This document shows, in pieces, positions 1 to 64,000 of a stretch of 64,000 bases of DNA; the first letter of the stretch is position 1, and every line of letters begins with the position of its first letter. The notes under the pieces were generated by a model, which searched no databases, was not told the DNA's origin, and saw only the letters and a list, made by a program, of their open reading frames with translations. A program made the position numbers and the translations under genes. The DNA is taken from positions 158,803-222,802 of the forward strand of contig NZ_KE383876.1 in the NCBI RefSeq assembly GCF_000422565.1, given 5' to 3'. This stretch comes from Desulfovibrio aminophilus DSM 12254 (lineage in GTDB: Bacteria; Desulfobacterota; Desulfovibrionia; Desulfovibrionales; Desulfovibrionaceae).

Positions 1-1
1 C

Positions 2-1030
2 CACTTCCACGGCGGCGGCGGCGACGGCGTGAAGCACGGCGACCTGGACTCCTCCCTGACCAATCCGGTCAAGAGCCTGGACGTGCACATGGGTTCCAAG
101 GAGTCCGGCGGCCAGGACTTCGACTGCGCCCGCTGCCACACCACGAAACTCCACAACATCGCGGGCCGCATCTACTCCACCCCGGCGGCCAAGGAGCGCA
201 AAAGCCTGGTGCAGGACGACCTGACCTCCAAGATCACCTGCGAGTCCTGCCACACGGCCTCCCCGCACAAGTCCGCCAAGATGAACGACCACACCGACAA
301 GGTGGCCTGCCAGTCCTGCCACGTGCCGGAATACGCCCGGGTTCTGCCGACCAAGATGTACTGGGACTGGTCCACGGCGGGCAAGATGAAGGACGGCAAG
401 CCGTTCAAGACCATGGGGCCGTTGGGCAAGCCCTCCTACGACTCCAAGAAGGGCGACTTCGTCTGGGACGAGAAGGTCGTGCCCGAGTACTACTGGTTCA
501 ACGGCAGCATCACCAACACCACGGCCAAGGACAAGATCGATCCGTCCAGGACCGTGCGTCTGAGCTGGCCCGTGGGCGAGCGCTCGGACCCCAACGCCCG
601 GATCATGCCCTTCAAGGTCCACCGGGGAAAGACGCCCTATGATCCGGTGAACCGGAACATGCTCATCCCCCATCTCTTCGGCAAGGACGACGCGGCCTAC
701 TGGAAGACCTACGACTGGAACGCCGCGCTCAAGGCGGGCATGGACTACGTGGGACTGCCCTACAGCGGCCGCTACGAGTTCGTGGAGACCGAGTACGTCT
801 ACCCCATCACCCATATGGTCGCGCCCAAGGACAAGGCCCTGGCCTGCGAACAGTGCCACGCCCGCGTCGGACGCCTGGCCGGCCTGGCCGGATTCTACAT
901 GCCCGCCCGCGACGGCTCCCGCCTGCTCGATTGGCTGGGCTGGAGCGGTGCGGTGGCGGCCCTGGTCGGCGTGGCCCTGCACGGCCTGGGCCGGGTCGTC
1001 TCCCGCCGCAAGAAGGAGGACAACCAGTGA
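2..1030 (+). CDS. Tetrathionate reductase-family multiheme cytochrome c, 5'-truncated by window edge
   Basis: The reading frame is open to the window edge, so the N-terminus and further haem sites lie upstream. The visible part has four CxxCH haem-binding motifs (CARCH, CESCH, CQSCH, CEQCH). It ends in the family-typical GRLAGLAGFYMPARD stretch, one membrane helix and a basic tail. This matches the C-terminal part of octaheme tetrathionate reductase-family cytochromes, which are periplasmic and reduce tetrathionate, nitrite or hydroxylamine in vitro; the physiological substrate here is unknown. The stop overlaps the GTG start of the cytochrome b gene, so the two are translationally coupled. 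The electron donor is probably the cytochrome b and iron-sulfur proteins downstream. An internal GTG at 29 is not taken as the start because the frame continues upstream. Confidence 0.82.
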   Translation, partial: HFHGGGGDGVKHGDLDSSLTNPVKSLDVHMGSKESGGQDFDCARCHTTKLHNIAGRIYSTPAAKERKSLVQDDLTSKITCESCHTASPHKSAKMNDHTDKVACQSCHVPEYARVLPTKMYWDWSTAGKMKDGKPFKTMGPLGKPSYDSKKGDFVWDEKVVPEYYWFNGSITNTTAKDKIDPSRTVRLSWPVGERSDPNARIMPFKVHRGKTPYDPVNRNMLIPHLFGKDDAAYWKTYDWNAALKAGMDYVGLPYSGRYEFVETEYVYPITHMVAPKDKALACEQCHARVGRLAGLAGFYMPARDGSRLLDWLGWSGAVAALVGVALHGLGRVVSRRKKEDNQ

Positions 1031-1671
1031 ACGGCATGACCAAGATCTACCTCTACACCCGCTACGAGCGGTTCTGGCACTGGATCCAGGCCCTGCTCAT
1101 CGTGCTCCTGCTCGTCACCGGCCTGGAGGTCCACGGGGCCTTCACCCTGCTCGGCTTCAAACGGGCCGCGGCCTGGCATGAAACCCTCGGCGTCACCTGG
1201 CTCGTGCTCTTCGCCTTCTTCGTCTTCTGGCTCTTCACCACGGGCCAGTGGAAGCAGTACATTCCGACGACGAGGAAGCTCTTCGAGGTGATCCGCTACT
1301 ACGCCGTGGGCATCTTCCGGGGTGAGCCCCACCCGGTGAGGAAGCGCCCGGACGCCAAGCACAACCCCCTGCAGCGCCTGACCTACCTCGGCCTGGCCGC
1401 CCTGCTCCTGCCGGTGCAGATGATCTCCGGCCTGCTCTACTGGACCTACAACCAATGGCCCGCCTGGGGCCTGGGCTTCCTGAGCCTGGAGGCCGTGGCC
1501 GTGGTGCATATGGCCTGCGCCTTCGCCATCCTCATCTTCTTCGTGGTCCACGTCTACATGACCACCACGGGCCACACCCTCACGGCCCACGTGGCGGCCA
1601 TGTTCACGGGCTGGGAAGAGGTCGAGGAGGGCGAGGTGCAGGATTGGGAACGCGCCGGAAAGGGCGCATAG
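1027..1671 (+). CDS. Cytochrome b561/thiosulfate-reductase-type cytochrome b subunit
   Basis: A 214-residue integral membrane protein with about four to five helices and histidines placed like haem b ligands (FWHW near residue 16, AWHET, VVHMAC, VVHVYM, TGHT). It resembles the cytochrome b subunits of thiosulfate reductase and formate dehydrogenase, which move electrons between quinone and a periplasmic partner. The GTG at 1027 is chosen because AAGGAGG at 1013-1019 lies 7 nt upstream and the GTGA overlaps the previous stop; ATG at 1036 is the alternative. Its partner is most likely the multiheme cytochrome encoded just upstream. Confidence 0.85.
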   Translation: MNGMTKIYLYTRYERFWHWIQALLIVLLLVTGLEVHGAFTLLGFKRAAAWHETLGVTWLVLFAFFVFWLFTTGQWKQYIPTTRKLFEVIRYYAVGIFRGEPHPVRKRPDAKHNPLQRLTYLGLAALLLPVQMISGLLYWTYNQWPAWGLGFLSLEAVAVVHMACAFAILIFFVVHVYMTTTGHTLTAHVAAMFTGWEEVEEGEVQDWERAGKGA

Positions 1672-1697
1672 CGACCTCAACGTCAACGGAGAAACTC

Positions 1698-2510
1698 ATG
1701 CGGAGAATCGTCTCACTGACCGCCCTGCTCTCGCTGGTCCTCGTGCTGCTGACCAGCGTGGTCCTCTACATCGAGCCGCCGGGCCGCGTGGCCTACTGGT
1801 CGGGCTGGCGGCTCATGGGCCTGAGCAAGGAACAGTGGGGCGCGGTGCACATCAACACCGGCGTCCTCTTCCTCGTCGCCCTCGGTCTGCACGTCTGGTA
1901 CAACTGGACGCCGCTCGTCTCCTACCTCAAGGACAAGGCCAGGAACTTCCGGCTCTTCACCAGGGAATTCAACTGGGCCGCCGGAATCACCCTGGCCTTC
2001 GTCCTGGGGACGCTCCTCGGCCTGCCGCCCTTCTCGACCATCACGGACGGCAACATCTGGTTCCAGGACCGCGCGGCCCGGCTTTACGGCGAACCGCCCT
2101 ACGGCCACGCCGAGCTGTCCACGCTGAAGACCTTCGCCTCCCGTGTGGGCCTGAACCTGGACGACTCCCTGGCGCGTCTGCGCGCGGCCGGGGTGGCCGT
2201 CTCCGGTCCGGAGGAGACCCTCCAGGCCGTGGCCGAGCGCCAGGGGGTCACGCCCCAGGCCCTATACCGGATCATGCGGCCCGAGCCCGCTCCCGGCCCA
2301 GCCGGGGTTCTGCCCGAAACCCCGCCGCCCGGCACCGGAGGACGCAACCTGGCCGACATCTGCCAGGAGTACGGCCTGAACATCAAGGAGGCCGGGCAGC
2401 GGCTTGCCGACGCGGGCATCGCCTCCCGGCCGGACCAGAGCCTCAAGGAGATCGCCCGGGCCGCCAACAAGGCGCCGGACGACATCTGGGCGATTCTGCG
2501 CGGCAAGTAG
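1698..2510 (+). CDS. DUF4405 membrane protein with duplicated C-terminal helical unit
   Basis: 270 residues. Helices lie near residues 5-25, 47-70 and 93-112, with the HIN-G and HVWYNW histidine motifs of DUF4405 cytochrome b-like proteins. After residue 135 it has a soluble region in which two units of about 53 residues are recognisably alike (residues 141-193 and 216-268). Both follow a GLN + RL + AG + SL/TL + IM pattern and are joined by a proline-rich linker. Known DUF4405 proteins of sulfate reducers sit in respiratory clusters; the function is not established. It lies 26 nt after the cytochrome b gene and probably belongs to the same operon. The start is ATG with CGGAGAA upstream. Confidence 0.75.
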   Translation: MRRIVSLTALLSLVLVLLTSVVLYIEPPGRVAYWSGWRLMGLSKEQWGAVHINTGVLFLVALGLHVWYNWTPLVSYLKDKARNFRLFTREFNWAAGITLAFVLGTLLGLPPFSTITDGNIWFQDRAARLYGEPPYGHAELSTLKTFASRVGLNLDDSLARLRAAGVAVSGPEETLQAVAERQGVTPQALYRIMRPEPAPGPAGVLPETPPPGTGGRNLADICQEYGLNIKEAGQRLADAGIASRPDQSLKEIARAANKAPDDIWAILRGK

Positions 2511-2607
2511 CCGATCGTTGAAAAATCCGCCCCATCTCCTCGCGGTTTTTGACCTGGATCATGTCCCGCCCTCCGGTTTCCGCGTACACGGGAGCCGGAG
2601 GTGCGGC

Positions 2608-3945
2608 GTGATCCGATTCCCGACCGTCCCGGTCCTGCCCCTGCTGTCCCTGGCCTTGCTGGCCGCCCACGCCCTGCGCGCCGGGGGCCGGGGCCTGGCC
2701 CTGGCCCTGTTCGGCCTGGCCGCCCTGGTCTTTACCCGCCGGAGTTGGCTTCGGCCCGTGCTGGCCGGCGTCCTGCTCTGGGGCTGCCTCGTCTGGGCCG
2801 GAACCGGCGCGGAGCTCGTGCGCCTGCGGGCGGCCACCGGCGAGCCCTGGTTGCGGCTGGTCCTCATCCTCGGCCCGGTCCTGGCGCTCACGGCCCTGTC
2901 CGCCGCCCTGGTCCTCTCCGCCCGAGGCCGGGAATTCCTCCACCGCGCCACGCCGAACGACGCGGCCCGCGCCGCCGCCTTCCTGGCCACCGCCGGGCTG
3001 CTCCTCACGGCCCGGGCCATGAGCCCCCTGCCGATCCTGCTGGCCGACCGTTTCCTACCCGGCTCCGGCCCCCTGGAGATCCTCGGCTTGGCGCTCTACG
3101 CCGCCTGGCTCTGCGGCCGCCTTCTGGACGCCCGCGACACCGCCCGGCTCCGGCTGCGGCTCTGGCTCGGTTTCTCCATCGTGTTCTTCGGCCAACTCCT
3201 GCTCGGCCTGCTCGTCTCGGAATCCTTCCTCATGACCGGCAGGCTCCATCTGCCCGTGCCCGCGCTCATCGCGGCCGGGCCGATCTTCCGGGGCGGCGGC
3301 CTGTTCATGCCCATCCTCTTCGGCGTCACCCTCCTGCTCGTGGGCCCGGCCTGGTGCAGCCACCTCTGCTACATCGGGGCCTGGGACGGCCTGGCCGCCT
3401 CCCGCGCCCGGCTCTCGCCCGCCGAACTGGCCCGCGTCCAGGAGCGCGCCGCCCGCTGGGCCCTGCCCGCCCGGCTGTCCACCCTGCTCCTGGTCTGCGG
3501 CGCGGCCCTGGGCCTGCGCCTGCTCGGGGCCTCCTGGCTCCTGGCCGCCTGGGGAGCCGCGCTGTTCGGCCTTGCCGGGGTCGGCGTCATGATTATCCTG
3601 TCCCGGCGGGCCGGAATCATGCTACATTGTCTCACTTGGTGTCCCATGGGCCTGGTGGCGAACCTGCTCGGCCGGATCAACCCGCTGCGCGTGCGCATGG
3701 ACGCGTCCTGCACCCGTTGCGGGGCCTGCGCGCGCCGCTGCCGGTACGCCGCCCTGACGCCCGGGGACATCGACAAGGGCCGCCCGGGCCCGACCTGCAC
3801 GCTCTGCGGGGACTGCCTGGGGGCCTGCGCCCACGGAAGCCTGGGGTACCGCTTTCCGGGGCTTTCGGCGGCGTCCGCCAGGACGCTTTTCCTCACGGCG
3901 GCGGTCAGTCTGCACGCCGTGTTTCTCGGCGTCGCGCGCATCTGA
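2608..3945 (+). CDS. NapH/NosR-like polytopic membrane protein with two [4Fe-4S] motifs
   Basis: 445 residues. The first about 330 residues are strongly hydrophobic with eight or more likely helices, followed by two ferredoxin-type motifs (CTRCGACARRC and CTLCGDCLGAC) and a last hydrophobic helix. Conserved WCSHLCYIG and CLTWCPMG cysteine motifs are as in the NapH/NosR/CcoG group of quinol-linked iron-sulfur proteins. It likely passes electrons between the quinone pool and the periplasmic cytochromes of this cluster, or to the small ferredoxin next door. The GTG at 2608 is chosen because GGAGG at 2597-2601 has 6-nt spacing. Direction of electron flow is not deducible. Confidence 0.78.
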   Translation: MIRFPTVPVLPLLSLALLAAHALRAGGRGLALALFGLAALVFTRRSWLRPVLAGVLLWGCLVWAGTGAELVRLRAATGEPWLRLVLILGPVLALTALSAALVLSARGREFLHRATPNDAARAAAFLATAGLLLTARAMSPLPILLADRFLPGSGPLEILGLALYAAWLCGRLLDARDTARLRLRLWLGFSIVFFGQLLLGLLVSESFLMTGRLHLPVPALIAAGPIFRGGGLFMPILFGVTLLLVGPAWCSHLCYIGAWDGLAASRARLSPAELARVQERAARWALPARLSTLLLVCGAALGLRLLGASWLLAAWGAALFGLAGVGVMIILSRRAGIMLHCLTWCPMGLVANLLGRINPLRVRMDASCTRCGACARRCRYAALTPGDIDKGRPGPTCTLCGDCLGACAHGSLGYRFPGLSAASARTLFLTAAVSLHAVFLGVARI

Positions 3946-3980
3946 TCGTCAGGGCGCGCGCAAACCAACGGAGGTTCACA

Positions 3981-4172
3981 ATGGCCAAGGTCGTGTACAT
4001 CGATCAGGACGAGTGCATCGGATGCGAATCCTGCGTGGGCATCTGCCCGGACGTGTTCGCCATGGACGACAGCGCGGGCAAGGCCCGGGTGGTCAACCCC
4101 GACGGCGCGCCCGAAGAACAGATCCAGGAAGCCATCGACACCTGCCCGGCCCAGTGCATCCACTGGGAATAA
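3981..4172 (+). CDS. Small [4Fe-4S] ferredoxin
   Basis: 63 residues, the size of Desulfovibrio monocluster ferredoxins. Cysteines at 12, 15 and 18 (CIGCESC) and 55 (CPAQC) form the usual ligand set; C22 and C59 are extra and could form a disulfide or support a second cluster. It is a cytoplasmic one-electron carrier. It follows the NapH-like gene by 35 nt with an AACGGAGG ribosome site and precedes a strong terminator, so it is the last gene of the redox operon and a natural cytoplasmic partner of the NapH-like protein. Confidence 0.9.
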   Translation: MAKVVYIDQDECIGCESCVGICPDVFAMDDSAGKARVVNPDGAPEEQIQEAIDTCPAQCIHWE

Positions 4173-4249
4173 CCGGCTTCGCCGGGTTATAGAAAGGCGA
4201 GGGCCTTCGGCCCGTCTCGGAAAGACGGGGGGAGGTTCCGCATACAAAA

Positions 4250-4277
4250 GAAGGCGGGGAAATTCCCCGCCTTTTTC
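4250..4277 (+). terminator. Rho-independent terminator after ferredoxin gene
   Basis: A GC-rich stem AAGGCGGGG / CCCCGCCTT with a 5-nt AAATT loop, followed by a run of T. It ends the cytochrome-ferredoxin operon. Confidence 0.85.
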
Positions 4278-4391
4278 TTCGGCCTTTCTGAACACCGGCG
4301 AAGCCGGACCGCCTTTTCCCTTGGCTGTTCCGGTTCCCCCCGAAGGGGGAGCGGATTGAAATCCGGCGGGCCGAAAGGTACTGCTCAAAAC

Positions 4392-4859
4392 ATGCGAAAA
4401 ACGCCGCTGTCCGGGCTCCTGCTCCTGCTCTCCCTCGCGCTGCCGCCGTCCGCCTGGGCCCAGCCGGAGTTCCCCGTCTCGTGCGAAAACGTGACGGGAA
4501 TACGGATCATGCGTTTTGAATCCGAGCGGTGGGAGAAGACCATGGGGATGCCGTCCGAAAACGGATGCTTCTACTATTTCAACATGCGGCTCAATGAAGA
4601 GTCCACCGCGGCGCTCATCGCGCTCCGCAACGCCACGCCCCACGAAAACATCAGCTACAACGGCTGGACCTGCAGCTACAGAAACATCCGCATCACGGTC
4701 AACGGCGAGCCCTTGATCAGCTCCGCTCCCGTATGGAACGTCTACAACGGCCTGGGCATCCTCCTTCCCTTCGTCAGAAAGGAGGACGCCCTGGAGGCCG
4801 CGCGGCGGGTCTGCCCGACCCTGACGCCGCAATTCTCCGAGGGCTGGTCGGTCCAATGA
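4392..4859 (+). CDS. Secreted protein of unknown function
   Basis: 155 residues with a clear Sec signal peptide (MRKTPLSG then a leucine-rich core, cut near AWAQ, residues 22-25). The mature part has four cysteines (SCEN, GCFYY, WTCSY, VCPT), suggesting two disulfides in the periplasm, and many aromatic residues. I do not recognise a family. It stands alone between two terminators. An earlier in-frame TTG at 4356 has a good GGGGGAG upstream but would add 12 residues before the signal peptide, so ATG 4392 is preferred. Confidence 0.6.
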   Translation: MRKTPLSGLLLLLSLALPPSAWAQPEFPVSCENVTGIRIMRFESERWEKTMGMPSENGCFYYFNMRLNEESTAALIALRNATPHENISYNGWTCSYRNIRITVNGEPLISSAPVWNVYNGLGILLPFVRKEDALEAARRVCPTLTPQFSEGWSVQ

Positions 4860-4964
4860 GCACGACCGGCGCGGCAAGCCACCCCAAAGCGCCGCCCCTT
4901 TCCGGTGCGGCACGGGGATAAACGGCGTCCGGCCCCATCACCAGAAAAGACGCCGCCCTTCCCC

Positions 4965-5016
4965 GCCTTTCCATAAACCGGCGAAGCCGGCCCCCTTCGG
5001 GGGATCATGGAAAGGC
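4965..5016. repeat. Dispersed hairpin repeat (GGCGAAGCC family)
   Basis: GCCTTTCC and GGAAAGGC bound an inner CCGGCGAAGCCGG and CCCCCTTCGGGGG hairpin. The same building blocks recur between many genes of this window. Confidence 0.7.
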
Positions 5017-5075
5017 AGGAGAGGGTCTGAGGCCTGTTTGAGAATGACGGGGGAAAGGCGCTGCATAAAAAAGCG

Positions 5076-5098
5076 GGCGGGGAGACTCCCCGCCTTTT
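5076..5098 (+). terminator. Terminator after the secreted-protein gene
   Basis: Stem GGCGGGG / CCCCGCC with AGACT loop and TTTTC tail. Confidence 0.8.
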
Positions 5099-5144
5099 CA
5101 TTTGCCTTTCCATAAACCGACGAAGTCGGCGGCGAAGCCGGTTT

Positions 5145-5160
5145 TTTGACTCAAGTCAAA
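5145..5160 (+). promoter_or_regulatory. HcpR-type operator with class II promoter geometry
   Basis: TTTGACTCAAGTCAAA has perfect TTTGAC/GTCAAA arms. It matches the TTGAC-N4-GTCAA consensus known for HcpR, the Crp/Fnr-family nitrosative-stress regulator of Desulfovibrio. A TATCAT -10 element at 5182-5187 puts the site centre about 41.5 nt before the expected transcription start. It precedes the NrfH-HAO pair, and two further copies are at 52715 and 60230. Confidence 0.7.
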
Positions 5161-5252
5161 TCCTCGTTCCCGTTTTCCCATTATCATTTGTCTGAATCCA
5201 GAATCCGTGCTAATGGTGAGGTGATTCCCCGTCCCCGAACCCAGGAGGAGCG

Positions 5253-5837
5253 ATGCGGCGGTCCATCAAATCCCTGCTTCTCGTCGGACTCGGCGTGCTG
5301 CTGGCCTTTCCCGTCTTCAGCATGACCTATTACACCATGGTCCGCACCTCGACCCCGGGGTTCTGCGCCTCCTGCCACGAGATCGAGCCCGCGTTCAACG
5401 CCTGGACGACCTCCACCCACCGCAACAACGCCCAGGGACTGGTGGCCGACTGCATGGACTGCCACCTGCCCGCGCCCCACGACACCGTGGACTTCTTCTA
5501 CAACAAGACCCTGCACGGAATGAAGGACGTGGCCGCCCACGTGCTCCACGGCCCCGAGGGCTACGACCGGGCCGAGAACCGGCTCAAGGCCTACGCCTCC
5601 ATCAAGGACGACCAGTGCCTCAAGTGCCACCGCAACATCACGAACATCCCCAACAACCGGGGAGCCATGCTGGCCCACCGCGCGGCCCTCTATCCGCCCG
5701 AGGGCGAGAGCCGCAAGTGCACCGACTGCCACCGCAACCTCGTGCATGTGGACCGCGCCATCTACGCCTACAAGCAATACGCCCCGCCCTACCGGGCCAC
5801 GGGCCTGACCACCCTGGGAGTTCCCGGCGCGCTGTGA
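5253..5837 (+). CDS. NapC/NirT/NrfH-family tetraheme cytochrome c (HAO electron donor)
   Basis: 194 residues. One N-terminal membrane anchor (residues 7-27) is followed by a periplasmic domain with four CxxCH sites (CASCH, CMDCH, CLKCH, CTDCH), the layout of NrfH/NapC quinol dehydrogenases. NrfH partners normally feed electrons from menaquinol to a periplasmic multiheme reductase; here the next gene, 44 nt downstream, is an octaheme HAO-like cytochrome instead of NrfA. The ATG has CAGGAGGAG 5 nt upstream. The upstream HcpR-type operator implies induction by nitrite or NO stress. A HaoC-type role is the best guess. Confidence 0.85.
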   Translation: MRRSIKSLLLVGLGVLLAFPVFSMTYYTMVRTSTPGFCASCHEIEPAFNAWTTSTHRNNAQGLVADCMDCHLPAPHDTVDFFYNKTLHGMKDVAAHVLHGPEGYDRAENRLKAYASIKDDQCLKCHRNITNIPNNRGAMLAHRAALYPPEGESRKCTDCHRNLVHVDRAIYAYKQYAPPYRATGLTTLGVPGAL

Positions 5838-5881
5838 CCGCCGGACACGTTTTTCGGACGCCAAACGAGAGGAGGATGGAG

Positions 5882-7264
5882 ATGAGGAGAATCCTGGCCC
5901 TGCTGCCGGCTCTCGGCCTGATTTTGGCTGTCGCCGCCCCGGCCCCGGCCCAGCAGAACTTCCCGAAACCCAAGGAATACCGCATCGAACGCGGCATGCC
6001 CAAGCAGGCCGAGGCCTGCATCCAGTGCCACCGCCAGGAGACCCCCGGGCTCTTCGCGGACTGGGCCATGAGCCGCCACGCCTCGGCCAACATCACCTGC
6101 CTGGACTGCCACCAGGCCCAGGAGACGGACAAGGACGTGAGCAAGAGCCACGCCCAGTACTACGACCGCAAGGAGCTGCCCTTCGGCTCCAAGGAGTTCT
6201 TCATCCCGGTGACGGCCGTGGTTTCGCCCAAGGACTGCTCCCGCTGCCACCCGGACGAGTCCTCCCAGTACGCCAAGTCCAAGCACGCCAACACCATCGA
6301 GATCATGTGGAAGATCGACCCCTGGCTGAACAAGGGCATGAACTCCGATGACGAGCGCAAGGCGGGCTGCTACGTCTGCCACGGCACCATCGTGGCCTTC
6401 AACGACAAGGGCGAACTCGATCCGGCCACTTGGCCCAACGTGGGCGTGGGCCGCCTCAATCCCGACGGCAGCCTGGGCTCCTGCACCTCCTGCCACACCC
6501 GCCACCGCTTCTCGGTCATGGAGGCCCGCAAGCCCGAGGCCTGCGGCCAGTGCCACCTCGGCCCGGACCACCCGCAGATCGAGATCTTCATGGAGTCCAA
6601 GCACGGCGACATCTACACGGCCTTCGGCGACACCTACAACTGGAACACGGCGGGCGGGGCCTGGACTCCGGGCACGGACTACCGCGCCCCCACCTGCGCG
6701 GCCTGCCACATGTCCGGCTCCGGCAAGGTCAAGGGCTCCCACGACGTGACCGAGCGCCTGTCCTGGGAAACCCAGGCCCCGCTCACGGTCCGGCCCTCGG
6801 ACTTCGCCGCCTTCCCGGCCAAGACCGACTGGAAGGCCGAGCGCGACAAGATGAAGGCCGTCTGTCTCCAATGCCACGCCAAGTCCTGGACCGACGGCCA
6901 CTACACGGCCTTCGACAAGGTCGTGGAAACCTACAACGAGGTCTACTACAAGCCCGCCAAGGCCAAGATGGACGAGCTGGTCCAGAAGGGCCTGGTCAGC
7001 ACGGAAAAGTACTTCGACGAGGAACTGGAGGTGGAGTTCTACGAGTTGTGGCACCATGAGGGCCGCCGCGCGCGCATGGGCGCAATGATGATGGCCCCGG
7101 ACTACTCCTGGTGGCACGGCTTCTACGAGTGCAAGAAGCGCTTCAACAAGTTCATGGAGCTGGCCGACCACCTCATCCAGACCAACACCAAGGCCTATCG
7201 CTACCCGAACTATCCGGCGGCCACGGGGTCCACGGAAAAGCCCCCGCGGATCTTCAAGAAGTAA
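5882..7264 (+). CDS. Octaheme hydroxylamine oxidoreductase-like cytochrome c
   Basis: 460 residues with a Sec signal peptide (cut near PAPAQQ) and eight CxxCH motifs: CIQCH, CLDCH, CSRCH, CYVCH, CTSCH, CGQCH, CAACH, CLQCH. Layout and length fit the octaheme HAO family. The C-terminal helical part contains APDYSWWHGFYE, the region where true HAO carries the tyrosine that cross-links the P460 haem; whether that tyrosine is conserved needs an alignment. Pairing with a quinol-linked NrfH-type protein points to a reductive role (nitrite or hydroxylamine to ammonium), as proposed for epsilon-proteobacterial Hao. ATG 5882 is chosen because GGAGG at 5871-5875 has 6-nt spacing; ATG 5876 lies too close. 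Confidence 0.85.
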   Translation: MRRILALLPALGLILAVAAPAPAQQNFPKPKEYRIERGMPKQAEACIQCHRQETPGLFADWAMSRHASANITCLDCHQAQETDKDVSKSHAQYYDRKELPFGSKEFFIPVTAVVSPKDCSRCHPDESSQYAKSKHANTIEIMWKIDPWLNKGMNSDDERKAGCYVCHGTIVAFNDKGELDPATWPNVGVGRLNPDGSLGSCTSCHTRHRFSVMEARKPEACGQCHLGPDHPQIEIFMESKHGDIYTAFGDTYNWNTAGGAWTPGTDYRAPTCAACHMSGSGKVKGSHDVTERLSWETQAPLTVRPSDFAAFPAKTDWKAERDKMKAVCLQCHAKSWTDGHYTAFDKVVETYNEVYYKPAKAKMDELVQKGLVSTEKYFDEELEVEFYELWHHEGRRARMGAMMMAPDYSWWHGFYECKKRFNKFMELADHLIQTNTKAYRYPNYPAATGSTEKPPRIFKK

Positions 7265-7293
7265 TCCCCCTTCGGGGGTCCACGGAAAACCCA

Positions 7294-7326
7294 AAAGGCC
7301 GGGAAGAAATCCTTCCCGGCCTTTCG
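7294..7326 (+). terminator. Terminator after HAO-like gene
   Basis: A perfect 13-bp stem AAAGGCCGGGAAG / CTTCCCGGCCTTT with a 5-nt loop. Confidence 0.88.
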
Positions 7327-7470
7327 CCTTTCTGAAGCGGGGCGAAGCCCCCCCGGCTTCGCCGGACTACGGAAAACAGAAAGGCCGGAGAGGATCGCCT
7401 CTCCGGCCTTTTGTCTTTCTCAAGCGGGGCGAAGCCCCCCGGTCTTGCGCCTTTCTGAAACGAGGCGAAG
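7327..7470. repeat. Dispersed GGCGAAGCC-type hairpin repeats
   Basis: Three short units (GGGGCGAAGCCCC at about 7339 and 7428, GAGGCGAAGCCTC near 7461) plus CCGGCTTCGCCGG lie between the converging HAO-like and CBS genes. Confidence 0.65.
7381..7412. terminator. Bidirectional terminator between converging genes
   Basis: A perfect 14-bp stem AAAGGCCGGAGAGG / CCTCTCCGGCCTTT with ATCG loop and T-rich flanks on both strands. Confidence 0.8.
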
Positions 7471-7472
7471 CC

Positions 7473-8150
7473 TCACTTGCTGACGGGGTGGACGGAGTCC
7501 TGGACCCAGTAGAGCATGTCGAAGTTCTCCTCCAGTTCGGCGCGGAGTTTCTTCAGGCTCGACTTGTCCATGTCGCGGATGCGGATGAACACGTGGCGCA
7601 TGCCCTTCTCCGGCGGCTCGGAGGCGGTCAGCATGCTCATGAGCCGCGCGCCGTGGTCCTTGAGGAAGTCCAGCACGGGCACCAGGCCGCCCGGGGTGTT
7701 GGGCAGGTTGAAGCCGATCTGCACGCCGCCCTCGAGCACGCCGGTGATGGAGATGAGCACCTTGAACACGTCCGTGTCGGTGATGATGCCCACGAGCTTG
7801 CCGTTCTCGTCGGTCACGGGCATCCCGCCGAAGCCGTGCTCCATCATCAGGGCCGCGGCCTTTTCGATGGTGTCCTCGGGGCCCAGGCAGATCGGGTTCT
7901 TGGTCATGATGTTGCCGATCTTCAGCTCGGACAGCAGGTAATACAACTCGTGCATGTCCAGGGTGGTGGCCTTGGACGGCGAGGCTTCCTTGATGTCCCG
8001 GTCCGAGACGATGCCGACCACCTTGCCCGCCTCGTCCACGATGGGGATGCGGTTGATGTTGTGGTCCTTCATCAACTTGGCGGCCTTCATCATGGACTTG
8101 TCCGGGGTCAGGGTGATGACTTCGGTGGTCATCCAGTTCTTCACGAGCAT
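7473..8150 (-). CDS. Two-CBS-domain protein with C-terminal ACT-like domain
   Basis: 225 residues. Two CBS motifs (about residues 1-60, MTTEVITL to GIVSDRDI; and 77-135, MTKNPICL to GIITDTDV) form a Bateman pair that usually binds adenine nucleotides. It is followed by an ACT-like domain from about residue 140 (ITGVLEGGVQIGFNLPNTPGG), a combination resembling AcuB-type proteins. A cytoplasmic sensor of energy or amino-acid state is likely; the target is unknown. The start has GGAGGAGG upstream. It is a single gene on the minus strand, convergent with the HAO-like gene. Confidence 0.83.
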   Translation of the reverse strand: MLVKNWMTTEVITLTPDKSMMKAAKLMKDHNINRIPIVDEAGKVVGIVSDRDIKEASPSKATTLDMHELYYLLSELKIGNIMTKNPICLGPEDTIEKAAALMMEHGFGGMPVTDENGKLVGIITDTDVFKVLISITGVLEGGVQIGFNLPNTPGGLVPVLDFLKDHGARLMSMLTASEPPEKGMRHVFIRIRDMDKSSLKKLRAELEENFDMLYWVQDSVHPVSK

Positions 8151-8366
8151 GTGGTGTTTCCTCCTCCCTGGCCCCAGGCCGTGAAGCCGGGGCGCGTTTC
8201 TTTCATGGATTTCAGATATAAACCAGAGAGGCCCGTTTGGCTAGTGGCGTCCGGCGGCCGGCCCGGCCCGCGCGGAACGCGCCTTCCGGTCCGAAAAAGC
8301 GAAGCGGCCCCCGGAAGCGCTGGGCTTCCAGGGAGCCGCTTCGAAAGCGGCGGAGATTTCGCCCGG

Positions 8367-8717
8367 CTACATGGGCACGACTTCCGGCGGGGAGGTGGGC
8401 TTCACGCCCGACCCCGTGGAAGCGGTCACGGCCGGGGAGATGATCCGGTCGTCCTGCTTGACCCGGCCGTAGGTGCGGGGGTGGTAGCCCTCCTCGGGCA
8501 GGTCCAGGGCCCGGCGCACGATCTCGCGGGCCGTGAGAACCCGATCCGGGTGCTCGAGCACGCAGACCTGATGGCCGCCCGCGAAGCTGTTCAGGCTCGT
8601 GACCCTGGCGGGGCCTTTGGCCCGCAGGACCACCCGGCCCTGGCCCAGGTAGTAGCCCTGGATTTCGCGGAGGGGACGGCGGGAGACGATGAGGGCGCCG
8701 ACGGGGATGCTTTCCAT
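8367..8717 (-). CDS. Hypothetical protein, 116 residues
   Basis: The start at 8717 is backed by AGGAG 7 nt upstream. The protein is basic in the N-terminal half (SRRPLREIQGYYLGQGRVVLRAKG), with a hydrophobic, glycine-containing core and a disordered proline/serine-rich tail. There is no signal peptide and only one cysteine. I do not recognise a family. It is monocistronic in a minus-strand stretch. It is real judging by ribosome site and codon use, but unassigned. Confidence 0.55.
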   Translation of the reverse strand: MESIPVGALIVSRRPLREIQGYYLGQGRVVLRAKGPARVTSLNSFAGGHQVCVLEHPDRVLTAREIVRRALDLPEEGYHPRTYGRVKQDDRIISPAVTASTGSGVKPTSPPEVVPM

Positions 8718-8844
8718 TGGGGACTCCTGTTGTCTCGTCCTTCAAGGGGACGCCGTGGACAGGCGGGAAATGCGCCAAACAACACGCCTGAGCATGTTCT
8801 AAGGCATCCCCGGGATGCGCGCAAGGCCGGGCCCGGAAAAAGCG

Positions 8845-9045
8845 TCAGCTCTTGGCCAGGGGATCGGCGATCAGGCGCTGAACCCGCTCCAGGGTCAACC
8901 GATGCGCCTCCAGGGCCGGGGGCCCGGCCTGCTCCCGCACGGCGCCCAGGGCGCGTGCGGCCTCCTCGGCGCTGGGCGCGGCCTGACCGCGCTCGGTGAG
9001 GTTCGGGGTCTGGACCGGCGACGCGGGGGTGATGGTCATGCTCAT
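8845..9045 (-). CDS. Hypothetical small protein, 66 residues
   Basis: ATG at 9045 is preceded by an excellent CCAAGGAGGCGG ribosome site. The protein begins MSMTITPASPVQTPN, is disordered for about 25 residues, then predicted helical (AEEAARALGAVREQAG ... RLTLERVQRLIADPLAKS). It has no cysteines and no membrane helix. The layout recalls small flagellar or anti-sigma-like proteins, but nothing specific supports that, so it is left unassigned. Confidence 0.5.
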   Translation of the reverse strand: MSMTITPASPVQTPNLTERGQAAPSAEEAARALGAVREQAGPPALEAHRLTLERVQRLIADPLAKS

Positions 9046-9150
9046 GTTTTTCCGCCTCCTTGGCGCAAGAAAAATAAAGCAAGGACCATGCGCGAAACAA
9101 AAAACCGAATGATTCCGCCACGAACCCTCTCCCCTCCCCGGCAATTCCTT

Positions 9151-9244
9151 CCGGCTTCGCCGGATTTCAGAAAGGCGAAGAGGGGCGGCGGGAGGGCGGC
9201 CCCATGAGAAAGAATCCCGCCTTTCCGTAGACCGGCGAAGCCGG
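9151..9244. repeat. 94-bp direct repeat, copy A
   Basis: Begins CCGGCTTCGCCGG and ends CCGGCGAAGCCGG. It is about 95% identical (5 differences by eye) to 11784-11877. It sits just downstream of the DUF89-ferredoxin gene; together with copy B it brackets the 9.25-11.43 kb operon. Confidence 0.85.
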
Positions 9245-9247
9245 ACC

Positions 9248-9658
9248 TCATTTCGTCAATGAAATCGCCCCGTGCGGACATTTGGCGGCGCAGACGCCGC
9301 AGCCGACGCATATGCCCTCATCGACGACGGCCGTGCCCCCGCGCAGGCTGATCGCGCCCAGGGGGCACAGGTCGACGCACGTTCCGCAGCCGTCGCAGGC
9401 CGCCGGATCGACCAGCGCATGCCCCCGGCCGCCGGGAGCGGCCTTGCCGGGACGCCGGGTTTGCGGGACGGCTCCGGGTTCCCCCGGGGAAGACGGCAGG
9501 CCCGCCCCGGACCCGTTCCCCCAGGCGGACGCCTGGCCCCGACCACCGCCCAGACCTCGACCTCCTCCCAGGCCCCGGCCGCCGCCCTTGCCGCAGCCGC
9601 CCCTGCCCGCTCCCGGACGTCGGGGCGAGGCCTCGATCCGGGGAAATCCCATGCTCAT
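9248..9658 (-). other. Possible internally started ferredoxin product (136 residues)
   Basis: Within the DUF89 fusion, AGGAGG sits 5-6 nt before an in-frame ATG (start MSMGFPRIEA). The resulting protein would be a Gly-rich N-terminus (like DUF5320-type leaders) plus a 2x[4Fe-4S] ferredoxin. This is either a second product of the same frame or a remnant of two once separate genes. Confidence 0.5.
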
Positions 9659-10558
9659 GCCTGCCTCCTGATGGCTGATGCGTCCGGACCCGGCCCGTCC
9701 CGTCTTGCGCAGCAAGGCGTGGGCCCCGAGCGGCAGTCCCGAGCGACCCGCGATGACGCCGCACTTCACCTTGAACAGAAAAAAGATCTCCCGCTCCGCA
9801 TCGCACAGCGTTTCATAATTTCCCTGGCCCTTGGCCAGGACCATGTCGGCGGCGTCGAAGGCCTCCCGGAACGCCGCGCCGCATTCGCGCAGAACGGTTC
9901 CCGGCGCGTCCGACCCGTTGTCGATGACCCGCGCCAGGCCATTGAGACCGACCTCGCGGGCGTCGTGCAGCGTCGCGTCGTTGAGGATCGACGCGCCGCG
10001 CACCGCGACCGTCACCCGCTCCGGGCCCAGCCGTTCCACAAGCAGCCGGTCGAAGGCGATCTCCCCGGCGTTGTCCGCGAGGTAGAGGATCGAATCCGCC
10101 CGGGCCGCCGACTCGATGAAGGCATCCAGATCGCCGAGGCAGCCGGTCGAAAGCGACTGGCGGACCGCCTCCCTGGCCTCGGGCAGCCCGACCTCGGCGT
10201 TCACCCCCATGTCGAGCACGTTGCCCGCGATGGCCAGCAGGGCCGCGATCCGCACGGGATCGTCCGCCCGCTCCACCGTCTCCCGCAATTCCGCCGCCAG
10301 GGCGACGCCCAGGGCGTTCATCCGCTCCTTGGCCTCCCGGTAGGGGTCGGCCACCCCGGTCAGCTCGCGCAGTTTCCTGTGCATGAGCCGCACGAACTCC
10401 GGCGGCGTGGAGTCGAAGTCCGCCTCCGCCGCCGAGCGCAGGAAAAAGCGCACCATCCGCTCATGCAGCGCCGGATCGTCCGTGGCCAGCCGGACGCAGG
10501 CCAGAATGTTCCGCGCCAGGCACGGGATGCAGTCGATGGCCGTCCTCATGGCATTCAC
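9248..10558 (-). CDS. DUF89 (ARMT1-like) protein fused to a glycine-rich 2x[4Fe-4S] ferredoxin
   Basis: 436 residues in one frame. Residues 1 to about 290 are a DUF89 metal-dependent phosphatase-type domain (DCIPCLARN near the start, LYLADNAGEIAFDR, AKGQGNYETL), a family that dephosphorylates damaged metabolites. Residues 300-380 are Gly/Arg/Pro-rich, and the last 60 hold two ferredoxin motifs (CDGCGTCVDLC and CVGCGVCAAKC). DUF89 proteins normally end near residue 290, so this is a fusion. Exactly at the junction a strong ribosome site and ATG (9658) lie in frame, so the ferredoxin part may also be made separately. The start overlaps the scaffold gene stop by 4 nt. The pairing with NifU- and CGGC-type proteins suggests iron-sulfur or metal-cofactor work. 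Confidence 0.78.
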   Translation of the reverse strand: MNAMRTAIDCIPCLARNILACVRLATDDPALHERMVRFFLRSAAEADFDSTPPEFVRLMHRKLRELTGVADPYREAKERMNALGVALAAELRETVERADDPVRIAALLAIAGNVLDMGVNAEVGLPEAREAVRQSLSTGCLGDLDAFIESAARADSILYLADNAGEIAFDRLLVERLGPERVTVAVRGASILNDATLHDAREVGLNGLARVIDNGSDAPGTVLRECGAAFREAFDAADMVLAKGQGNYETLCDAEREIFFLFKVKCGVIAGRSGLPLGAHALLRKTGRAGSGRISHQEAGMSMGFPRIEASPRRPGAGRGGCGKGGGRGLGGGRGLGGGRGQASAWGNGSGAGLPSSPGEPGAVPQTRRPGKAAPGGRGHALVDPAACDGCGTCVDLCPLGAISLRGGTAVVDEGICVGCGVCAAKCPHGAISLTK

Positions 10559-11031
10559 GCGCCTTGCTCTTCGCCGTCTCCAGCGTCCCCACCGTGCCTC
10601 CGGGCCTGGCGGACGAAATAGTCATTGGCCGCCGCGGCCAGGGTTCTGGCCGCCAGAAACGCGCAGTGCTCATGGTCGTCGGGGAGCTTGCCCGCGACGG
10701 CCAGGATGCTCTCCCCGGCGAAGTCCAGCAACTCCTCGGCGGATTTTCCCCTCGCCAGCTCCGCCGCGATGGCGCCGCAGATCACGCTGGGGCCGCAGCC
10801 GTCGGTCCAGAAGGCGGAATCCACCACCAGCCGGTCCACGATCTGCAACTGGATCCTCATGCCGTCGCCGCAGGTTCCCCGCAGCGAGGCCTCGCCGTCT
10901 GGATCGGGCAGCGTCCCGAAGGACGGGGGAGCCAGCCAGCGGTGATAGGCGTCTTCCCCCAGCGCCTGCCGAGCGTCCGCGAACGCGCTGTCCTGAATCT
11001 CGCGGGCAACGGCGTCCAAGTCCTTCTTCAT
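10555..11031 (-). CDS. NifU/IscU-like iron-sulfur cluster scaffold protein
   Basis: 158 residues. Cysteines in GTCGDGM, TDGCGPSVICGA and HEHCAFLA occupy the three-cysteine pattern of IscU/NifU N-terminal scaffolds (C-G-D, then C-x5-C, then a later C). Such proteins assemble and hand over [Fe-S] clusters. The start is ATG at 11031 with GGAG upstream. Its last 4 nt overlap the DUF89-ferredoxin gene, so the two are co-translated. The early part (residues 1-50) differs from housekeeping IscU, so it is likely a specialised paralogue. Confidence 0.8.
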   Translation of the reverse strand: MKKDLDAVAREIQDSAFADARQALGEDAYHRWLAPPSFGTLPDPDGEASLRGTCGDGMRIQLQIVDRLVVDSAFWTDGCGPSVICGAIAAELARGKSAEELLDFAGESILAVAGKLPDDHEHCAFLAARTLAAAANDYFVRQARRHGGDAGDGEEQGA

Positions 11032-11048
11032 AAACGGCTCCAGTGGAT

Positions 11049-11426
11049 TCACCCCACGGTTTCGGGCTGGTACCCCTTCGGGAGGTGGGCCGTCCCCTTG
11101 ACGCAGCGGACCCCGGCCTCCTCCGCCACGCGCCGCATCAGCGCGTCGAAATCGCCGCAGAAGCCGCCGCCGAACAGCCATTCCCCATCCGCCTTGCGCG
11201 CGAAGGCGCAGGTGCACCAATGGATGACCTCCGCGCCCTTGGACTTCAAAATCCGGGCAGCGTTCACGGCGTTGTCGCCCGGGCAGCGGCAGGTGAACAG
11301 CCCGACGAGTTCCGGGTCCGGCACGGAGGCGAACCCGTTGGTCGATGCCGCCAAGCTGACGAGGCAGCCGGTGAGCGGACACCGGGATTCATTCTTCTCG
11401 CAACGGATCAGGCCGATCTTCGTCAT
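11049..11426 (-). CDS. CGGC-domain protein
   Basis: 125 residues beginning MTKIGLIRCEKNESRCPLTGC, typical of CGGC-domain proteins: small cysteine/histidine-rich, possibly metal-binding. Further cysteine motifs are FTCRCPGD, HWCTCAF and FCGDF. No catalytic role is known. It is the first gene of the operon CGGC - NifU-like - DUF89/ferredoxin, 17 nt before the scaffold gene. The cysteine content supports a role in metal or cluster handling. Confidence 0.8.
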   Translation of the reverse strand: MTKIGLIRCEKNESRCPLTGCLVSLAASTNGFASVPDPELVGLFTCRCPGDNAVNAARILKSKGAEVIHWCTCAFARKADGEWLFGGGFCGDFDALMRRVAEEAGVRCVKGTAHLPKGYQPETVG

Positions 11427-11878
11427 GAAACCCTCCTCGTCTTCGGCCGGCCCGCGCCACGCGGACCATTGCCGCCGAAGCAGTCTACAAGGGCAGCAAG
11501 ACCGATGCCAGAATGGAAAGCATGGAATATCAGCATGTTGTCAAGAAATGGGGATCGGACAGGCTTGAAACGCGCCCCCTTTCCACCCGCCCTTCCGCCC
11601 GGGACTGGACCCTTCGCGCGGGCGGAACGCCGGAGCGGCGGTGGAACAAGGCGGCCGGAACATGCGCGCGACGGCTCCACCGGCGGCGCGGGGCCCAAAG
11701 AGCCGTTCATGGCGCGAAACACGCCCACATCGACGCCAAGGGATCAAAACGCGCCCATGCGGCGCTCCACGCGCCGGGGCGGCCCGGCTTCGCCGGATTT
11801 CAGAAAGACGAGGAGAGGCGACGGGAGGGCGGCCCCATGAGAAAGAATCCCGCCTTCCCGTAGACCGGCGAAGCCGGC
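11427..11878. other. 452-nt intergenic region, no convincing gene
   Basis: Holds the upstream region of the CGGC operon, a purine-rich stretch around 11500-11560 and 94-bp repeat copy B (11784-11877). Reading frames here lack ribosome sites and resemble no known protein. A promoter for the minus-strand operon is expected near 11440-11560 but I see no good -35/-10 pair. Confidence 0.5.
11784..11877. repeat. 94-bp direct repeat, copy B
   Basis: Same length and ends as copy A (9151-9244). It lies directly behind the 3' end of the hybrid kinase gene. The two copies are in direct orientation, 2.6 kb apart. Confidence 0.85.
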
Positions 11879-14992
<3,114 letters not shown>

Positions 14993-15308
14993 AACTCCCA
15001 GGTTTGACGGGACGCCCCGGGGACTGCCCCGGGACTCGCCTCTTGCCTTATCAAAATGACGACCGCTTGCAAGGCCCGCCGAAACGGGATTCCGGGACGA
15101 TTCCCGTCCCGGGCGCTTGACAGCCGAGGCCTGAACGATTTATGGGAAAACTGACATAATGATTGTCCCCCTCGCGCCGCCGGCCCCCCTTCACTCCGGC
15201 GACGCTTTCCGAGACGGCGGGAGCCATGACTGGCGGTTCCCGCCGTTTCCGTTTTCCGCCCCGGACCATTGACAGGCTCGCCGAATTGGGGAAGATCGCC
15301 CCAGAACC
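14993..15308. other. Divergent control region between kinase and sigma-54 activator
   Basis: No gene is seen. CATAAT at 15155-15160 is a possible plus-strand -10 with only a weak -35 upstream, and TTGACA-like sequence occurs near 15117 and 15271. I see no sigma-54 TGGCAC-N5-TTGC element. Confidence 0.4.
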
Positions 15309-16718
15309 ATGAAAACCATACTCGTGTGCGGCGACCCCGCCGCCGACTATTCCGCCGTGGAGCGCTGCTACGAGGACGAATGCCGCGTGGAGCGCTTCGC
15401 GTCCAAGGCTCCGTTCCAGAAGGCCCTGGCCGGGCACCCGGACCTGGCCTTCATCGACGTGCGCTTCCTGGGCGAGGGCCCGGGCCGGGGTTCGGAACGC
15501 CACTACGAGCGCGACCTCACGGCCTTCGCGGAGCTGGCCCCGCAGACCCCGGTGTTCGTGCTCTGCCAGCCGGAGCTGACCCGCGAGGCGGTCAAGGCCG
15601 TGAAGGCCGGGGCGGCCAACTATCTCATCCTGCCCCTGGACGCGACCGAGATCGCCTACGTCACCGAAAGCCTGGAGGAACTGAACCAGCTCCAGCACGA
15701 GCTGGACTACCTGCGCGGGCGGTTCTGGAAAAAAGACCCCGACGACGTGACCCAGACCAACTCCCCGGTCATGCGCGAGGTCTTCCGCAAGCTCCGGCGG
15801 GTGGCCCCCACGCGGACCACGGTGCTGCTCACCGGCGAGACCGGCGTGGGCAAGGGCACCATGGCCCGGCTGGTGCACCTGCACTCCAACCGCGCGGCCA
15901 AGCCGTTCATCGCGGTGCATTGCGGAGCCATCCCGGAAACGCTCATCGAGAGCGAGCTGTTCGGTCATGAGAAGGGGGCCTTCACCGGGGCCGTGCGCCA
16001 GAAGCTCGGCAAGTTCGAGATCGCCTCCGGCGGGACCATCTTCCTGGACGAGGTGGGCACCCTGCCGCCCTCCTCCCAGGTCAAGCTCCTGGGCGTGCTC
16101 CAGGACCGGAGCTTCCAGCGCGTGGGCGGCGAACGGGACATCGAGGCCAACGTGCGGATCATCGCGGCCACCAACGAGAACCTCAAGCAGCTCTGCCGCG
16201 CGGACAAGTTCCGCACGGACCTCTTCTACCGCCTGAACGTCTTCCCGGTGGAGCTGCCGCCGCTGCGCGAACGGGTGGAGGACATTCCGCTCATCGCGGC
16301 CGGAATCCTGGCCCGGATCAAGCGCACCGACCCCTCGGACATCCGAGGCTTCGCGCCCTCGGTTCTGGAGGCCTTCCGGCTCTATCCCTGGCCGGGCAAC
16401 GTCCGTGAGCTGGAGAACGTCATCGAACGGGCCTACATCCTGGAGTCCTCGGACCTGCTGGGCCCCGAGAGCTTCCCGGCCGAGATGTTCGCCGAGGAGG
16501 CCGCCTCCACCCTGCTGCCCGTGGACCCCAGCCTGCCGCTCTCCGAGGCCCGGCGGCGCTACGTGGACGACATGGAGGAGCGCTACCTGCGCGAGGTGCT
16601 GACCCGGCACAAGGGCCGCATCGCGGACACGGCCAAGCACGCGGGCATCACCACCCGCCAGCTGCACAAGCTCATGACCCGCCACGGCCTGAAAAAGGAA
16701 AGCTTCAAAGGATCTTAA
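15309..16718 (+). CDS. Sigma-54-dependent transcriptional activator with receiver domain (NtrC type)
   Basis: 469 residues. An N-terminal receiver-like domain (Asp about 50 in LAFIDVRF, but with atypical flanks) is followed by an AAA+ domain with Walker A GETGVGKG (about 176-183; the usual form is GETGTGKE), GAFTGA sigma-54 contact loop (about 223-228), Walker B TIFLDEVG and R-finger region. A C-terminal Fis-type helix-turn-helix follows (GRIADTAKHAGITTRQLHKL). It remodels sigma-54 polymerase at its target promoters. It is divergent from the hybrid kinase, which probably controls it. The short ATG-proximal region has no strong ribosome site. Confidence 0.9.
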   Translation: MKTILVCGDPAADYSAVERCYEDECRVERFASKAPFQKALAGHPDLAFIDVRFLGEGPGRGSERHYERDLTAFAELAPQTPVFVLCQPELTREAVKAVKAGAANYLILPLDATEIAYVTESLEELNQLQHELDYLRGRFWKKDPDDVTQTNSPVMREVFRKLRRVAPTRTTVLLTGETGVGKGTMARLVHLHSNRAAKPFIAVHCGAIPETLIESELFGHEKGAFTGAVRQKLGKFEIASGGTIFLDEVGTLPPSSQVKLLGVLQDRSFQRVGGERDIEANVRIIAATNENLKQLCRADKFRTDLFYRLNVFPVELPPLRERVEDIPLIAAGILARIKRTDPSDIRGFAPSVLEAFRLYPWPGNVRELENVIERAYILESSDLLGPESFPAEMFAEEAASTLLPVDPSLPLSEARRRYVDDMEERYLREVLTRHKGRIADTAKHAGITTRQLHKLMTRHGLKKESFKGS

Positions 16719-16817
16719 TTGACACTAAAATAATGATTATAGACTATTGCCGCACATTAAACGGTTTTATTATTCCCCGCTTGCTCGCGCAACACGACTC
16801 ATGATATGTGACAGCTT

Positions 16818-17360
16818 ATGGCAACCATTCCTTACAGGTCGCCCCGCAAATTCAGACAAATTCAAAGGTTGCGTGGGACTCGAACAGGCGAGTTTATTTT
16901 TTTCACACGTAAAAAGCTTAAACGCAAATCCTTCACTAAAACCAATGAAAATGAAAGATACCTCACGACAAGGAAAGAACTCAACGATATAGAAACGAAC
17001 CAATCAAATCTATTTGATAAATATCTACTAACTCTCTCTTCTTCGTTTTTAGCATTTTCATTAACTTTTTTTTGGAAGAAAGAAAATTTTGATATATTAG
17101 CTAATAAAGATTACTTCATTTCTTCTTCTTTATTTTTTATGTTCGCAGTATTATCTACATTGCTATCATTGTATGGATCGTTTTCATGTTGTGCAAAAAA
17201 TAGAGCCGAGCTTGATTATTACTATCTAATAAAAAATGAAGTCATAGGAAAGTATTCATCACTGTGGCACTGTATTATACCAAGACTAAATACATTTTCT
17301 TTTTTATCATTTATAAGTGGCATTATTTCTCTAATTCTCTTTGCTGCAAGCAACTTATAA
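16818..17360 (+). CDS. AT-rich gene for small multi-helix membrane protein
   Basis: 180 residues with base and codon use (AAA, TTT, AAT, TTA) completely unlike the neighbours. Three hydrophobic segments lie at about 68-86, 98-122 and 155-178, with a charged N-terminal helix (NENERYLTTRKELNDIE) before the first. No family is recognised with certainty; the two-helix hairpin after an amphipathic helix is reminiscent of SLATT-type effector membrane proteins. The ATG at 16818 lacks a ribosome site, and the natural N-terminus may be near residue 45. It heads a three-gene unit with two tiny proline-rich proteins and is very likely horizontally acquired. Confidence 0.62.
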   Translation: MATIPYRSPRKFRQIQRLRGTRTGEFIFFTRKKLKRKSFTKTNENERYLTTRKELNDIETNQSNLFDKYLLTLSSSFLAFSLTFFWKKENFDILANKDYFISSSLFFMFAVLSTLLSLYGSFSCCAKNRAELDYYYLIKNEVIGKYSSLWHCIIPRLNTFSFLSFISGIISLILFAASNL

Positions 17361-17385
17361 CATAATAACACAAGAGAGGACAAAA

Positions 17386-17508
17386 ATGGGAAAGGAGCCT
17401 TCCCCTCCGACTCCTCCGAAATCGCCTGGAGGACAAAGCCAGCCAACACCCTCCACGGGTAAAACACCTCCGCAACCCCCACTGCCTCCTGTGAGGAAAC
17501 CAAAATGA
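17386..17508 (+). CDS. Tiny proline-rich protein, 40 residues
   Basis: ATG at 17386 has AGAGAGGA 5 nt upstream. 15 of 40 residues are proline, with PPTPP, TPPQPP and LPPV motifs between basic residues (starts MGKEPSPP, ends VRKPK). No hydrophobic segment and no cysteine, so it is a disordered cytoplasmic peptide. Its TGA overlaps the ATG of the next mini-gene (ATGA). It could bind a partner through PxxP-like contacts, perhaps the membrane protein encoded 25 nt upstream. Confidence 0.6.
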   Translation: MGKEPSPPTPPKSPGGQSQPTPSTGKTPPQPPLPPVRKPK

Positions 17509-17651
17509 CAGTAAAAAAAAGCGGCAAAGTCTCGGACGGAACAAATCCTCCCCAGCCCCCAATCCGCCCTTCTGGCCGAGAAGGTACTCGTGGAATCACT
17601 CCACCGCAACCCAGCAGCAAATCAACAGATAAAAACAGCGCTAAAAAATAG
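17505..17651 (+). CDS. Tiny proline-rich basic protein, 48 residues
   Basis: Begins MTVKKSGKVSDG, with PPQPP and TPPQP motifs matching the TPPQPP motif of the preceding mini-protein and a lysine/serine-rich tail. GAGGAAA lies 7-8 nt before the ATG, which overlaps the previous stop by 4 nt, so the two are translationally coupled. The shared motif suggests an ancient duplication or a common binding partner. The gene ends 37 nt before a strong terminator. Confidence 0.6.
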   Translation: MTVKKSGKVSDGTNPPQPPIRPSGREGTRGITPPQPSSKSTDKNSAKK

Positions 17652-17687
17652 CGAAAAAAGACGATTGCAACTCAACCTGTGTGCGAA

Positions 17688-17727
17688 AAAGAAGGCCGGA
17701 CCCCTCGCGGAGTCCGGCCTTCTTTAT
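17688..17727 (+). terminator. Terminator closing the AT-rich islet
   Basis: Perfect 14-bp stem AAAGAAGGCCGGAC / GTCCGGCCTTCTTT. The tail ATATG is short of T, but the stem is strong. It may also serve the converging SulP gene. Confidence 0.8.
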
Positions 17728-17749
17728 ATGCTTATCGGGAGCCACCCAG

Positions 17750-17819
17750 CCTTTCCGTAAACCCCCGGGGGGGAGCCTCCCGGCCTTTCTATAAACCCCC
17801 GAAGGGGGCCGAAGGGGGG
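17750..17819. repeat. Dispersed CCCCGAAGGGG-type hairpin repeats
   Basis: Two GCCTTTC-(TATAA/CGTAA)ACCCCC units with CCCCCGAAGGGGG hairpins directly behind the SulP gene. Confidence 0.6.
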
Positions 17820-19490
17820 CTACATGGGCTGGAGGGTGCCCTTGACGGGCCGGTGTTCGGCGGCGCGGGCGGCGCGGGCGGCGCGGAGGTCTTCCTCGGC
17901 CAGCCGCAGGGCCTCGGCCAGGGCCGGTTCGTGCTCGGTGTACATGCAGTCCTCGGGCAGCAGGGCGCCAAAGCCCAGCTCCAGGAGGCGTTTGCGATGC
18001 TGGTCGGTCACGGCCAGGAGCACGGCCACATGGGCGTCGCGCATGCGTTCGACCATCTCGCCCAGGGCGAAGATGGCCGAGAGGTCCATGAAGGGCACCT
18101 TGAGACAGTTGATGACCAGGACCCGGGTTCCGGCCAGCTTGGCCACGGCGTCCTGCATGGAGGCCGAGGTGCCGAAGAAGAAGGGCCCGCTGACCGTGAC
18201 CACGCGCACGGCGAAGTCCGTGACGGCCTGGAGCCCGCGCTCCTCGGAGAGCCTGCCGTTGAACTCCTCCTCGCCCTGGATGTCGATGCTCGACTGGCGG
18301 GTGATGCGGTAGGTCAGGAGCAGGGAGGCCAGGGTCACGCCCGCGGCCACGGCCACGATGAGGTCCACGAAGACGGTGATGGCGAAGACCGTGACCATGA
18401 CGGCCAGGTCCTGGCGCGGGGCGCGGCGCAGGATGCCGAGCATGCGGTAGTCCAGGATGTCCACGCCGACCTTGACCAGGATGCCCGCCAGCACGGGCAT
18501 GGGGATGCGCGAGGCCAGGGGGCCGAGGCCCAGGAGCACGGCCAGCAGGAGCACGGCGTGGACGGCTCCGGCCAAGCGGGTGGTGCCGCCGGCCTTGATG
18601 TTCACCACGGTGCGCATGGTCGCGCCGGCGCCGGGGATGCCGCCGACCAGGCCGCAGAGCATATTGCCCAGGCCCTGGCCCAGGAGTTCGCGGTTGGGGT
18701 TGTGGCGCTCCTTGGTCATGGAGTCGGCCACCAGGGAGGTCAACAGGGTGTCCATGGTGCCGAGCACGGCCAGGGCCAGGGCGTAGCCCAAAATCTCGCG
18801 CAGCCTGCCGGGGTTGAAGGCGGGCAGATGCAGCTCGGGCAGGCCTTGGGGAATCGCGCCGATGGTGGCCACGTCCAGGCCCAGGATGACGGAGACGAGG
18901 GTGCCCGCGATGAGCGCGATGAGCGGCGAGGGCAGGACGCGGGAGATGCGCGCCGGGGTGAGAAAGACGATGGACATGGCCAGGGCGCCCAGGAACAGGC
19001 TGGACAGGCTCGTTTGGGCCAGGGCCGGGCCAAGGGTCAGGACGCTCTGCAGGGGCGAGGACACGGAGTGCGCGCCCAGGAGCGGGTGGATCTGGAGCAG
19101 GATGATGATGACCCCGATGCCGCTCATGAAGCCGGAAATGACCGGATAGGGGATGAAGCGCACGAAGCGGCCCACGCGGATGACGCCCAGGACCATCTGA
19201 AGGACGCCGGAGAGGGCCACGGCCATCATGACCGAGGGCAGATCGCCCTGGAAGGCCACCAGGGCGGCGGCCATGACCACGGTCATGGGGCCGGTGGGGC
19301 CGGAAATCTGGGTGGGCGTGCCGCCGAACACGGCGGCGAAGAATCCGAGAACCATGGCCCCGTAGAGGCCCGCGGCGGCTCCAGCGCCGCTCGCCACACC
19401 AAAGGCCAGGGCCAGGGGCAGGGCGACGATGCCCGCGGTGACGCCGCCGAAAAGATCGCCGCGCAGCCGCGCGGCCAAGCCGGATTGCAT
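17820..19490 (-). CDS. SulP-family inorganic anion transporter with STAS domain
   Basis: 556 residues. About 12 or more membrane helices carry the SulP hallmarks ISGPTGPMTVVMA near the start and GGIPGAGATMRTVVNI in the middle, followed by a cytoplasmic STAS domain (about residues 420-530, ending with VLVINCLKVPFMDLSA). The family carries sulfate, bicarbonate or other anions; sulfate uptake is plausible in a sulfate reducer but not proven. ATG 19490 is chosen (GAGGGAG upstream); in-frame ATGs farther up (19523 and beyond) lack ribosome sites. Upstream palindromes (19661-19833) may control it. Confidence 0.88.
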   Translation of the reverse strand: MQSGLAARLRGDLFGGVTAGIVALPLALAFGVASGAGAAAGLYGAMVLGFFAAVFGGTPTQISGPTGPMTVVMAAALVAFQGDLPSVMMAVALSGVLQMVLGVIRVGRFVRFIPYPVISGFMSGIGVIIILLQIHPLLGAHSVSSPLQSVLTLGPALAQTSLSSLFLGALAMSIVFLTPARISRVLPSPLIALIAGTLVSVILGLDVATIGAIPQGLPELHLPAFNPGRLREILGYALALAVLGTMDTLLTSLVADSMTKERHNPNRELLGQGLGNMLCGLVGGIPGAGATMRTVVNIKAGGTTRLAGAVHAVLLLAVLLGLGPLASRIPMPVLAGILVKVGVDILDYRMLGILRRAPRQDLAVMVTVFAITVFVDLIVAVAAGVTLASLLLTYRITRQSSIDIQGEEEFNGRLSEERGLQAVTDFAVRVVTVSGPFFFGTSASMQDAVAKLAGTRVLVINCLKVPFMDLSAIFALGEMVERMRDAHVAVLLAVTDQHRKRLLELGFGALLPEDCMYTEHEPALAEALRLAEEDLRAARAARAAEHRPVKGTLQPM

Positions 19491-19660
19491 AAGGCGAACT
19501 CCCTCGCCGCCAGGGCGGCGCATCAATATGGTTTCACGCGCCCGGAACGCGGGCGCAAAACCCGTCCGGCATATGCCCGCCGCATGGTTTCGTCCAGCCT
19601 GATGCAAATCTTTCGAAAAGCTCCGTCCACCAAGGGTCGCCGAGGATCATTCGGATTAAT

Positions 19661-19679
19661 TCGGAACTTGTTGTTCCGA
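19661..19679. promoter_or_regulatory. Palindromic operator, copy 1
   Basis: TCGGAACTTGTTGTTCCGA: perfect 7-bp arms around 5 nt. Nearest of the three to SulP (171 nt from its ATG). Confidence 0.65.
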
Positions 19680-19691
19680 TAGGTGCATGAG

Positions 19692-19708
19692 CGGAACAAA
19701 CAATTCCG
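19692..19708. promoter_or_regulatory. Palindromic operator, copy 2
   Basis: CGGAACAAACAATTCCG: same core with one arm mismatch. Centre 30 nt (about three helical turns) from copy 1, as expected for cooperative binding on one face. Confidence 0.6.
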
Positions 19709-19815
19709 ATTTTTCTCTAGACTGTCTTTAATCTACGATTCCCCTTGGTTTTTTCCGTCCATCACCCCCTGCGAACTTGCCCAATCCCGGGCTCCGGCAT
19801 TGATCCCTCGATCGA

Positions 19816-19833
19816 TCGGAACAAAGAGTTCCG
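19816..19833. promoter_or_regulatory. Palindromic operator, copy 3
   Basis: TCGGAACAAAGAGTTCCG: arms as in copy 1, 132 nt before the ATG of the next plus-strand gene. Confidence 0.62.
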
Positions 19834-19964
19834 TTCCCGGCGAAACAATCGAGATGAAATCTTCAATTTTTTCATGTCGATATATATTGGTCCCCATCTT
19901 GCTATCGGCCGCGCATTGAGGGACGGGCCCCACGGCTCGCCCGAACCCCTTCCGGGGAGGCTTC

Positions 19965-20270
19965 ATGCACAAGCGCGCGGGTTCCGCCACGGTCCTGACC
20001 GGCATCCTCCATCCCAGCGCCTGGGATGCGCGGGGCGCGGCCACGGCCCTGACCCTGGCCACGGACACCGAGGAGGAGTTCCTGCTCCGGGGGCCCAGCC
20101 CCAGGAGCCTGCGCGGACTCATGGGCGAAGAGGTGGCCGTGCGGGGAGTCGTGCGCCACGCCCCGGAGGGAGACGCCGTGGATGTGCTGGACATCCGGCG
20201 CGTGGAAGAAGATAGTGCGCCCGTTTCTTCGGACGATGGTTATTCAGCCGCCTTGGAGGAGGTCTTCTGA
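19965..20270 (+). CDS. Hypothetical small protein, OB-fold-like
   Basis: 101 residues with GGGGAGG 4 nt before the ATG. The sequence alternates short beta-like stretches (ATVLTGILHPS, TALTLATD, EEFLLRGP, EVAVRGVVRH, VDVLDIRRVEE), like a small OB-fold barrel. No signal peptide. It is one nucleotide upstream of the next gene, so the pair is co-transcribed. Both belong to the stretch between the palindromic operators and the aminomutase operon. Function unknown. Confidence 0.65.
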   Translation: MHKRAGSATVLTGILHPSAWDARGAATALTLATDTEEEFLLRGPSPRSLRGLMGEEVAVRGVVRHAPEGDAVDVLDIRRVEEDSAPVSSDDGYSAALEEVF

Positions 20271-20271
20271 A

Positions 20272-20661
20272 ATGGTCCCGGGTTCCGTCCGTCTCGCCTG
20301 CGCCGCCGCGGCCCTGATCCTGTTCTGCTGCGCCGCGGCCTCGGCCGCGCAGCAGGCCGCGCCCCCGCGCGAGGCCGTGAGCATCTCCGGTCTCATCGTG
20401 GTGGACGACGACGGCTCGGTCATCATCCAGGACGACTCCGGCGTGGACTACGTGGTCCAGGCCCCGGACCTCTCCACCTACTCCGGCGAGGGCATCGTCG
20501 GCGAGGGCGAGACCTGGACCGACGAGAACGGCGACCAGGCCCTCTCCCTGTCGACCTACGAAATCATCGACATCGTCATCACTCCCCAGGAGGAACAGTC
20601 CTCCCCGGAGAAAACCGCACCCGCGCGCCCCACCTCGGCGCGCGCGGAGATCGCGGCCTGA
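20272..20661 (+). CDS. Secreted OB-fold-like protein of unknown function
   Basis: 129 residues with a Sec signal peptide (cut near ASAAQQ, about residue 27). The mature part has repeated beta-like segments (VSISGLIVVDDDG, SVIIQDDSG, VDYVVQAPD) resembling DUF5818-type periplasmic beta-barrel modules, then a disordered acidic and alanine/proline tail. GGAGGAGG lies 9 nt before the ATG. It is paired with the cytoplasmic-type protein just upstream, which has a similar strand pattern. The role is unknown. Confidence 0.65.
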   Translation: MVPGSVRLACAAAALILFCCAAASAAQQAAPPREAVSISGLIVVDDDGSVIIQDDSGVDYVVQAPDLSTYSGEGIVGEGETWTDENGDQALSLSTYEIIDIVITPQEEQSSPEKTAPARPTSARAEIAA

Positions 20662-20705
20662 CCACCAACATCATGCGCGCGGAAGCCCCGCGAAGGAGAA
20701 TGGTC

Positions 20706-22013
20706 ATGAAAGAATGCCTCGACCTCACGGCCAACGAGCCTCCCGACCCCTCGGGGGTCCTGTCCCTGACGGCGGAAGCCTACTCCGCCGGACACGCCCC
20801 CCTGGCTTACGCCCCGACCCTCCGCCCGACCCAGCGGGCCAGGACCATCCATCTGCCCGACGTGCACATCAACGCCCGCACGCGGGACTTCCACCAGAGA
20901 TTTTTCCCCCAGGCCTCGCTCAAGGACTGGAACGACTGGCGCTGGCAGCTGAAGAACCGCTTCGCCACCCTGCCGGACATCGCCCGCGTCCTGGACCTCT
21001 CCGACGACGAGCGCCGGGCCATGATGCTCCCGGCCCACGCCCGGCTGTCCTTCGCCGTGACGCCCTACTACGCCTCCCTGCTGGACCCCGGGAACCCGGC
21101 CCAGCCCGTGCGCCGCTGCGTCATTCCGAGCATGGCCGAGACCCTTCCCGCCCCCGGCGAGGCCGACGACCCCCTGGGCGAGGACGCCCACATGCCCGTT
21201 CCCGGGCTCGTGCACCGCTATCCCGACCGCGTGCTTTTCCTGGTCACGGACTTCTGCTCCACCTACTGCCGCTACTGCACCCGCTCACGCGCCGTGGGCG
21301 GGCACAAGGCCGCGCACGTCTTCAAGAAACGCTGGGAAAAGGCCCTGGCCTACATCGCCGCCACCCCCCAGGTGCGCGACGTGCTCCTCTCCGGCGGCGA
21401 CGCCCTGACCCTCTCCGACGAGGCCATCGACTGGCTTCTCGGGCAACTGCGCTCCATCCCCCACGTGGAGTTCGTGCGCATGGGCTCCAAGGTTCCGGCC
21501 GTGCTGCCCCAGCGCGTGACCAAGAGCCTGACCCGCGTGCTCAAGCGCCACCACCCTCTGTGGGTCAGCCTGCACTTCGCCCACCCCGACGAGCTCACCC
21601 CCGAGACCGTCCGGGCCTGCGAGATGCTCGCCGACGCGGGCGTGCCCCTGGGCTCCCAGACCGTGCTCCTCAAGGGCGTCAACGACGACCCCGCGACCAT
21701 GACCGCCCTGTTCCACGGCCTGCTCAAGGCCCGCGTGCGGCCCTATTACCTCTATCAGTGCGACCCCATCTCCGGCTCCGGCCACTTCCGCACCCCCGTG
21801 AAGGCCGGCATCGACATCATCCGGGCCCTGCGCGGCCACACCACCGGCTACGCCGTGCCCCACTACGTCATCGACGCCCCCGGCGGCGGCGGCAAGATCC
21901 CGATCTGCCCGGAGTACGTCCAGGGGCACGACGGCACGGACCTCGTGCTGACCAACTACGAAGGCAAGACCTTCCGCTACCCCGACACCGCCGGATGCGA
22001 GACCGCTGAATGA
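20706..22013 (+). CDS. kamA: Lysine 2,3-aminomutase-type radical SAM enzyme (KamA family)
   Basis: 435 residues, as usual for KamA. The radical-SAM cluster motif is CSTYCRYC (C184, C188, C191), and the PLP lysine sits in APGGGGK. Both aspartates that hold the lysine side-chain amine in clostridial KAM (D293 and D330) have counterparts, in YQCDP and VIDAPGGGG, with the same 37-residue spacing; glutamate aminomutases differ there. So conversion of L-lysine to beta-lysine is likely. ATG 20706 is chosen for AAGGAGA 6-7 nt upstream (ATG 20700 is too close). It overlaps the next gene by 4 nt. Confidence 0.85.
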   Translation: MKECLDLTANEPPDPSGVLSLTAEAYSAGHAPLAYAPTLRPTQRARTIHLPDVHINARTRDFHQRFFPQASLKDWNDWRWQLKNRFATLPDIARVLDLSDDERRAMMLPAHARLSFAVTPYYASLLDPGNPAQPVRRCVIPSMAETLPAPGEADDPLGEDAHMPVPGLVHRYPDRVLFLVTDFCSTYCRYCTRSRAVGGHKAAHVFKKRWEKALAYIAATPQVRDVLLSGGDALTLSDEAIDWLLGQLRSIPHVEFVRMGSKVPAVLPQRVTKSLTRVLKRHHPLWVSLHFAHPDELTPETVRACEMLADAGVPLGSQTVLLKGVNDDPATMTALFHGLLKARVRPYYLYQCDPISGSGHFRTPVKAGIDIIRALRGHTTGYAVPHYVIDAPGGGGKIPICPEYVQGHDGTDLVLTNYEGKTFRYPDTAGCETAE

Positions 22014-22999
22014 AGATCGGCCTGACCTACGACCTGCAGGACTGGTATCTGGCCCGGGGCTACACCCTGGAGGAGACCGCCGAGTTCGACCGCGTGGACA
22101 CCATCGAGGGCATCGAGTCCGCCCTGGCCTCCCTGGGGCACGAGACCGAGCGCGTGGGCAACGCCTTCGAACTGGTGGAGGCCCTGGCCGCCGGACGCCG
22201 CTGGGACATGGTCTTCAACATCGCCGAAGGCCTGCGCGGCCCCGGCCGCGAGGCCCTGGTCCCGGCCCTGCTGGACGCCTACCGCATCCCCTACACCTTC
22301 TCCGACCCCCTGGTCCTGGCCCTGACCCTGGACAAGGCCGCCTGCAAGCGCGTGGTCCGCGACCTCGGCCTGCCCACCCCGGACTTCGCCGTGGTCCGCG
22401 AACCCGCCGACCTCGCCGCCGTGCGTCTGCCCTTCCCGCTCTTCGCCAAGCCCTGCACCGAAGGCACCGGCAAGGGCATCAGCGGAGCCTCCCGGGTCGA
22501 GACCCCCGAGGCCCTGCGCGAAATCTGCCTCGACCTCCTGTCCCGCTTCCGCCAGCCCGTCCTGGTGGAAACCTACCTGCCCGGCCGCGAGTTCACCGTG
22601 GGTCTGGCCGGGACCGGCTCCCGCGCCCGTTCCCTGGGCTGCATGGAGGTGGTCTTCCTGGAGCGCGCCGAGGCCGGGGCCTACACCTATCTGAACAAGA
22701 AGGACTTCGAGAACCGCGTGGAGTACCGCCCGGCCCGCTGCGCCGACGCCCGCGCCGCCGAGGAGCTGGCCCTGGCCGCCTGGCGCGGACTGGGCTGCCG
22801 CGACGCCGGACGCATCGACATCCGCCTGGACGCCGACGGCCGCCCGAGCTTCATCGAGGTCAACCCCCTGGCCGGGATCAACCCGATCATCTCCGACCTG
22901 GTCATCCTCTGCGGCATGAACACCATCTCCTACCAGGATCTCATCGGCATGATCATGGACTCGGCCCGGGAACGCCTCGCCGGGAGCCCGGCTTGCTGA
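22010..22999 (+). CDS. ATP-grasp ligase, D-Ala-D-Ala-ligase-like (first of two)
   Basis: 329 residues. It has a preATP-grasp Rossmann-like start (MKIGLTYDLQDWYLARG), an ATP-binding loop (FAKPCTEGTGKGISGAS) and a metal-binding end (RIDIRL ... FIEVNPLAGINPI), as in D-Ala-D-Ala ligases. The enzyme should activate a carboxylate as acyl phosphate and join it to an amine. The start overlaps kamA by 4 nt and the next ATP-grasp gene by 7 nt. The true D-Ala-D-Ala ligase is usually in the cell-wall cluster, so this one is probably a pathway ligase acting on beta-lysine or its product. Confidence 0.8.
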   Translation: MKIGLTYDLQDWYLARGYTLEETAEFDRVDTIEGIESALASLGHETERVGNAFELVEALAAGRRWDMVFNIAEGLRGPGREALVPALLDAYRIPYTFSDPLVLALTLDKAACKRVVRDLGLPTPDFAVVREPADLAAVRLPFPLFAKPCTEGTGKGISGASRVETPEALREICLDLLSRFRQPVLVETYLPGREFTVGLAGTGSRARSLGCMEVVFLERAEAGAYTYLNKKDFENRVEYRPARCADARAAEELALAAWRGLGCRDAGRIDIRLDADGRPSFIEVNPLAGINPIISDLVILCGMNTISYQDLIGMIMDSARERLAGSPAC

Positions 23000-24000
23000 T
23001 CGTCGTCCTGCGCGACCGGCTCGCCCCGGACGCGCCCGCCGACGAGGCCGACAACCTGATCCAGGCCCGGGCCGTCGGCCAGGCCCTGGAAGCCCTGGGC
23101 CACCGCGTCCGCGACCTGGAATGCGGCCTGGACCTCGGCCGCGTCGCCGCCGCCCTGGCCGCCGAGCCCCCGGACGCCGTCTTCAACCTCGTGGAGGCCC
23201 TGGACGGCCGCGACACCCTGGCCCCGGCGGTCCCGGCCCTGCTCGACTCCCTGGGTCTGCCGCACACCGGCTCCGGCGCGCTCCCCCTGGCCGCCGCCGC
23301 CGACAAGCTCCGCGCCAAGCTCCTCCTGCGCCGCCTCGGCCTGCCCACCCCGGACTGGTTCGAGCGCGCCGACCTCGCCGACCCGGCCGCCGCGCCCTCC
23401 GGTCCCTTCCTGCTCAAGCCCCGCCTGGAGCACGGCTCCGTGGGCATCGAGGAATCCGACCTGCTCCCGGCTCCGGATCGCGCCGCCCTGGACCGCGCCC
23501 TGGCCGCCAAGGAAGACGCCCTAGGCCAGCCCTGCATCGCCGAGGCCTATCTCCCGGGCCGCGAGTTCAACGTCGCCGTGCTCGACGGCCCCCGCGGCCC
23601 CGAAGTCCTGCCCCCGGCCGAGATGCTCTTCACCGGCTACGGCCCGGACAAGCCCAAGGTTCTCGGCTGGCGCGCCAAGTGGGACGAGGCGAGCTTCGAG
23701 CACGGCCACACCGAACGCACCTTCGATCTGCCGCCCGCCGACGCCCCCCTCGCGGAACGCCTGCGCGCCCTGGCCCTGGCCTGCTTCCAGGCCCTGGACA
23801 TGGCCGGGTACGCCCGCGTGGACTTCCGCCTGGACCACCTCGGCGCGCCCCAGGTCATCGACCTGAACCCCAACCCCTGCATCGCCCCGGACGCCGGATT
23901 CCCGGCCGCCGCCGCCCGCGCCGGTCTGTCCTACCGGGACATGATCGCCCGCGTCCTGGCCGCAGCCCTCCCCGCCCGGTCCCCGGAGACCGTCCCATGA
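22993..24000 (+). CDS. ATP-grasp ligase, second copy
   Basis: 335 residues from a TTG start that overlaps the previous stop. The fold order is the same as in its neighbour: an N-terminal domain with VFNLVEALDGRDTLAP, an ATP loop (LLKPRLEHGSVGIEE), and a Mg site (YARVDFRLDHLG ... VIDLNPNPCIAPDAGF). Sequence similarity to the first copy is only moderate, so they probably add different groups. The tail overlaps the GNAT gene by 4 nt. With kamA and GNAT this makes a four-gene, fully overlapping operon. Confidence 0.8.
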   Translation: MLIVVLRDRLAPDAPADEADNLIQARAVGQALEALGHRVRDLECGLDLGRVAAALAAEPPDAVFNLVEALDGRDTLAPAVPALLDSLGLPHTGSGALPLAAAADKLRAKLLLRRLGLPTPDWFERADLADPAAAPSGPFLLKPRLEHGSVGIEESDLLPAPDRAALDRALAAKEDALGQPCIAEAYLPGREFNVAVLDGPRGPEVLPPAEMLFTGYGPDKPKVLGWRAKWDEASFEHGHTERTFDLPPADAPLAERLRALALACFQALDMAGYARVDFRLDHLGAPQVIDLNPNPCIAPDAGFPAAAARAGLSYRDMIARVLAAALPARSPETVP

Positions 24001-24485
24001 CCACCCCCGACATCTTCCGCGACGAGGTCTTCCCCGAGGACGTGGAGGCCATCCGCGCCCTGGTCCGCTCCACCGGCTTCTTCACCGAGGCGGAGTGCGT
24101 CATGGCCGGAGACCTGGCCGCCGAACGCCTGGAAAAAGGCCTCGACGCCTCCGGCTACCACTTCCTCTTCCTCGGCCCGGCCGGAGCCTTCCAGGCCTAT
24201 TCCTGCTTCGGCCCCGTCTGCTGCGCCCAGGGCAGCTTCGACTTCTACTGGCTGGCCGTCCTGGGCGGCCTGCGCGGCAAGGGCGTCGGAACCCGCATGC
24301 TCGCCGCCACCGAGGCCGCCATGAAGGCCCTCGGCTGCCGCAAGGTCTGGATCGAAACCTCCACCCAGCCCCTCTACACCCCCACCCGCGCCTTCTACCT
24401 CGCCCGGGGCTACCGCCTCGAAGCCACCCTCGAAGACTTCTACGCCCCCGGCGACGGCAAGGCCGTTTTCTCGAAAGTCCTGTGA
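23997..24485 (+). CDS. GNAT-family N-acetyltransferase
   Basis: 162 residues with GNAT motif A (YWLAVLGGLRGKGVGTRML, acetyl-CoA loop RGKGVG), then a C-terminal FYLARGYRLEA element. It transfers an acetyl group from acetyl-CoA to an amine. AblB, the classical beta-lysine acetyltransferase of osmolyte clusters, is longer, so this is not simply AblB. It likely caps an amino group of the ATP-grasp product. It is the last gene of the overlapping operon. Confidence 0.82.
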   Translation: MTTPDIFRDEVFPEDVEAIRALVRSTGFFTEAECVMAGDLAAERLEKGLDASGYHFLFLGPAGAFQAYSCFGPVCCAQGSFDFYWLAVLGGLRGKGVGTRMLAATEAAMKALGCRKVWIETSTQPLYTPTRAFYLARGYRLEATLEDFYAPGDGKAVFSKVL

Positions 24486-24612
24486 GCCGAACCGGGGGGC
24501 GGCGCCCCCCTGGACCCGGCAATAGTTTCGCCGATTGACCGGCCGTGCGCTGCGCGCTCGTCCAGCCAATCGCCGAAACGGTCGGCCCGAAAAAACTTGT
24601 GACAGGCCCTTC

Positions 24613-24660
24613 GTGTCGCGGCTTTTCCGGCGGGCTTCGCCGCCGGAAAAGCCGCGACAC
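24613..24660. repeat. Perfect 21-bp inverted repeat between converging genes
   Basis: Arms 24613-24633 and 24640-24660 are exact reverse complements (start GTGTCGCGG) around GCTTCG. It would form a very stable hairpin. No T-tract on either side, so it is not a classical terminator. It stands between the GNAT gene and the oppositely oriented response regulator. Confidence 0.8.
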
Positions 24661-24712
24661 TGAAAGGTCCAGGGCCGAGCCCTGGCGGGGTGCGGGGCGG
24701 AGCCCCGGCCCG

Positions 24713-25087
24713 CTATCCCCTGCCCAGTCCCTGGTCGATGGTGCGGCGGAGGTCGTCGAGGTTGACGGGTTTGGTGAGGATTCCGGCGGGGCGGGTGTCC
24801 TGGGCGCGGCGCATGGTTTCGGGGTCGGTGTAGGCGGTGCAGTAGACGACCGGAACCGGGAGGACGGCGCGCAGGCGGCGGGCGGTCTCTATGCCGTCGA
24901 GGTCTCCGGCGAGCATGATGTCCATGAGCACGAGGTCGGGACGGATGGCGGGGGCGTCGGCCAGGGCCTGTTCGCCCGTGGCCAGGCTGGCGGCCACCTG
25001 GTAGCCGAGTCGCTGGAGAAAGAGCTTCATTTCCAGGGCGATGATCCGTTCGTCCTCCACGAGCAGGATGCGGGCGGCGGTGTTCAT
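24713..25087 (-). CDS. Single-domain response regulator (receiver only)
   Basis: 124 residues. A REC domain only: acidic pocket LVEDE at 9-13, phospho-Asp in LVLMDIML (about 55), conserved Thr/Ser in YCTAY and Lys in LTKPV. No output domain, so it works as a phosphorelay step or stand-alone signal. The ATG overlaps the 3' end of the kinase gene by 4 nt, which makes that kinase its partner. Confidence 0.9.
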   Translation of the reverse strand: MNTAARILLVEDERIIALEMKLFLQRLGYQVAASLATGEQALADAPAIRPDLVLMDIMLAGDLDGIETARRLRAVLPVPVVYCTAYTDPETMRRAQDTRPAGILTKPVNLDDLRRTIDQGLGRG

Positions 25088-28000
25088 GGCTTCTTCTCCG
25101 GGAAAAGGACGCGGAAGGAGCAGCCCGGCCCGGGTTCCAGGTCCACCCGGCCCTGGAGCTGTTCGGCCAGGTGGGTGACGAGCTGCATGCCGAGGGTTTC
25201 GGTGTTGCGGAAGTCCAGGCCGGGGGGGAATCCGGGGCCGTCGTCGGCCACGCGCAGGAGCACCTGGCCTTCGGCGGCGCGGCACTGGACCAGGAGGCGG
25301 CCTTCGGAGCGGTCCCTGAGGCCGTGCTTGAGGGCGTTGGTCACGAGTTCGTTGACCATGAGGCCGCAGGGGATGGCGGCGTCCACGTTGAGGCGGATGG
25401 ACTCCACCTCCAGGACGAGGTTCACGCGGCGGTTGCCGGAGAGCCCGGCCACGAGGCGGTGGACGAGCTTTTCCAGATACGCGCCGAGATCAACGCGGGC
25501 GAGGTCCGAGGAGCGGTAGAGTTCCTCGTGGACCAGGGCCATGGAGGCGATGCGGTTCTTGCCCTCCTCGAACAGGGCCAGGACTTCGGGGTCGGTGACG
25601 GCCCCGGCCTGAAGCCCGAGAAGGCTGGAGACCACCTGGAGGTTGTTCTTGACCCGGTGGTGGATCTCCTTGAGCAGAACCTCCTTCTCGCGCAGGGAGG
25701 CGCGCAGGTGTTCCTCGACCTCCCGGCGCAGGGCGGCCTCGCTCATGAGCCGGTCGTTGGTGGCGGCCATCTCCTCGTTGAGCGCGGCCAGTTCCTCGTT
25801 GGCGGCGGCCATCTGCTGGTTGGCGGCGGCCAGCTGTTCGGCGGCCAGCCTGCGCTCGTTGATGTCCTGGAGCGAGCCCGCCATGCGCCGGGGCTTGCCC
25901 GAGGAGTCGAAGAGGGCCTGGCCCCGGGCCAGGAACCAGCGGTATTCGCCGCCCTTGCAGGCGGTGCGATATTCCACGGAATAGGGGTCGCGGCGCTCCA
26001 GGTGGCGGCGCAGGGCCTCCTGGACCCGTTCGCGGTCCCCGGGATGCAGGAGCAGGTTGAAGGTCTCCATGGACGCGGGCAGCTCGTCCGGGGCGTAGCC
26101 CAGGAGTTCATAGAGCCGGGGTGACCACCAGAGGTCGTCGCGGCTCATGTCCGGCCAGTCCCAGATGCCGTCGCTGCTTCCGGCCACGGCCAGTCCGAAG
26201 CGTTCCTCGCTGGCGCGCAGGGCCTCGCGGGCGGCCACCTGCTCGTCGCGGTCCTCGTAGAGGGCCACGACCTCTCCGCCGGGCAGGGGGTAGACGTAGT
26301 TCTCGCGCCAGCCCTGGATGCGTTCGTCTCGGTAGAGGGCCAGGGGCAGGCGCTCGGGTTCGCCCGAGGCCAGAACCCGACGCAGCATGTCGGTAAGGCC
26401 GAAGTCGTCGGCTCCGGGAAAGACCTCGGAGAGCCTGCGGCCCAGAACCTGGGTGCGGTCGATGTGTTCCATGCGCTCGGCGGCCCGGTTGAAGCCGGTG
26501 ATGACGAAGTCCCGGCCGTCGTCCACGGCCCGGAACACGGCCACGCCGCTGGCCATGTTCTCCAGGATGTTTTCCAGACGGCGGCGCACGGCCCCCACCT
26601 CGCGCTCGGCCCGGCCGCGAAGTTCCACCTCGGCCCGCAGTTCCTCGTTGATGGCCAGCAGCTCCTCGTTCAGGGCCGAGAGTTCCTCGTTGGCCTCGCG
26701 CATCCGCAGGGCGGCCTCGCGCTCGCCGGTGACGTCCCGGGCCACGGCATAGGCCACGCCGCGCTCGGGGTCCGGCAGGGCGTTCCAGGACAACCAGCGC
26801 CACTGTCCGTCCTTGGCGCGCCAGCGGTTGACGAAGCTCTGCACGGCCACGCCTCCGACAGCGCCGCCGTGGGCGGCCACGGTGTCCTCCAGGTCGTCGG
26901 GATGCACGAATCCGCGCCAGTCGCGGCCGAGGATCTCCTCGGGGGCGTAGCCCAGAACCCGGGTCCAGGAGGCGTTGATCTGGCGGAAACGGCCATCGGC
27001 GAGATTCGTGACGCCCACCAGGTCCAGGGTCAGGGAAAAGAAGCGTTCCTGCTCGGAACGCAGGCGGTCGCGTTCGGAGAGGTCGCGGACCATGGCCAGA
27101 AAGCGCGTCCCGCCGTTGCTGTCGAAGGACGCGCCGCCGACCTCCACGGGAAATGAGGAGCCGTCCCGGCGCAAGGCCCGGGCCTCGACGCGGAATTCGC
27201 CGCCGACGGCCACAGTGCGCGCGAACTCCTGGAACTGGCGGAGAAAGGCCGGATGCACCAGATCGCGGGCGGTGAGGCCGTTCAGCCCGCCGGGGCTGGA
27301 GCCGTGCATGGCGCAGGCCGCCGGGTTGGCGTCGAGGACCAGACCGGCGGCGTCGAAGAGCACCAGCCCGTCCAAGGTGGAATTGAAGATGCGGCGGTAG
27401 CGGTTCTCCCCGGCCCGAACCTGATCCTCGGCCAGGGTCTTGGCCCGGCGCAGCAGGTCGTGGCGGCGCAGCAGGAGGTAGGTCAGGACCGTGAGCAGGA
27501 ACACGAAGACCGCGCCGGTCCAGCGGAACAGCGCCAGCGTTCCGGCGATGCGTCCCTCCCAGCCCAAGGCCGGAGCGGCCAGCAGCTCCCAGCTCCCCTC
27601 GGGCAGGGGCACGTTCACGGAGAGCGGGGCCATGGCCCGAATTTCCTTCAGGCCGTGGAAGATGTTTCCGTCCCGGGCCAGGGCGAAGACCAGATCCTCG
27701 CGGGCGGGAAGGGGCGTGCTCCGCACCAGGGCGTCCACGTCCAGGGCCGCCGCGGCGAAGCCCCAGAACGTTCCGTCATCCAGGAACACGGCCTTGCGTA
27801 GGACGAGGCCCAGACCGCCCTGGCGCAGTTCGTAGGGCCCGCCCAGGGTGACCTCTCGGGTGAGCAGGGTCCGTTGCGCGTCCGCGCTGGTTCCGGGGTC
27901 GCGCAGCAGGTCGTGCCCCAGGGCGGCCTCGTTGCCCTTCAGGGGCGAAACCATGCCCACCACGCCGCCCGGGGCGAGGGCCAGGACGCGCACATCCTTG

Positions 28001-28320
28001 AATCCATAGGGCAAGGCCTCGGCGATGTCCCGGAAACGTTCCGCCAGGCGCTCGGGCGTGGCGGCGTCATGCCGCACGAAGCTCTCCAGCACGAACAACA
28101 TGCCCACGCGCACGGCCACGGTGTCGGACACAACGCGGGCCGGGGCCAGAATGCTGTCCCGCACCTCCCGCCGCTCTTCCTCCAGGCGTTCGGCCTCGTA
28201 AGGCCGCGACAGGACGAAGAGCATCAGGAACAAACCGAGACACGCGGCCAGGGCGCCGAGAACGGCTGTTCTCCGATGCGGCGCGGTTCCCGCCGTCGGC
28301 TGGGTGCGGCTGGTCTGCAT
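25084..28320 (-). CDS. CHASE/multi-PAS sensor histidine kinase (HisKA_2 type)
   Basis: 1078 residues. TM1 about 18-40, a CHASE-type periplasmic domain about 45-260 (FKDVRVLALAPGGVVGMV, LKGNEAALGHD), TM2 about 265-285, four PAS domains (about 305-415, 430-550, 580-700, 715-845) separated by coiled segments of NEEL/NEEM repeats, then HisKA_2 with LKEIHHRVKNNLQ (phospho-His) and HATPase (NALKHG, DDGPGF). HisKA_2/HWE kinases usually act with single-domain receivers such as the overlapping gene downstream. The ligand is unknown. Confidence 0.88.
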   Translation of the reverse strand: MQTSRTQPTAGTAPHRRTAVLGALAACLGLFLMLFVLSRPYEAERLEEERREVRDSILAPARVVSDTVAVRVGMLFVLESFVRHDAATPERLAERFRDIAEALPYGFKDVRVLALAPGGVVGMVSPLKGNEAALGHDLLRDPGTSADAQRTLLTREVTLGGPYELRQGGLGLVLRKAVFLDDGTFWGFAAAALDVDALVRSTPLPAREDLVFALARDGNIFHGLKEIRAMAPLSVNVPLPEGSWELLAAPALGWEGRIAGTLALFRWTGAVFVFLLTVLTYLLLRRHDLLRRAKTLAEDQVRAGENRYRRIFNSTLDGLVLFDAAGLVLDANPAACAMHGSSPGGLNGLTARDLVHPAFLRQFQEFARTVAVGGEFRVEARALRRDGSSFPVEVGGASFDSNGGTRFLAMVRDLSERDRLRSEQERFFSLTLDLVGVTNLADGRFRQINASWTRVLGYAPEEILGRDWRGFVHPDDLEDTVAAHGGAVGGVAVQSFVNRWRAKDGQWRWLSWNALPDPERGVAYAVARDVTGEREAALRMREANEELSALNEELLAINEELRAEVELRGRAEREVGAVRRRLENILENMASGVAVFRAVDDGRDFVITGFNRAAERMEHIDRTQVLGRRLSEVFPGADDFGLTDMLRRVLASGEPERLPLALYRDERIQGWRENYVYPLPGGEVVALYEDRDEQVAAREALRASEERFGLAVAGSSDGIWDWPDMSRDDLWWSPRLYELLGYAPDELPASMETFNLLLHPGDRERVQEALRRHLERRDPYSVEYRTACKGGEYRWFLARGQALFDSSGKPRRMAGSLQDINERRLAAEQLAAANQQMAAANEELAALNEEMAATNDRLMSEAALRREVEEHLRASLREKEVLLKEIHHRVKNNLQVVSSLLGLQAGAVTDPEVLALFEEGKNRIASMALVHEELYRSSDLARVDLGAYLEKLVHRLVAGLSGNRRVNLVLEVESIRLNVDAAIPCGLMVNELVTNALKHGLRDRSEGRLLVQCRAAEGQVLLRVADDGPGFPPGLDFRNTETLGMQLVTHLAEQLQGRVDLEPGPGCSFRVLFPEKKP

Positions 28321-28643
28321 GACTGTTCCTCGGGTTGCGCGGGAAGCCCAAAATATAAGATTGCCGAATCACGACGCCGTGTCAACGGGGCCGGCCGAAC
28401 ACTTCGACAACTCGCTCGCGGAGTGGGCGCACGCTCCCGTGCGGCGCCCGGAATTCCAGATACGGCGCGGACTCCACGCATTTTCAAAAAAAGATGTTCA
28501 CTCTCCACAAGTTGATGTATATTCTGAATAAACGGCGGACTGTCCGCTGAGCGGGGATGTTGAAGGGTCCCGACCGAGGCCGTCGTGACGAGAGATTACG
28601 CAAGACCTATGGGGGAAACACTTTTCCGTTGAAGGGGGACGCC
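28321..28643. other. 323-nt divergent promoter region
   Basis: No gene is seen. TATATT at 28518-28523 is a possible plus-strand -10 for the chemotaxis receptor, with only a weak -35. A minus-strand TTGACA lies at 28382-28387 without a well-spaced -10. Confidence 0.4.
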
Positions 28644-30959
28644 ATGTTCAAGAAGAGCATCAGTTCGGTGTTGATCGCCTCCGTGGCCCTGGCCGTGATC
28701 CTGGCCGTCTCGGCCATCGTGGCCTATGTCTCGAACTCCACCAATGGTCTCGCCCTGGACCTGAACAAGCAGGCCATGCAGCAAATGACCGTCACCACCA
28801 ACCGGGCCCTGGACGCCTACATGAACGGCGCCAAGACCATGGTGGAGACCCTGGCCGCGCAGCAGGCCGTGCTGGAGGCGTTCGGAGGCGACCCGACCCG
28901 GGCCAAGGAACGGCTCAGGAACTACATTTCGGTGAACAAGGACTACTGGGCCATCCTGATCTTCGACGCCAAGGGCAACATCCTGGCAGGCTACAACGCC
29001 AAGGGCGAGGACATGGCGGGCCAGAGCCGCGCCGAGCGGGACTACGTCAAGGCCATCGTCTCGGGCCAGGACTTCTTCATCGCCAAGGAAGTCCTCAGCG
29101 CCAAGAGCGGCGACGGCGACATCATGGTCTTCACCATGGCCAAGGGCGTGAAGGACGCGAGCGGCAGGGTGCTGGGCGGCGTGGGCGCCTTTCCCAAGTG
29201 GGAGACGTTCACCTCGACCTTCATCGATCCGCCCCGCTTCGGCGAACGCGGCTACGGCTTCATGGTCGACGCCCAGGGGCGGATGATCGCCCACGCCGTG
29301 GACAAGTCCACCCTGCTCAAGAATTTCTCCGATCAGGAGTTCATCAAGAAGGCCCTGGAGATCAAGAACGGCGAACTGTTCTACGACTGGAAGGGCGAAC
29401 GGAAGTACATGGTGGTCTCCACCGACCAGGATACGGGTTGGTCCATCTGCATGAGCGCCTACGTCTCCGAACTCACCGAGACCGCCACGGCCCAGCGCAA
29501 CATGCTCATGGGCATCGGCGCGGCCTCGGTGCTCATCCTGGTGGGGGCCATCTTCCTCATCATCAGCCGCCTGGTGGTCCGGCCGATCCAGGACATCGAG
29601 ACCTTCACCGCGGCCATCGCCAAGGGCGACTTCAAGGCCGTGCTGCGCACGGGCTTCCGCTTCGAGCTGCTGAGCCTGTCCGAGAACATCCGCGGCATGG
29701 TGGCGGAACTCAAGAACAAGCTCGGCTTCGCCCAGGGCGTGCTGGACGGCTTCGTCCTGCCCTGCGCCGTGGTGGACGTGAACAACCGCATGTCCTTCAT
29801 CAACCCGCACATGATGCGGGCCATCGAGCGTGACGGCGCGCCCGCCTCCCACTACGGCGAAACCTCGGGGCAGCTCTACTACGGCCAGGCCGACCACGAC
29901 ACCATCTCGGCCAAGGCCCTGCGCGAAAAGCGCATGCTCCAGGACGAGGTGGACTACAAGACCGCAAGGGGCAACCAGAAGATCTTCGACGTCACCGCAA
30001 CCCCCATCAATGACCTGGACGGCAACCTCATCGGCGTGCTGAACGTCTGGTTCGAGCTGACCGAGATCCGCGAACAGCAGAAGAAGATCGCCGCGCAGAA
30101 CGAAAAGATCGCCAAGGCCGCCGCCGCCGCGGACGCCGTCTCCAACCAGGTGGCCTCGGCCTCCGAGGAGCTGTCGGCCCAGATCGAGCAGTCCAGCCGG
30201 GGCTCCGAGGAACAGCGCAACCGCACCGGCGAGGCCGCCACGGCCATGGAGGAGATGAACGCCACGGTCATGGAGGTGGCCAAGAGCGCCTCGGCCGCGG
30301 CCGAACTGGCGGACAAGACCAAGGCCAAGGCCCAGGAGGGCGAGCGGCTGGTGGACGACGTGGTGGCCACCATCACGCGCATCAACGAGCAGTCCGAGGT
30401 GCTCAAGGCCGACATGACCGAGCTGGGCAAGCAGGCCGAAGGCATCGGCCAGATCATGAACGTCATCGCCGACATCGCGGACCAGACCAACCTCCTGGCG
30501 CTCAACGCCGCCATCGAGGCCGCCCGCGCGGGCGAGGCGGGACGAGGCTTCGCGGTCGTGGCCGACGAGGTGCGCAAGCTGGCCGAGAAGACCATGAGCG
30601 CCACCAACGAGGTCGGGGCCTACATCCAGGCCGTGCAGGAAAGCGCGCGCAAGAACATCAGGAACACCGAGTCCACGGCCCAGGCCATCACCGCCAGCAC
30701 CCAGACCGCCGGGAAGTCCGGCGAGGCGCTGCGCGAGATCGTGGACATGGTCGAGCGCACCGCCGACCAGGTGCGCGGCATCGCCACCGCCTCCGAGGAG
30801 CAATCCTCGGCCAGCGAGGAGATCAGCCGGACCACCGAGGACATCAACCGCATAGCGGCCGAGACCGCCGAGGCCATGAACCAGTCCGCCCAGGCGGTGT
30901 CCGACCTGTCCCGACTGGCCCAGGACCTGAAGAGCATCATCACCGACATGCAGGACTGA
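28644..30959 (+). CDS. Methyl-accepting chemotaxis protein with dCache sensor and PAS
   Basis: 771 residues. TM1 about 8-30, dCache_1 periplasmic sensor about 35-275 ([34 protein letters not shown]), TM2 about 285-305, HAMP, a PAS domain about 370-480 ([18 protein letters not shown]), and the MCP signalling domain with the conserved hairpin tip ([22 protein letters not shown]). It should pass an amino-acid or small-carboxylate type signal to CheA. ATG 28644 is chosen for AAGGGGGA upstream. There is no CheR-tether pentapeptide at the end. Confidence 0.9.
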
Positions 30960-30986
30960 GCCCCTTCGGGGCCTTTCATGAAGACG

Positions 30987-31015
30987 AAAAGGCGGGAGGC
31001 GACTCCCGCCTTTTT
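30987..31015 (+). terminator. Terminator after chemotaxis receptor
   Basis: 12-bp stem AAAAGGCGGGAG / CTCCCGCCTTTT with GCGA loop and a T-run. Confidence 0.9.
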
Positions 31016-31081
31016 CTTCGGCCTTGCCGGAAAGATTCCTTTCGGGGGCATGGAAGGCGACGCGACGCGCCTTTTCGCCTT

Positions 31082-31843
31082 CTATTGCTGGGCGGAGCCC
31101 TCTCCAAGGACGGCTTTGATGTCCTGGATGTAGCGCTCGATGTCCCGGGCGGCCTCCTCGGGGATCTCCCGGAACAGGAGCCCCAGGGTCAGGCGCTGGC
31201 CGTCCTGGCGGAGGGCCCGCACGTCGGCGGGGATGCGCAGTTCCATGGAGCAGCCGAAGAAGGAGGTCGCCACGGTCAGGGTTTCGCCCACGACCGGAGC
31301 CGGGTCCGGAACGGAGAGGCCGGAGACGAAGCGGCAGCCGCTCTTGGACACGTTCAGCAGCATGCCCTGGCAGGCTTCGCCCTGGGTGCGCTCCAGGCCG
31401 GCGCGCACGAAGCAGTTCACCCGGTCCTCCTTGCGCAGGCTCAACGTCTCCACCTTCCCGGGATAGCGCGCGAAGAGCAGGCGTTCGGGCCGGAAAAGCA
31501 CCGAGTCCACCACGGAGTGGAAGCCGTAGAGCGTGCCGTCGGGGTGCAGATAGCGCAGGATCAGGCCCCGGTCCTGGTAGAGCTGATCGCGGATCTCGGG
31601 CCGGGCGGGAAAGGTCGTGAGCACGAAGCGGTCCTGGTCCCAGCCCACCACCTTGGCCTTGAAGCTGCGGCGCAGGCCCTCGATCTCCACCAGCACCGCC
31701 CCGCCCACGGTCAGGTCCAGGCGCGGCGCGGGTCGTGAGTCCTCGTGATTCGCGGCCGCCGGAGTCCCGGCCTCCGGAGTTTCGGCGCTCGGGGTTTCAG
31801 CGGCTTGCGTGGCGGTCCCGGCGGGAATCTTGTCCTCGGGCAT
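31082..31843 (-). CDS. PilZ-domain c-di-GMP-binding protein (YcgR/flagellar brake-like)
   Basis: 253 residues. A disordered proline/alanine-rich start (to about 40) is followed by a YcgR-N-like beta domain and a C-terminal PilZ domain from about 140. The c-di-GMP motifs are visible: RKEDRVNC (an RxxxR-like start) and NVSKSGCRF (the DxSxxG-type motif with N for D). It likely tunes motility or surface behaviour in response to c-di-GMP. The ATG has GAGGAGA upstream. It lies 14 nt after the dehydrogenase gene (same strand), so the two may be co-transcribed without an evident functional link. Confidence 0.8.
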   Translation of the reverse strand: MPEDKIPAGTATQAAETPSAETPEAGTPAAANHEDSRPAPRLDLTVGGAVLVEIEGLRRSFKAKVVGWDQDRFVLTTFPARPEIRDQLYQDRGLILRYLHPDGTLYGFHSVVDSVLFRPERLLFARYPGKVETLSLRKEDRVNCFVRAGLERTQGEACQGMLLNVSKSGCRFVSGLSVPDPAPVVGETLTVATSFFGCSMELRIPADVRALRQDGQRLTLGLLFREIPEEAARDIERYIQDIKAVLGEGSAQQ

Positions 31844-31857
31844 GGGATCTCCTCGGC

Positions 31858-32823
31858 TCAGGGGGTGAGCAGCACCTTCATGGCCCCGGGCCGGGAAGCG
31901 GCGGCCAGGGCCTGTTCGTGCTCCTCGAAGGAAAAACGGGCCTCGATGAGCGGCCGGGGGTCCAGGCCTCCGGCCAGACGCTCCAGCGCCAGGGACTGGT
32001 CCCCGCAACGCGAGCCCATGAGCGTGATCTCGTCCACCACCAGCCTGGCCAGGTCCAGACGCGACGGGTTGCGCGAGGTGGTCTTGGCCACCACGATCCC
32101 CTCGGGTCGGACCAACGCCAGGGCCGTGTCCAGGCCGTCCTCTCGTCCCGTGGCCTCGATGACCACGTCGAAGAGGCCGAGGATTTCGCGGGCACGGGCC
32201 GGGGGCGTCCCGGCGGGCAGGAGCGCGGTGCGCGCGCCCCGGGCCAGGGCCAGTTTGGCCTCGTGGCGCCCGGCCAGGGTCAGGTCCGGACAGTCCGGGG
32301 CCAGGCCCAGGGCGGTCAGGATGCCGAGCTTGCCGTCGCCCAGGACCAGAACCCGGCGGCCGGAGAGATCCACCTGCCGCCCGGGCTCCAGGGCCGCGGC
32401 CAGGGGTTCGGCGAACACGGCGCAGTCCTCGGGCAGGCCCTCGGGCACGGCCAGGAGGTTACGCGCGGGCACGGTGAGATATTCCGCGAAGCAGCCGGGC
32501 CGGGCCACGATGCCGAGCACCGTGCGCGTGGGGCAGTGGCGCGGGTCGCCCGCCAGGCAGAGGGGACACCCGCCGCAGCCGCAGTTGATGTCCGCCGAGA
32601 CCCGGCGGCCCACCCACTCCGGCGCGTCGGGGCATTCCTCCACCAGGCCGACGAACTCGTGACCGGCCACCCCGGAAAAGCCGTAGTAGCCTTGCAGAAG
32701 CTCCAGGTCGGTGTTGCAGACGCCCGCCAGGAGCACCCGCACCAGGGCCTCGCCCGGGCCGGGACGGGGTTTCGGCCCCTCGGCCGACAGGCTCTTTCCG
32801 TTCTCGAAGACGATGCTCCGCAT
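31858..32823 (-). CDS. Zn-dependent medium-chain alcohol/threonine dehydrogenase-like protein
   Basis: 321 residues, slightly short for the MDR family (usually 340-350). Catalytic zinc ligands lie in AGVCNTDLE (C) and AGHEFVG (HE), the structural zinc cysteines in CGCGGCPLCLAGDPRHC, and a Rossmann NAD(P) loop in VLVLGDGKLGIL. It should oxidise or reduce an alcohol or sugar alcohol, cytoplasmic. The substrate is unknown. The start has GGGAGGAG 4 nt upstream. Confidence 0.82.
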   Translation of the reverse strand: MRSIVFENGKSLSAEGPKPRPGPGEALVRVLLAGVCNTDLELLQGYYGFSGVAGHEFVGLVEECPDAPEWVGRRVSADINCGCGGCPLCLAGDPRHCPTRTVLGIVARPGCFAEYLTVPARNLLAVPEGLPEDCAVFAEPLAAALEPGRQVDLSGRRVLVLGDGKLGILTALGLAPDCPDLTLAGRHEAKLALARGARTALLPAGTPPARAREILGLFDVVIEATGREDGLDTALALVRPEGIVVAKTTSRNPSRLDLARLVVDEITLMGSRCGDQSLALERLAGGLDPRPLIEARFSFEEHEQALAAASRPGAMKVLLTP

Positions 32824-33189
32824 GGCTCCTCCCTGGCGGGACGCGTCCCTGCCCTGAAACATACCCCAGTCCGCGGCCGCCCGGCAACCGGACAGGGCCG
32901 AACGAAAATCAGACTCCGCCGGGAAGTCCGTTCCCGGGCGGGGCTCTCTCGCCCTTCCCCCAGGCTGAAGCGCAAAAATCCTTGAATCACGGGCCTTCTC
33001 CGCGACGGACCTCTCCTTGACAGGGTCGCGCGGGCACCCTAAGGTCGGGCTGCGAAAAAAGCCAAACCCGTCGCGAGGCAGGGGCGGAAAGCCGCGGATC
33101 TCGGACCAGGAACGAGACTGCCGGGCCGCTCGCAGTCGGGCCTGACCGGCCCGCCCTCCTGTCTTTTTCCGACGGCCGGAGCCCGCAGC
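32824..33189. other. 366-nt intergenic region with one promoter
   Basis: A plus-strand promoter at 33017-33045 is the only feature recognised; I see no gene, repeat or terminator. Confidence 0.5.
33017..33045 (+). promoter_or_regulatory. Sigma-70-type promoter for the first TPR gene
   Basis: TTGACA, 17 nt, TAAGGT: perfect -35, half-matching -10. The start would leave about 138 nt of leader. Confidence 0.5.
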
Positions 33190-33954
33190 ATGGCCTGTTG
33201 TCCCACCGAAGAGCGCATCAAGGGCGCCTTCTCCACCGCCAAGACCTCCAAGGTCGGCACCGGGGCCACGGCCAAAAAGGTCTCCACCACGATCTACGTC
33301 TTCGCCGAGGAGTTGGAGGACGACAAGATCAAGATCCAGGCCGTGAACGAGAACCACGTGCCCACGGGCCCCACCCGGACCATCTCCCGCGACGACCTCT
33401 TGCGCGACTTCTTCCCGGACCCGGAATACTACCACAAGACCATGCTGCCGCAGATGCGCGAACTGGCCAAGCAGATCGCCAGCGGCGAACGCCACCTGAA
33501 AAACGGCCAGCCCTTCACCGCCGAACTCAGCTTCGCGAACGCCCTGAACCTGGACGAACAGAACATCCGCGCCAACTTCGGCATCGGGCTGGTCTATCTG
33601 CGGCGGGGCGAGAAGGAAAAGGCCCTGGAGGTGCTCCGACGGCTGGTGACCCTGGACGCGGCCTTCGAGAAGCGCCACAAGCACCTGTTCAACGAGTTCG
33701 GCATCAACCTGCGCAGGAACGGCATGTACGAGCAGGCCCTGGACTACTACGGCCGGGCCTTGGACTTCGCCAAGGACGACGAACACCTCTTCTTCAACAT
33801 CGCCCGCACGCACATCGAGCGCCGCGACCTCGGACGGGCCCGCGAGGCCCTGGAACAGGCCCTGGCCATCAATCCCGGCTTCGCCGAAGCCAGGGACTAC
33901 CTGGCCAAATTGGCGCGCGGTCCGGCCGGGCTCAAGCTCACCCCTTCATCCTGA
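33190..33954 (+). CDS. TPR-repeat protein, paralogue 1
   Basis: 254 residues. N-terminal 100-residue domain (RIKGAFSTAKTSK ... YVFAEE ... ISRDDLL ... FFPDPEYY) followed by about three TPR units (residues 110-245). The signature RHKHLFNEFGI and a start like ERIKGxFS are shared with the gene at 37576, so they are paralogues. TPRs bind partner proteins; no enzyme domain is visible. N-terminal cysteines (MACCPTEER) are unique to this copy. The 3' end overlaps the CFA-synthase gene by 17 nt tail-to-tail. Confidence 0.8.
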   Translation: MACCPTEERIKGAFSTAKTSKVGTGATAKKVSTTIYVFAEELEDDKIKIQAVNENHVPTGPTRTISRDDLLRDFFPDPEYYHKTMLPQMRELAKQIASGERHLKNGQPFTAELSFANALNLDEQNIRANFGIGLVYLRRGEKEKALEVLRRLVTLDAAFEKRHKHLFNEFGINLRRNGMYEQALDYYGRALDFAKDDEHLFFNIARTHIERRDLGRAREALEQALAINPGFAEARDYLAKLARGPAGLKLTPSS

Positions 33955-35086
33955 TCCTGGCGCCGCGCCGCTCCGGGCGGCAGGGCGGCTGCGGCGCTCC
34001 CACCGGCGTGAGCACCACCTGCCAGACCTGGATGTCCCGGGCCGCGAAGGCCCCCGCGCTGGAGAGCAGGTAATAGCGCCACATGCGGCGGAAGCGTTCG
34101 CCGTAGCGTCCGGCCAGGCCGGGCCAGGCCGCCTCGAAGTTGGCGTGCCAGCAGCGCAGGGTGCGCGCGTAGTGCGGTCCCAGGTTGTGCCAGTCCTCGA
34201 TGACGAAGAGCCCCTCGGCGGCCCGGGCGATCTGCATGGGGCTCGGCAGATCCCCGCGCGGAAAGATGTAGCGCTCGATCCAGGGATCGCAGCCAGGGGC
34301 CGTGCGGTTGGCCCCGATGGTATGCAGGAGGAAGACCCCACCGGGCTCCAGGGCGTTCAGCACGGCCCGCATGTAGGTCCGGTGGTTTCTCGCGCCCACG
34401 TGTTCGAACATGCCCACGGACACGGCCTTGGTGTAGGCGCCGGGAATCTCGCGGTAATCGCTCTCGAGGATCTCCACGGGCAGGCCCTCGCAATGCTCCC
34501 GGGCGAAGGCGATCTGCTCCCGCGAGATGTTCACGCCCGTGACCCGGCAGCCGCGCGTCTCGGCGGCGTGGCGGGCCAGCCCGCCGAAGCCGCAGCCGAT
34601 GTCCAGGAGATGGTCGCCGGGTTTCAGGCCGAGCTTGCCGCAGACGAGTTCCAGCTTGGCGAGCTGGGCCTCGGCCAGACTCTCGGCTCCGTCCTCGAAA
34701 TAGGCGCAGCTGTACTGCATGCGGGGGTCGAGGAAGGCCCGGAAGAGATCGTTGCCCAGGTCGTAGTGGCGGCGGGCCGCCTGCAGGGCCCCCCGGCGGG
34801 TCTGACGGTTGCGCAGCAGGGCCGGGAGCAGGGAGAGAAGCAGGCGCGGGCCGCCGCGCACGGCCTCGTCGAGGTGGGCGGCCAGCACGCGGCGGAAGAA
34901 CTCGTCCAGTTGGCCGCAGTCCCACCAGCCGTCCATGTAGGCCTCGCCCAGGCCGAGATTCTTTTGAAGCAGGGCCCGGTCGTAGACCCGGGTGTCGTGG
35001 ACCCGGACGTCCCAGGGAGCGGGGCCGTTGAGGGTGACTCCGGCCCGGCCCAGAAGATCCCCAAACAGGCGTTCGGAAGCGTTCAT
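33938..35086 (-). CDS. cfa: Cyclopropane-fatty-acyl-phospholipid synthase
   Basis: 382 residues. SAM-binding motif I LLDIGCGFGGLARHA, motif after it VTGVNISREQ, catalytic-site type residues in YFEDGAES and HTIGANR, and the C-terminal WRYYLLSSAGAF segment, as in CFA synthases. It transfers a methylene from SAM to unsaturated acyl chains in the membrane, giving cyclopropane rings, a stress adaptation. The N-terminal helix set (residues 1-110) is complete. No ribosome site is seen before the ATG. Confidence 0.88.
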   Translation of the reverse strand: MNASERLFGDLLGRAGVTLNGPAPWDVRVHDTRVYDRALLQKNLGLGEAYMDGWWDCGQLDEFFRRVLAAHLDEAVRGGPRLLLSLLPALLRNRQTRRGALQAARRHYDLGNDLFRAFLDPRMQYSCAYFEDGAESLAEAQLAKLELVCGKLGLKPGDHLLDIGCGFGGLARHAAETRGCRVTGVNISREQIAFAREHCEGLPVEILESDYREIPGAYTKAVSVGMFEHVGARNHRTYMRAVLNALEPGGVFLLHTIGANRTAPGCDPWIERYIFPRGDLPSPMQIARAAEGLFVIEDWHNLGPHYARTLRCWHANFEAAWPGLAGRYGERFRRMWRYYLLSSAGAFAARDIQVWQVVLTPVGAPQPPCRPERRGARIRMKG

Positions 35087-35260
35087 GGCCGTGCCCCGCG
35101 TGCTTTCGCGCGGATTCCGTCCCGAACATAGCCCTTTTGGCGGCCGGGGGGAAGTCCCGTCCGGAAACTCCCGTCGGGCGTGACATCGGCGGCGAAATGC
35201 GTCAGAAGATAGCGGACGACGCCCCGGCCGGACGCCGGGCCGAACCCCTTGGAGGAACGC

Positions 35261-35944
35261 ATGGACGCTCTTCAGGCCGTGGGCCGCGTGACCCTGTTCG
35301 ACGGCCTGCCCCAGGCCCAGCTGGAGGCCGTGGCGCGCATCGCGGTGCGCAAGCGCGTGGACAGGGGCCGGGAGATCTTCCAGCAGGGCGACCCAGCCGA
35401 CGGGTTCTACGCCGTGGCCGAGGGCAAGGTGAAGATCTTCAATTCCAACCCGGCGGGCAAGGAGCAGATCCTGCACGTCTTCGGCCCGGGCGAGTCCTTC
35501 GGCGAGGTGGCCGTGTTCGAGCGCGGAGTGTTTCCCGCCGCGGCCCAGGCCCTGGAGGACTCCGAGCTGCTCTTCTTCCCGCGCCGGGCCTTCGGCGAAG
35601 CCATCCGCAACGACCCGGAGCTGGCCATGAACATGCTCGGCCTGCTCTCGGTCCGGCTGCGCATGCTCGTGCGCAAGATCGAGGAGGTCAGCCTCAAGGA
35701 GGTGCCCGCGCGGCTGGCGGCCTATCTCCTGGCCCTGCCCCGCGACCAGGGCGGAAACCACGTGCGCCTGGACATTCCCAAGGGCCAGATCGCGCTCTCC
35801 CTGGGCACGATCCAGGAAACCCTCTCCCGAACCCTGAAACGCTTCGCGGAAAACGGCCTCATCGCCATGCGGGGCCGCGAGATCACCCTCTCCGACCCCG
35901 AACGGCTGGCACGCATCGCCGAGGGCGAACGCTTCGAGGGTTGA
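35261..35944 (+). CDS. Crp/Fnr-family regulator without cysteines (HcpR candidate)
   Basis: 227 residues. Cyclic-nucleotide-type beta-roll (residues 10-120), long dimer helix, and a C-terminal HTH with recognition-helix sequence IQETLSRTLKRF, i.e. the E-x2-SR pattern that reads TTGA half-sites. There is no cysteine at all, so it is not an Fe-S FNR. HcpR of Desulfovibrio also lacks an Fe-S cluster, and this window has three TTGAC-N4-GTCAA sites, so HcpR is a fair candidate. The local neighbours do not help. The ATG has TTGGAGGAA upstream. Confidence 0.72.
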   Translation: MDALQAVGRVTLFDGLPQAQLEAVARIAVRKRVDRGREIFQQGDPADGFYAVAEGKVKIFNSNPAGKEQILHVFGPGESFGEVAVFERGVFPAAAQALEDSELLFFPRRAFGEAIRNDPELAMNMLGLLSVRLRMLVRKIEEVSLKEVPARLAAYLLALPRDQGGNHVRLDIPKGQIALSLGTIQETLSRTLKRFAENGLIAMRGREITLSDPERLARIAEGERFEG

Positions 35945-36023
35945 GTCCCGTCTTGACGCACCCCGCCCGCGCCGGGCACCCTGATGTTTCGGCCGGGGCA
36001 TTCCGGCCGGAACGGAGCACCCG

Positions 36024-37340
36024 ATGAATCCCTTGTACCTGGAAATGGCGGCGATCCTTTTTCTCATCCTGCTCAACGGCTTCTTCTCCATGGCCGAGAT
36101 GGCCCTGGTCTCCTCGCGGGCCGTGCGCCTGCGGAACATGGCCGGGGGCGGCGACCGGCGCGCGAGGCTGGCCCTGGACATGCGCCTGCGGCCCGAGCGC
36201 TTCCTCTCCACCGTGCAGATCGGCATCACCGTGGTGGGCGTGCTCACCGGGGTCTACGGCGGGGCCACCCTGGTGACGGCGGCGACCCGGCTCCTGGTCG
36301 AGGCGGACATGCCGGTCCAGGCCGCCGAGGCCCTGGCCGTGGCCCTGGTGGTGGCCTCCATCACCTTTCTGACCCTGGTGCTCGGCGAACTGGCCCCCAA
36401 GCGTCTGGCCCTGCGGCGGCCCGAGCGGCTGGCCGCGGCCGCCGCCCCGCTCATGCGCCTGCTCATGACCCTCTGCCTGCCCCTGGTGCAGCTCCTGAGC
36501 CTGTCCACCAACGCGGTGCTCCGCGTCCTGGGCGTGTCCGGCAAGGGCGAGGCGGCCGTGACCGAGGAGGACATCCGGGGGCTCATCGCCGAGGGCGCCA
36601 AGAGCGGCGTCCTGGAGGATTCCGAACGGGACATGATCGAGCGCATCTTCCGCCTGGGCGACCGCCGGGTGGAGGCGATCATGACCCACCGCTCGCGGGT
36701 GGCCTGGATCGACCTGGACGCCCCGGCCGAGGAGAACCTGCGCACGATCCTGGAGCAGCCCTACGGCCGCTTCCCCGCGGCCCGGGGCGAACTGGAGGAC
36801 GTGCTCGGCGTGGTCCGGGCCCGGGACGTGCTCACGGCCGGTCTCGCGGGCGGTCCGACGGACATCGCGGCCCACGTGCGGCCGGCCCTGTTCGCGCCGA
36901 CCACCATGCACGCGACGCGCCTGCTGGAGATCTTCAGGCAGCGGCCCGGCATGCACTTCGCCGTGGTGGTGGACGAATACGGCGTGATCCAGGGCATCGT
37001 CACGCTCTACGACATCCTGGAGGCCATCGTGGGCGACATCCCCACCCCGGGCGCGCTTCCCGAGCCCTCGGTCCTGCGGCGTGAGGACGGCTCCCTGCTG
37101 GTGGACGCGCTCCTGCCCATGGACGAGGCCCTGGACGTGCTGGAGACGCGACTCTCCGAGGAGGACGGCGGCCCCTTCCGCACCCTGGCCGGATTCGTCC
37201 TGCACCACCTGGGCCGTCCGCCCGCGCTGGGCGACCGCTTCCGCTGGAAGGGCTTCGAATTCGAGATCGTGGACCTGGACGGCGCGCGCATCGACAAGCT
37301 GCTCGTCACGCCGCCGCCGGACCAGGACGGGGACTTCTAG
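36024..37340 (+). CDS. CorC/HlyC-family membrane protein with CBS pair (CNNM/DUF21)
   Basis: 438 residues. DUF21 transmembrane domain (about 1-190, four helices, TMAEM/GELAPKRL motifs), two CBS domains (about 200-330, MTHRSRVAWIDL and FAVVVDEYGVIQGIVT), and a C-terminal CorC_HlyC domain (350-430, DGSLLVDALLPM, GDRFRWKGFEFEI). The family handles divalent cations (Mg2+/Co2+) or resists them. It is complete and monocistronic, directly followed by the second TPR gene. Confidence 0.88.
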   Translation: MNPLYLEMAAILFLILLNGFFSMAEMALVSSRAVRLRNMAGGGDRRARLALDMRLRPERFLSTVQIGITVVGVLTGVYGGATLVTAATRLLVEADMPVQAAEALAVALVVASITFLTLVLGELAPKRLALRRPERLAAAAAPLMRLLMTLCLPLVQLLSLSTNAVLRVLGVSGKGEAAVTEEDIRGLIAEGAKSGVLEDSERDMIERIFRLGDRRVEAIMTHRSRVAWIDLDAPAEENLRTILEQPYGRFPAARGELEDVLGVVRARDVLTAGLAGGPTDIAAHVRPALFAPTTMHATRLLEIFRQRPGMHFAVVVDEYGVIQGIVTLYDILEAIVGDIPTPGALPEPSVLRREDGSLLVDALLPMDEALDVLETRLSEEDGGPFRTLAGFVLHHLGRPPALGDRFRWKGFEFEIVDLDGARIDKLLVTPPPDQDGDF

Positions 37341-37575
37341 GCCCCCCGCGCGGCCGCGCCTGTTCGAGGTGAACGGCCCCTTCCCGGACCCGCTGTTACT
37401 TTTTCGCGCCCGGGCTTGCCTCACCCGGGGGGCTTTGACTACGATGGATCGCACGATGAACGTCGGCGAAGCGTTGCGCCCCGACGTTTTTCATCGCCAT
37501 GTCACCGAAAAGTGGGTCTTTTCGCCTCCAGTCGTTCGGAACCGGGCGCGGATCGAGCGAAAGAGCCCGGAGAAG

Positions 37576-38388
37576 ATGATGAGCACGGCGACCCCGCCCC
37601 GCATCAAGGGCGTCTTTTCCTGCGAGGACACGGGCTACGTGGGCTTCGGCGGAACCAAGCGCAAGATCGGGCGCAACTTCCACGTCTACGCCGAGGAGCA
37701 GGACGACGGCCGCATCCTGGTCCAGAGCCTGAACTCCGGGATGGCGCCCTCCGGTCCCCAGGAGATCATGAGCCGCGAGGAACTCCTGAGCAAGTTCCTG
37801 CCCGAGCCGGAACTCTACCTGAACCAGGTTCTGCCGCTCATGGAGAAGGTCGAGTCGCACGTGGAGCGCGGCGACCGGCACCGGGCCAAGGGCGAGTCCT
37901 ATTCCGCCGAATTCGAGTACCGGAGCGCCCTGGACCTGGCCGAGGATCACGTGCGGGCAGTGTTCGGCCTGGGCCTGGTCTACCTGGACCGGGGCGACGC
38001 GGCTTCCGGGGCCCAGGTCTTCAAGCGTCTGGTGGCGCTGCGCGCGGCCTTCGAGGCCCGCCACAAGCATCTCTTCAACGAGTTCGGGATCAAACTGCGC
38101 AAGTGCGGGCTGTTCGCCGAAGCCCTGGAATACTACTCCCGGGCCCGGGAGTTCTCGGGGGACGACGAGAATCTCACCTACAACATCGGCCGGGCCTGGT
38201 TCGAAAAGGGCGACCCGGCCAGGGCCCGCAAGCTCCTGCTCCAGGCCCTGGAGATGCGGCCGGACTTCCCGGAGTGCCGGGAGTTCCTGGCCGTGGTGGA
38301 GCACACCCTCTCGCCGCGCCCGGGCGCGCGGGTGCGCCATCGCGGCGAGGCCGGGCGGGAGGACGCCCGACGCTCCGGGGATCAGTGA
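37576..38388 (+). CDS. TPR-repeat protein, paralogue 2
   Basis: 270 residues, same architecture as 33190-33954: RIKGVFSCEDTG start, YAEEQDDGRIL, ISR/MSREELL, FLPEPELY, then about three TPR units with RHKHLFNEFGI. The basic tail (RVRHRGEAGRED) is extra. GGAG at 37569-37572 gives 3 nt to ATG 37576 and 6 nt to ATG 37579, so either of the tandem ATGs may be used; an upstream ATG at 37444 lacks a site. Function unknown, probably an adaptor. It ends overlapping the ComFB gene tail-to-tail. Confidence 0.78.
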   Translation: MMSTATPPRIKGVFSCEDTGYVGFGGTKRKIGRNFHVYAEEQDDGRILVQSLNSGMAPSGPQEIMSREELLSKFLPEPELYLNQVLPLMEKVESHVERGDRHRAKGESYSAEFEYRSALDLAEDHVRAVFGLGLVYLDRGDAASGAQVFKRLVALRAAFEARHKHLFNEFGIKLRKCGLFAEALEYYSRAREFSGDDENLTYNIGRAWFEKGDPARARKLLLQALEMRPDFPECREFLAVVEHTLSPRPGARVRHRGEAGREDARRSGDQ

Positions 38389-38684
38389 TTGTCGTGGCTC
38401 CGGACCAGCTCGACGGCCCGGGGCAGCTCCTCCTCGATGCGCGCCCGGACCTCGTCCACGCGCCGGGAGAAGTCCTCGCCCGGAGAGTTCTTCTCCAGCA
38501 GGCTGCAGCAGTACAACGGCGGCACCCGGTTGAGCACGATGGCCGCCATGTCCTGCAGGCAGACCGGGCAGCGGCAGAAATCCAGACTTTCGTCCTCGGC
38601 CAGTTCGGATATCCGCGCCAGGACCATGTCCTCGGCCACGTTCTCCAGATCCTCGTACCCCATCCGTCGCTTGGTTCCGCGCAT
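38382..38684 (-). CDS. ComFB-family protein
   Basis: 100 residues matching late-competence ComFB proteins: helix GYEDLENVAEDMV, then CRCPVCLQDMAAIVLN with three cysteines and YCCSLL. Cyanobacterial ComFB-type proteins bind c-di-GMP or c-di-AMP-type signals; in this window several c-di-GMP proteins are present, so a receptor role is possible. GGAGG is 8 nt before the ATG. Confidence 0.8.
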   Translation of the reverse strand: MRGTKRRMGYEDLENVAEDMVLARISELAEDESLDFCRCPVCLQDMAAIVLNRVPPLYCCSLLEKNSPGEDFSRRVDEVRARIEEELPRAVELVRSHDNH

Positions 38685-38766
38685 GTGTTCCGCCTCCGAT
38701 CCTGACTCCCTCATGCCCGATACCCGGGCCCCGGGCAAGGGCCGGCGCGCGGGCGGAGGCCGAAGG

Positions 38767-40578
38767 CTATTCCTCGACCACGACGAGAACCTGTTCGCCG
38801 TACGGGTCGGAGACGGTCCCGTCGATCCTGAGCAACTCGGTCCAGCGTCGGATCGCGCCCGCGAAGACGATGGTCATGAGGACTATGACCAGCGCGCCGA
38901 GGAAGCTCAGCAGGTACTGTCCCTTGGGCAGGTAGTTGCCCACGATGTTCAGGTACCCGGCCCAAATGGTGATGAAGGCCATGATGATGCCCGGCACGGC
39001 GGTGAGCCAGGCGTAGCGGGCCTTGTTCATGCGGATGATCATGGTCGTGCCGATGATCAGGCCGCTGGCCGCCAGGAGCTGGTTGCTCATGCCGAGGAGC
39101 GGCCAGATGCTGCCGATGTCGCCGGTATAGACCAAGTAGCCCCAGGCACAGGTGAAGACCGCGCTGGTGCTGATGATGCCCGGCCACCAATGCTTGTCCA
39201 TGAACCTGGGCGCCACCGCGCCGACCATCTCCTGCAGGAAGAAGCGGCCCACGCGGGTGCCGGTGTCCACGGCCGTGAGGATGAACACGGCCTCGAACAT
39301 GATCGCGAAGTGGTACCAATAGCTCATGAGGTGGCTCATGAAGGGCACGGAGGAGAAGACGTAGGCCATGCCCACGGCGAGGCTCACCGCGCCGCCGGGA
39401 CGGCCCTGGATGTTCTCCTGCACCTCGGCGGCCAGGGCGGGCAGGTTCTGCACGCTGATGCCCAGCTTGGCGAAGGCGGCGGGCGCGGCGTTGATGGCGA
39501 AGTAGTCCGCGGGCACGAGCACGCAGGCCGCCACCAGGGCCATGACGGCCACGAAGCCCTCCATGAGCATGGCCCCGTAGCCCACGAAGAGCACGTCCTT
39601 CTCGTCGCCGATCATCTTGGGCGTGGTGCCCGTGCCGATGATGGCGTGGAAGCCCGAGAGAGCGCCGCAGGCGATGGTGATGAAGATGAACGGGAACACC
39701 GGGCCCGGGATCACGGGGCCGCCCCCGGCCGTGAACTGCGTGAAGGCGGGCATGAGCAACTCGGGCCGGACGAAGGCGATGCCCCCGGCCAGCATGGCGA
39801 TGGTGCCGATCTTGAGGTACGTGGACAGGTAGTCGCGCGGGCAGAGCAGGAGCCAGACCGGCAGGATCGAGGCCACGAAGCCGTAGGCCGGAACGATCAG
39901 GGAGAGCTGCCGCTTGGTCAGGTGGAAGAGCGGACCCAGGGTCGGGCTGGCGACCACCCAGGGTCCGGCCACCACGGCCAGGAAAAGTAGAACCACGCCG
40001 ATGGCGCTCGCGCCCTTCACGTCGCCCACGCGCCAGACGTGCAGGTACACGCCCATGATCAGGGCGATGGGGATGGTGGCGAAGACGGTGAAGGTGCCCC
40101 AGGTGCTCTCGGCCATGGCGTTGACCACCGCGATGGACAGACCCGCCAGGGCCAGGATGAGGATGAACAGCACCGCCACCCCGGCCACCCGGCCCACGGC
40201 GCCGCCGATCTCGGCCCCGGCGATGCGGCCCAGGCTGCGGCCCTTGTGGCGCACGGAGGCGAAGAGCACGACCATGTCGTGCACGGCCCCGGCCACCACG
40301 CAGCCGATGAGGATCCACAGGGCCCCGGGCATGTAGCCGTACTGGGCGGCCAGCACCGGGCCGAGCAGGGGCCCGGCCGCCGCGATGGCCGCGAAGTGGT
40401 GCCCGAACAACACGAACTTGTTGGTCTTCACGTAGTCGTGCCCGTCGGCCAGGGTCACGGCGGGGGTGAGCCGCTCGCACTTCAGGCCGAGCACTTTCCG
40501 GGCCAGGAACAATCCATAGAAGCGGTAGGCGATGGCGAAGACGCAGAAGGCGACGAAGATGAGCGTGAGCGCGTTCAT
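38767..40578 (-). CDS. cstA: Carbon starvation protein CstA family (peptide/pyruvate transporter)
   Basis: 603 residues, about 16 to 18 membrane helices. The start LARKVLGL and YVKTNKFVLFGHHFAAIAAAGP, the mid-part ALSGFHAIIGTGTTPKM, and the C-terminal WPLLGMSNQLLA are CstA hallmarks. The family takes up pyruvate or peptides. GGAGA lies before the ATG. A long leader (about 138 nt) follows a sigma-70-type promoter at 40723-40751. Confidence 0.9.
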   Translation of the reverse strand: MNALTLIFVAFCVFAIAYRFYGLFLARKVLGLKCERLTPAVTLADGHDYVKTNKFVLFGHHFAAIAAAGPLLGPVLAAQYGYMPGALWILIGCVVAGAVHDMVVLFASVRHKGRSLGRIAGAEIGGAVGRVAGVAVLFILILALAGLSIAVVNAMAESTWGTFTVFATIPIALIMGVYLHVWRVGDVKGASAIGVVLLFLAVVAGPWVVASPTLGPLFHLTKRQLSLIVPAYGFVASILPVWLLLCPRDYLSTYLKIGTIAMLAGGIAFVRPELLMPAFTQFTAGGGPVIPGPVFPFIFITIACGALSGFHAIIGTGTTPKMIGDEKDVLFVGYGAMLMEGFVAVMALVAACVLVPADYFAINAAPAAFAKLGISVQNLPALAAEVQENIQGRPGGAVSLAVGMAYVFSSVPFMSHLMSYWYHFAIMFEAVFILTAVDTGTRVGRFFLQEMVGAVAPRFMDKHWWPGIISTSAVFTCAWGYLVYTGDIGSIWPLLGMSNQLLAASGLIIGTTMIIRMNKARYAWLTAVPGIIMAFITIWAGYLNIVGNYLPKGQYLLSFLGALVIVLMTIVFAGAIRRWTELLRIDGTVSDPYGEQVLVVVEE

Positions 40579-40903
40579 GGCCGAGGTCTCCAGACCGGGT
40601 TGATTCAAGGGAAAGCAACCCAGGCGGCCATCCGTACCGGTCCTGGGTCGTCTCCGACACCTCACTCGGCCGGTGCGCACCACATCGCCGCAACAGCCGG
40701 AATGCATTCTTCAGGACTCCGTCCTGTAGGGAGACGCGGCCGGTCTGTCAATAGTATTTTTATTTATTTCAAATTATTCCGCACCAGCCGCACGCGACGC
40801 ATGCCATGTGGCCGGACGATGCAGGCGCACCCTGGCGGCATGGCGACAGGCAACATGAAGGCCACTGTGCGTCACCGCGCCGCCACATTCGTTGGATGAG
40901 GAT
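40579..40903. other. 325-nt region upstream of cstA
   Basis: No gene is seen. It holds the cstA promoter and an AT-rich patch at 40750-40785 that could act as an upstream element. Confidence 0.5.
40723..40751 (-). promoter_or_regulatory. Sigma-70-type promoter of cstA
   Basis: Minus-strand TTGACA at 40746-40751, 17 nt, TACAGG at 40723-40728, with an A/T-rich tract just upstream. Confidence 0.6.
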
Positions 40904-41473
40904 CTACTTGCCGGCGAGGAGGTCCAGCAGGCCCCGCCAACGAGGAACGCGGGGCCTGTAGCCCGGCTCGTACAGGGGCGGCAGGACGAAACCCAGATCC
41001 TTCAGCAGTTCGTACCGCCGCTCCAGGACGCAGGCGATCTCGTCGCCGAAGAGCCTGCAGATGGGCGTGGCCTGCACGTCCCGGCATTGGCGCAAGGCCG
41101 CGTCGCGGCCTTCCAGGCGGCAGACATCCAGGGCCCGGCTCATGGCCTCCACGGCCGCCGGATTGATGCGCTCCTGGTTCTCGCGCACGACGTCGCCGTG
41201 GTCCAGGACGAGCCAGGCCGCGAGAAGCGCCAGGAACAGGACGGTCAGCCCCCGTCTGGTCAGGAAGCGCTCCACGAAGAGCGGCTTCTCCGGCGGGCCG
41301 AAGAAGTCCGAGTCCGGGGCGTCCATGGCCTCGCGCAGGTCGTCCTCGTTGACCTTGAGCCCCTGGGAGTCGGCCAGCTCGCGCAATTGGGCCAGGGTCA
41401 TGCCCCGGGCCCCGCGGCGCTCCCGGGGATGGGCCGCCAGCCAGAGCCGGAATATCTCCACGTGGTCCTTCAT
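40904..41473 (-). CDS. Hypothetical membrane protein, 189 residues
   Basis: An N-terminal helical domain (EIFRLWLAAHPRE, LAQLRELADSQGLKVNEDDL), one hydrophobic helix at about residues 73-90 (LTVLFLALLAAWLVLD), then a domain with three cysteines (DVCRLEGRD, PICRLFGDEIACVLE). No family is recognised. The cysteine-rich C-terminal part is probably outside the membrane. It is divergent from the NfeD gene. Confidence 0.6.
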   Translation of the reverse strand: MKDHVEIFRLWLAAHPRERRGARGMTLAQLRELADSQGLKVNEDDLREAMDAPDSDFFGPPEKPLFVERFLTRRGLTVLFLALLAAWLVLDHGDVVRENQERINPAAVEAMSRALDVCRLEGRDAALRQCRDVQATPICRLFGDEIACVLERRYELLKDLGFVLPPLYEPGYRPRVPRWRGLLDLLAGK

Positions 41474-41568
41474 GACGCCCCCTTTGTTTCCGCCATAACA
41501 CGACCATGCCGCGGCGGGGAACCCCCGGAAATCTTGCCAGGTTCCAGGGACTGGCGTATGGGGCTTTC

Positions 41569-42453
41569 ATGTTCGCGGACATGACCATTCCATACCAGGT
41601 CTGGCTTCTGGTGGGCCTGGCCTTCGTGGTGGCCGACCTGGCCGCCCCGGGCCTGATCCTCTCCTTCCTGGGGCTGGGCTGCCTGCTGGCCGCCGGAGCG
41701 GCCTACCTGGCCCCGGCCTCCCAGCCCGTGGTCCAGGCCGGCGTGGCCCTGGCCGGAGCCCTCTTCGGCCTGCTGGCCATCCGCCCGCCCCTGCGCCGGG
41801 CCCGGAAGCGCCGCCTGGAACGCCGCGCCGAGCGGCAGGCCCGGGACGCCGCCGAACGCGAGGCCCAGGAAGAGGCCATGTCCTTCTCCACCAAGCGGAA
41901 AGCCCCGGCCCGCGCCGAGTCCGCCCCGGATGATCCCTTCGCCGCCGCCAAGCCCCAGGCCCCGAAACGGCGCCGCGACCCCTTCGCGGACCTGACCCCG
42001 CCCAAGCCGCCGTCCCGGCCCGCCACCATGCCCGGCGGCTCCCAGCCCCTGTCCATCCTGGAAGAGGACGACGAGCGCTCGGGCTTCGATCTCCTGGAGC
42101 CCGTGCTGGACGACGCCCTGTCCCTGTCCATCGACGAGGAACGGCACTCTCCCCTGCTGCTCACCGACGCCATGGAGCAGCCCGAACGCCCGGCGCCCAA
42201 AAAGTCCAGGCCGCAGCCCGATCTGGACCTGACCATGTCCCTGGACGGCGAGCGCCCGCACGCCCCGCGCGACCCCGTGGGCCGCACCGCCCGGGTTCTG
42301 GAGCCCATCGGCCCGTTCACCTCCGGCGAGGTGGAGGTCGACGGCGAGCGCTACAAGGCCTTCTCCGACGACAATCTCAAGCCCGGGGACAAGGCCCACG
42401 TCCGCGAACGCATGCCCGACCACCCCGAGATCCTCCTCCTTTCGTCCCGTTAG
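41569..42453 (+). CDS. NfeD-family membrane protein with long charged linker
   Basis: 294 residues. Two or three hydrophobic helices (YQVWLLVGLAFVVADL, LSFLGLGCLLAAGAAYL, VALAGALFGLLAI), a long charged and proline-rich linker of about 110 residues, then an NfeD OB-fold (VGRTARVLEPIGPF, GEVEVDGERYKAF, GDKAHV). Short NfeD proteins normally lack so long a linker. Partners are usually slipins; none is here. Start ATG 41569 (41581 is possible) has no strong ribosome site. Confidence 0.72.
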   Translation: MFADMTIPYQVWLLVGLAFVVADLAAPGLILSFLGLGCLLAAGAAYLAPASQPVVQAGVALAGALFGLLAIRPPLRRARKRRLERRAERQARDAAEREAQEEAMSFSTKRKAPARAESAPDDPFAAAKPQAPKRRRDPFADLTPPKPPSRPATMPGGSQPLSILEEDDERSGFDLLEPVLDDALSLSIDEERHSPLLLTDAMEQPERPAPKKSRPQPDLDLTMSLDGERPHAPRDPVGRTARVLEPIGPFTSGEVEVDGERYKAFSDDNLKPGDKAHVRERMPDHPEILLLSSR

Positions 42454-42542
42454 CCTCAGAGGGCTTCCAGAATGGGGGCCGCGCGCCCCCATCCCCCGCG
42501 CCAGGACTGCGTCCTGGACTCGGCAGAAACCGGGAAGCCGAA

Positions 42543-42591
42543 AAAGCCTTTCTGAAAACCCCCGAAGGGGGCGAAGGGGGCCGAAGGGGGT
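42543..42591. repeat. Dispersed CCCCGAAGGGG-type hairpin repeat
   Basis: GCCTTTCTGAAAACCCCC followed by CCCCGAAGGGG-type hairpins upstream of the helicase gene. Confidence 0.6.
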
Positions 42592-42630
42592 TGTTGCGGG
42601 AGAGGGGTGTTGTGGGGTAGTGAGCCGGGC

Positions 42631-44172
42631 ATGGAAAACGAAACTCCCAATACGACTCCCGATCCCGAGGCGGAGCGGCCCGAACCGCGCCTGGAGGATC
42701 TGCCCGAGGTTCTGCGCCTGGCCTGTGAACGCGCGGGCTGGACCGCGCTCACTCCGGTGCAGTCCAAGGCCCTGCCGTCGCTGCTGGAAAGCCGGGACAT
42801 GATGGTCCAGGCCCGCACGGGCAGCGGCAAGACCGGCGCGTTCGTGCTGCCCATGCTTTCCCGCCTGGACGCCTCACGCCCGGAATGCCAGGCCCTGGTG
42901 CTGGTGCCCACGCGCGAGCTGGCCACCCAGGTGGCCCGCGAGGCCGAGATGCTCTGCGGCCCGGACGGCCCGCGCGTGGTGGCGGTGTACGGCGGCGTGG
43001 CCTACGGCCCGCAGATCGACGCCTTCAAGCAGGGCGCGCACATCGTGGTCGGCACGCCCGGCCGTGTGCTGGACCACCTGCTCAAGCGCTCCCTGACCCT
43101 GGAGCACCTGCGCATGCTCGTGTTCGACGAGGCCGACCGGATGCTCTCCGTGGGCTTCTACCCGGACATGAAGGAGGTGCAGCGCTACCTGCCCAAGCGC
43201 CGGGTGCATTCCTCGATGTTTTCGGCCACCTATCCGGGCCACGTGTTGCGCCTGGCCGAGGAGTTCCTGCACGAGCCGCGGATGCTCTCGCTCTCCGGGG
43301 CGCACGTCTCCGTGGCCGAGATCGCGCACACCTACTACGAGGTTCCGGCCATGGGCCGGGAGCGCTGCCTCATCCGGATCATCGAGCTGGAGCAACCCGC
43401 CCAGGCGATCATCTTCTGCAACAAGAAAAGCGACGTGCATTTCCTGACCGCCGTGCTGCAGCAGTTCGGCTACGACGCTGACGAGCTGTCGGCGGACCTG
43501 ACCCAGGCCAAGCGCGAACAGGTGCTGGCCCGGGTGCGGGACAAGTCCCTGCGCTTCCTGGTGGCCACCGACGTGGCCGGGCGGGGCATCGACATCCCGG
43601 ACCTGTCGCACGTGATCCTCTACGAGCCGCCGGAGGACCGCGAGGCCTACATCCACCGTTCGGGCCGCACGGGCCGGGCCGGCGCCTCGGGCGAGGTCAT
43701 CTCCCTGGTGGACGTGATCCAGAAGCTGGAACTCGTGCGCATCGCCCGGCTTTACTCCTTCGAGCTGATCCGGCGGGAACTGCCCTCGGACGAGTCCGTG
43801 TCCGAGGTGGTGGCCGAACGCCTGTCGTCCATGCTGGAGGCCGAGCTGCGGAGCAAGACGCCCCTGGCCCGGGAACGCATGCGGCGCTTCCTGCCCCTGG
43901 CCGGAAAACTGGCCGAGGAGGCCGACGGCCGGATGCTCCTGGCCATGCTCCTGGACGAACGCTACCAGGGCAGCCTCACCGCCGCTCCGGCCCTGCCCGG
44001 GGAACGGTCCGGGCGGCGAAACGAACGCCGGAACGAAAACAGGGACGAACGACGGGACGAAGGCGACCGGCCCCGGCCCGAGGGCGCGGCCAAACGTCGC
44101 AGACGCCCGCGCAAACGCCGCGGGGGCGGGGGTGGCGACCAGGGCGGAGGCGGCCAGGATCGTCAGGATTGA
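42631..44172 (+). CDS. DEAD-box RNA helicase
   Basis: 513 residues with all superfamily-2 motifs: Q motif (TPVQSKALP), Walker A ARTGSGKTG, PTRELA, GTPGRVLD, DEAD in VFDEADRM, SAT in FSATY, FCNKKSD, VATDVAGRGID and HRSGRTGRAG. An extended basic, glycine/arginine-rich C-terminus (about residues 455-513, RNERRNENRDERRD, KRRRRPRKRRGGGGG) is typical of RNA-binding tails. It probably unwinds structured RNA (ribosome or cold stress). It is followed by a terminator. Confidence 0.92.
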   Translation: MENETPNTTPDPEAERPEPRLEDLPEVLRLACERAGWTALTPVQSKALPSLLESRDMMVQARTGSGKTGAFVLPMLSRLDASRPECQALVLVPTRELATQVAREAEMLCGPDGPRVVAVYGGVAYGPQIDAFKQGAHIVVGTPGRVLDHLLKRSLTLEHLRMLVFDEADRMLSVGFYPDMKEVQRYLPKRRVHSSMFSATYPGHVLRLAEEFLHEPRMLSLSGAHVSVAEIAHTYYEVPAMGRERCLIRIIELEQPAQAIIFCNKKSDVHFLTAVLQQFGYDADELSADLTQAKREQVLARVRDKSLRFLVATDVAGRGIDIPDLSHVILYEPPEDREAYIHRSGRTGRAGASGEVISLVDVIQKLELVRIARLYSFELIRRELPSDESVSEVVAERLSSMLEAELRSKTPLARERMRRFLPLAGKLAEEADGRMLLAMLLDERYQGSLTAAPALPGERSGRRNERRNENRDERRDEGDRPRPEGAAKRRRRPRKRRGGGGGDQGGGGQDRQD

Positions 44173-44231
44173 TCGCCCATCGGCAGCCTTCTTTCTCAGT
44201 ATAAATTGATTCATCGACAGCGACCGACGGC

Positions 44232-44265
44232 AGGCCGGTTCCCCCCAGCGGGACCGGCCTTTTCG
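44232..44265 (+). terminator. Terminator after DEAD-box helicase
   Basis: AGGCCGGTTCCC / GGGACCGGCCT stem with a one-base bulge and a TTTTCG tail. Confidence 0.75.
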
Positions 44266-44338
44266 TTTCCGCCGCCGTTCCTCCCCGACGGAAGAAACGT
44301 TCTTCAAATAGTTCCGAAAAGAAAAAATAAAGAATCAT

Positions 44339-44369
44339 TGACAAGAATCCGCCACCGCCTGCTAGCATG
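44339..44369 (+). promoter_or_regulatory. Possible promoter of the broken chemotaxis gene
   Basis: TTGACA and TAGCAT separated by 19 nt, 64 nt before the ATG. Confidence 0.4.
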
Positions 44370-44432
44370 CGCCACCTGACGATTCCCCGGCCGATCGACG
44401 GGAAATCGTCGAATCACGCAAGGAGACGGGTC

Positions 44433-46492
44433 ATGAAGAATCTCAAGCTCGGCGTCAAACTGCTCGGCGGCTTTCTCCTGGTGGCCTGCATCACCCTGGC
44501 CGTGGGCGGCCTGGGCATGCTGGAGATATCCCGCCTGGCGGACAACGTGCGCGTGCTGGGCAAGGAGAAGCTCCCCTCGGTGGAGCATCTCTCGGCCGTG
44601 AAGACCGAGTTCCGCACCATCAACCAGGCCCTGCGCACGCTGCTCTCCCCGGCCCTGGACACCAAGGGCCGCGATGCGCAGTACGCGAACATCCAGGCGG
44701 CCCGCGATCGCTACAAGAAACACCTGGAGACGTACGAAGCCCTGCCGCATACCGCCGAGGAAACGTCCCTCCGGAAGGACTTCCTGGCCAAGATGGCCCA
44801 GGCCGCCGAAGCCAACAACAAGGCCCTGGAGCTTTCCCGCCGGATTCAGGCCCTGGACGTGGCCAATCCCGACGCCATGCTGGCCCGCATCCACTCCTTT
44901 GAGGCCGAACAGCACCGCCTGCTGGCCGAGGCCCAGGAGGCGGTCATCACGGGCAGGGTCGAGGGCGAGGCCTCCGGCGCGGCCGGAAGCCTTCTGGGCC
45001 GCCGCCTGTCCGAACTGCGCACCACCAATCCCGTGATTCTCCAGCAGGCCTCCGCGCTCGGGGAAAGCAACCAGAGGCTGCACGGCGCCCTGGCCGAGGT
45101 CCGGCGGTTGGCGGCGACGGGAGACAGGGGCGCGGCCTCGGCCCTGCTCGCCTCCCAGGTCCGCCCCCTGTCCCGGTCCATCCTTGCGGGCCTGGAGAAG
45201 ATGGCCGACGAGACCGACACGTCCGCGAAGGCCTTCACCCAGATGACCGCGATCCTCCTGGGCGAGGGCCGCGAACGCATGAACGAGGCCGTGGCCGTGC
45301 TGGACCAGGCCGTGGAGCTGAACACCAAATTGGCCCGGACCCAGGTGGAGCAATCCGAGTCCCAGGCCGCCGCCGGGCGGATCACGGCCCTGATCGGCGT
45401 GGTTCTGGGCGTGGTCCTGGCCATCATCCTGGGGGTGCTGCTGACCCGGGCCGTGACCAGGCCGGTCCTCCAGGGCGTGGCCTTCGCCCAGGCCCTGAGC
45501 GGCGGCGACTTCACCCGCGACCTGGACATCGACCAGAAGGACGAGATCGGCGACCGGCCCGGGCGCTCAACGGCATGGCCGGGCACCTGCGCGGCATCGT
45601 GGCCGAGGTCCAGGCCGCCACGGCCAACGTGGCCTCGGGCTCGGAGGAGCTTTCGGCCACCTCCCAGAACCTGTCCCAGGGCGCCACCGAACAGGCCGCC
45701 GCGGTGGAGGAGGTCTCCTCGAGCATGGAACAGATGACCTCCAACATCCGCCAGAACGCGGACAACGCCCGCCAGACCGAGGCCATCGCGCACCAGGCGT
45801 CCAAGGACGCCGAGGAGGGCGGACAGGCCGTGTTCCAGGCCGTGGACGCCATGAAGATCATCGCGGAAAAGATCGGCATCATCGGCGAGATCGCCCGGCA
45901 GACCAACCTCCTGGCGCTGAACGCGGCCATCGAGGCCGCCCGCGCGGGCGAGCACGGCAAGGGCTTCGCCGTGGTGGCCGCCGAGGTCCGCAAGCTGGCC
46001 GAGCGCAGCGGCTCGGCCGCCGGGGAGATCAGCGACCTGTCGGCCCGCAGCGTGGCCGTGGCCGACCAGGCCCGGAACATGCTCGACAAGCTCGTGCCGG
46101 ACATCCGCAAGACCGCCGATCTGGTCCAGGAGATCGCCGCCGCCAGCAACGAGCAGAACGCCGGGGCCGAACAGATCAACAAGGCCATCCAGCAGCTCGA
46201 CCAGGTCATCCAGCAGAACGCCTCGGCCTCCGAGGAGATGGCCTCCACCTCCGAGGAACTGTCCAGCCAGGCCGAGCAGCTCCAGCAGGCCATGAGCTTC
46301 TTCGACATCGGCGAGGGCGGCGGACGGCCCTCGCGGAAGGCGTCGGCCAAGGCTTCCAAGGCCGCCCCCCGGGCCCTGCCCGGAACCGGCGCCAAAGCCG
46401 GCGCCAAACCCGGAGCCAAGGGTGCGGAAGCCGCCAAGACCAAGGGCGTGGCCCTGGCCATGGGGGACGACGAGGAATTCGAACGCTTCTAG
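44433..46492 (+). pseudogene. Methyl-accepting chemotaxis protein broken by a one-base frameshift
   Basis: Residues 1-377 are intact: TM1, four-helix-bundle sensor (LEISRLADNVRVLGKE), TM2 and HAMP start. At about 45557 the sequence reads GGCGACCGGCC where GGCGACCTGGCC is expected; one T is missing. The frame then runs into GRSTAWPG nonsense to a stop at 45737. In the other frame the signalling domain continues unbroken to 46492 ([19 protein letters not shown]), ending in DDEEFERF, like a CheR tether. This could be a true pseudogene, a sequencing error, or a recently lost gene. Confidence 0.8.
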
Positions 46493-46609
46493 CCCACGGG
46501 AAGCGGCGCGGCCCATCGCATCGAACCGGCGGGAGGCCGCGCCCGCCCTCCCGGCCCTCGGGACGCCCGGCCTCTAGCCAGGGAACGTCTCCTGTCTTAT
46601 GATGGGCGC

Positions 46610-47590
46610 ATGAGCAAGCCCGTACCGGACGCGAAGGCCGCCGCGCCGACCTTCTTCACCATCTCGCCCCTGATGATCTTTCCCGAGACCCTGGGGCGCT
46701 TCTCCATCTATCTGCGCCAGGGCGACGAGTATGTGCTCTACGCCGACTCCGAGGAACGCTTCAGCGAACGCCATCGGCGCAACCTGCACGAATCCGGGGT
46801 GAAGGAAGTCTTCGTCAAGACCGAGCAGAAGGAGCACTTCGAGCGCTACGTGGAGAGCAACCTGGGCCGCATCCTGGCCGACGAGGCCCTGCCCATGCCC
46901 GAGCGGGCCCGGATCTTCATGGACGCGGCCAAGGACGTGGTGCAGGACGTCTTCGAGGAGCGCCTCCCGGCCATCCGCAAGGAGAACTTCGAGCGCCTGA
47001 AAAACGTGGTCGAGCAAAGCATCCGCTTCCTGACCAAGGAGAAGGCCCTCACCGCCCTGGCCCCGTTCATCGCCCACGACTACAAGGGCTACACGCACTC
47101 CATCCACGTCTTCGTCTTCACCCTGGCCGTGCTCCAGAGCTTCGGGGCCGTGGAGGAGGAACTCTTCCAGGCCGGGATGGGGGCCATGCTGCACGACGTG
47201 GGCAAGCTGCGCGTGCCCAAGGAAATCCTGAACAAGCGGAGCCTGAGCCGGGCCGAACAGGAAGTCCTGCGCGGGCATCCCCTCTGGGGCGTGTCCCTGT
47301 GCGCCCAGCTGACCATGAGCCAGACCTCGCTGAACTGCATCCTCTTCCACCACGAACGCATGGACGGCGAGGGTTATCCCGGCCGCCTGCCCGGAGAGGG
47401 AATCCCCTTCCCGGTGCGGGTGCTTTCCGTGTGCGACTCCTACGACAACCTGACCTCCGAACGCCCCGGCTCGTCGGCGCTCTCGCCCTTCGAGGCCCTG
47501 CGCACCATGCGCGACGACATGAAGGGAGCCTTCGACCTGGAGGTGTTCAAACGCTTCGTGCAGGTGCTCTCGGGCGCGTCCCTGGTGTAA
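46610..47590 (+). CDS. HD-GYP domain c-di-GMP phosphodiesterase
   Basis: 326 residues. N-terminal 100 residues are a pilus/DUF3391-like domain; the HD-GYP part carries MLHDVGKLRVP (HD at 195-196) and HHERMDGEGYP (247-257), plus the expected downstream D in SVCDSYD. It should hydrolyse c-di-GMP, balancing the diguanylate cyclases nearby. The start is ATG without a strong ribosome site. It is not in an operon with the frameshifted gene by spacing alone. Confidence 0.87.
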   Translation: MSKPVPDAKAAAPTFFTISPLMIFPETLGRFSIYLRQGDEYVLYADSEERFSERHRRNLHESGVKEVFVKTEQKEHFERYVESNLGRILADEALPMPERARIFMDAAKDVVQDVFEERLPAIRKENFERLKNVVEQSIRFLTKEKALTALAPFIAHDYKGYTHSIHVFVFTLAVLQSFGAVEEELFQAGMGAMLHDVGKLRVPKEILNKRSLSRAEQEVLRGHPLWGVSLCAQLTMSQTSLNCILFHHERMDGEGYPGRLPGEGIPFPVRVLSVCDSYDNLTSERPGSSALSPFEALRTMRDDMKGAFDLEVFKRFVQVLSGASLV

Positions 47591-47884
47591 GCGTCGGCCG
47601 ACGGCGGCCATCGCCGTCGATAAAATTCATCCTATAACGATGTCTCGTCGATGTTCGTCGACGAAAAATCCGCAGGATTTCCCGCCCCGGGCCTGGCGGA
47701 CGGCGCGACGACGCGGGGCGGCCCGGGGCCGAGCAAACGAGCAGGGTCAGGCCCCCCGGGGGGGCGCGTTATAACCTCGGCTTCCGGCATGAGCCTTTGT
47801 TGCCGGGGCCGGACTTCGATGGTAGGGCATGACGATTCGAAAGACCCGTCCATCGGACCGGTCCGTTCGAAACAGGTTTCCGGG

Positions 47885-50524
47885 ATGAAGGACGAGAAAA
47901 AGACCAAAAAAGACCTCCTGCGGGAACTGCGCGAACTGCGCCTGCACGCCCGCCTCCTGGAAACCCTGGGCATCCAGCCCGGAGGCACGGACGCCAAGTT
48001 GCCGTTGCGCCACATGCTGGACGCCATCCACGACGGCATCACGCTCATGGACCGCGACCTCACGGTGGTCCTGACCAACTCCACGGTGGACCGCTGGTAC
48101 GCCCACGCCATGCCGGTGCTGGGCCGCAAATGCCACGACGTCTTCCTGGGCCGCAAGGCCCCCTGTCACGACTGCCCCTCCCTGCGGGCCATGGAGACCG
48201 GGGCCGTGCAGCACTACGAGGCCCAGCGCCTGGGTCCGGAGGGCCCGGACGGCTGGCTGGAGGTCTACGCCTCGCCGATCATGGACGAGGAAGGCCGCGC
48301 CGTGGCCGTGCTGGAATATTCCCGGGACATCACCAAGCGTCGGCAGGCCGAGGAGGCCCTTTCCCGCAGCGAGGAGAACTACCGCCTGCTGGTGGAAAAC
48401 CAGGCCGACATGGTGGTCAAGTTCGATCCCCAGGGCCACATCCTTTTCGCCAGCCCGGCCCTGTGCAGGGCCCTGGGCCGCTCCGAGGCCCAACTCATCG
48501 GCTCCCATTACGGCCCCCTGGTCCACCCGGAGGACCGTCCCATCGCCGAGGCCGGTTTCGGAACCCTCTTCGCCCCGCCCTACACCCTGACCAGCCGGAC
48601 CCGCGTCCTGACCGCCTCGGGCTGGCGCTGGCAGCAGTGGTCCCACCGCGCCGTCGTGAATGTCCGGGGCGAGGTGAGCGAGGTGGTCGGCACGGGCCGG
48701 GACATCGAGGATCAGAAACGCGCCGAGACGGCCCTGCAGGAATCCGAGGCCCGCTTCCGCACGCTCACCGAAACCGCCACAGTGGCCATCTTCATCATCC
48801 AGGGCGAGCACATCGTCTACATCAACCCGGCGGGAGAGCAGCTCTGCGGCAGGTCGCTCGAGGAACTGCATCCCCTCCCCTTCTGGGAGATCGCCCACCC
48901 GGACATGCGCGAAACCGTACGCGCATACGGGCTGGCCCGGCAGAAAGGCGAGTCGCCTCCCTCTTCCTACGAAATGGAGATCCAGCTTCCCTCGGGCCAG
49001 ACCCGCTGGGCCGACCTTTCGGTGACCAGCATGGAATATCGGGGGGCCCCGGCGATCATCGGCACGGCCTCGGACATCACCGAACGCCGCCGGGCCACGC
49101 TGGCCCTGCGCGACTCCGAGGCCCGCTTCCGCTCCGTGTTCGAAAGCGCCGCCGTGGGCATCGCCCTGGCCGACACCCGGGGCGTCCTGGTGGACGTGAA
49201 CCACACCTTCCTGGACATGCTCGGCTACGAGGCGCACGAAGCCCTGGGCCGCTCGGCCTCGGACTTCGCCTTCCCCGAGGAGACCGACGTCTCGGAGGCG
49301 AACCAGCGCAGAACCCTGGCCGCCCCCTCCACGCCCTTCCGCACCGAGCGCCGTTACCGCCGCAAGGACGGCTCCGAACTCTGGGCGGACATCTCCGTGT
49401 CGCCCATCCTGGACCAGAACGGACGGGTGAGCGCGCTCATGGCCGTGCTCCTGGACATCGGCGAGGCCAAGCGGGCCTCCCTGGCCCTCAACGAGACGCT
49501 GGACGAACTGGACAGCGTGCTGGACAACAGTCTGGTGGGCATCGCGGTCATGCGCGACCGGGTCATCACCCGGGTGAACTCCCGCATGGCCGACATGCTC
49601 GGCTACACGGCCCAGGAGCTGCTGGGCCGAAGCTCCCGCGTCATCCACATCTCGGACAAGTATTTCGAGGAGTTCGGCCAAGTCTACCACCGCCGCCTGG
49701 ACCGCACCCAGTTCACCAACATCGAGTACCCGCTCATGCGCAAGGACGGCCGGGAAATCTGGTGCCGCCTGGCGGGCAAGGCCATCGACCGAAGCAACCT
49801 GAGCCGGGGCGTGGTCTGGTGCGTGGAGGACGTGACCGAGGAAAAGAAGGCCCAGCAGGCCCTGCGCCAATACGCCAAGGATCTCTTCCGCGCCAAGCAG
49901 CAGGTGGAGGAGAGCGCCAGGAGGCTGGCCGCCATCATCGGCGAACAGGACGAGAAGAACGAACGGCTGGAGATGGAGATCGCGGAACGCAAGCGCGTGG
50001 AGGAGGCCCTGCGGGAGTCCGAGCTGCGCTACCGCGAGCTCTCCATCCGCGACGAGCTGACCGGGCTGTTCAACGCCCGCCACTTCTTCGAGCTGGCCGA
50101 GGCCGAGATCCGGCGCACCACCCGTTACGGCCACCCCCTCTCGCTCATCTTCATCGACCTGGACGACTTCAAGAAATTCAACGACGCCCACGGCCATCTG
50201 GCCGGAGACAAGGTTCTGGCCGCCCTGGGCCGGGTGCTCTCCTCCTCCATCCGCGACACGGACGCGGCCTTCCGTTACGGAGGCGAGGAGTTCATCATCC
50301 TTCTGCCGGAAACCCCCGGCAAGGAAGCCATGCTCCAGGCCGACCGGGTCCGCGAGGCCTTCCGGGGGATCACCTTCACCCCGGCGCAGGCCTGCCAGAC
50401 CCTCTCCGTGGGCGTGGCCCAGTTCAAGGCCGGCGAAACCCTGCGGGGATTCATCCACCGCGCGGACCAGGCCATGTACCGGGCGAAGAGTTCAGGCAAG
50501 AACCAGTGCCGCCTGGCGGACTGA
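47885..50524 (+). CDS. Multi-PAS diguanylate cyclase
   Basis: 879 residues, soluble. N-terminal PAS with a CxxC-type CHDCPSL motif, then four more PAS/PAC units (to about 635), a coiled linker (AKQQVEESARRLAAIIGEQ), and a GGDEF domain with active GGEEF (about 799-803) and an RxxD inhibitory site (RDTD) five residues before it. It makes c-di-GMP from GTP and is feedback-inhibited. The PAS count suggests sensing of redox or small molecules. ATG 47885 starts the conserved part. Confidence 0.87.
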   Translation: MKDEKKTKKDLLRELRELRLHARLLETLGIQPGGTDAKLPLRHMLDAIHDGITLMDRDLTVVLTNSTVDRWYAHAMPVLGRKCHDVFLGRKAPCHDCPSLRAMETGAVQHYEAQRLGPEGPDGWLEVYASPIMDEEGRAVAVLEYSRDITKRRQAEEALSRSEENYRLLVENQADMVVKFDPQGHILFASPALCRALGRSEAQLIGSHYGPLVHPEDRPIAEAGFGTLFAPPYTLTSRTRVLTASGWRWQQWSHRAVVNVRGEVSEVVGTGRDIEDQKRAETALQESEARFRTLTETATVAIFIIQGEHIVYINPAGEQLCGRSLEELHPLPFWEIAHPDMRETVRAYGLARQKGESPPSSYEMEIQLPSGQTRWADLSVTSMEYRGAPAIIGTASDITERRRATLALRDSEARFRSVFESAAVGIALADTRGVLVDVNHTFLDMLGYEAHEALGRSASDFAFPEETDVSEANQRRTLAAPSTPFRTERRYRRKDGSELWADISVSPILDQNGRVSALMAVLLDIGEAKRASLALNETLDELDSVLDNSLVGIAVMRDRVITRVNSRMADMLGYTAQELLGRSSRVIHISDKYFEEFGQVYHRRLDRTQFTNIEYPLMRKDGREIWCRLAGKAIDRSNLSRGVVWCVEDVTEEKKAQQALRQYAKDLFRAKQQVEESARRLAAIIGEQDEKNERLEMEIAERKRVEEALRESELRYRELSIRDELTGLFNARHFFELAEAEIRRTTRYGHPLSLIFIDLDDFKKFNDAHGHLAGDKVLAALGRVLSSSIRDTDAAFRYGGEEFIILLPETPGKEAMLQADRVREAFRGITFTPAQACQTLSVGVAQFKAGETLRGFIHRADQAMYRAKSSGKNQCRLAD

Positions 50525-51151
50525 CCTTTCGCTGTCTTTCGTTTTCCCTTGGAGAACAGCTTCGCGCACAGCGTCCAGGCCGATCCGCTCCACAAAGCGG
50601 GCCGTCCGCTCCTTCGCCTTCCCTTCCCGGGCATAGAACTCCAGCACCCGGCGCGCGAGCCCCAGGGACTCCGCGGCCGACAGCTTCCCGGCCAACAGGT
50701 CGCCGACCCTCGGCTTCATGCCCGCGTTGCCGCCGAAATACAGGCTCCAGCCCGAGGAGCGGCCCACCAGCCCCAGGTCGCGCACCAGGCTCTCGGCGCA
50801 GGAGCGCGGGCAGGACGAGACCCCGGCCTTGACCTTGGCGGGCAGGACCATCTCCGCCAGCAGGGCCTCCAGCTCCAGCCCCAGGTCCGGACCGTCGGCC
50901 AGGGCGTGGGCGCATCCCGCCCGGCCCGGGCAGGCCTGGACATAGTGCGGGCAGTGGGCCTCGCCGCCGCCCAGGGCCGCGCGCACGGCCTCGTAGTCCC
51001 CGGGCCGAATGCCCGCCAAGAGCAGACGCTGCCCGGCCGTGGCCCGGACCACGGGAATGCCGAACTCCTCCACCACCCGGGCGATGCGGATCAGCCCGTC
51101 CGGTCCGATCTCGCCCAGGGGAGCCCTGGGTTTGATGCTCGTCTTCTCCAC
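50492..51151 (-). CDS. Small assimilatory-type sulfite reductase (siroheme [4Fe-4S])
   Basis: With the GTG start at 51151 the protein has 219 residues, close to the 218 of the Desulfovibrio vulgaris P590-type enzyme. Cluster cysteines lie in HCPHYVQAC-PGRAGC and SSCPRSCAES, which coordinate the coupled siroheme-[4Fe-4S] centre. It reduces sulfite to sulfide with low-potential electrons. A longer reading frame reaches 51247, but that part is only translated intergenic repeat, so GTG 51151 (GGAGGAG just upstream) is preferred. It converges with the diguanylate cyclase, overlapping by 33 nt. Confidence 0.82.
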   Translation of the reverse strand: MEKTSIKPRAPLGEIGPDGLIRIARVVEEFGIPVVRATAGQRLLLAGIRPGDYEAVRAALGGGEAHCPHYVQACPGRAGCAHALADGPDLGLELEALLAEMVLPAKVKAGVSSCPRSCAESLVRDLGLVGRSSGWSLYFGGNAGMKPRVGDLLAGKLSAAESLGLARRVLEFYAREGKAKERTARFVERIGLDAVREAVLQGKTKDSERSVRQAALVLA

Positions 51152-51527
51152 GATCTCCTCCGCCTTCGGCGGTTTCCAGAAACACCAAGAGACTCTCGTC
51201 TCCTCCGGCTTCGCCGGGTTATAAAAAGGCGAAGCCGGGTTCGCCATTCCGCCTTCCTATAAATGGGGGCGAAGCCCCCCTGACAGGCGGACGCGAGGCG
51301 TATTTTCACGAGCCAGGCAGGGGCAAGGCGGGATCGGTCCGAAGGCCTCACACGACATTCACCGCGCCCCATCACCCCTGAATCGGGAGTGAACCGCCCC
51401 TTGCCTTGTCGTGAAAATACCCGAGGGCCCGCCCCCCATTTTCGCCGCCGCCTTCGGCGGTCTATAGAAATGCCAAGAGACTCTCCCCTCCCCGTCTTTC
51501 CGGAAACAGGGACGAAGCCCCCCTCAA
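51152..51527. other. 376-nt intergenic region rich in repeats
   Basis: No gene is seen. It holds two near-identical segments with CCGCCTTCGGCGG and AAGAGACTCTC (51164-51208 and 51449-51494), GGCGAAGCC hairpins (51210-51248) and a separate inverted-repeat element (51300-51420). Confidence 0.6.
51300..51420. repeat. 121-nt inverted-repeat element (MITE-like)
   Basis: The ends GTATTTTCACGA and TCGTGAAAATAC match exactly. Inside, about 15 more bases (GGCA-GGGGC type) also match as an inverted repeat, around a unique 60-nt core. It could fold into a long hairpin. No target-site duplication is obvious. Confidence 0.6.
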
Positions 51528-51842
51528 TCAAATAGGGGGCGCGATGGTCACCAATACCCGCATGCGGGTGGTGGCGCGCAGGCCGTGGGGCGTGGCGATG
51601 GGGCTGACCAGGATGTCGCCGGTCTCGGCGGGCAGGGCTCCGTCCTTGGACAGGAACTCGCCCCGGCCCTCGAGCACGGCGATGACCAGTTCGCCCTCGA
51701 TGTCGTGCGAATGCACGGGCAGCTCCTGGCCTGGCTCGAAATTGAAGTTCACGACCTTCATGTAGGGCGACTCGTGGGCGAAGAGCGGGGAGAAGCCCTT
51801 GTCCTTGAAACCGTTTTCCTTGAACAGCTCGACCTTCTTCAT
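51528..51842 (-). CDS. Small cupin-domain protein
   Basis: 104 residues with the cupin motif 1 HSHDIEGELVIAVLEGRGE and a motif-2-like PHGLRA; the metal histidines are seen in VHSHD and TPHG. Beta-barrel, cytoplasmic, probably metal-binding, with no assigned substrate. It is 22 nt after the iron-sulfur protein gene, so both are probably transcribed from the same HcpR-type promoter. AAGGAGG precedes the ATG. Confidence 0.8.
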   Translation of the reverse strand: MKKVELFKENGFKDKGFSPLFAHESPYMKVVNFNFEPGQELPVHSHDIEGELVIAVLEGRGEFLSKDGALPAETGDILVSPIATPHGLRATTRMRVLVTIAPPI

Positions 51843-51864
51843 GATCGTCCCTCCTTGGGGGTTG

Positions 51865-52647
51865 TCAGGCGGCCAGAGGCTGGCGGCCGAGCACGCGGCC
51901 GTCCAGGCCGATCACGACCTTTTCCAGGGGCGCGGCGATCCCGGCCCGGCGCATGGCGGCCTGCACGATGCGCGACAGGCCGGAACAACAGGGCACCTCC
52001 ATCTCCAGGACCGTGACGGAACGTGGGAGATTGGCCTGGAAGATGGCCGTGAACTTGTCCTCGTAGGCGGCCGCGTCGTCGAACTTGGGGCAGCCGAGCA
52101 GGAGCACGCGGCCGGGCAGGAAGTCGGCGTGCAGCGAGGGATAGGCCGCGGGCGCGCAGTCGGCGGTGACGAGCAGGTCGGCGTCCTTGAGGAACGGCGC
52201 GTGCGGAGGCACGAGCCGGATCTGCACCGGCCAGTGCGAAAGGGCGGCGGCCGGGCTCCCCATTGTCCGGGGCTGGTTGGCGGCCTGGCAGGGGGTCATG
52301 GAGACCACCCGTGATCCGGGGCAGCCGCCCGCCGGACGGGACGCGGGCCGCTCCAGCCGCAATTCCTCGGGCCGGGGCATGTGCCCGGGCACGGGTCGTC
52401 CCTGTTCCGTGAGGTGAGCGGCCACGGCCTCGGGGTCGAAGTCCTCGGTCTCCACCTCGACCACGCGGAGCGCGCCGGTGGGGCACTCGCCCAGGCAGGC
52501 TCCCAGGCCGTCGCAGAACCGCTCGGCCACGAGCCGGGCCTTGCCGTCGATGATCCGCAGGGCCCCCTCGGCGCAGGACGGCACGCACTGGCCGCAGCCG
52601 TTGCAGAGGTCTTCGTCGATGCGGATGAGCTTGCGCTTCACTTTCAT
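51865..52647 (-). CDS. 2x[4Fe-4S] ferredoxin-domain protein, HcpR-type regulon member (FrdX-like)
   Basis: 260 residues. Two N-terminal clusters (CNGCGQCVPSC and CDGLGACLGEC) are followed by a 190-residue domain with DCAPAAY, GCPKFDD and EVPCCSGL. It resembles the iron-sulfur protein encoded beside hcp in D. vulgaris. It likely donates electrons to Hcp during NO or hydroxylamine stress. The operator at 52715-52728 sits 68 nt upstream, correctly placed for activation. GGGAG before the ATG. Confidence 0.8.
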   Translation of the reverse strand: MKVKRKLIRIDEDLCNGCGQCVPSCAEGALRIIDGKARLVAERFCDGLGACLGECPTGALRVVEVETEDFDPEAVAAHLTEQGRPVPGHMPRPEELRLERPASRPAGGCPGSRVVSMTPCQAANQPRTMGSPAAALSHWPVQIRLVPPHAPFLKDADLLVTADCAPAAYPSLHADFLPGRVLLLGCPKFDDAAAYEDKFTAIFQANLPRSVTVLEMEVPCCSGLSRIVQAAMRRAGIAAPLEKVVIGLDGRVLGRQPLAA

Positions 52648-52714
52648 TGAGTTCTCCCGGGGGCTTTTCTCCGCCCCACGGTCAGGGAAATATCCCCGAT
52701 CGCGCCGGGCCGCC

Positions 52715-52728
52715 TTGACCCCGGTCAA
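52715..52728 (-). promoter_or_regulatory. HcpR-type operator before the iron-sulfur protein gene
   Basis: TTGACCCCGGTCAA: 6-bp perfect arms around CC. A minus-strand -10-like TATTTC at 52687-52692 puts its centre at about -41.5. The geometry does not fit the divergent plus-strand gene. Confidence 0.72.
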
Positions 52729-52809
52729 AAAAGACGGTTTTCTAAGCGAGGCCTGATGGAAAAATGAAAATAACACCTTCCATCGGAGAATGATGTTATT
52801 CTTCAGCGC

Positions 52810-54438
52810 ATGAGGGACAGCCGAACCTTGATCTTCCGGCTCATGCCGGACAGCCTGCGCGGCCGCATCCGGCTCTTTTCCCTGTTGCTCATCGCCCTGC
52901 CCGTGCTCACCTCGGCCCTGCTCTTCGGCGTGTTTCTCAAGGGCCGGGCCGAGGAGCAGGAACGCTTCCACCTGGACGTGCTCCTGGAACAATACACGGC
53001 CGAGGCCGACGACTGGCTGGGCCGCTGCATGGCGGACGTGACCTTCCTGGCTGAAAGCGAGGAGGCGCGCCATCTGCAACTGGAACGCCTGGGCCGGCTC
53101 CTGACCGCCTTCTCCCGCACCCACCAGGGTTTCATCGCCCTGAGCTACGTCGACGCCCGGGGCTTCACGGTCCTGGACCCCTCGGGCGTACCGGCGGGCA
53201 TGGATATCTCCGACCGGAGCTACTTCCTGGCCGCGCGCCGGGGCGACTCCACGATCACGGACGTCGTCACGAGCCGCGCCACGGGACTGCCCGTGCTGAT
53301 CTTCGCCGCGCCGGTGCGGGGGCCGGAGCGGGATTTCCGAGGCCTCATCCTGGGCGCGTCCAGCCCGGCGGCCCTGGACAAGATGGCCCGGCTGGCGGCC
53401 ACCTCCGAGGGCCGGATCATCCGCATCCTGGACCGCAAGGGCGAACGGGTCACGGGGCGCTCCGGGCCCCTGGCCGGGGTCGTGGGGCCTCCCCTGGAGT
53501 CCCCGCTCCGCGAGCTGGTCTTCAGGAACGCCCCGCTGCCGCCCATCTACGCCGACCACGCGGGCCGGATCGTGGTGGGCCGTTCCAAAACCCTCAAGGA
53601 CGGCCAATGGGTGGCCGTGGCCGAAACGCCCCTGCGCGTGGTCCACGCCGGGGTCTGGAACTTCCTGACCGTGGCCGTGCTGGCGGCGCTGGCGGTCATC
53701 ACCCTGCTCACCCCGGCCTTGCTGCGGCTGACCCGCTCCGTCGAAGCTCCCCTGGAGGAGATGGCCCGCATGGCCCGCGCCATGGAGGAGGATCGGCCGG
53801 ACATGGACTGCGCGCCGGGAGCCTTCCGCGAGGCCCCGGACGAAATACGAACCTTGTACGACGCCTTCGTCCACATGACCGGCAAGCTGCGGGACACCAT
53901 CTCCCAGCTGGCCGTGTGCGCGATCACGGACCCGCTCACCGCCCTGGCCAACCGGCGCTCGCTCATGGACGAGGGCCGACGCCTGGCCGGGGTCTGTCGC
54001 CGCTCCGGCGTCCCATTCTCCGTGCTCATGATCGACCTGGACGGATTCAAACAGATCAACGACACGCTGGGACACCAGGCCGGGGACGAGGTGCTGCGGC
54101 ATGTGGCAGGTCGGCTGCGCGCGGCCGCCCGGAGCACGGACTTCGTGGCCCGCTACGGCGGGGAGGAATTCGTGGTTCTGGCCCCCGGCGCCGACGCGGC
54201 CCAGGCCCTGAGCCTGGCCGAACGTCTGCGCGCGGCCGTGGAGTCCGAAGCCTGCCCCCTGGATATCCAGAGCGTGCTCTGCACGGTGAGCATCGGCACG
54301 TCCACCCTTGACGGCGCGGGTACCCCCGAAGAAGCTTTGGAAGCCGCCCTGGGCCGCGCGGACCAAGCCCTCTATCAAGCCAAGAACGCGGGCCGCAACC
54401 GCGTCCGGGCCTTCGACCCGGCTTCGCCGGGTTCCTGA
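52810..54438 (+). CDS. Membrane diguanylate cyclase with Cache sensor
   Basis: 542 residues. TM1 about 20-40, periplasmic Cache-like domain about 45-275 (DISDRSYFLAARRG), TM2 about 280-305, HAMP-like linker, then GGDEF with GGEEF (about 451-455) and RxxD (RSTD) five residues before it. It makes c-di-GMP in response to a periplasmic ligand. It is divergent from the HcpR-type-controlled gene but is not itself placed for activation by that site. Confidence 0.87.
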   Translation: MRDSRTLIFRLMPDSLRGRIRLFSLLLIALPVLTSALLFGVFLKGRAEEQERFHLDVLLEQYTAEADDWLGRCMADVTFLAESEEARHLQLERLGRLLTAFSRTHQGFIALSYVDARGFTVLDPSGVPAGMDISDRSYFLAARRGDSTITDVVTSRATGLPVLIFAAPVRGPERDFRGLILGASSPAALDKMARLAATSEGRIIRILDRKGERVTGRSGPLAGVVGPPLESPLRELVFRNAPLPPIYADHAGRIVVGRSKTLKDGQWVAVAETPLRVVHAGVWNFLTVAVLAALAVITLLTPALLRLTRSVEAPLEEMARMARAMEEDRPDMDCAPGAFREAPDEIRTLYDAFVHMTGKLRDTISQLAVCAITDPLTALANRRSLMDEGRRLAGVCRRSGVPFSVLMIDLDGFKQINDTLGHQAGDEVLRHVAGRLRAAARSTDFVARYGGEEFVVLAPGADAAQALSLAERLRAAVESEACPLDIQSVLCTVSIGTSTLDGAGTPEEALEAALGRADQALYQAKNAGRNRVRAFDPASPGS

Positions 54439-54482
54439 AGGCCTTCGGCCTGTTTCAAAAAGATTGAAAGACGAAAGCTTCT

Positions 54483-54603
54483 TCCGCCTTTCTATGAACC
54501 CCCGAAGGGCCGGCTTCGCCGGTCTTCAAAAAGACTAAAAAAAAGAAAACCGCTTTGCCTTTCTATGCCCCCCCGAAGGGGGCGAGGGGGGCGAAGGAGG
54601 CCT
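54483..54603. repeat. Dispersed GAAG-type hairpin repeats
   Basis: Two GCCTTTCTATG-CCCCCGAAGGGG units and CCGGCTTCGCCGG between the cyclase and ybaK genes, which converge here. Confidence 0.6.
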
Positions 54604-55039
54604 TGGTGAGGGCGGCGAGGTCGCGGGGGGTAAGTTCGATGTCCACGCCGCGGCGTCCGGCGCTGACGAAGATGGTCGGATGGGCCTCGGCCGAGGCGTC
54701 GATGTAGGTTGGCAGACGCTTCTTCTGGCCCAGGGGGCTGACCCCGCCGACCACGTAGCCGGTGACGCGCTCGACCCGCGCCACGTCGGCCAGGGCGGCC
54801 TTCTTGACGCCCGCGGCCTTGGCCAGCAGCTTCAGGTCCAGACGCCGCAGCACCGGCGCCACGGCCACCACGAGGCCCGCGCCCGCCTCCACGACCAGGG
54901 TCTTGAAGACCCGCTCCGGGTCCACGCCCAGCTTGTCCGCCGCCTCGCGGCCATAGGACTCCGCCGCCGGGTCGTGCTCATACTCGTGGACCTGAAAGGC
55001 GATCCTGGCCTTCTTCGCCATCTCGATGGCCGGGGTCAT
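54563..55039 (-). CDS. ybaK: YbaK-type aminoacyl-tRNA deacylase (Cys-tRNA(Pro))
   Basis: 158 residues, YbaK/EbsC length. Motifs EYEHDPAAESYG, VFKTLVVEAG, VSPLGQKKRLPTYID and FVSAGRRGVDIELTP match the family, which hydrolyses mischarged Cys-tRNA(Pro). Cytoplasmic. GGGGAGGG precedes the ATG. It stands alone, convergent with the cyclase gene. Confidence 0.88.
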   Translation of the reverse strand: MTPAIEMAKKARIAFQVHEYEHDPAAESYGREAADKLGVDPERVFKTLVVEAGAGLVVAVAPVLRRLDLKLLAKAAGVKKAALADVARVERVTGYVVGGVSPLGQKKRLPTYIDASAEAHPTIFVSAGRRGVDIELTPRDLAALTKASFAPLAPFGGA

Positions 55040-55130
55040 GCTCCCTCCCCGTCGGACAACGCCGACACCGCCTCGTACCCCTTCCCCCCGCCAGCCCGCA
55101 ACCCCGGGCCTTCGGCCCATCCCAGAAAGG

Positions 55131-55250
55131 CGGCGGTGGGGGACCTCTCAGCCTTTCTGAAGACCGGCGAAGCCGGGGGCCTTCGGCCCATTCCAGAATG
55201 GCGGAAGAGCCTCTTCGCCTTTCTGAAAACCGGCGAAGCCGGAGGGTTGG
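55131..55250. repeat. Dispersed GGCGAAGCC-type hairpin repeats
   Basis: Two GCCTTTCTGAA(G/A)ACCGGCGAAGCCGG units at about 55153 and 55220, between ybaK and larE. Confidence 0.65.
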
Positions 55251-55281
55251 CGGGCGGGAGGATTGCGGATATTCTGCTCTC

Positions 55282-56052
55282 ATGACGCAACGCACCATGT
55301 CCGGCCTGGAGCCGCTTCTGGCCCTGCTGCGGCCCCTGACCGGGGCCGTGGCGGCCTATTCCGGCGGAGTGGACTCCACCCTGCTGGCCGTCGCCGCGCA
55401 CACGGCCCTTGGGCCCCGCGCCCTGGCCGTGACCGTGCGCTCGGCCTTCACGGCTCCCGGCGACCTGGACCTGGCCCTGGACAAGGCCCGCGCTCTCGGC
55501 CTGAACCACCGCGTCCTGGATCTGGACGTCTGGGCCGTACCCGGACTTTCGGCCAACGGCCCGGACCGCTGCTACCTCTGCAAGCGGGCCGTGCTCACGC
55601 CCCTGGCCGCCCTTGCCGCACAGGGAGTCGCCCTGTTGGAGGGCACCAACGCCGACGACGACCCGGCCCGGCCCGGCCGCCGCGCTGTGGCCGAGCTGGG
55701 CGCGCTCTCGCCCCTGGCCGAAGCCGGACTGGACAAGGCCGCCGTGCGCGCCCTGTCCCGCGACCTGGGCCTGCCCGGCTGGGACGCGCCCTCCAACTCC
55801 TGCCTGGCCACGCGCATCCCCACGGGCACGCCCCTGACCCCGGCCGCCCTGGAACGGGTGGACCGCCTGGAAACCGTGGCCCGGGGCCTGGGCCTCTCGG
55901 CCCTGCGCTGCCGCGACCGGGGCGAAACCCTCGTTCTTGAAATCCCGCCGGACCAGCTTCCCCTGGCCCGAAACAACGAAAACACCCTGGTCGAGGCCGC
56001 CCGCGCCGCCGGGTTCTCCGGCCTCATCATCAAGGAACGGACCTCCGCATGA
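55282..56052 (+). CDS. larE: LarE, ATP-dependent sacrificial sulfur transferase
   Basis: 256 residues. PP-loop AYSGGVDSTLLA (about 25-36), CYLCKR, and the conserved APSNSCLATRIP where the sacrificial cysteine lies. It adenylates and thiolates the nicotinic-acid-derived precursor of the nickel pincer cofactor. The stop overlaps larB by 4 nt. There is no strong ribosome site before ATG 55282 (55297 is the alternative). Confidence 0.88.
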   Translation: MTQRTMSGLEPLLALLRPLTGAVAAYSGGVDSTLLAVAAHTALGPRALAVTVRSAFTAPGDLDLALDKARALGLNHRVLDLDVWAVPGLSANGPDRCYLCKRAVLTPLAALAAQGVALLEGTNADDDPARPGRRAVAELGALSPLAEAGLDKAAVRALSRDLGLPGWDAPSNSCLATRIPTGTPLTPAALERVDRLETVARGLGLSALRCRDRGETLVLEIPPDQLPLARNNENTLVEAARAAGFSGLIIKERTSA

Positions 56053-56786
56053 ATTTCGACGAACTTCTGGACGCCTACCGCCAAGGCCGCGCCGACAAGG
56101 ACGACCTGAAGCGGGCGCTGCTGCGCGAAACCTACATCGACGCGGGCATGGCCAAGCTGGATCACCGCCGCGCCGAACGCACGGGCTGCGCCGAGGTGGT
56201 CTTCTGCCAGGGCAAGACTCCGGAACAGGTGGCCGAGATCATGGTCCGCCTGGCCGGACAGCAGCCCCGCGTCCTGGGCACCCGCGCCGCCCCGGCCCAC
56301 GCCGAGGCCGCCGCGGCCCGCCTGGAGGTGGACTACGACCCGGTCTCCCGCCTGCTCTCCCACACCCGCGAAGCCGTGAAGCCGCGCGGCAAGGTCGTGG
56401 TCCTCAGCGCGGGCACCTCGGACCTGCCCGTGGCCGAGGAAGCCGCCAAGACCGCCGAATTCCTCGGCTCCCGCGTACTGCGCCACTTCGACTGCGGCGT
56501 GGCCGGGCTGCACCGGCTCTTTCCCGTGATCGAGGAACTGCGCGACGCCCGGGCCGTGATCTGCGTGGCGGGCATGGAAGGGGCCCTGGCCTCCGTGGCG
56601 GGCGGACTCTGCCCCGCCCCGGTGATCGCCGTGCCCACCAGCGTGGGCTACGGCGCGAGTTTCGGCGGCCTCGCCGCCCTCCTGGCCATGCTCAACTCCT
56701 GCGCCCCCGGCGTCTGCACCGTGAATATCGACAACGGCTTCGGCGCGGGGTACCTTGCTCACCGGATGAACACCCTGGCTGGATGA
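56049..56786 (+). CDS. larB: LarB, nickel pincer cofactor carboxylase
   Basis: 245 residues, PurE-like. Motifs VVLSAGTSDLPVAEEA, VAGMEGALASVAGGL, and CAPGVCTVNIDNGFG are typical. It carboxylates nicotinic acid adenine dinucleotide at the start of the pathway. It overlaps larE by 4 nt; a 161-nt gap with a strong hairpin separates it from larC. Confidence 0.9.
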   Translation: MNFDELLDAYRQGRADKDDLKRALLRETYIDAGMAKLDHRRAERTGCAEVVFCQGKTPEQVAEIMVRLAGQQPRVLGTRAAPAHAEAAAARLEVDYDPVSRLLSHTREAVKPRGKVVVLSAGTSDLPVAEEAAKTAEFLGSRVLRHFDCGVAGLHRLFPVIEELRDARAVICVAGMEGALASVAGGLCPAPVIAVPTSVGYGASFGGLAALLAMLNSCAPGVCTVNIDNGFGAGYLAHRMNTLAG

Positions 56787-56896
56787 GCGAGGTGGGGGCT
56801 CCCCGCCCCCACGCCCCCGGCCAGGGGGCGGCCCTGGACCATTCAGCGGCGCGGCGAACGCCGCGACGACGTGAAGTTTTTTTGGGGGATGGGGGT

Positions 56897-56940
56897 CCGG
56901 GGGAAACCCCCTTCTTTGCAAAAAAGGGGGTTTCCCCCGG
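56897..56940 (+). repeat. 17-bp hairpin directly in front of larC
   Basis: Arms 56897-56913 (CCGGGGGAAACCCCCTT) and 56924-56940 are exact complements. The last two bases are the first of the GGAGG ribosome site (56939-56943), so the hairpin may limit larC translation. Confidence 0.7.
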
Positions 56941-56947
56941 AGGACTC

Positions 56948-57682
56948 ATGCCCACGTTGTATCTCGACTGCACCACGGGAGTCAGCGGCGACATGCTCCT
57001 GGCCTCCCTGTCCGACGCGGGGAGGCTGTGCTCCTATCTGGAAGAGCAGATGGCCAAGCTGCCGCTGCCCGGATTCCGGCTGGAGTTCGCGGAGGCCCGG
57101 GTGGCGGGCATCGTCACCCGCCGGGCTAGGGTGCTCCAGACCGCCAGCCAGCCCCTGCGGCATCTTGAGGATCTAACCCGGATCGTGGAGGACGCGCCGT
57201 ATTCCGAGTGGGTGCGCAAGGAGGCCCTGGCCGTGCTGCGCCTGTTGGGCGAGGCCGAGGCCCGAGTCCACGGCCTGCCGTTGGAGAAGGTGCACTTCCA
57301 TGAGATCGGGGCCGTGGACACGGTGGTGGACGTCACCGGAACGCTGCTGCTGGTGGAGAAACTGGGAGTGAAGAGAGTGGCGGCCTCGGCCGTGAACCTG
57401 GGCTCCGGCTTCGTGGAGATCGCCCACGGCAGACTGCCCGTGCCCGCCCCGGCCTGCGCCGAACTGGCCAAGGGCATGCGGGCCTTTTCCACGGACATCG
57501 GCATGGAGACGGCGACGCCCACGGGGTTGTCGCTGGTCAAACGCCTGGCCAAGACCTACGGCCCCCTGCCCGAGGGCGTGGTGCGGGCCGTGGGCTACGG
57601 CTCGGGCACACGCTCCACGGACGAGCGGCCCACCTTCGTGCGGGCCTTTCTCATCGACGAGGACGAGGGCGATGCAGCCTGA
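56948..57682 (+). CDS. larC: Short LarC: N-terminal (LarC1) half only
   Basis: 244 residues, whereas LarC is usually about 390-420. It starts with YLDCTTGVSGDMLLASL and includes VHFHEIGAVDTVVDVTGT, then ends DEDEGDAA. The C-terminal, CTP-binding nickel-insertion half is missing. In lactobacilli the two halves are joined by ribosomal frameshifting; here no LarC2-like frame follows, since the next gene is DUF3431. It may be a scaffold-only version, or the second half is elsewhere. Confidence 0.8.
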   Translation: MPTLYLDCTTGVSGDMLLASLSDAGRLCSYLEEQMAKLPLPGFRLEFAEARVAGIVTRRARVLQTASQPLRHLEDLTRIVEDAPYSEWVRKEALAVLRLLGEAEARVHGLPLEKVHFHEIGAVDTVVDVTGTLLLVEKLGVKRVAASAVNLGSGFVEIAHGRLPVPAPACAELAKGMRAFSTDIGMETATPTGLSLVKRLAKTYGPLPEGVVRAVGYGSGTRSTDERPTFVRAFLIDEDEGDAA

Positions 57683-58334
57683 CATGATGGCCGTGGTGGC
57701 CCGCTACCGGGAGGACGTTTCCTGGACGGGACGGCTGGGCTTTCCAGTCGTGATCTACGACAAGGGCGGCGACTGGCCCGGGGGCGTGCCCCTGCCGAAC
57801 ATCGGCCGCGAGGCCCACACCTATGTCACGCACATCCTGCGCCGCTACCCGGAATTCCCGCGCCACACCCTGTTCCTGCAGGGCGACCCCTTCCCGCACC
57901 TGACCCCGGACGGCAAGGCGGGCGTGGACACGCTGCTGACCAAGGCGGCCGACCTCCTGGACCGGGGCGCGAGCTTCGGCGGCCTGTCCTGGTGCCGCCT
58001 GCGTTGCGACCGGCTGGGGCGGCCGCACAGCATGTTCGACCCGGCCTGGAAGGGAAAATGGAGGGGTTGGGGCAAGGACATCCCGGTGGGCGAGGTCTTC
58101 GAGAAGTTATTCGCCGGAAGCTCCCCCCGGCTGTTCCTGGCCAACGCGGCCACGGCCAACTTCCTCGTGTCCCGCCAGCGCATCCTGACCCGGCCGTTGG
58201 GATTCTACAACAACCTGCTTTCGTTGATTGAAAACGATCCGTATGACGAGATGAACACGGGCCACGCCCTGGAACGTCTCTGGCACCTCGTGTTCGACGG
58301 CAACAAGCGTCTGAACCGGGCGGACTACGGCTAG
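57672..58334 (+). CDS. DUF3431-domain protein
   Basis: 220 residues with the DUF3431 pattern: VVARYREDVSW, PLPNIGREAHTYVTHIL, HTLFLQGDPFPH and MNTGHALERLWHLVF. The family is glycosyltransferase-like but of unproven function. It overlaps larC by 11 nt and precedes the permease by 3 nt, so it is co-transcribed with them. No signal peptide. Confidence 0.82.
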   Translation: MQPDMMAVVARYREDVSWTGRLGFPVVIYDKGGDWPGGVPLPNIGREAHTYVTHILRRYPEFPRHTLFLQGDPFPHLTPDGKAGVDTLLTKAADLLDRGASFGGLSWCRLRCDRLGRPHSMFDPAWKGKWRGWGKDIPVGEVFEKLFAGSSPRLFLANAATANFLVSRQRILTRPLGFYNNLLSLIENDPYDEMNTGHALERLWHLVFDGNKRLNRADYG

Positions 58335-58337
58335 GCC

Positions 58338-59567
58338 ATGTTCCTGAATCTGCGCATCGCCGTGAAGTCATTGGCCGTGCACAAGCTGCGCGCGGTCCTG
58401 GCCATGCTCGGGGTGTTCCTGGGGGCGCTGGCCTTCACCGGGGTGCAGCACGTGTCCCAGTCCCTGGAACGCAAGGCCGAGCTGGAGGCCGAGAAGATGG
58501 GCCCCAGTCTGTTCGCGGCCATCGCCGGGCAGGTGCGCTTCTCACGCGGCGGCGACCTGCGCCTGGGCGCGGCCCAGCGCAACTTCACCATTTCCGACGC
58601 CCAGGCCCTGGCCCGGGGCGTGCCCTCGGTGCTGAGCATGGCGCCCTACGCCTCCACGAGCATGCCGCTGCGCTCGGCCGAGTCCGCCACCAAGGCCACG
58701 CTCATCGCCACCTGGCCGGAATACACCGAAATCCGCGATTTCCACCCCGAAATGGGCCGGTTCTTCAACGCCGAGGAGGTGGCCGAGCGGGACAAGGTGC
58801 TCGTGCTGGGCCGGGACATCGCCGAGCGTCTTTTCGGCCGGGCCGAGGCCGCCCTGGGCGGCACGGTCTACCTCTACCGCGCCGACTTCCGGGTGGTGGG
58901 CGTCATGGAGAAAAAGGGTCGCGATCTGGCCGGGGACAACCAGGACGAGCAGATATTCATGCCCCTGTCCACCTACATGCGCCGCGCGGCGAACCAGGAC
59001 TGGATCAGCGGGGCGTTCCTGCGTCTGGCTCCGGGCTCGAACCAGGGCCCGGCCCTGGATGCGGTCATGGACGCGGCCAGGGCCATCCTGCGCGAGCGCC
59101 ACGGCCTGCGGCCGGGCCAGGCCGACGACTTCACCCTGCTCACCGCCCGCCAGTCCCAGGATCTCCAGTTCCAGGCCCTGGAACTCGTGCATACCCTGGG
59201 GCTCATCGCCTCCACGGTCTGCTTCGGCGTGGGCGGCATGGGCATTCTCTCGATCATGATCCTCATGGTCCGGGCGCGACGCATGGAGATCGGCATCCGC
59301 CGCGCCGTGGGCGGCAAGCGTTCCCAGATCCTGGGGCAGTTCCTGCTGGAGTCCGGGCTCATGGCCGGAACCGGCGGCGTGCTCGGCGTGCTGGCCGGCC
59401 TGCTTGTGACCACGGCCGTGAGCGTCTTCGGCGGCATGCCCTTCGTCCTGGACCCCGCGCTCCTGGCCGGAACCCTGGCCGCGTCCACGCTCATCGGGCT
59501 CCTGGCCGGATCCTATCCGGCCTGGCAGGCGGCCCGGGTGGAAATCCTCGACGTCCTCCGAATCTGA
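58338..59567 (+). CDS. MacB/FtsX-like ABC transporter permease, no ATPase neighbour
   Basis: 409 residues. One N-terminal helix (about 15-35), a large periplasmic MacB-PCD domain (about 50-270), and a C-terminal three-helix FtsX domain (GVGGMGILSIMILMVRARRMEIGIRRAVGG). Such permeases work with an ATPase to move lipoproteins, peptides or antibiotics; none lies next to it in this window. The spacing to DUF3431 is 3 nt. Confidence 0.83.
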   Translation: MFLNLRIAVKSLAVHKLRAVLAMLGVFLGALAFTGVQHVSQSLERKAELEAEKMGPSLFAAIAGQVRFSRGGDLRLGAAQRNFTISDAQALARGVPSVLSMAPYASTSMPLRSAESATKATLIATWPEYTEIRDFHPEMGRFFNAEEVAERDKVLVLGRDIAERLFGRAEAALGGTVYLYRADFRVVGVMEKKGRDLAGDNQDEQIFMPLSTYMRRAANQDWISGAFLRLAPGSNQGPALDAVMDAARAILRERHGLRPGQADDFTLLTARQSQDLQFQALELVHTLGLIASTVCFGVGGMGILSIMILMVRARRMEIGIRRAVGGKRSQILGQFLLESGLMAGTGGVLGVLAGLLVTTAVSVFGGMPFVLDPALLAGTLAASTLIGLLAGSYPAWQAARVEILDVLRI

Positions 59568-59578
59568 GGAAAAGCGAC

Positions 59579-60175
59579 ATGCTCATCTGGATCGGCATTC
59601 TCTTCTTCATCCTCGGCGTGATTTTCCGGGTCTTCCCGCCCCGCTCGATCAACGGGATTTACGGCTACCGGACGCCCCGCTCCATGAAGAACCAGGACAC
59701 CTGGGACGAGGCCCAGCGGTTCACGGCCGACAACCTGACCCTCCACGGCCTGCTCTTCGCCGGGACCGGCCTGCTCCTGGAGTTGGTCCTCTCCCCGGGC
59801 TCCGGCCCGCAGACGGTGATTTTCCTGGCGGGACTGGCGGTCATGATCCTCCAGGATGAGCGCCACCTCCTGCGGACCTTCCATCCCGACGGGAGGCGAA
59901 AGGAGGCGGAACCCGGGGAGAGTCCGGGCCGCGCCGCGGCCCGTGGGCTCGTCTGGGCGGCCGGAGTCTCGGCCATGCTCAGCCTGTGCTGCCTGGCCGC
60001 CTTCCGGCTCATCGGCTCCTCCGTGGACGGGCAGGGCTTCCTGCACGAGCCCTTCGCCCTGGTCCCGGCCGGATTCCTGCTGGCCGGTTTCGCGGTGCTC
60101 ATGGGCCTGGCGGCCCTGCTGGTCCGCTTCGGCGGATTCTTCTCCCCGCCGCGCGCGGACAAAGCGGACAAATGA
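59579..60175 (+). CDS. SdpI-family membrane protein
   Basis: 198 residues, about six helices. The N-terminal INGIYGYRTPRSMKNQDTWDEAQRF is the SdpI signature (the immunity protein against the SDP toxin in Bacillus). No toxin or SdpR-like regulator is nearby, so immunity is not shown. GAGGAAA precedes the ATG. It probably belongs to the larC-permease transcript. Confidence 0.8.
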   Translation: MLIWIGILFFILGVIFRVFPPRSINGIYGYRTPRSMKNQDTWDEAQRFTADNLTLHGLLFAGTGLLLELVLSPGSGPQTVIFLAGLAVMILQDERHLLRTFHPDGRRKEAEPGESPGRAAARGLVWAAGVSAMLSLCCLAAFRLIGSSVDGQGFLHEPFALVPAGFLLAGFAVLMGLAALLVRFGGFFSPPRADKADK

Positions 60176-60176
60176 A

Positions 60177-60210
60177 AAAGGCGGAGAGGCGAAAGCCCCG
60201 CCGCCTTTCC
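60177..60210 (+). terminator. Terminator-like hairpin after SdpI gene
   Basis: AAAGGCGG / CCGCCTTT outer stem with an inner AGGC/GCCC hairpin. Confidence 0.65.
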
Positions 60211-60229
60211 GGAATCCCGCGAAGCGGGT

Positions 60230-60243
60230 TTGACTCAGGTCAA
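60230..60243 (+). promoter_or_regulatory. HcpR-type operator of hcp
   Basis: TTGACTCAGGTCAA, with a -10-like TATTCC at 60266-60271 (centre about -41.5) and 65 nt before the hcp ATG. Same core as at 5145 and 52715. Confidence 0.75.
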
Positions 60244-60308
60244 GGCGATTCTCATCGCCTCGGGCTATTCCGTGGTCCATATTTGGAATTGCAACCAAGG
60301 AGGACCAC

Positions 60309-61931
60309 ATGTTTTGCTACCAGTGCGAACAGACCGCCAAGGGAACCGGCTGCGACAAGCTCGGCGTCTGCGGCAAGACTCCGGACACGGCGGCCCTGCA
60401 GGATCTCCTGATCCATGTGCTGAAAGGGTTGTCGGAAGTGGCCCTGGCCGCCCGCGAGGCCGGGATCGTGGACCGCGAGGCGGACGTCTTCACCGTGCGG
60501 GCCACCTTCTCCACCCTGACCAACGTGAACTTCGACCCCGCGCGCTTCCCGGGCCTCATCGCCCGCGCCGTGGAGCTGCGCGAGCGGCTCAAGGCCGCCC
60601 TGGCCGCCAAAGGCCTGAAGCCCGCCTTCAGTCCAGTGGCGGACTTCGCCCCGGCCGAAGACCTGGCCGGCCTGGTGCGCCAGGGCGAGCAGCACGGCGT
60701 ACGCGAGGACGCCGATCCCGACCCGGACATCCAGTCCCTGAAGCAGACCGTGATCTACGGCCTCAAGGGCGTGGCGGCCTACCTGGACCACGCCCAGATC
60801 CTGGGCCGGGAGGACGCCGAAGCCTACGCGGGAGTGCACAAGCTCCTGGCCGCCACCTTGCGCGCGGACCTGGGCCTGGGCGACTGGGTCGGGCTGGCCC
60901 TGGAGTGCGGCACACTCAATCTCAAGGCCATGGAACTGCTGGACGCGGCCAACACCGGAACCTACGGCCACCCCGTGCCCACCGAAACGCCCCTGGGCCA
61001 CAAGAAGGGCAAGGCCATCCTGGTCTCGGGCCACGACCTGCGCGATCTGGAGGAAATCCTCAAGCAGACCGAGGGCACGGGCGTCTTCGTCTACACCCAC
61101 GGCGAGATGCTGCCCTGCCACGGCTATCCGGGGCTCAAGAAGTACAAGCACTTCCACGGCCACTACGGCACGGCCTGGCAGAACCAGCAGAAGGAGTTCG
61201 CGGCCTTCCCGGGCGCGATCCTGATGACCACCAACTGCATCCAGAAGCCCACGAGCTACCTGCCGAACATCTTCACCACCGGCCTGGTGGGCTGGCCCGG
61301 GGCCGCGCACGTGAAGAGCCCCGACTTCGGGCCGGTGATCGCCCGCGCCCTGGAGCTGCCGGGCTTCGCCGAGGACGAGGACAAGGGCTCGGTCACGGTC
61401 GGCTTCGCGCGCAACGCGGTCATGGGCGTGGCCGGAACCGTGATCGACGCGGTCAAGGCGGGCAAGATCCGGCATTTCTTCCTGGTGGCGGGCTGCGACG
61501 GGGCCAAGCCGGGCCGCAACTACTACACCGAGTTCGTGGAAAAGGTTCCGGCGGACTGCGTGGTGCTCACCCTGGCTTGCGGCAAGTTCCGCTTCTTCGA
61601 CAAGAAGCTCGGGGACATCGGCGGCATCCCACGCCTGCTGGACGTGGGCCAGTGCAACGACGCCTACTCGGCCATCCAGATCGCCACGGCCCTGGCCGGG
61701 GCCTTCCAGTGCGGGGTCAACGACCTGCCCCTGTCCCTGGTGCTGTCCTGGTACGAGCAGAAGGCCGTGGCCATCCTGCTCAGCCTGCTGGCCCTGGGCA
61801 TCAAGAACATCCGCCTGGGCCCCAGCCTGCCCGCGTTCCTGACCCCGAACGTGCTCAACTTCCTGGTGGAGAACTACGACATCAAGCCCATCTCCACCCC
61901 GGACGCGGACCTCAAGGCCATCCTGGGCTGA
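60309..61931 (+). CDS. hcp: Hybrid cluster protein (Hcp, NO/hydroxylamine reductase)
   Basis: 540 residues. N-terminal cysteines MFCYQCEQTAKGTGC (the [4Fe-4S] motif) and the hybrid-cluster ligands (CGTLN, TTNCI, VGQCND, WYEQKAV) are all present. It reduces NO to N2O, or hydroxylamine to ammonia, in the cytoplasm. An HcpR-type operator lies upstream. No Hcr reductase follows, so a ferredoxin such as the one at 52 kb is the likely donor. Confidence 0.94.
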   Translation: MFCYQCEQTAKGTGCDKLGVCGKTPDTAALQDLLIHVLKGLSEVALAAREAGIVDREADVFTVRATFSTLTNVNFDPARFPGLIARAVELRERLKAALAAKGLKPAFSPVADFAPAEDLAGLVRQGEQHGVREDADPDPDIQSLKQTVIYGLKGVAAYLDHAQILGREDAEAYAGVHKLLAATLRADLGLGDWVGLALECGTLNLKAMELLDAANTGTYGHPVPTETPLGHKKGKAILVSGHDLRDLEEILKQTEGTGVFVYTHGEMLPCHGYPGLKKYKHFHGHYGTAWQNQQKEFAAFPGAILMTTNCIQKPTSYLPNIFTTGLVGWPGAAHVKSPDFGPVIARALELPGFAEDEDKGSVTVGFARNAVMGVAGTVIDAVKAGKIRHFFLVAGCDGAKPGRNYYTEFVEKVPADCVVLTLACGKFRFFDKKLGDIGGIPRLLDVGQCNDAYSAIQIATALAGAFQCGVNDLPLSLVLSWYEQKAVAILLSLLALGIKNIRLGPSLPAFLTPNVLNFLVENYDIKPISTPDADLKAILG

Positions 61932-61949
61932 CGGTCCCTTGAATGAAAT

Positions 61950-61990
61950 ACGGGGGCGACCGCCGGACTGCTCCGGCGACCGCCCCCGTT
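61950..61990 (+). terminator. Terminator-like hairpin after hcp
   Basis: ACGGGGGCG / CGCCCCCGT outer stem, CGCCGGA / TCCGGCG inner stem. Confidence 0.65.
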
Positions 61991-62086
61991 CCCCCCGGAG
62001 ACGCCCTCGGCGTCTGCCGCATCCTCCGGAAAAGGCGTCCCGGCCATCGGCCGAACCGCCCTCCGGGGCTTCCCCTCGCGTCGATC

Positions 62087-62344
62087 TCAGTGCTTGTGGT
62101 CGTGCACTTCCTTTTCGTGTCCCGGATGCTCGTGGTCGTGGGCTCCATGCTCACCCGCGTGGGTGTGATCGTGGCCCTCCCCGGCGTGCTCGTGCGGGTG
62201 CTTGTGCTCGTGCGGGTGTTCGTGGCTGTGGGTGTGTTCGTGCGGGTGGGAATGCACGCCCATTCCCGGGTGCTCGTGCGGGTGCTCGTGGCTGTGGGTA
62301 TGCTCGTGCTCGTGGTCGTGCTTGTGCTCGTGGTCGCCCTTCAT
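62087..62344 (-). CDS. Histidine-rich mini-protein (40% His), probable metal store
   Basis: 85 residues, 34 of them histidine, in repeated HEH, HPHEH, HSHEH and HDH motifs; no cysteine, one short glycine break (PGMGV). AAGGAGG lies 7 nt before the ATG. The DNA is visibly repetitive. Such His-rich proteins store or deliver nickel, zinc or copper; nickel is attractive here because lar genes lie 5 kb away, but there is no direct link. It is not HypB or SlyD, since no other domain is present. Confidence 0.8.
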   Translation of the reverse strand: MKGDHEHKHDHEHEHTHSHEHPHEHPGMGVHSHPHEHTHSHEHPHEHKHPHEHAGEGHDHTHAGEHGAHDHEHPGHEKEVHDHKH

Positions 62345-62753
62345 GGCCGTTCCTCCTTGCCGAGGGTGCGTTTTTCTTCTCCGCCTTTCTCATCCAATAA
62401 GTTCCATGCCGCACCTTGTATAGCCCGCACCATTTTTTTTCTTGTGTCATGCCGGGTGAATACCGTGGCGGTCCATGCCACGCGGAGACACTCCGGCGTC
62501 CCATCCCACGTTGGGAAATCCATTGACTCCCGCTGAACGAGACACGGCAACACGCTTGAATAGTTGATCCTCTCTGAATATCCCGGAATGGGAACAGACC
62601 CCGTTTTTCCTCGCGCCGTGCCACCGTCGCTCGATGTCCGCAGCGCGCTCCTTTCCCTTCGGCGACAAGGAAAACGCCGCGCAAGCCGCTTTTTTTTGTC
62701 CCCGCCGCATGCTATGTTCCCTTCCGTCAGCAACCGTCCCACAAGGAGACCCC
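62345..62753. other. 409-nt intergenic region
   Basis: No gene, terminator or good promoter is seen. Short palindromic bits (CCCACGTTGGG near 62507) exist; it is the divergent upstream region of the His-rich and lipoprotein genes. Confidence 0.45.
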
Positions 62754-63101
62754 ATGAAGCCGTTCCTGTTCTGCCTCTGTCTCTGCTCGGCCCTGGCCCT
62801 GGCCGCCTGCGGCAAGACCGCCCGTGAACAGCTCATGGATGAGGACTACACCCGCATGACCGACACCGGGATCGTCCGCTACTACTACGACCTGGACCAG
62901 GCCATCGAGGCCTGCGAGTACCGCGTCCGGTCCGAGACGCCCCTGCGCATGGGCGTGGGCAGCGGCTGGGGGTCCGGCGGCGGCGCGGGCATCGGCGTGG
63001 GCGTGACCCGCGACGCCAGCAACAACTGCGACGCCACCCCGTTGCGCCACCGCCAGCTCGACGTGCGCGCGGAGATGACCCGCCGGGGCATCCAGCCCTA
63101 G
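62754..63101 (+). CDS. Small lipoprotein
   Basis: 115 residues with a lipobox (LALAACGK, Cys about 19) after a hydrophobic signal peptide. The mature part has a YYYDLDQAIEACEYRV helix and a glycine-rich loop (GWGSGGGAGIGVG), then CDATPLRHRQLDVRAEMTRRGI. Two further cysteines suggest a disulfide. The family is not recognised; it is anchored to a membrane. AAGGAGAC precedes the ATG. Confidence 0.75.
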   Translation: MKPFLFCLCLCSALALAACGKTAREQLMDEDYTRMTDTGIVRYYYDLDQAIEACEYRVRSETPLRMGVGSGWGSGGGAGIGVGVTRDASNNCDATPLRHRQLDVRAEMTRRGIQP

Positions 63102-63137
63102 ACCAGCGCCGACGCGCCCGGAGCGCCCGGCTTTTCC

Positions 63138-63797
63138 ATGCCTCTGGAACTCGACCACATCTTCGTCTGCTGCGGCCCCGGCGCTCCCGAGGCCGAAACC
63201 CTGATCCGGCTCGGCCTGGCCGAGGGCCCATCCAACACCCATCCCGGCCAGGGAACCGCCAACCGCCGCTTTCCCTTCGGCAACGCCTATCTCGAACTGC
63301 TCTGGGTCACGGACCCGGCGGAAGCCCAGGCCGGACCCGCCCGGGAGACCCGGCTCTGGGAGCGCTGGTCGCGACGCCGGAACGGGGCGAATCCCTTCGG
63401 CTTCGTGTTCCGCTCCCGGGGAGCACCGGACGGACGGGCCCCCTGCCCCACCCGGGCCTATCGCCCGGCCTATCTCCCGCCGGGCCTGATCATGGAGTTC
63501 GCGGACGGCGCGCCCCTGGAAGAACCCGAGATCGTCTTCCTGCCCTTCGTGCATGGCCCGGGACGCGTGGCTCCTCCAAAGGGCGGGCCCGTGCGCGGCC
63601 TGATCCGGGTCGAGGCCGATCTGCCCCGGGCCGATCATCTCTCCGAATCGTCCCGGGCCCTGGCCGAGGCGGGTCTGATGGTCTACCGCCGGTCGCCGGA
63701 GCACCTGCTCGAACTCGTTCTGGACGCGGACGCGGCCTTCGCCGCCGACCTCCGGCCCGGGCTGCCCCTGCTGCTGCGCGGCGGACCGGCGCGCTGA
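63138..63797 (+). CDS. Glyoxalase-like (VOC-type) domain protein
   Basis: 219 residues starting MPLELDHIFVCC, with NTHPGQGTANRRFPFGNAYLELLWV, the typical glyoxalase-like core, and a second half-barrel (GLIMEFADGAPLEEPEIVFLP). A cytoplasmic metal-using enzyme is expected; the substrate is unknown. No ribosome site is seen in front of the ATG, and it is 36 nt behind the lipoprotein gene. Confidence 0.78.
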   Translation: MPLELDHIFVCCGPGAPEAETLIRLGLAEGPSNTHPGQGTANRRFPFGNAYLELLWVTDPAEAQAGPARETRLWERWSRRRNGANPFGFVFRSRGAPDGRAPCPTRAYRPAYLPPGLIMEFADGAPLEEPEIVFLPFVHGPGRVAPPKGGPVRGLIRVEADLPRADHLSESSRALAEAGLMVYRRSPEHLLELVLDADAAFAADLRPGLPLLLRGGPAR

Positions 63798-63850
63798 GTC
63801 CCAGCGGCCCCCGCTTTACGCCGCGGCGCGCAGGGTCTACAGTGCCCGCC

Positions 63851-64000
63851 ATGCGCGTGATCGTGAACGTGGACGACCTGGGGCTGCACCCGGCGGTGCG
63901 GCGGGCCGTGGAGGATCTCGGCCGGATCGGCATCGTCACCTCCTCCACCCTGCTGGTCAACGGACCGGACGCCGAACAAGCGGCGAAGACCACCGGCGTG
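63851..64000 (+). CDS. ChbG/YdjC-type carbohydrate deacetylase, cut by window end
   Basis: The first 50 residues only: MRVIVNVDDLGLHPAVRRA, with the NxDDxG metal motif of YdjC/ChbG/HpnK deacetylases, which remove acetyl groups from sugars. The rest lies outside. Confidence 0.75.
   Translation, partial: MRVIVNVDDLGLHPAVRRAVEDLGRIGIVTSSTLLVNGPDAEQAAKTTGV

Follow-up and report, generated by a model that had tools for sequence, protein, structure and literature searches.

What metabolite is made by an operon that encodes a lysine 2,3-aminomutase, two ATP-grasp ligases and an acetyltransferase? The question is raised by four genes in a 64,000-nucleotide window (the whole stretch of DNA that was analysed) from Desulfovibrio aminophilus DSM 12254, contig NZ_KE383876.1. 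A first-pass annotation had read them as a pathway to a beta-lysine conjugate that exceeds the AblA/AblB route to N-acetyl-beta-lysine. Comparative analysis partly supported the reading as a conjugate pathway; the gene set as first described was incomplete in that it lacked a fifth component, a GNAT-deacetylase fusion. Our best guess from the sequences is that the operon conjugate would be a small capped beta-amino-acid compound.

Organization of the operon

The four genes (Table 1) overlap end to start, as had been claimed: KAM and GRASP1 share 4 bases, GRASP1 and GRASP2 share 7, with a TTG start codon for GRASP2, and GRASP2 and GNAT share 4, which leaves no space for a carrier or precursor peptide. 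The motif AAGGAG lies immediately 5' of the tabulated KAM start, and an alternative in-frame ATG is found at 20673. Domain assignments identified no transporter among the four genes.

Table 1. Genes of the operon, plus strand, positions 20706-24485 of the window
Gene	Description	Position	Strand	Domains
KAM	KamA-family radical SAM lysine 2,3-aminomutase (operon type, without C-terminal zinc-cysteine cluster)	20706..22013	+	LAM_C, Radical_SAM
GRASP1	Ddl-fold ATP-grasp ligase, better conserved of the pair, not Ddl	22010..22999	+	Dala_Dala_lig_C
GRASP2	Second Ddl-fold ATP-grasp ligase, separate clade, GNAT-fused in six loci	22993..24000	+	Dala_Dala_lig_C
GNAT	GNAT N-acetyltransferase, not AblB	23997..24485	+	Acetyltransf_1

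Distribution and gene fusions

The four-gene grouping is not due to chance, as 55 of the 80 loci with GRASP1 orthologs (80 of the 117 confirmed relatives) also contain KAM, GRASP2 and GNAT. The loci come from several phyla and are mostly metagenome-assembled. In the compared set, the GRASP1 orthologs are 49-95% identical to GRASP1 of the window. The first-pass annotation had proposed a survey of gene order in Desulfovibrionales. The system extends far outside that order, with operons in sulfate reducers, planctomycetes (one locus labelled Kuenenia), Bacteroidota, Spirochaetota and other lineages.

Ten of the 25 loci short of a gene had sequence to spare and were followed for KAM and GRASP2; of the remaining 15, 13 are truncated by a contig end or lie close to one, and two (L016, L055) were undecided. 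KAM was absent at eight of the ten followed loci, and seven of those genomes carry KAM elsewhere (394-573 bits); GRASP2 was absent at eight, and six of those genomes have it elsewhere (167-331 bits). The genome of Rhizobium setariae (L066/G319) contains GRASP1, and neither operon-type KAM nor GRASP2 was found in it; GRASP2 was also not found for L004/G311. GRASP1 may be dispensable to the system, since genome G129 encodes KAM and a GRASP2-GNAT fusion while no GRASP1 in it reached E<=1e-60.

In-frame fusions join KAM to GRASP1 (L007), GRASP2 to GNAT (L023, L041, L068, L071, L072 and L135) and the deacetylase to GNAT (L078 and L119). An apparent GRASP1-GRASP2 fusion at L016 was dropped because the residue where the two parts join is ambiguous. 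As the loci are mostly metagenome-assembled, some fusions and gaps may be assembly errors. Among the distinct proteins of KAM, both ligases and the deacetylase, active-site residues are invariant. After removal of sequences that contained stops or X or were of odd length, and with some loci present twice, the protein sets comprised 78 KAM (76 distinct), 92 GRASP1 (90), 70 GRASP2 (68), 70 GNAT (67) and 32 fusion (25) proteins. A first single-linkage clustering placed 259 genes, from all four operon families, in one cluster and contained wrong-strand ORF calls in GC-rich loci; gene orders were taken from a separate comparison.

Spread by plasmid or phage was rejected, as there was no plasmid match at E<=1e-40 and a single distant phage match (30.6%). 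Identity as a defence system was likewise rejected when the PADLOC anti-phage defence models gave no matches to five proteins. No regulator is common to all lineages, a TetR, HTH-cupin or sigma-54 regulator being present depending on the lineage. Strict sigma-54 promoter matches were found in 2 of 70 regions upstream of KAM (0.5 expected), and none on the plus strand of the window at 19501-20800.

A GNAT-deacetylase fusion as an optional fifth component

The new finding here is an optional fifth part, a GNAT fused to a deacetylase resembling acetylpolyamine amidohydrolases. The PF00850 domain was present in all four fusion proteins scanned, and all 25 distinct proteins have the full set of zinc ligands and the tyrosine of the HDAC fold. 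In different lineages the gene occupies one of three positions within the operon; in the D. aminophilus genome it lies about 96 kb from the operon. Within the family, 18 of 59 genomes encode the fusion, all of them among the 21 with the operon (Fisher p 2e-12, with shared ancestry ignored), and all 18 also have KAM and a ligase; the operon genomes without it are G023, G024 and G022 (67% complete). Across the phylum it occurs in 22 of 247 genomes, every one with a KAM that scores at least 354 bits; 17 of these have GRASP1 at E<=1e-60, and in the other five KAM adjoins a GRASP2-type gene. Since 43 of the 60 genomes with GRASP1 in the phylum draw lack the fusion, it is optional. That the five parts constitute one system is supported by their co-occurrence, operon placement and fusions.

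The nature of the deacetylase also bears on an unlikely alternative, that the ligases join beta-lysine to a macromolecule (a protein side chain, peptidoglycan or a lipid), which GNAT and the deacetylase then edit. There is precedent in EF-P, which bears beta-lysine via EpmB/EpmA, and cell-wall synthesis uses Ddl-fold ligases. Against this, no target gene is common to the operons compared, the fold of both ligases is the compact one of Ddl, and the closest PDB relative of the deacetylase domain is a small-molecule enzyme, the acetylpolyamine amidohydrolase 6PHR (E 1.9e-72), although HDAC6 matches as well (E 1.3e-59).

The aminomutase and acetyltransferase are distinct from AblA and AblB

KAM belongs to the KamA family (TIGR00238, 346.1 bits, above the NCBIfam cut-off of 199.2), and its CxxxCxxC cluster (C195, C199, C202) and PLP lysine (K408) are kept in all 76 distinct operon KAMs. 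Its score against the AblA model TIGR03820 (464.7 bits) falls under the cut-off of 525.4, while the AblA proteins at L108 and L109 score 738 and 777 bits. The C-terminal CDRxCxxC cluster found in 7 of 7 AblA proteins has no counterpart in the tail of the window KAM, which lacks CxxxCxxC and has D339 at the C268 position; a cysteine occupies that position in just 1 of 76 operon KAMs. C268 and the C-terminal cysteine cluster are presumably the zinc site of lysine 2,3-aminomutase. Separately, a close cysteine pair was observed in the tail of four operon KAMs (L005, L050, L068, L103).

The operon GNAT (P0005) had no match to the AblB model TIGR03827 (cut-off 205.1 bits), and no sequence similarity to an AblB was found. 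A search at E<=1e-10 detected it in 6 of the 20 relatives; in a same-genus genome without it (G302), the operon is probably cut by a contig end, because its KAM (825 bits) lies about 1.1 kb from one. Relatives encode AblAB separately: 13 of the 59 genomes contain AblA-class KAMs (376-401 bits), and the operon is present in 10 of these; AblB adjoins the AblA-class KAM in all five cases examined. On the KAM and GNAT model results and the separate AblAB of relatives, identity with plain AblAB was rejected, and the claim that the operon is more than AblA/AblB is supported.

These results also make it improbable that the operon product is simply N-epsilon-acetyl-beta-lysine, the AblAB osmolyte, formed via a different acetyltransferase, with the ligases doing something else or recycling. 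A KAM with a GNAT does follow AblAB logic, and the D. aminophilus genome has no AblA-class KAM. In addition to the distinct GNAT and separate AblAB, however, both ligases are retained and are found fused to KAM or GNAT.

Lysine is the predicted substrate of KAM

Window residues D364 and D401 align with D293 and D330 of the lysine 2,3-aminomutase structure 2A5H. Both lysine-binding aspartates were thus recognized correctly at the outset, and all 76 distinct operon KAMs retain them. Together with lysA (TIGR01048), which lies within a few kb of the operon at L031 and L034, they favour the original prediction that KAM would act on lysine. Slightly less probable than either alternative above is a different substrate (ornithine, arginine or a lysine derivative), yielding a conjugate of another beta-amino acid. 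Consistent with it, KAM scores under the AblA cut-off and stands apart from AblA in a tree of 39 KamA rows, a split with weak support (78/100), and glutamate and arginine mutases are among the sibling models. Nevertheless, AblA is the best-scoring NCBIfam model for KAM (464.7 bits, compared with 418.9 for the glutamate and 372.4 for the arginine mutase model), and the aspartates and lysA point to lysine.

The two ligases are not D-Ala-D-Ala ligases

GRASP1 and GRASP2 are 30% identical across 315 residues, and a tree of 19 GRASP1, 16 GRASP2 and 11 Ddl rows resolved them and genuine Ddl into three supported clades, so that their description as unlike ATP-grasp ligases is confirmed. Each matches the Ddl fold with Z of about 32; the 50 entries listed in this comparison were all of Ddl type (D-Ala, D-lactate and D-serine ligases), and it did not discriminate substrates. 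Catalytic-type K, R and N residues are invariant and metal-binding D/E residues conserved in both ligases; we take these to be the Ddl catalytic lysines and metal ligands. The second-substrate motif PGMTxTSLxP occurs in 11 of 11 Ddl proteins and in none of the 90 distinct GRASP1 or 68 distinct GRASP2 proteins. The best Ddl-model scores, 124.9 and 113.8 bits, lie under the cut-off of 243, and no Ddl or Van model among those listed gave either ligase a score above its cut-off. The host genome has its own Ddl outside the operon (L099). Ordinary D-Ala-D-Ala ligases, the outcome named in advance as fatal to the conjugate, were ruled out by these model scores, clades and host Ddl, together with the missing motif. 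A role as D-Ala-D-Ala or D-Ala-D-X ligases in altered peptidoglycan or glycopeptide resistance, which the Dala_Dala_lig_C domain and Ddl fold might suggest, is on the same sequence comparisons refuted in the main and highly improbable.

A proposed pathway to a beta-lysine conjugate

The five parts are most readily explained by a pathway inside the cell that turns lysine, through beta-lysine, into a small soluble N-acetylated conjugate, a reading that we consider fairly probable; the product is likely a short non-ribosomal peptide with at most two amide bonds. KAM, judging from its invariant active site, would convert free L-lysine to beta-lysine, which GRASP1 would then join to a partner by an ATP-dependent amide bond; the KAM-GRASP1 fusion supports adjacency of the two. 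GRASP2 would form a second ATP-dependent bond, and GNAT would acetylate its substrate or product, as suggested by the GRASP2-GNAT fusions. Where the GNAT-deacetylase fusion is present, an N-acetyl group may be put on a lysine-like amine and later taken off, either in a protect-ligate-deprotect logic or for product turnover. We infer how the steps are ordered, which amino acids are the partners and what role the compound has in the cell; for this role, an intracellular solute of the osmolyte type is our tentative first choice. A more specific and rather doubtful version is that the fusion caps the epsilon-amine of beta-lysine, the two ligases build a beta-lysine tripeptide and the deacetylase arm uncaps it, giving a new, possibly cofactor-like metabolite in many phyla.

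The conserved enzyme set points to a beta-amino-acid metabolite made across sulfate reducers, planctomycetes, Bacteroidota, Spirochaetota and others, and proteins labelled D-Ala-D-Ala ligases or lysine 2,3-aminomutase by general models might be re-assigned. If the protecting-group idea is true, the natural GNAT-deacetylase fusion would put the HDAC fold to a new use within a biosynthetic operon.

Comparison with known systems

In literature searches, the papers judged on titles and the beginnings of abstracts dealt with other subjects; a 2009 amidoligase survey by Iyer, Aravind and colleagues may mention such neighbourhoods, so the system may have been noted before. Pyrrolysine synthesis employs a radical SAM mutase acting on lysine (PylB), followed by an ATP-grasp ligase (PylC). 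The operon pairs enzymes of the same two kinds, but PylB is not known to be a KamA-type aminomutase, and the operon has two ligases and acetylation. The AblAB system is described in methanogens and proposed for bacteria (PMC3543383, PMC11201294, PMC1224877). The operon resembles it in having a KamA-type lysine mutase and a GNAT, with beta-lysine as the likely intermediate, and differs in its two additional ATP-grasp ligases and optional GNAT-deacetylase fusion, in a KAM without the zinc-cysteine cluster and a GNAT that is not of AblB type, and in that true AblAB is encoded separately in relatives.

In NAGGN synthesis (Ngg/AsnO), N-acetylation and peptide-bond formation are both attributed to Ngg (PMC8070244). 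The GRASP2-GNAT fusions would combine these two activities, whereas the operon route would begin with beta-lysine and adds a further ligase and, optionally, a deacetylase, and no AsnO-type gene was noticed among the operon genes. TIGR03103, presumably the NAGGN synthetase Ngg model, was absent from the 25 families of P0003 and from the 25 of 32 families listed for ligase P0002. Acetylpolyamine amidohydrolases, the nearest solved relatives of the deacetylase, share its complete HDAC-fold zinc site, but the operon fusion has an N-terminal GNAT and, at L078 and L119, a C-terminal GNAT too. The operon is composed of known enzyme kinds in a new combination.

A conserved four-gene system

The operon is a real and conserved biosynthetic system without prior assignment in the open-licence literature searched. 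The first-pass annotation had described four genes overlapping end to start and encoding a lysine 2,3-aminomutase (KAM), two ATP-grasp ligases (GRASP1 and GRASP2) and a GNAT acetyltransferase, and both arrangement and families were borne out by ORF and family assignment; the overlaps are 4, 7 and 4 bases, in order.

The locus set comprises 80 loci with GRASP1 orthologs, of 117 confirmed. By NCBI name these belong to Myxococcota (19, mostly titled 'Deltaproteobacteria bacterium'), Thermodesulfobacteriota (17), Planctomycetota (11), Bacteroidota (10), Pseudomonadota (8), Fidelibacterota (4), Spirochaetota (3), and Acidobacteriota, Elusimicrobiota and Nitrospinota (1 each), with 5 lacking a phylum. 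The complete four-gene set is found in 55 of the 80. Ten of the 25 incomplete loci had spare sequence on the missing side and were followed up for KAM and GRASP2. KAM was absent from eight of these loci and present elsewhere in seven of the eight genomes (394-573 bits); GRASP2 was likewise absent from eight and present elsewhere in six (167-331 bits). Genome searches found no GRASP2 for locus L004 and neither an operon-type KAM nor GRASP2 in Rhizobium setariae (L066), which does have GRASP1.

Relatives of the small ORF nearest to KAM were found, among loci L001-L088, only in L001 and same-genus L082, apart from the window copy (L081), and the ORF is therefore probably not part of the system. 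Several neighbors are lineage-specific, including genes inserted between KAM and GRASP1 (see table). A sigma-54 activator lies 0.2-1.3 kb 5' of KAM in L007, L015, L040, L060, L064 and L069 (Pfam assignment in L007), and an HTH plus cupin regulator lies 5' of KAM in L127 (PuuR-like, below cut-off) and L138 (judged by eye). A PhoU_div protein is encoded 3' of the operon in L016, L017, L028, L031, L034 and L038 (Pfam assignment in L038), followed in five of the six by a PiT-like transporter, recognized by eye. Amidohydro_3 and PuuD-like Peptidase_C26 genes lie 3' of GNAT in L125 and L139 (families tested in L139), two of four genomes in one family, and are possible catabolic partners of the operon.

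Features of the operon, its neighbors and related loci (coordinates without a handle are window positions)
Feature	Location	Remarks
KAM	20706-22013, + strand	20706 most likely start, preceded by AAGGAG
GRASP1	22010-22999, + strand	
GRASP2	22993-24000, + strand	TTG start codon, preceded by GGGAG
GNAT	23997-24485, + strand	
Small ORF	19965-20270	5' of KAM, co-directional
Small ORF	20272-20661	immediately 5' of KAM, co-directional; signal-peptide-like start (by eye)
Sigma-54 activator-like gene	15309-16718	by look alone; 4 kb upstream
Fifth gene, window's genome	G000:C24:81507-83246	~96 kb from KAM, outside window
Second KamA-family gene, window's genome	L114 1285-2415 (G000:C10)	
SET domain gene	L050 2083-2562	between KAM and GRASP1
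CxxCxxCC domain gene	L023 7484-8026	between KAM and GRASP1
ATP-grasp-like gene	L047 7015-7995	between KAM and GRASP1; by eye, no Pfam match
Weak ATPgrasp_ST match	L143 2091-3050	between KAM and GRASP1; below cut-off
Distant GRASP1 relative	MT838362.1 491-1453	30.6%, 98% of query
Fifth gene between KAM and GRASP1	e.g. L035, L046, L057, L061	
Fifth gene between GRASP2 and GNAT	L003, L006, L019, L021	
Fifth gene 3' of GNAT	L009, L011, L012, L060, L069	
KAM-GRASP1 fusion	L007	875 residues; isolate genome
GRASP2-GNAT fusion	L023, L041, L068, L071, L072, L135	
Deacetylase-GNAT fusion	L078, L119	domains confirmed in L119

An aminomutase distinct from AblA

KAM residues 76-438 align with the solved lysine 2,3-aminomutase 2A5H (E 1.6e-132). 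The cluster cysteines, R134, D293, D330 and K337 of 2A5H, whose roles are established, correspond to C195/C199/C202, R204, D364, D401 and K408, all of which are the same in each of the 76 distinct operon KAMs.

The AblAB pathway of N-epsilon-acetyl-beta-lysine synthesis is distinct from the operon. The window KAM scores 464.7 bits against the AblA model (cut-off 525.4), has D where AblA has the zinc ligand C268, and lacks the C-terminal cysteine cluster kept in seven of seven AblA sequences of the same bacterial family; at the sequence level, the sub-cut-off score and missing zinc-site cysteines distinguish it from AblA. Of 76 operon KAMs, one has a cysteine at the C268 position and four carry a close cysteine pair in the tail. 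A weak split in the KamA tree (78/100) places seven AblA rows and the very long-branched L156 on one side, with the operon KAMs, their divergent relatives and four further rows of KamA type on the other. Of the 59 genomes from the bacterial family to which the window belongs, 13 encode an AblA-class KAM (376-401 bits); ten of these 13 also carry the operon, and no such KAM was found in the window's own genome. The TIGR03827 AblB adjoins an AblA-class KAM in all five cases examined; the operon GNAT did not match this model, showed no similarity to an AblB on comparison, and is also unlike the GNAT-deacetylase protein from the same genome.

The second KamA-family protein of the window's genome scores above the TIGR00238 cut-off and under those of AblA, EpmB and other specific models. 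In a same-genus genome (L113, G028:C5), a GNAT-deacetylase gene lies ~4 kb from AblA.

Two ligases of the Ddl fold

High-confidence predicted structures of GRASP1 and GRASP2 (pLDDT 94.0 and 94.9) adopt the Ddl fold (Z 32.7, 2.4 A over 291 residues, and Z 32.9, 2.6 A over 292 residues). That they are ordinary D-Ala-D-Ala ligases is rejected on several grounds. The Ddl second-substrate motif is present in 11 of 11 Ddl, 0 of 90 distinct GRASP1 and 0 of 68 distinct GRASP2 sequences; a tree of 19 GRASP1, 16 GRASP2 and 11 Ddl from the same bacterial family resolves three clades (support 100/99, 100/99 and 100/100), with a warning from the program that long branches meet; and the window's genome has its own motif-bearing Ddl on another contig (G000:C3). 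The catalytic lysines of both ligases are invariant and the metal-ligand positions conserved (in GRASP2, D277 in 67 of 68, and D or E at D290). Substrate choice may be determined by the invariant S295-D296 pair and E25/D27 of GRASP1 and by W230 of GRASP2, next to catalytic lysine K229 in 68 of 68 sequences. The distant GRASP1 relative in MT838362.1 comes from a 5.4-kb record from human faeces labeled Bacteriophage sp., which is perhaps not phage DNA.

An optional fifth component

A fifth gene, present in 18 of the 80 loci, encodes an N-terminal GNAT-like part (Pfam match in L003 and L035, none in L065) followed by a histone-deacetylase-fold domain. Its product is mostly 580-599 residues long; the gene is split in L058 and fused in L078. 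The nearest solved relative of the window-genome copy is the acetylpolyamine amidohydrolase 6PHR (E 1.9e-72), and none of the 25 distinct deacetylase proteins lacks a zinc ligand or the catalytic tyrosine.

Among the 59 family genomes, this protein (called at ≥716 bits, or split, as in G021) occurs in 18 of 21 with the operon and 0 of 38 without (Fisher p 2e-12, shared ancestry ignored); operon-less genomes gave only weaker matches, confined to the deacetylase part. The protein is missing from three genomes with the operon, G022 (67% complete), G023 and G024. Among 247 genomes of the phylum, 22 carry it, 17 of them within the 60 with GRASP1 at E≤1e-60 (Fisher p 5e-8, shared ancestry ignored); in the other five (G066, G129, G155, G234, G299) a GRASP2-type gene lies next to a KAM scoring 361-526 bits. 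Because all 22 phylum carriers (including G000 and G029) have a KAM of at least 354 bits and all 18 family carriers have the operon, the protein was never seen without the system in either draw. It is absent from 43 of the 60 GRASP1-bearing phylum genomes.

Proposed pathway and relation to known systems

KAM would convert lysine to beta-lysine, the ligases would form up to two ATP-dependent amide bonds, and N-acetylation would be a further step; where present, the fifth component would allow reversible acetylation of a lysine-like amine. The fusions between KAM and GRASP1, GRASP2 and GNAT, and deacetylase and GNAT suggest the order KAM, GRASP1, then GRASP2 with GNAT. Because the conserved KAM aspartates recognize the free epsilon-amine, KAM should act ahead of any epsilon-acetylation. 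Since the window genes overlap, no space is left between them to encode a carrier protein or precursor peptide, nor is any of them a transporter gene; both points favor a soluble product retained inside the cell.

Searches of open-licence full text, with subscription literature outside their scope, found no paper joining aminomutase, ATP-grasp and GNAT; beta-lysine, ATP-grasp and aminomutase; ATP-grasp, histone deacetylase, acetyltransferase and peptide ligase; or acetylpolyamine amidohydrolase and aminomutase. The papers found to join aminomutase and ATP-grasp concern other subjects, going by title and the start of the abstract. In the NAGGN pathway, a single protein, Ngg, both N-acetylates and makes a peptide bond (PMC8070244). 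It is only likeness to AblAB and to NAGGN synthesis that suggests an osmolyte role. The kinds of enzyme are already known; neither their combination nor a product is described in the literature searched.
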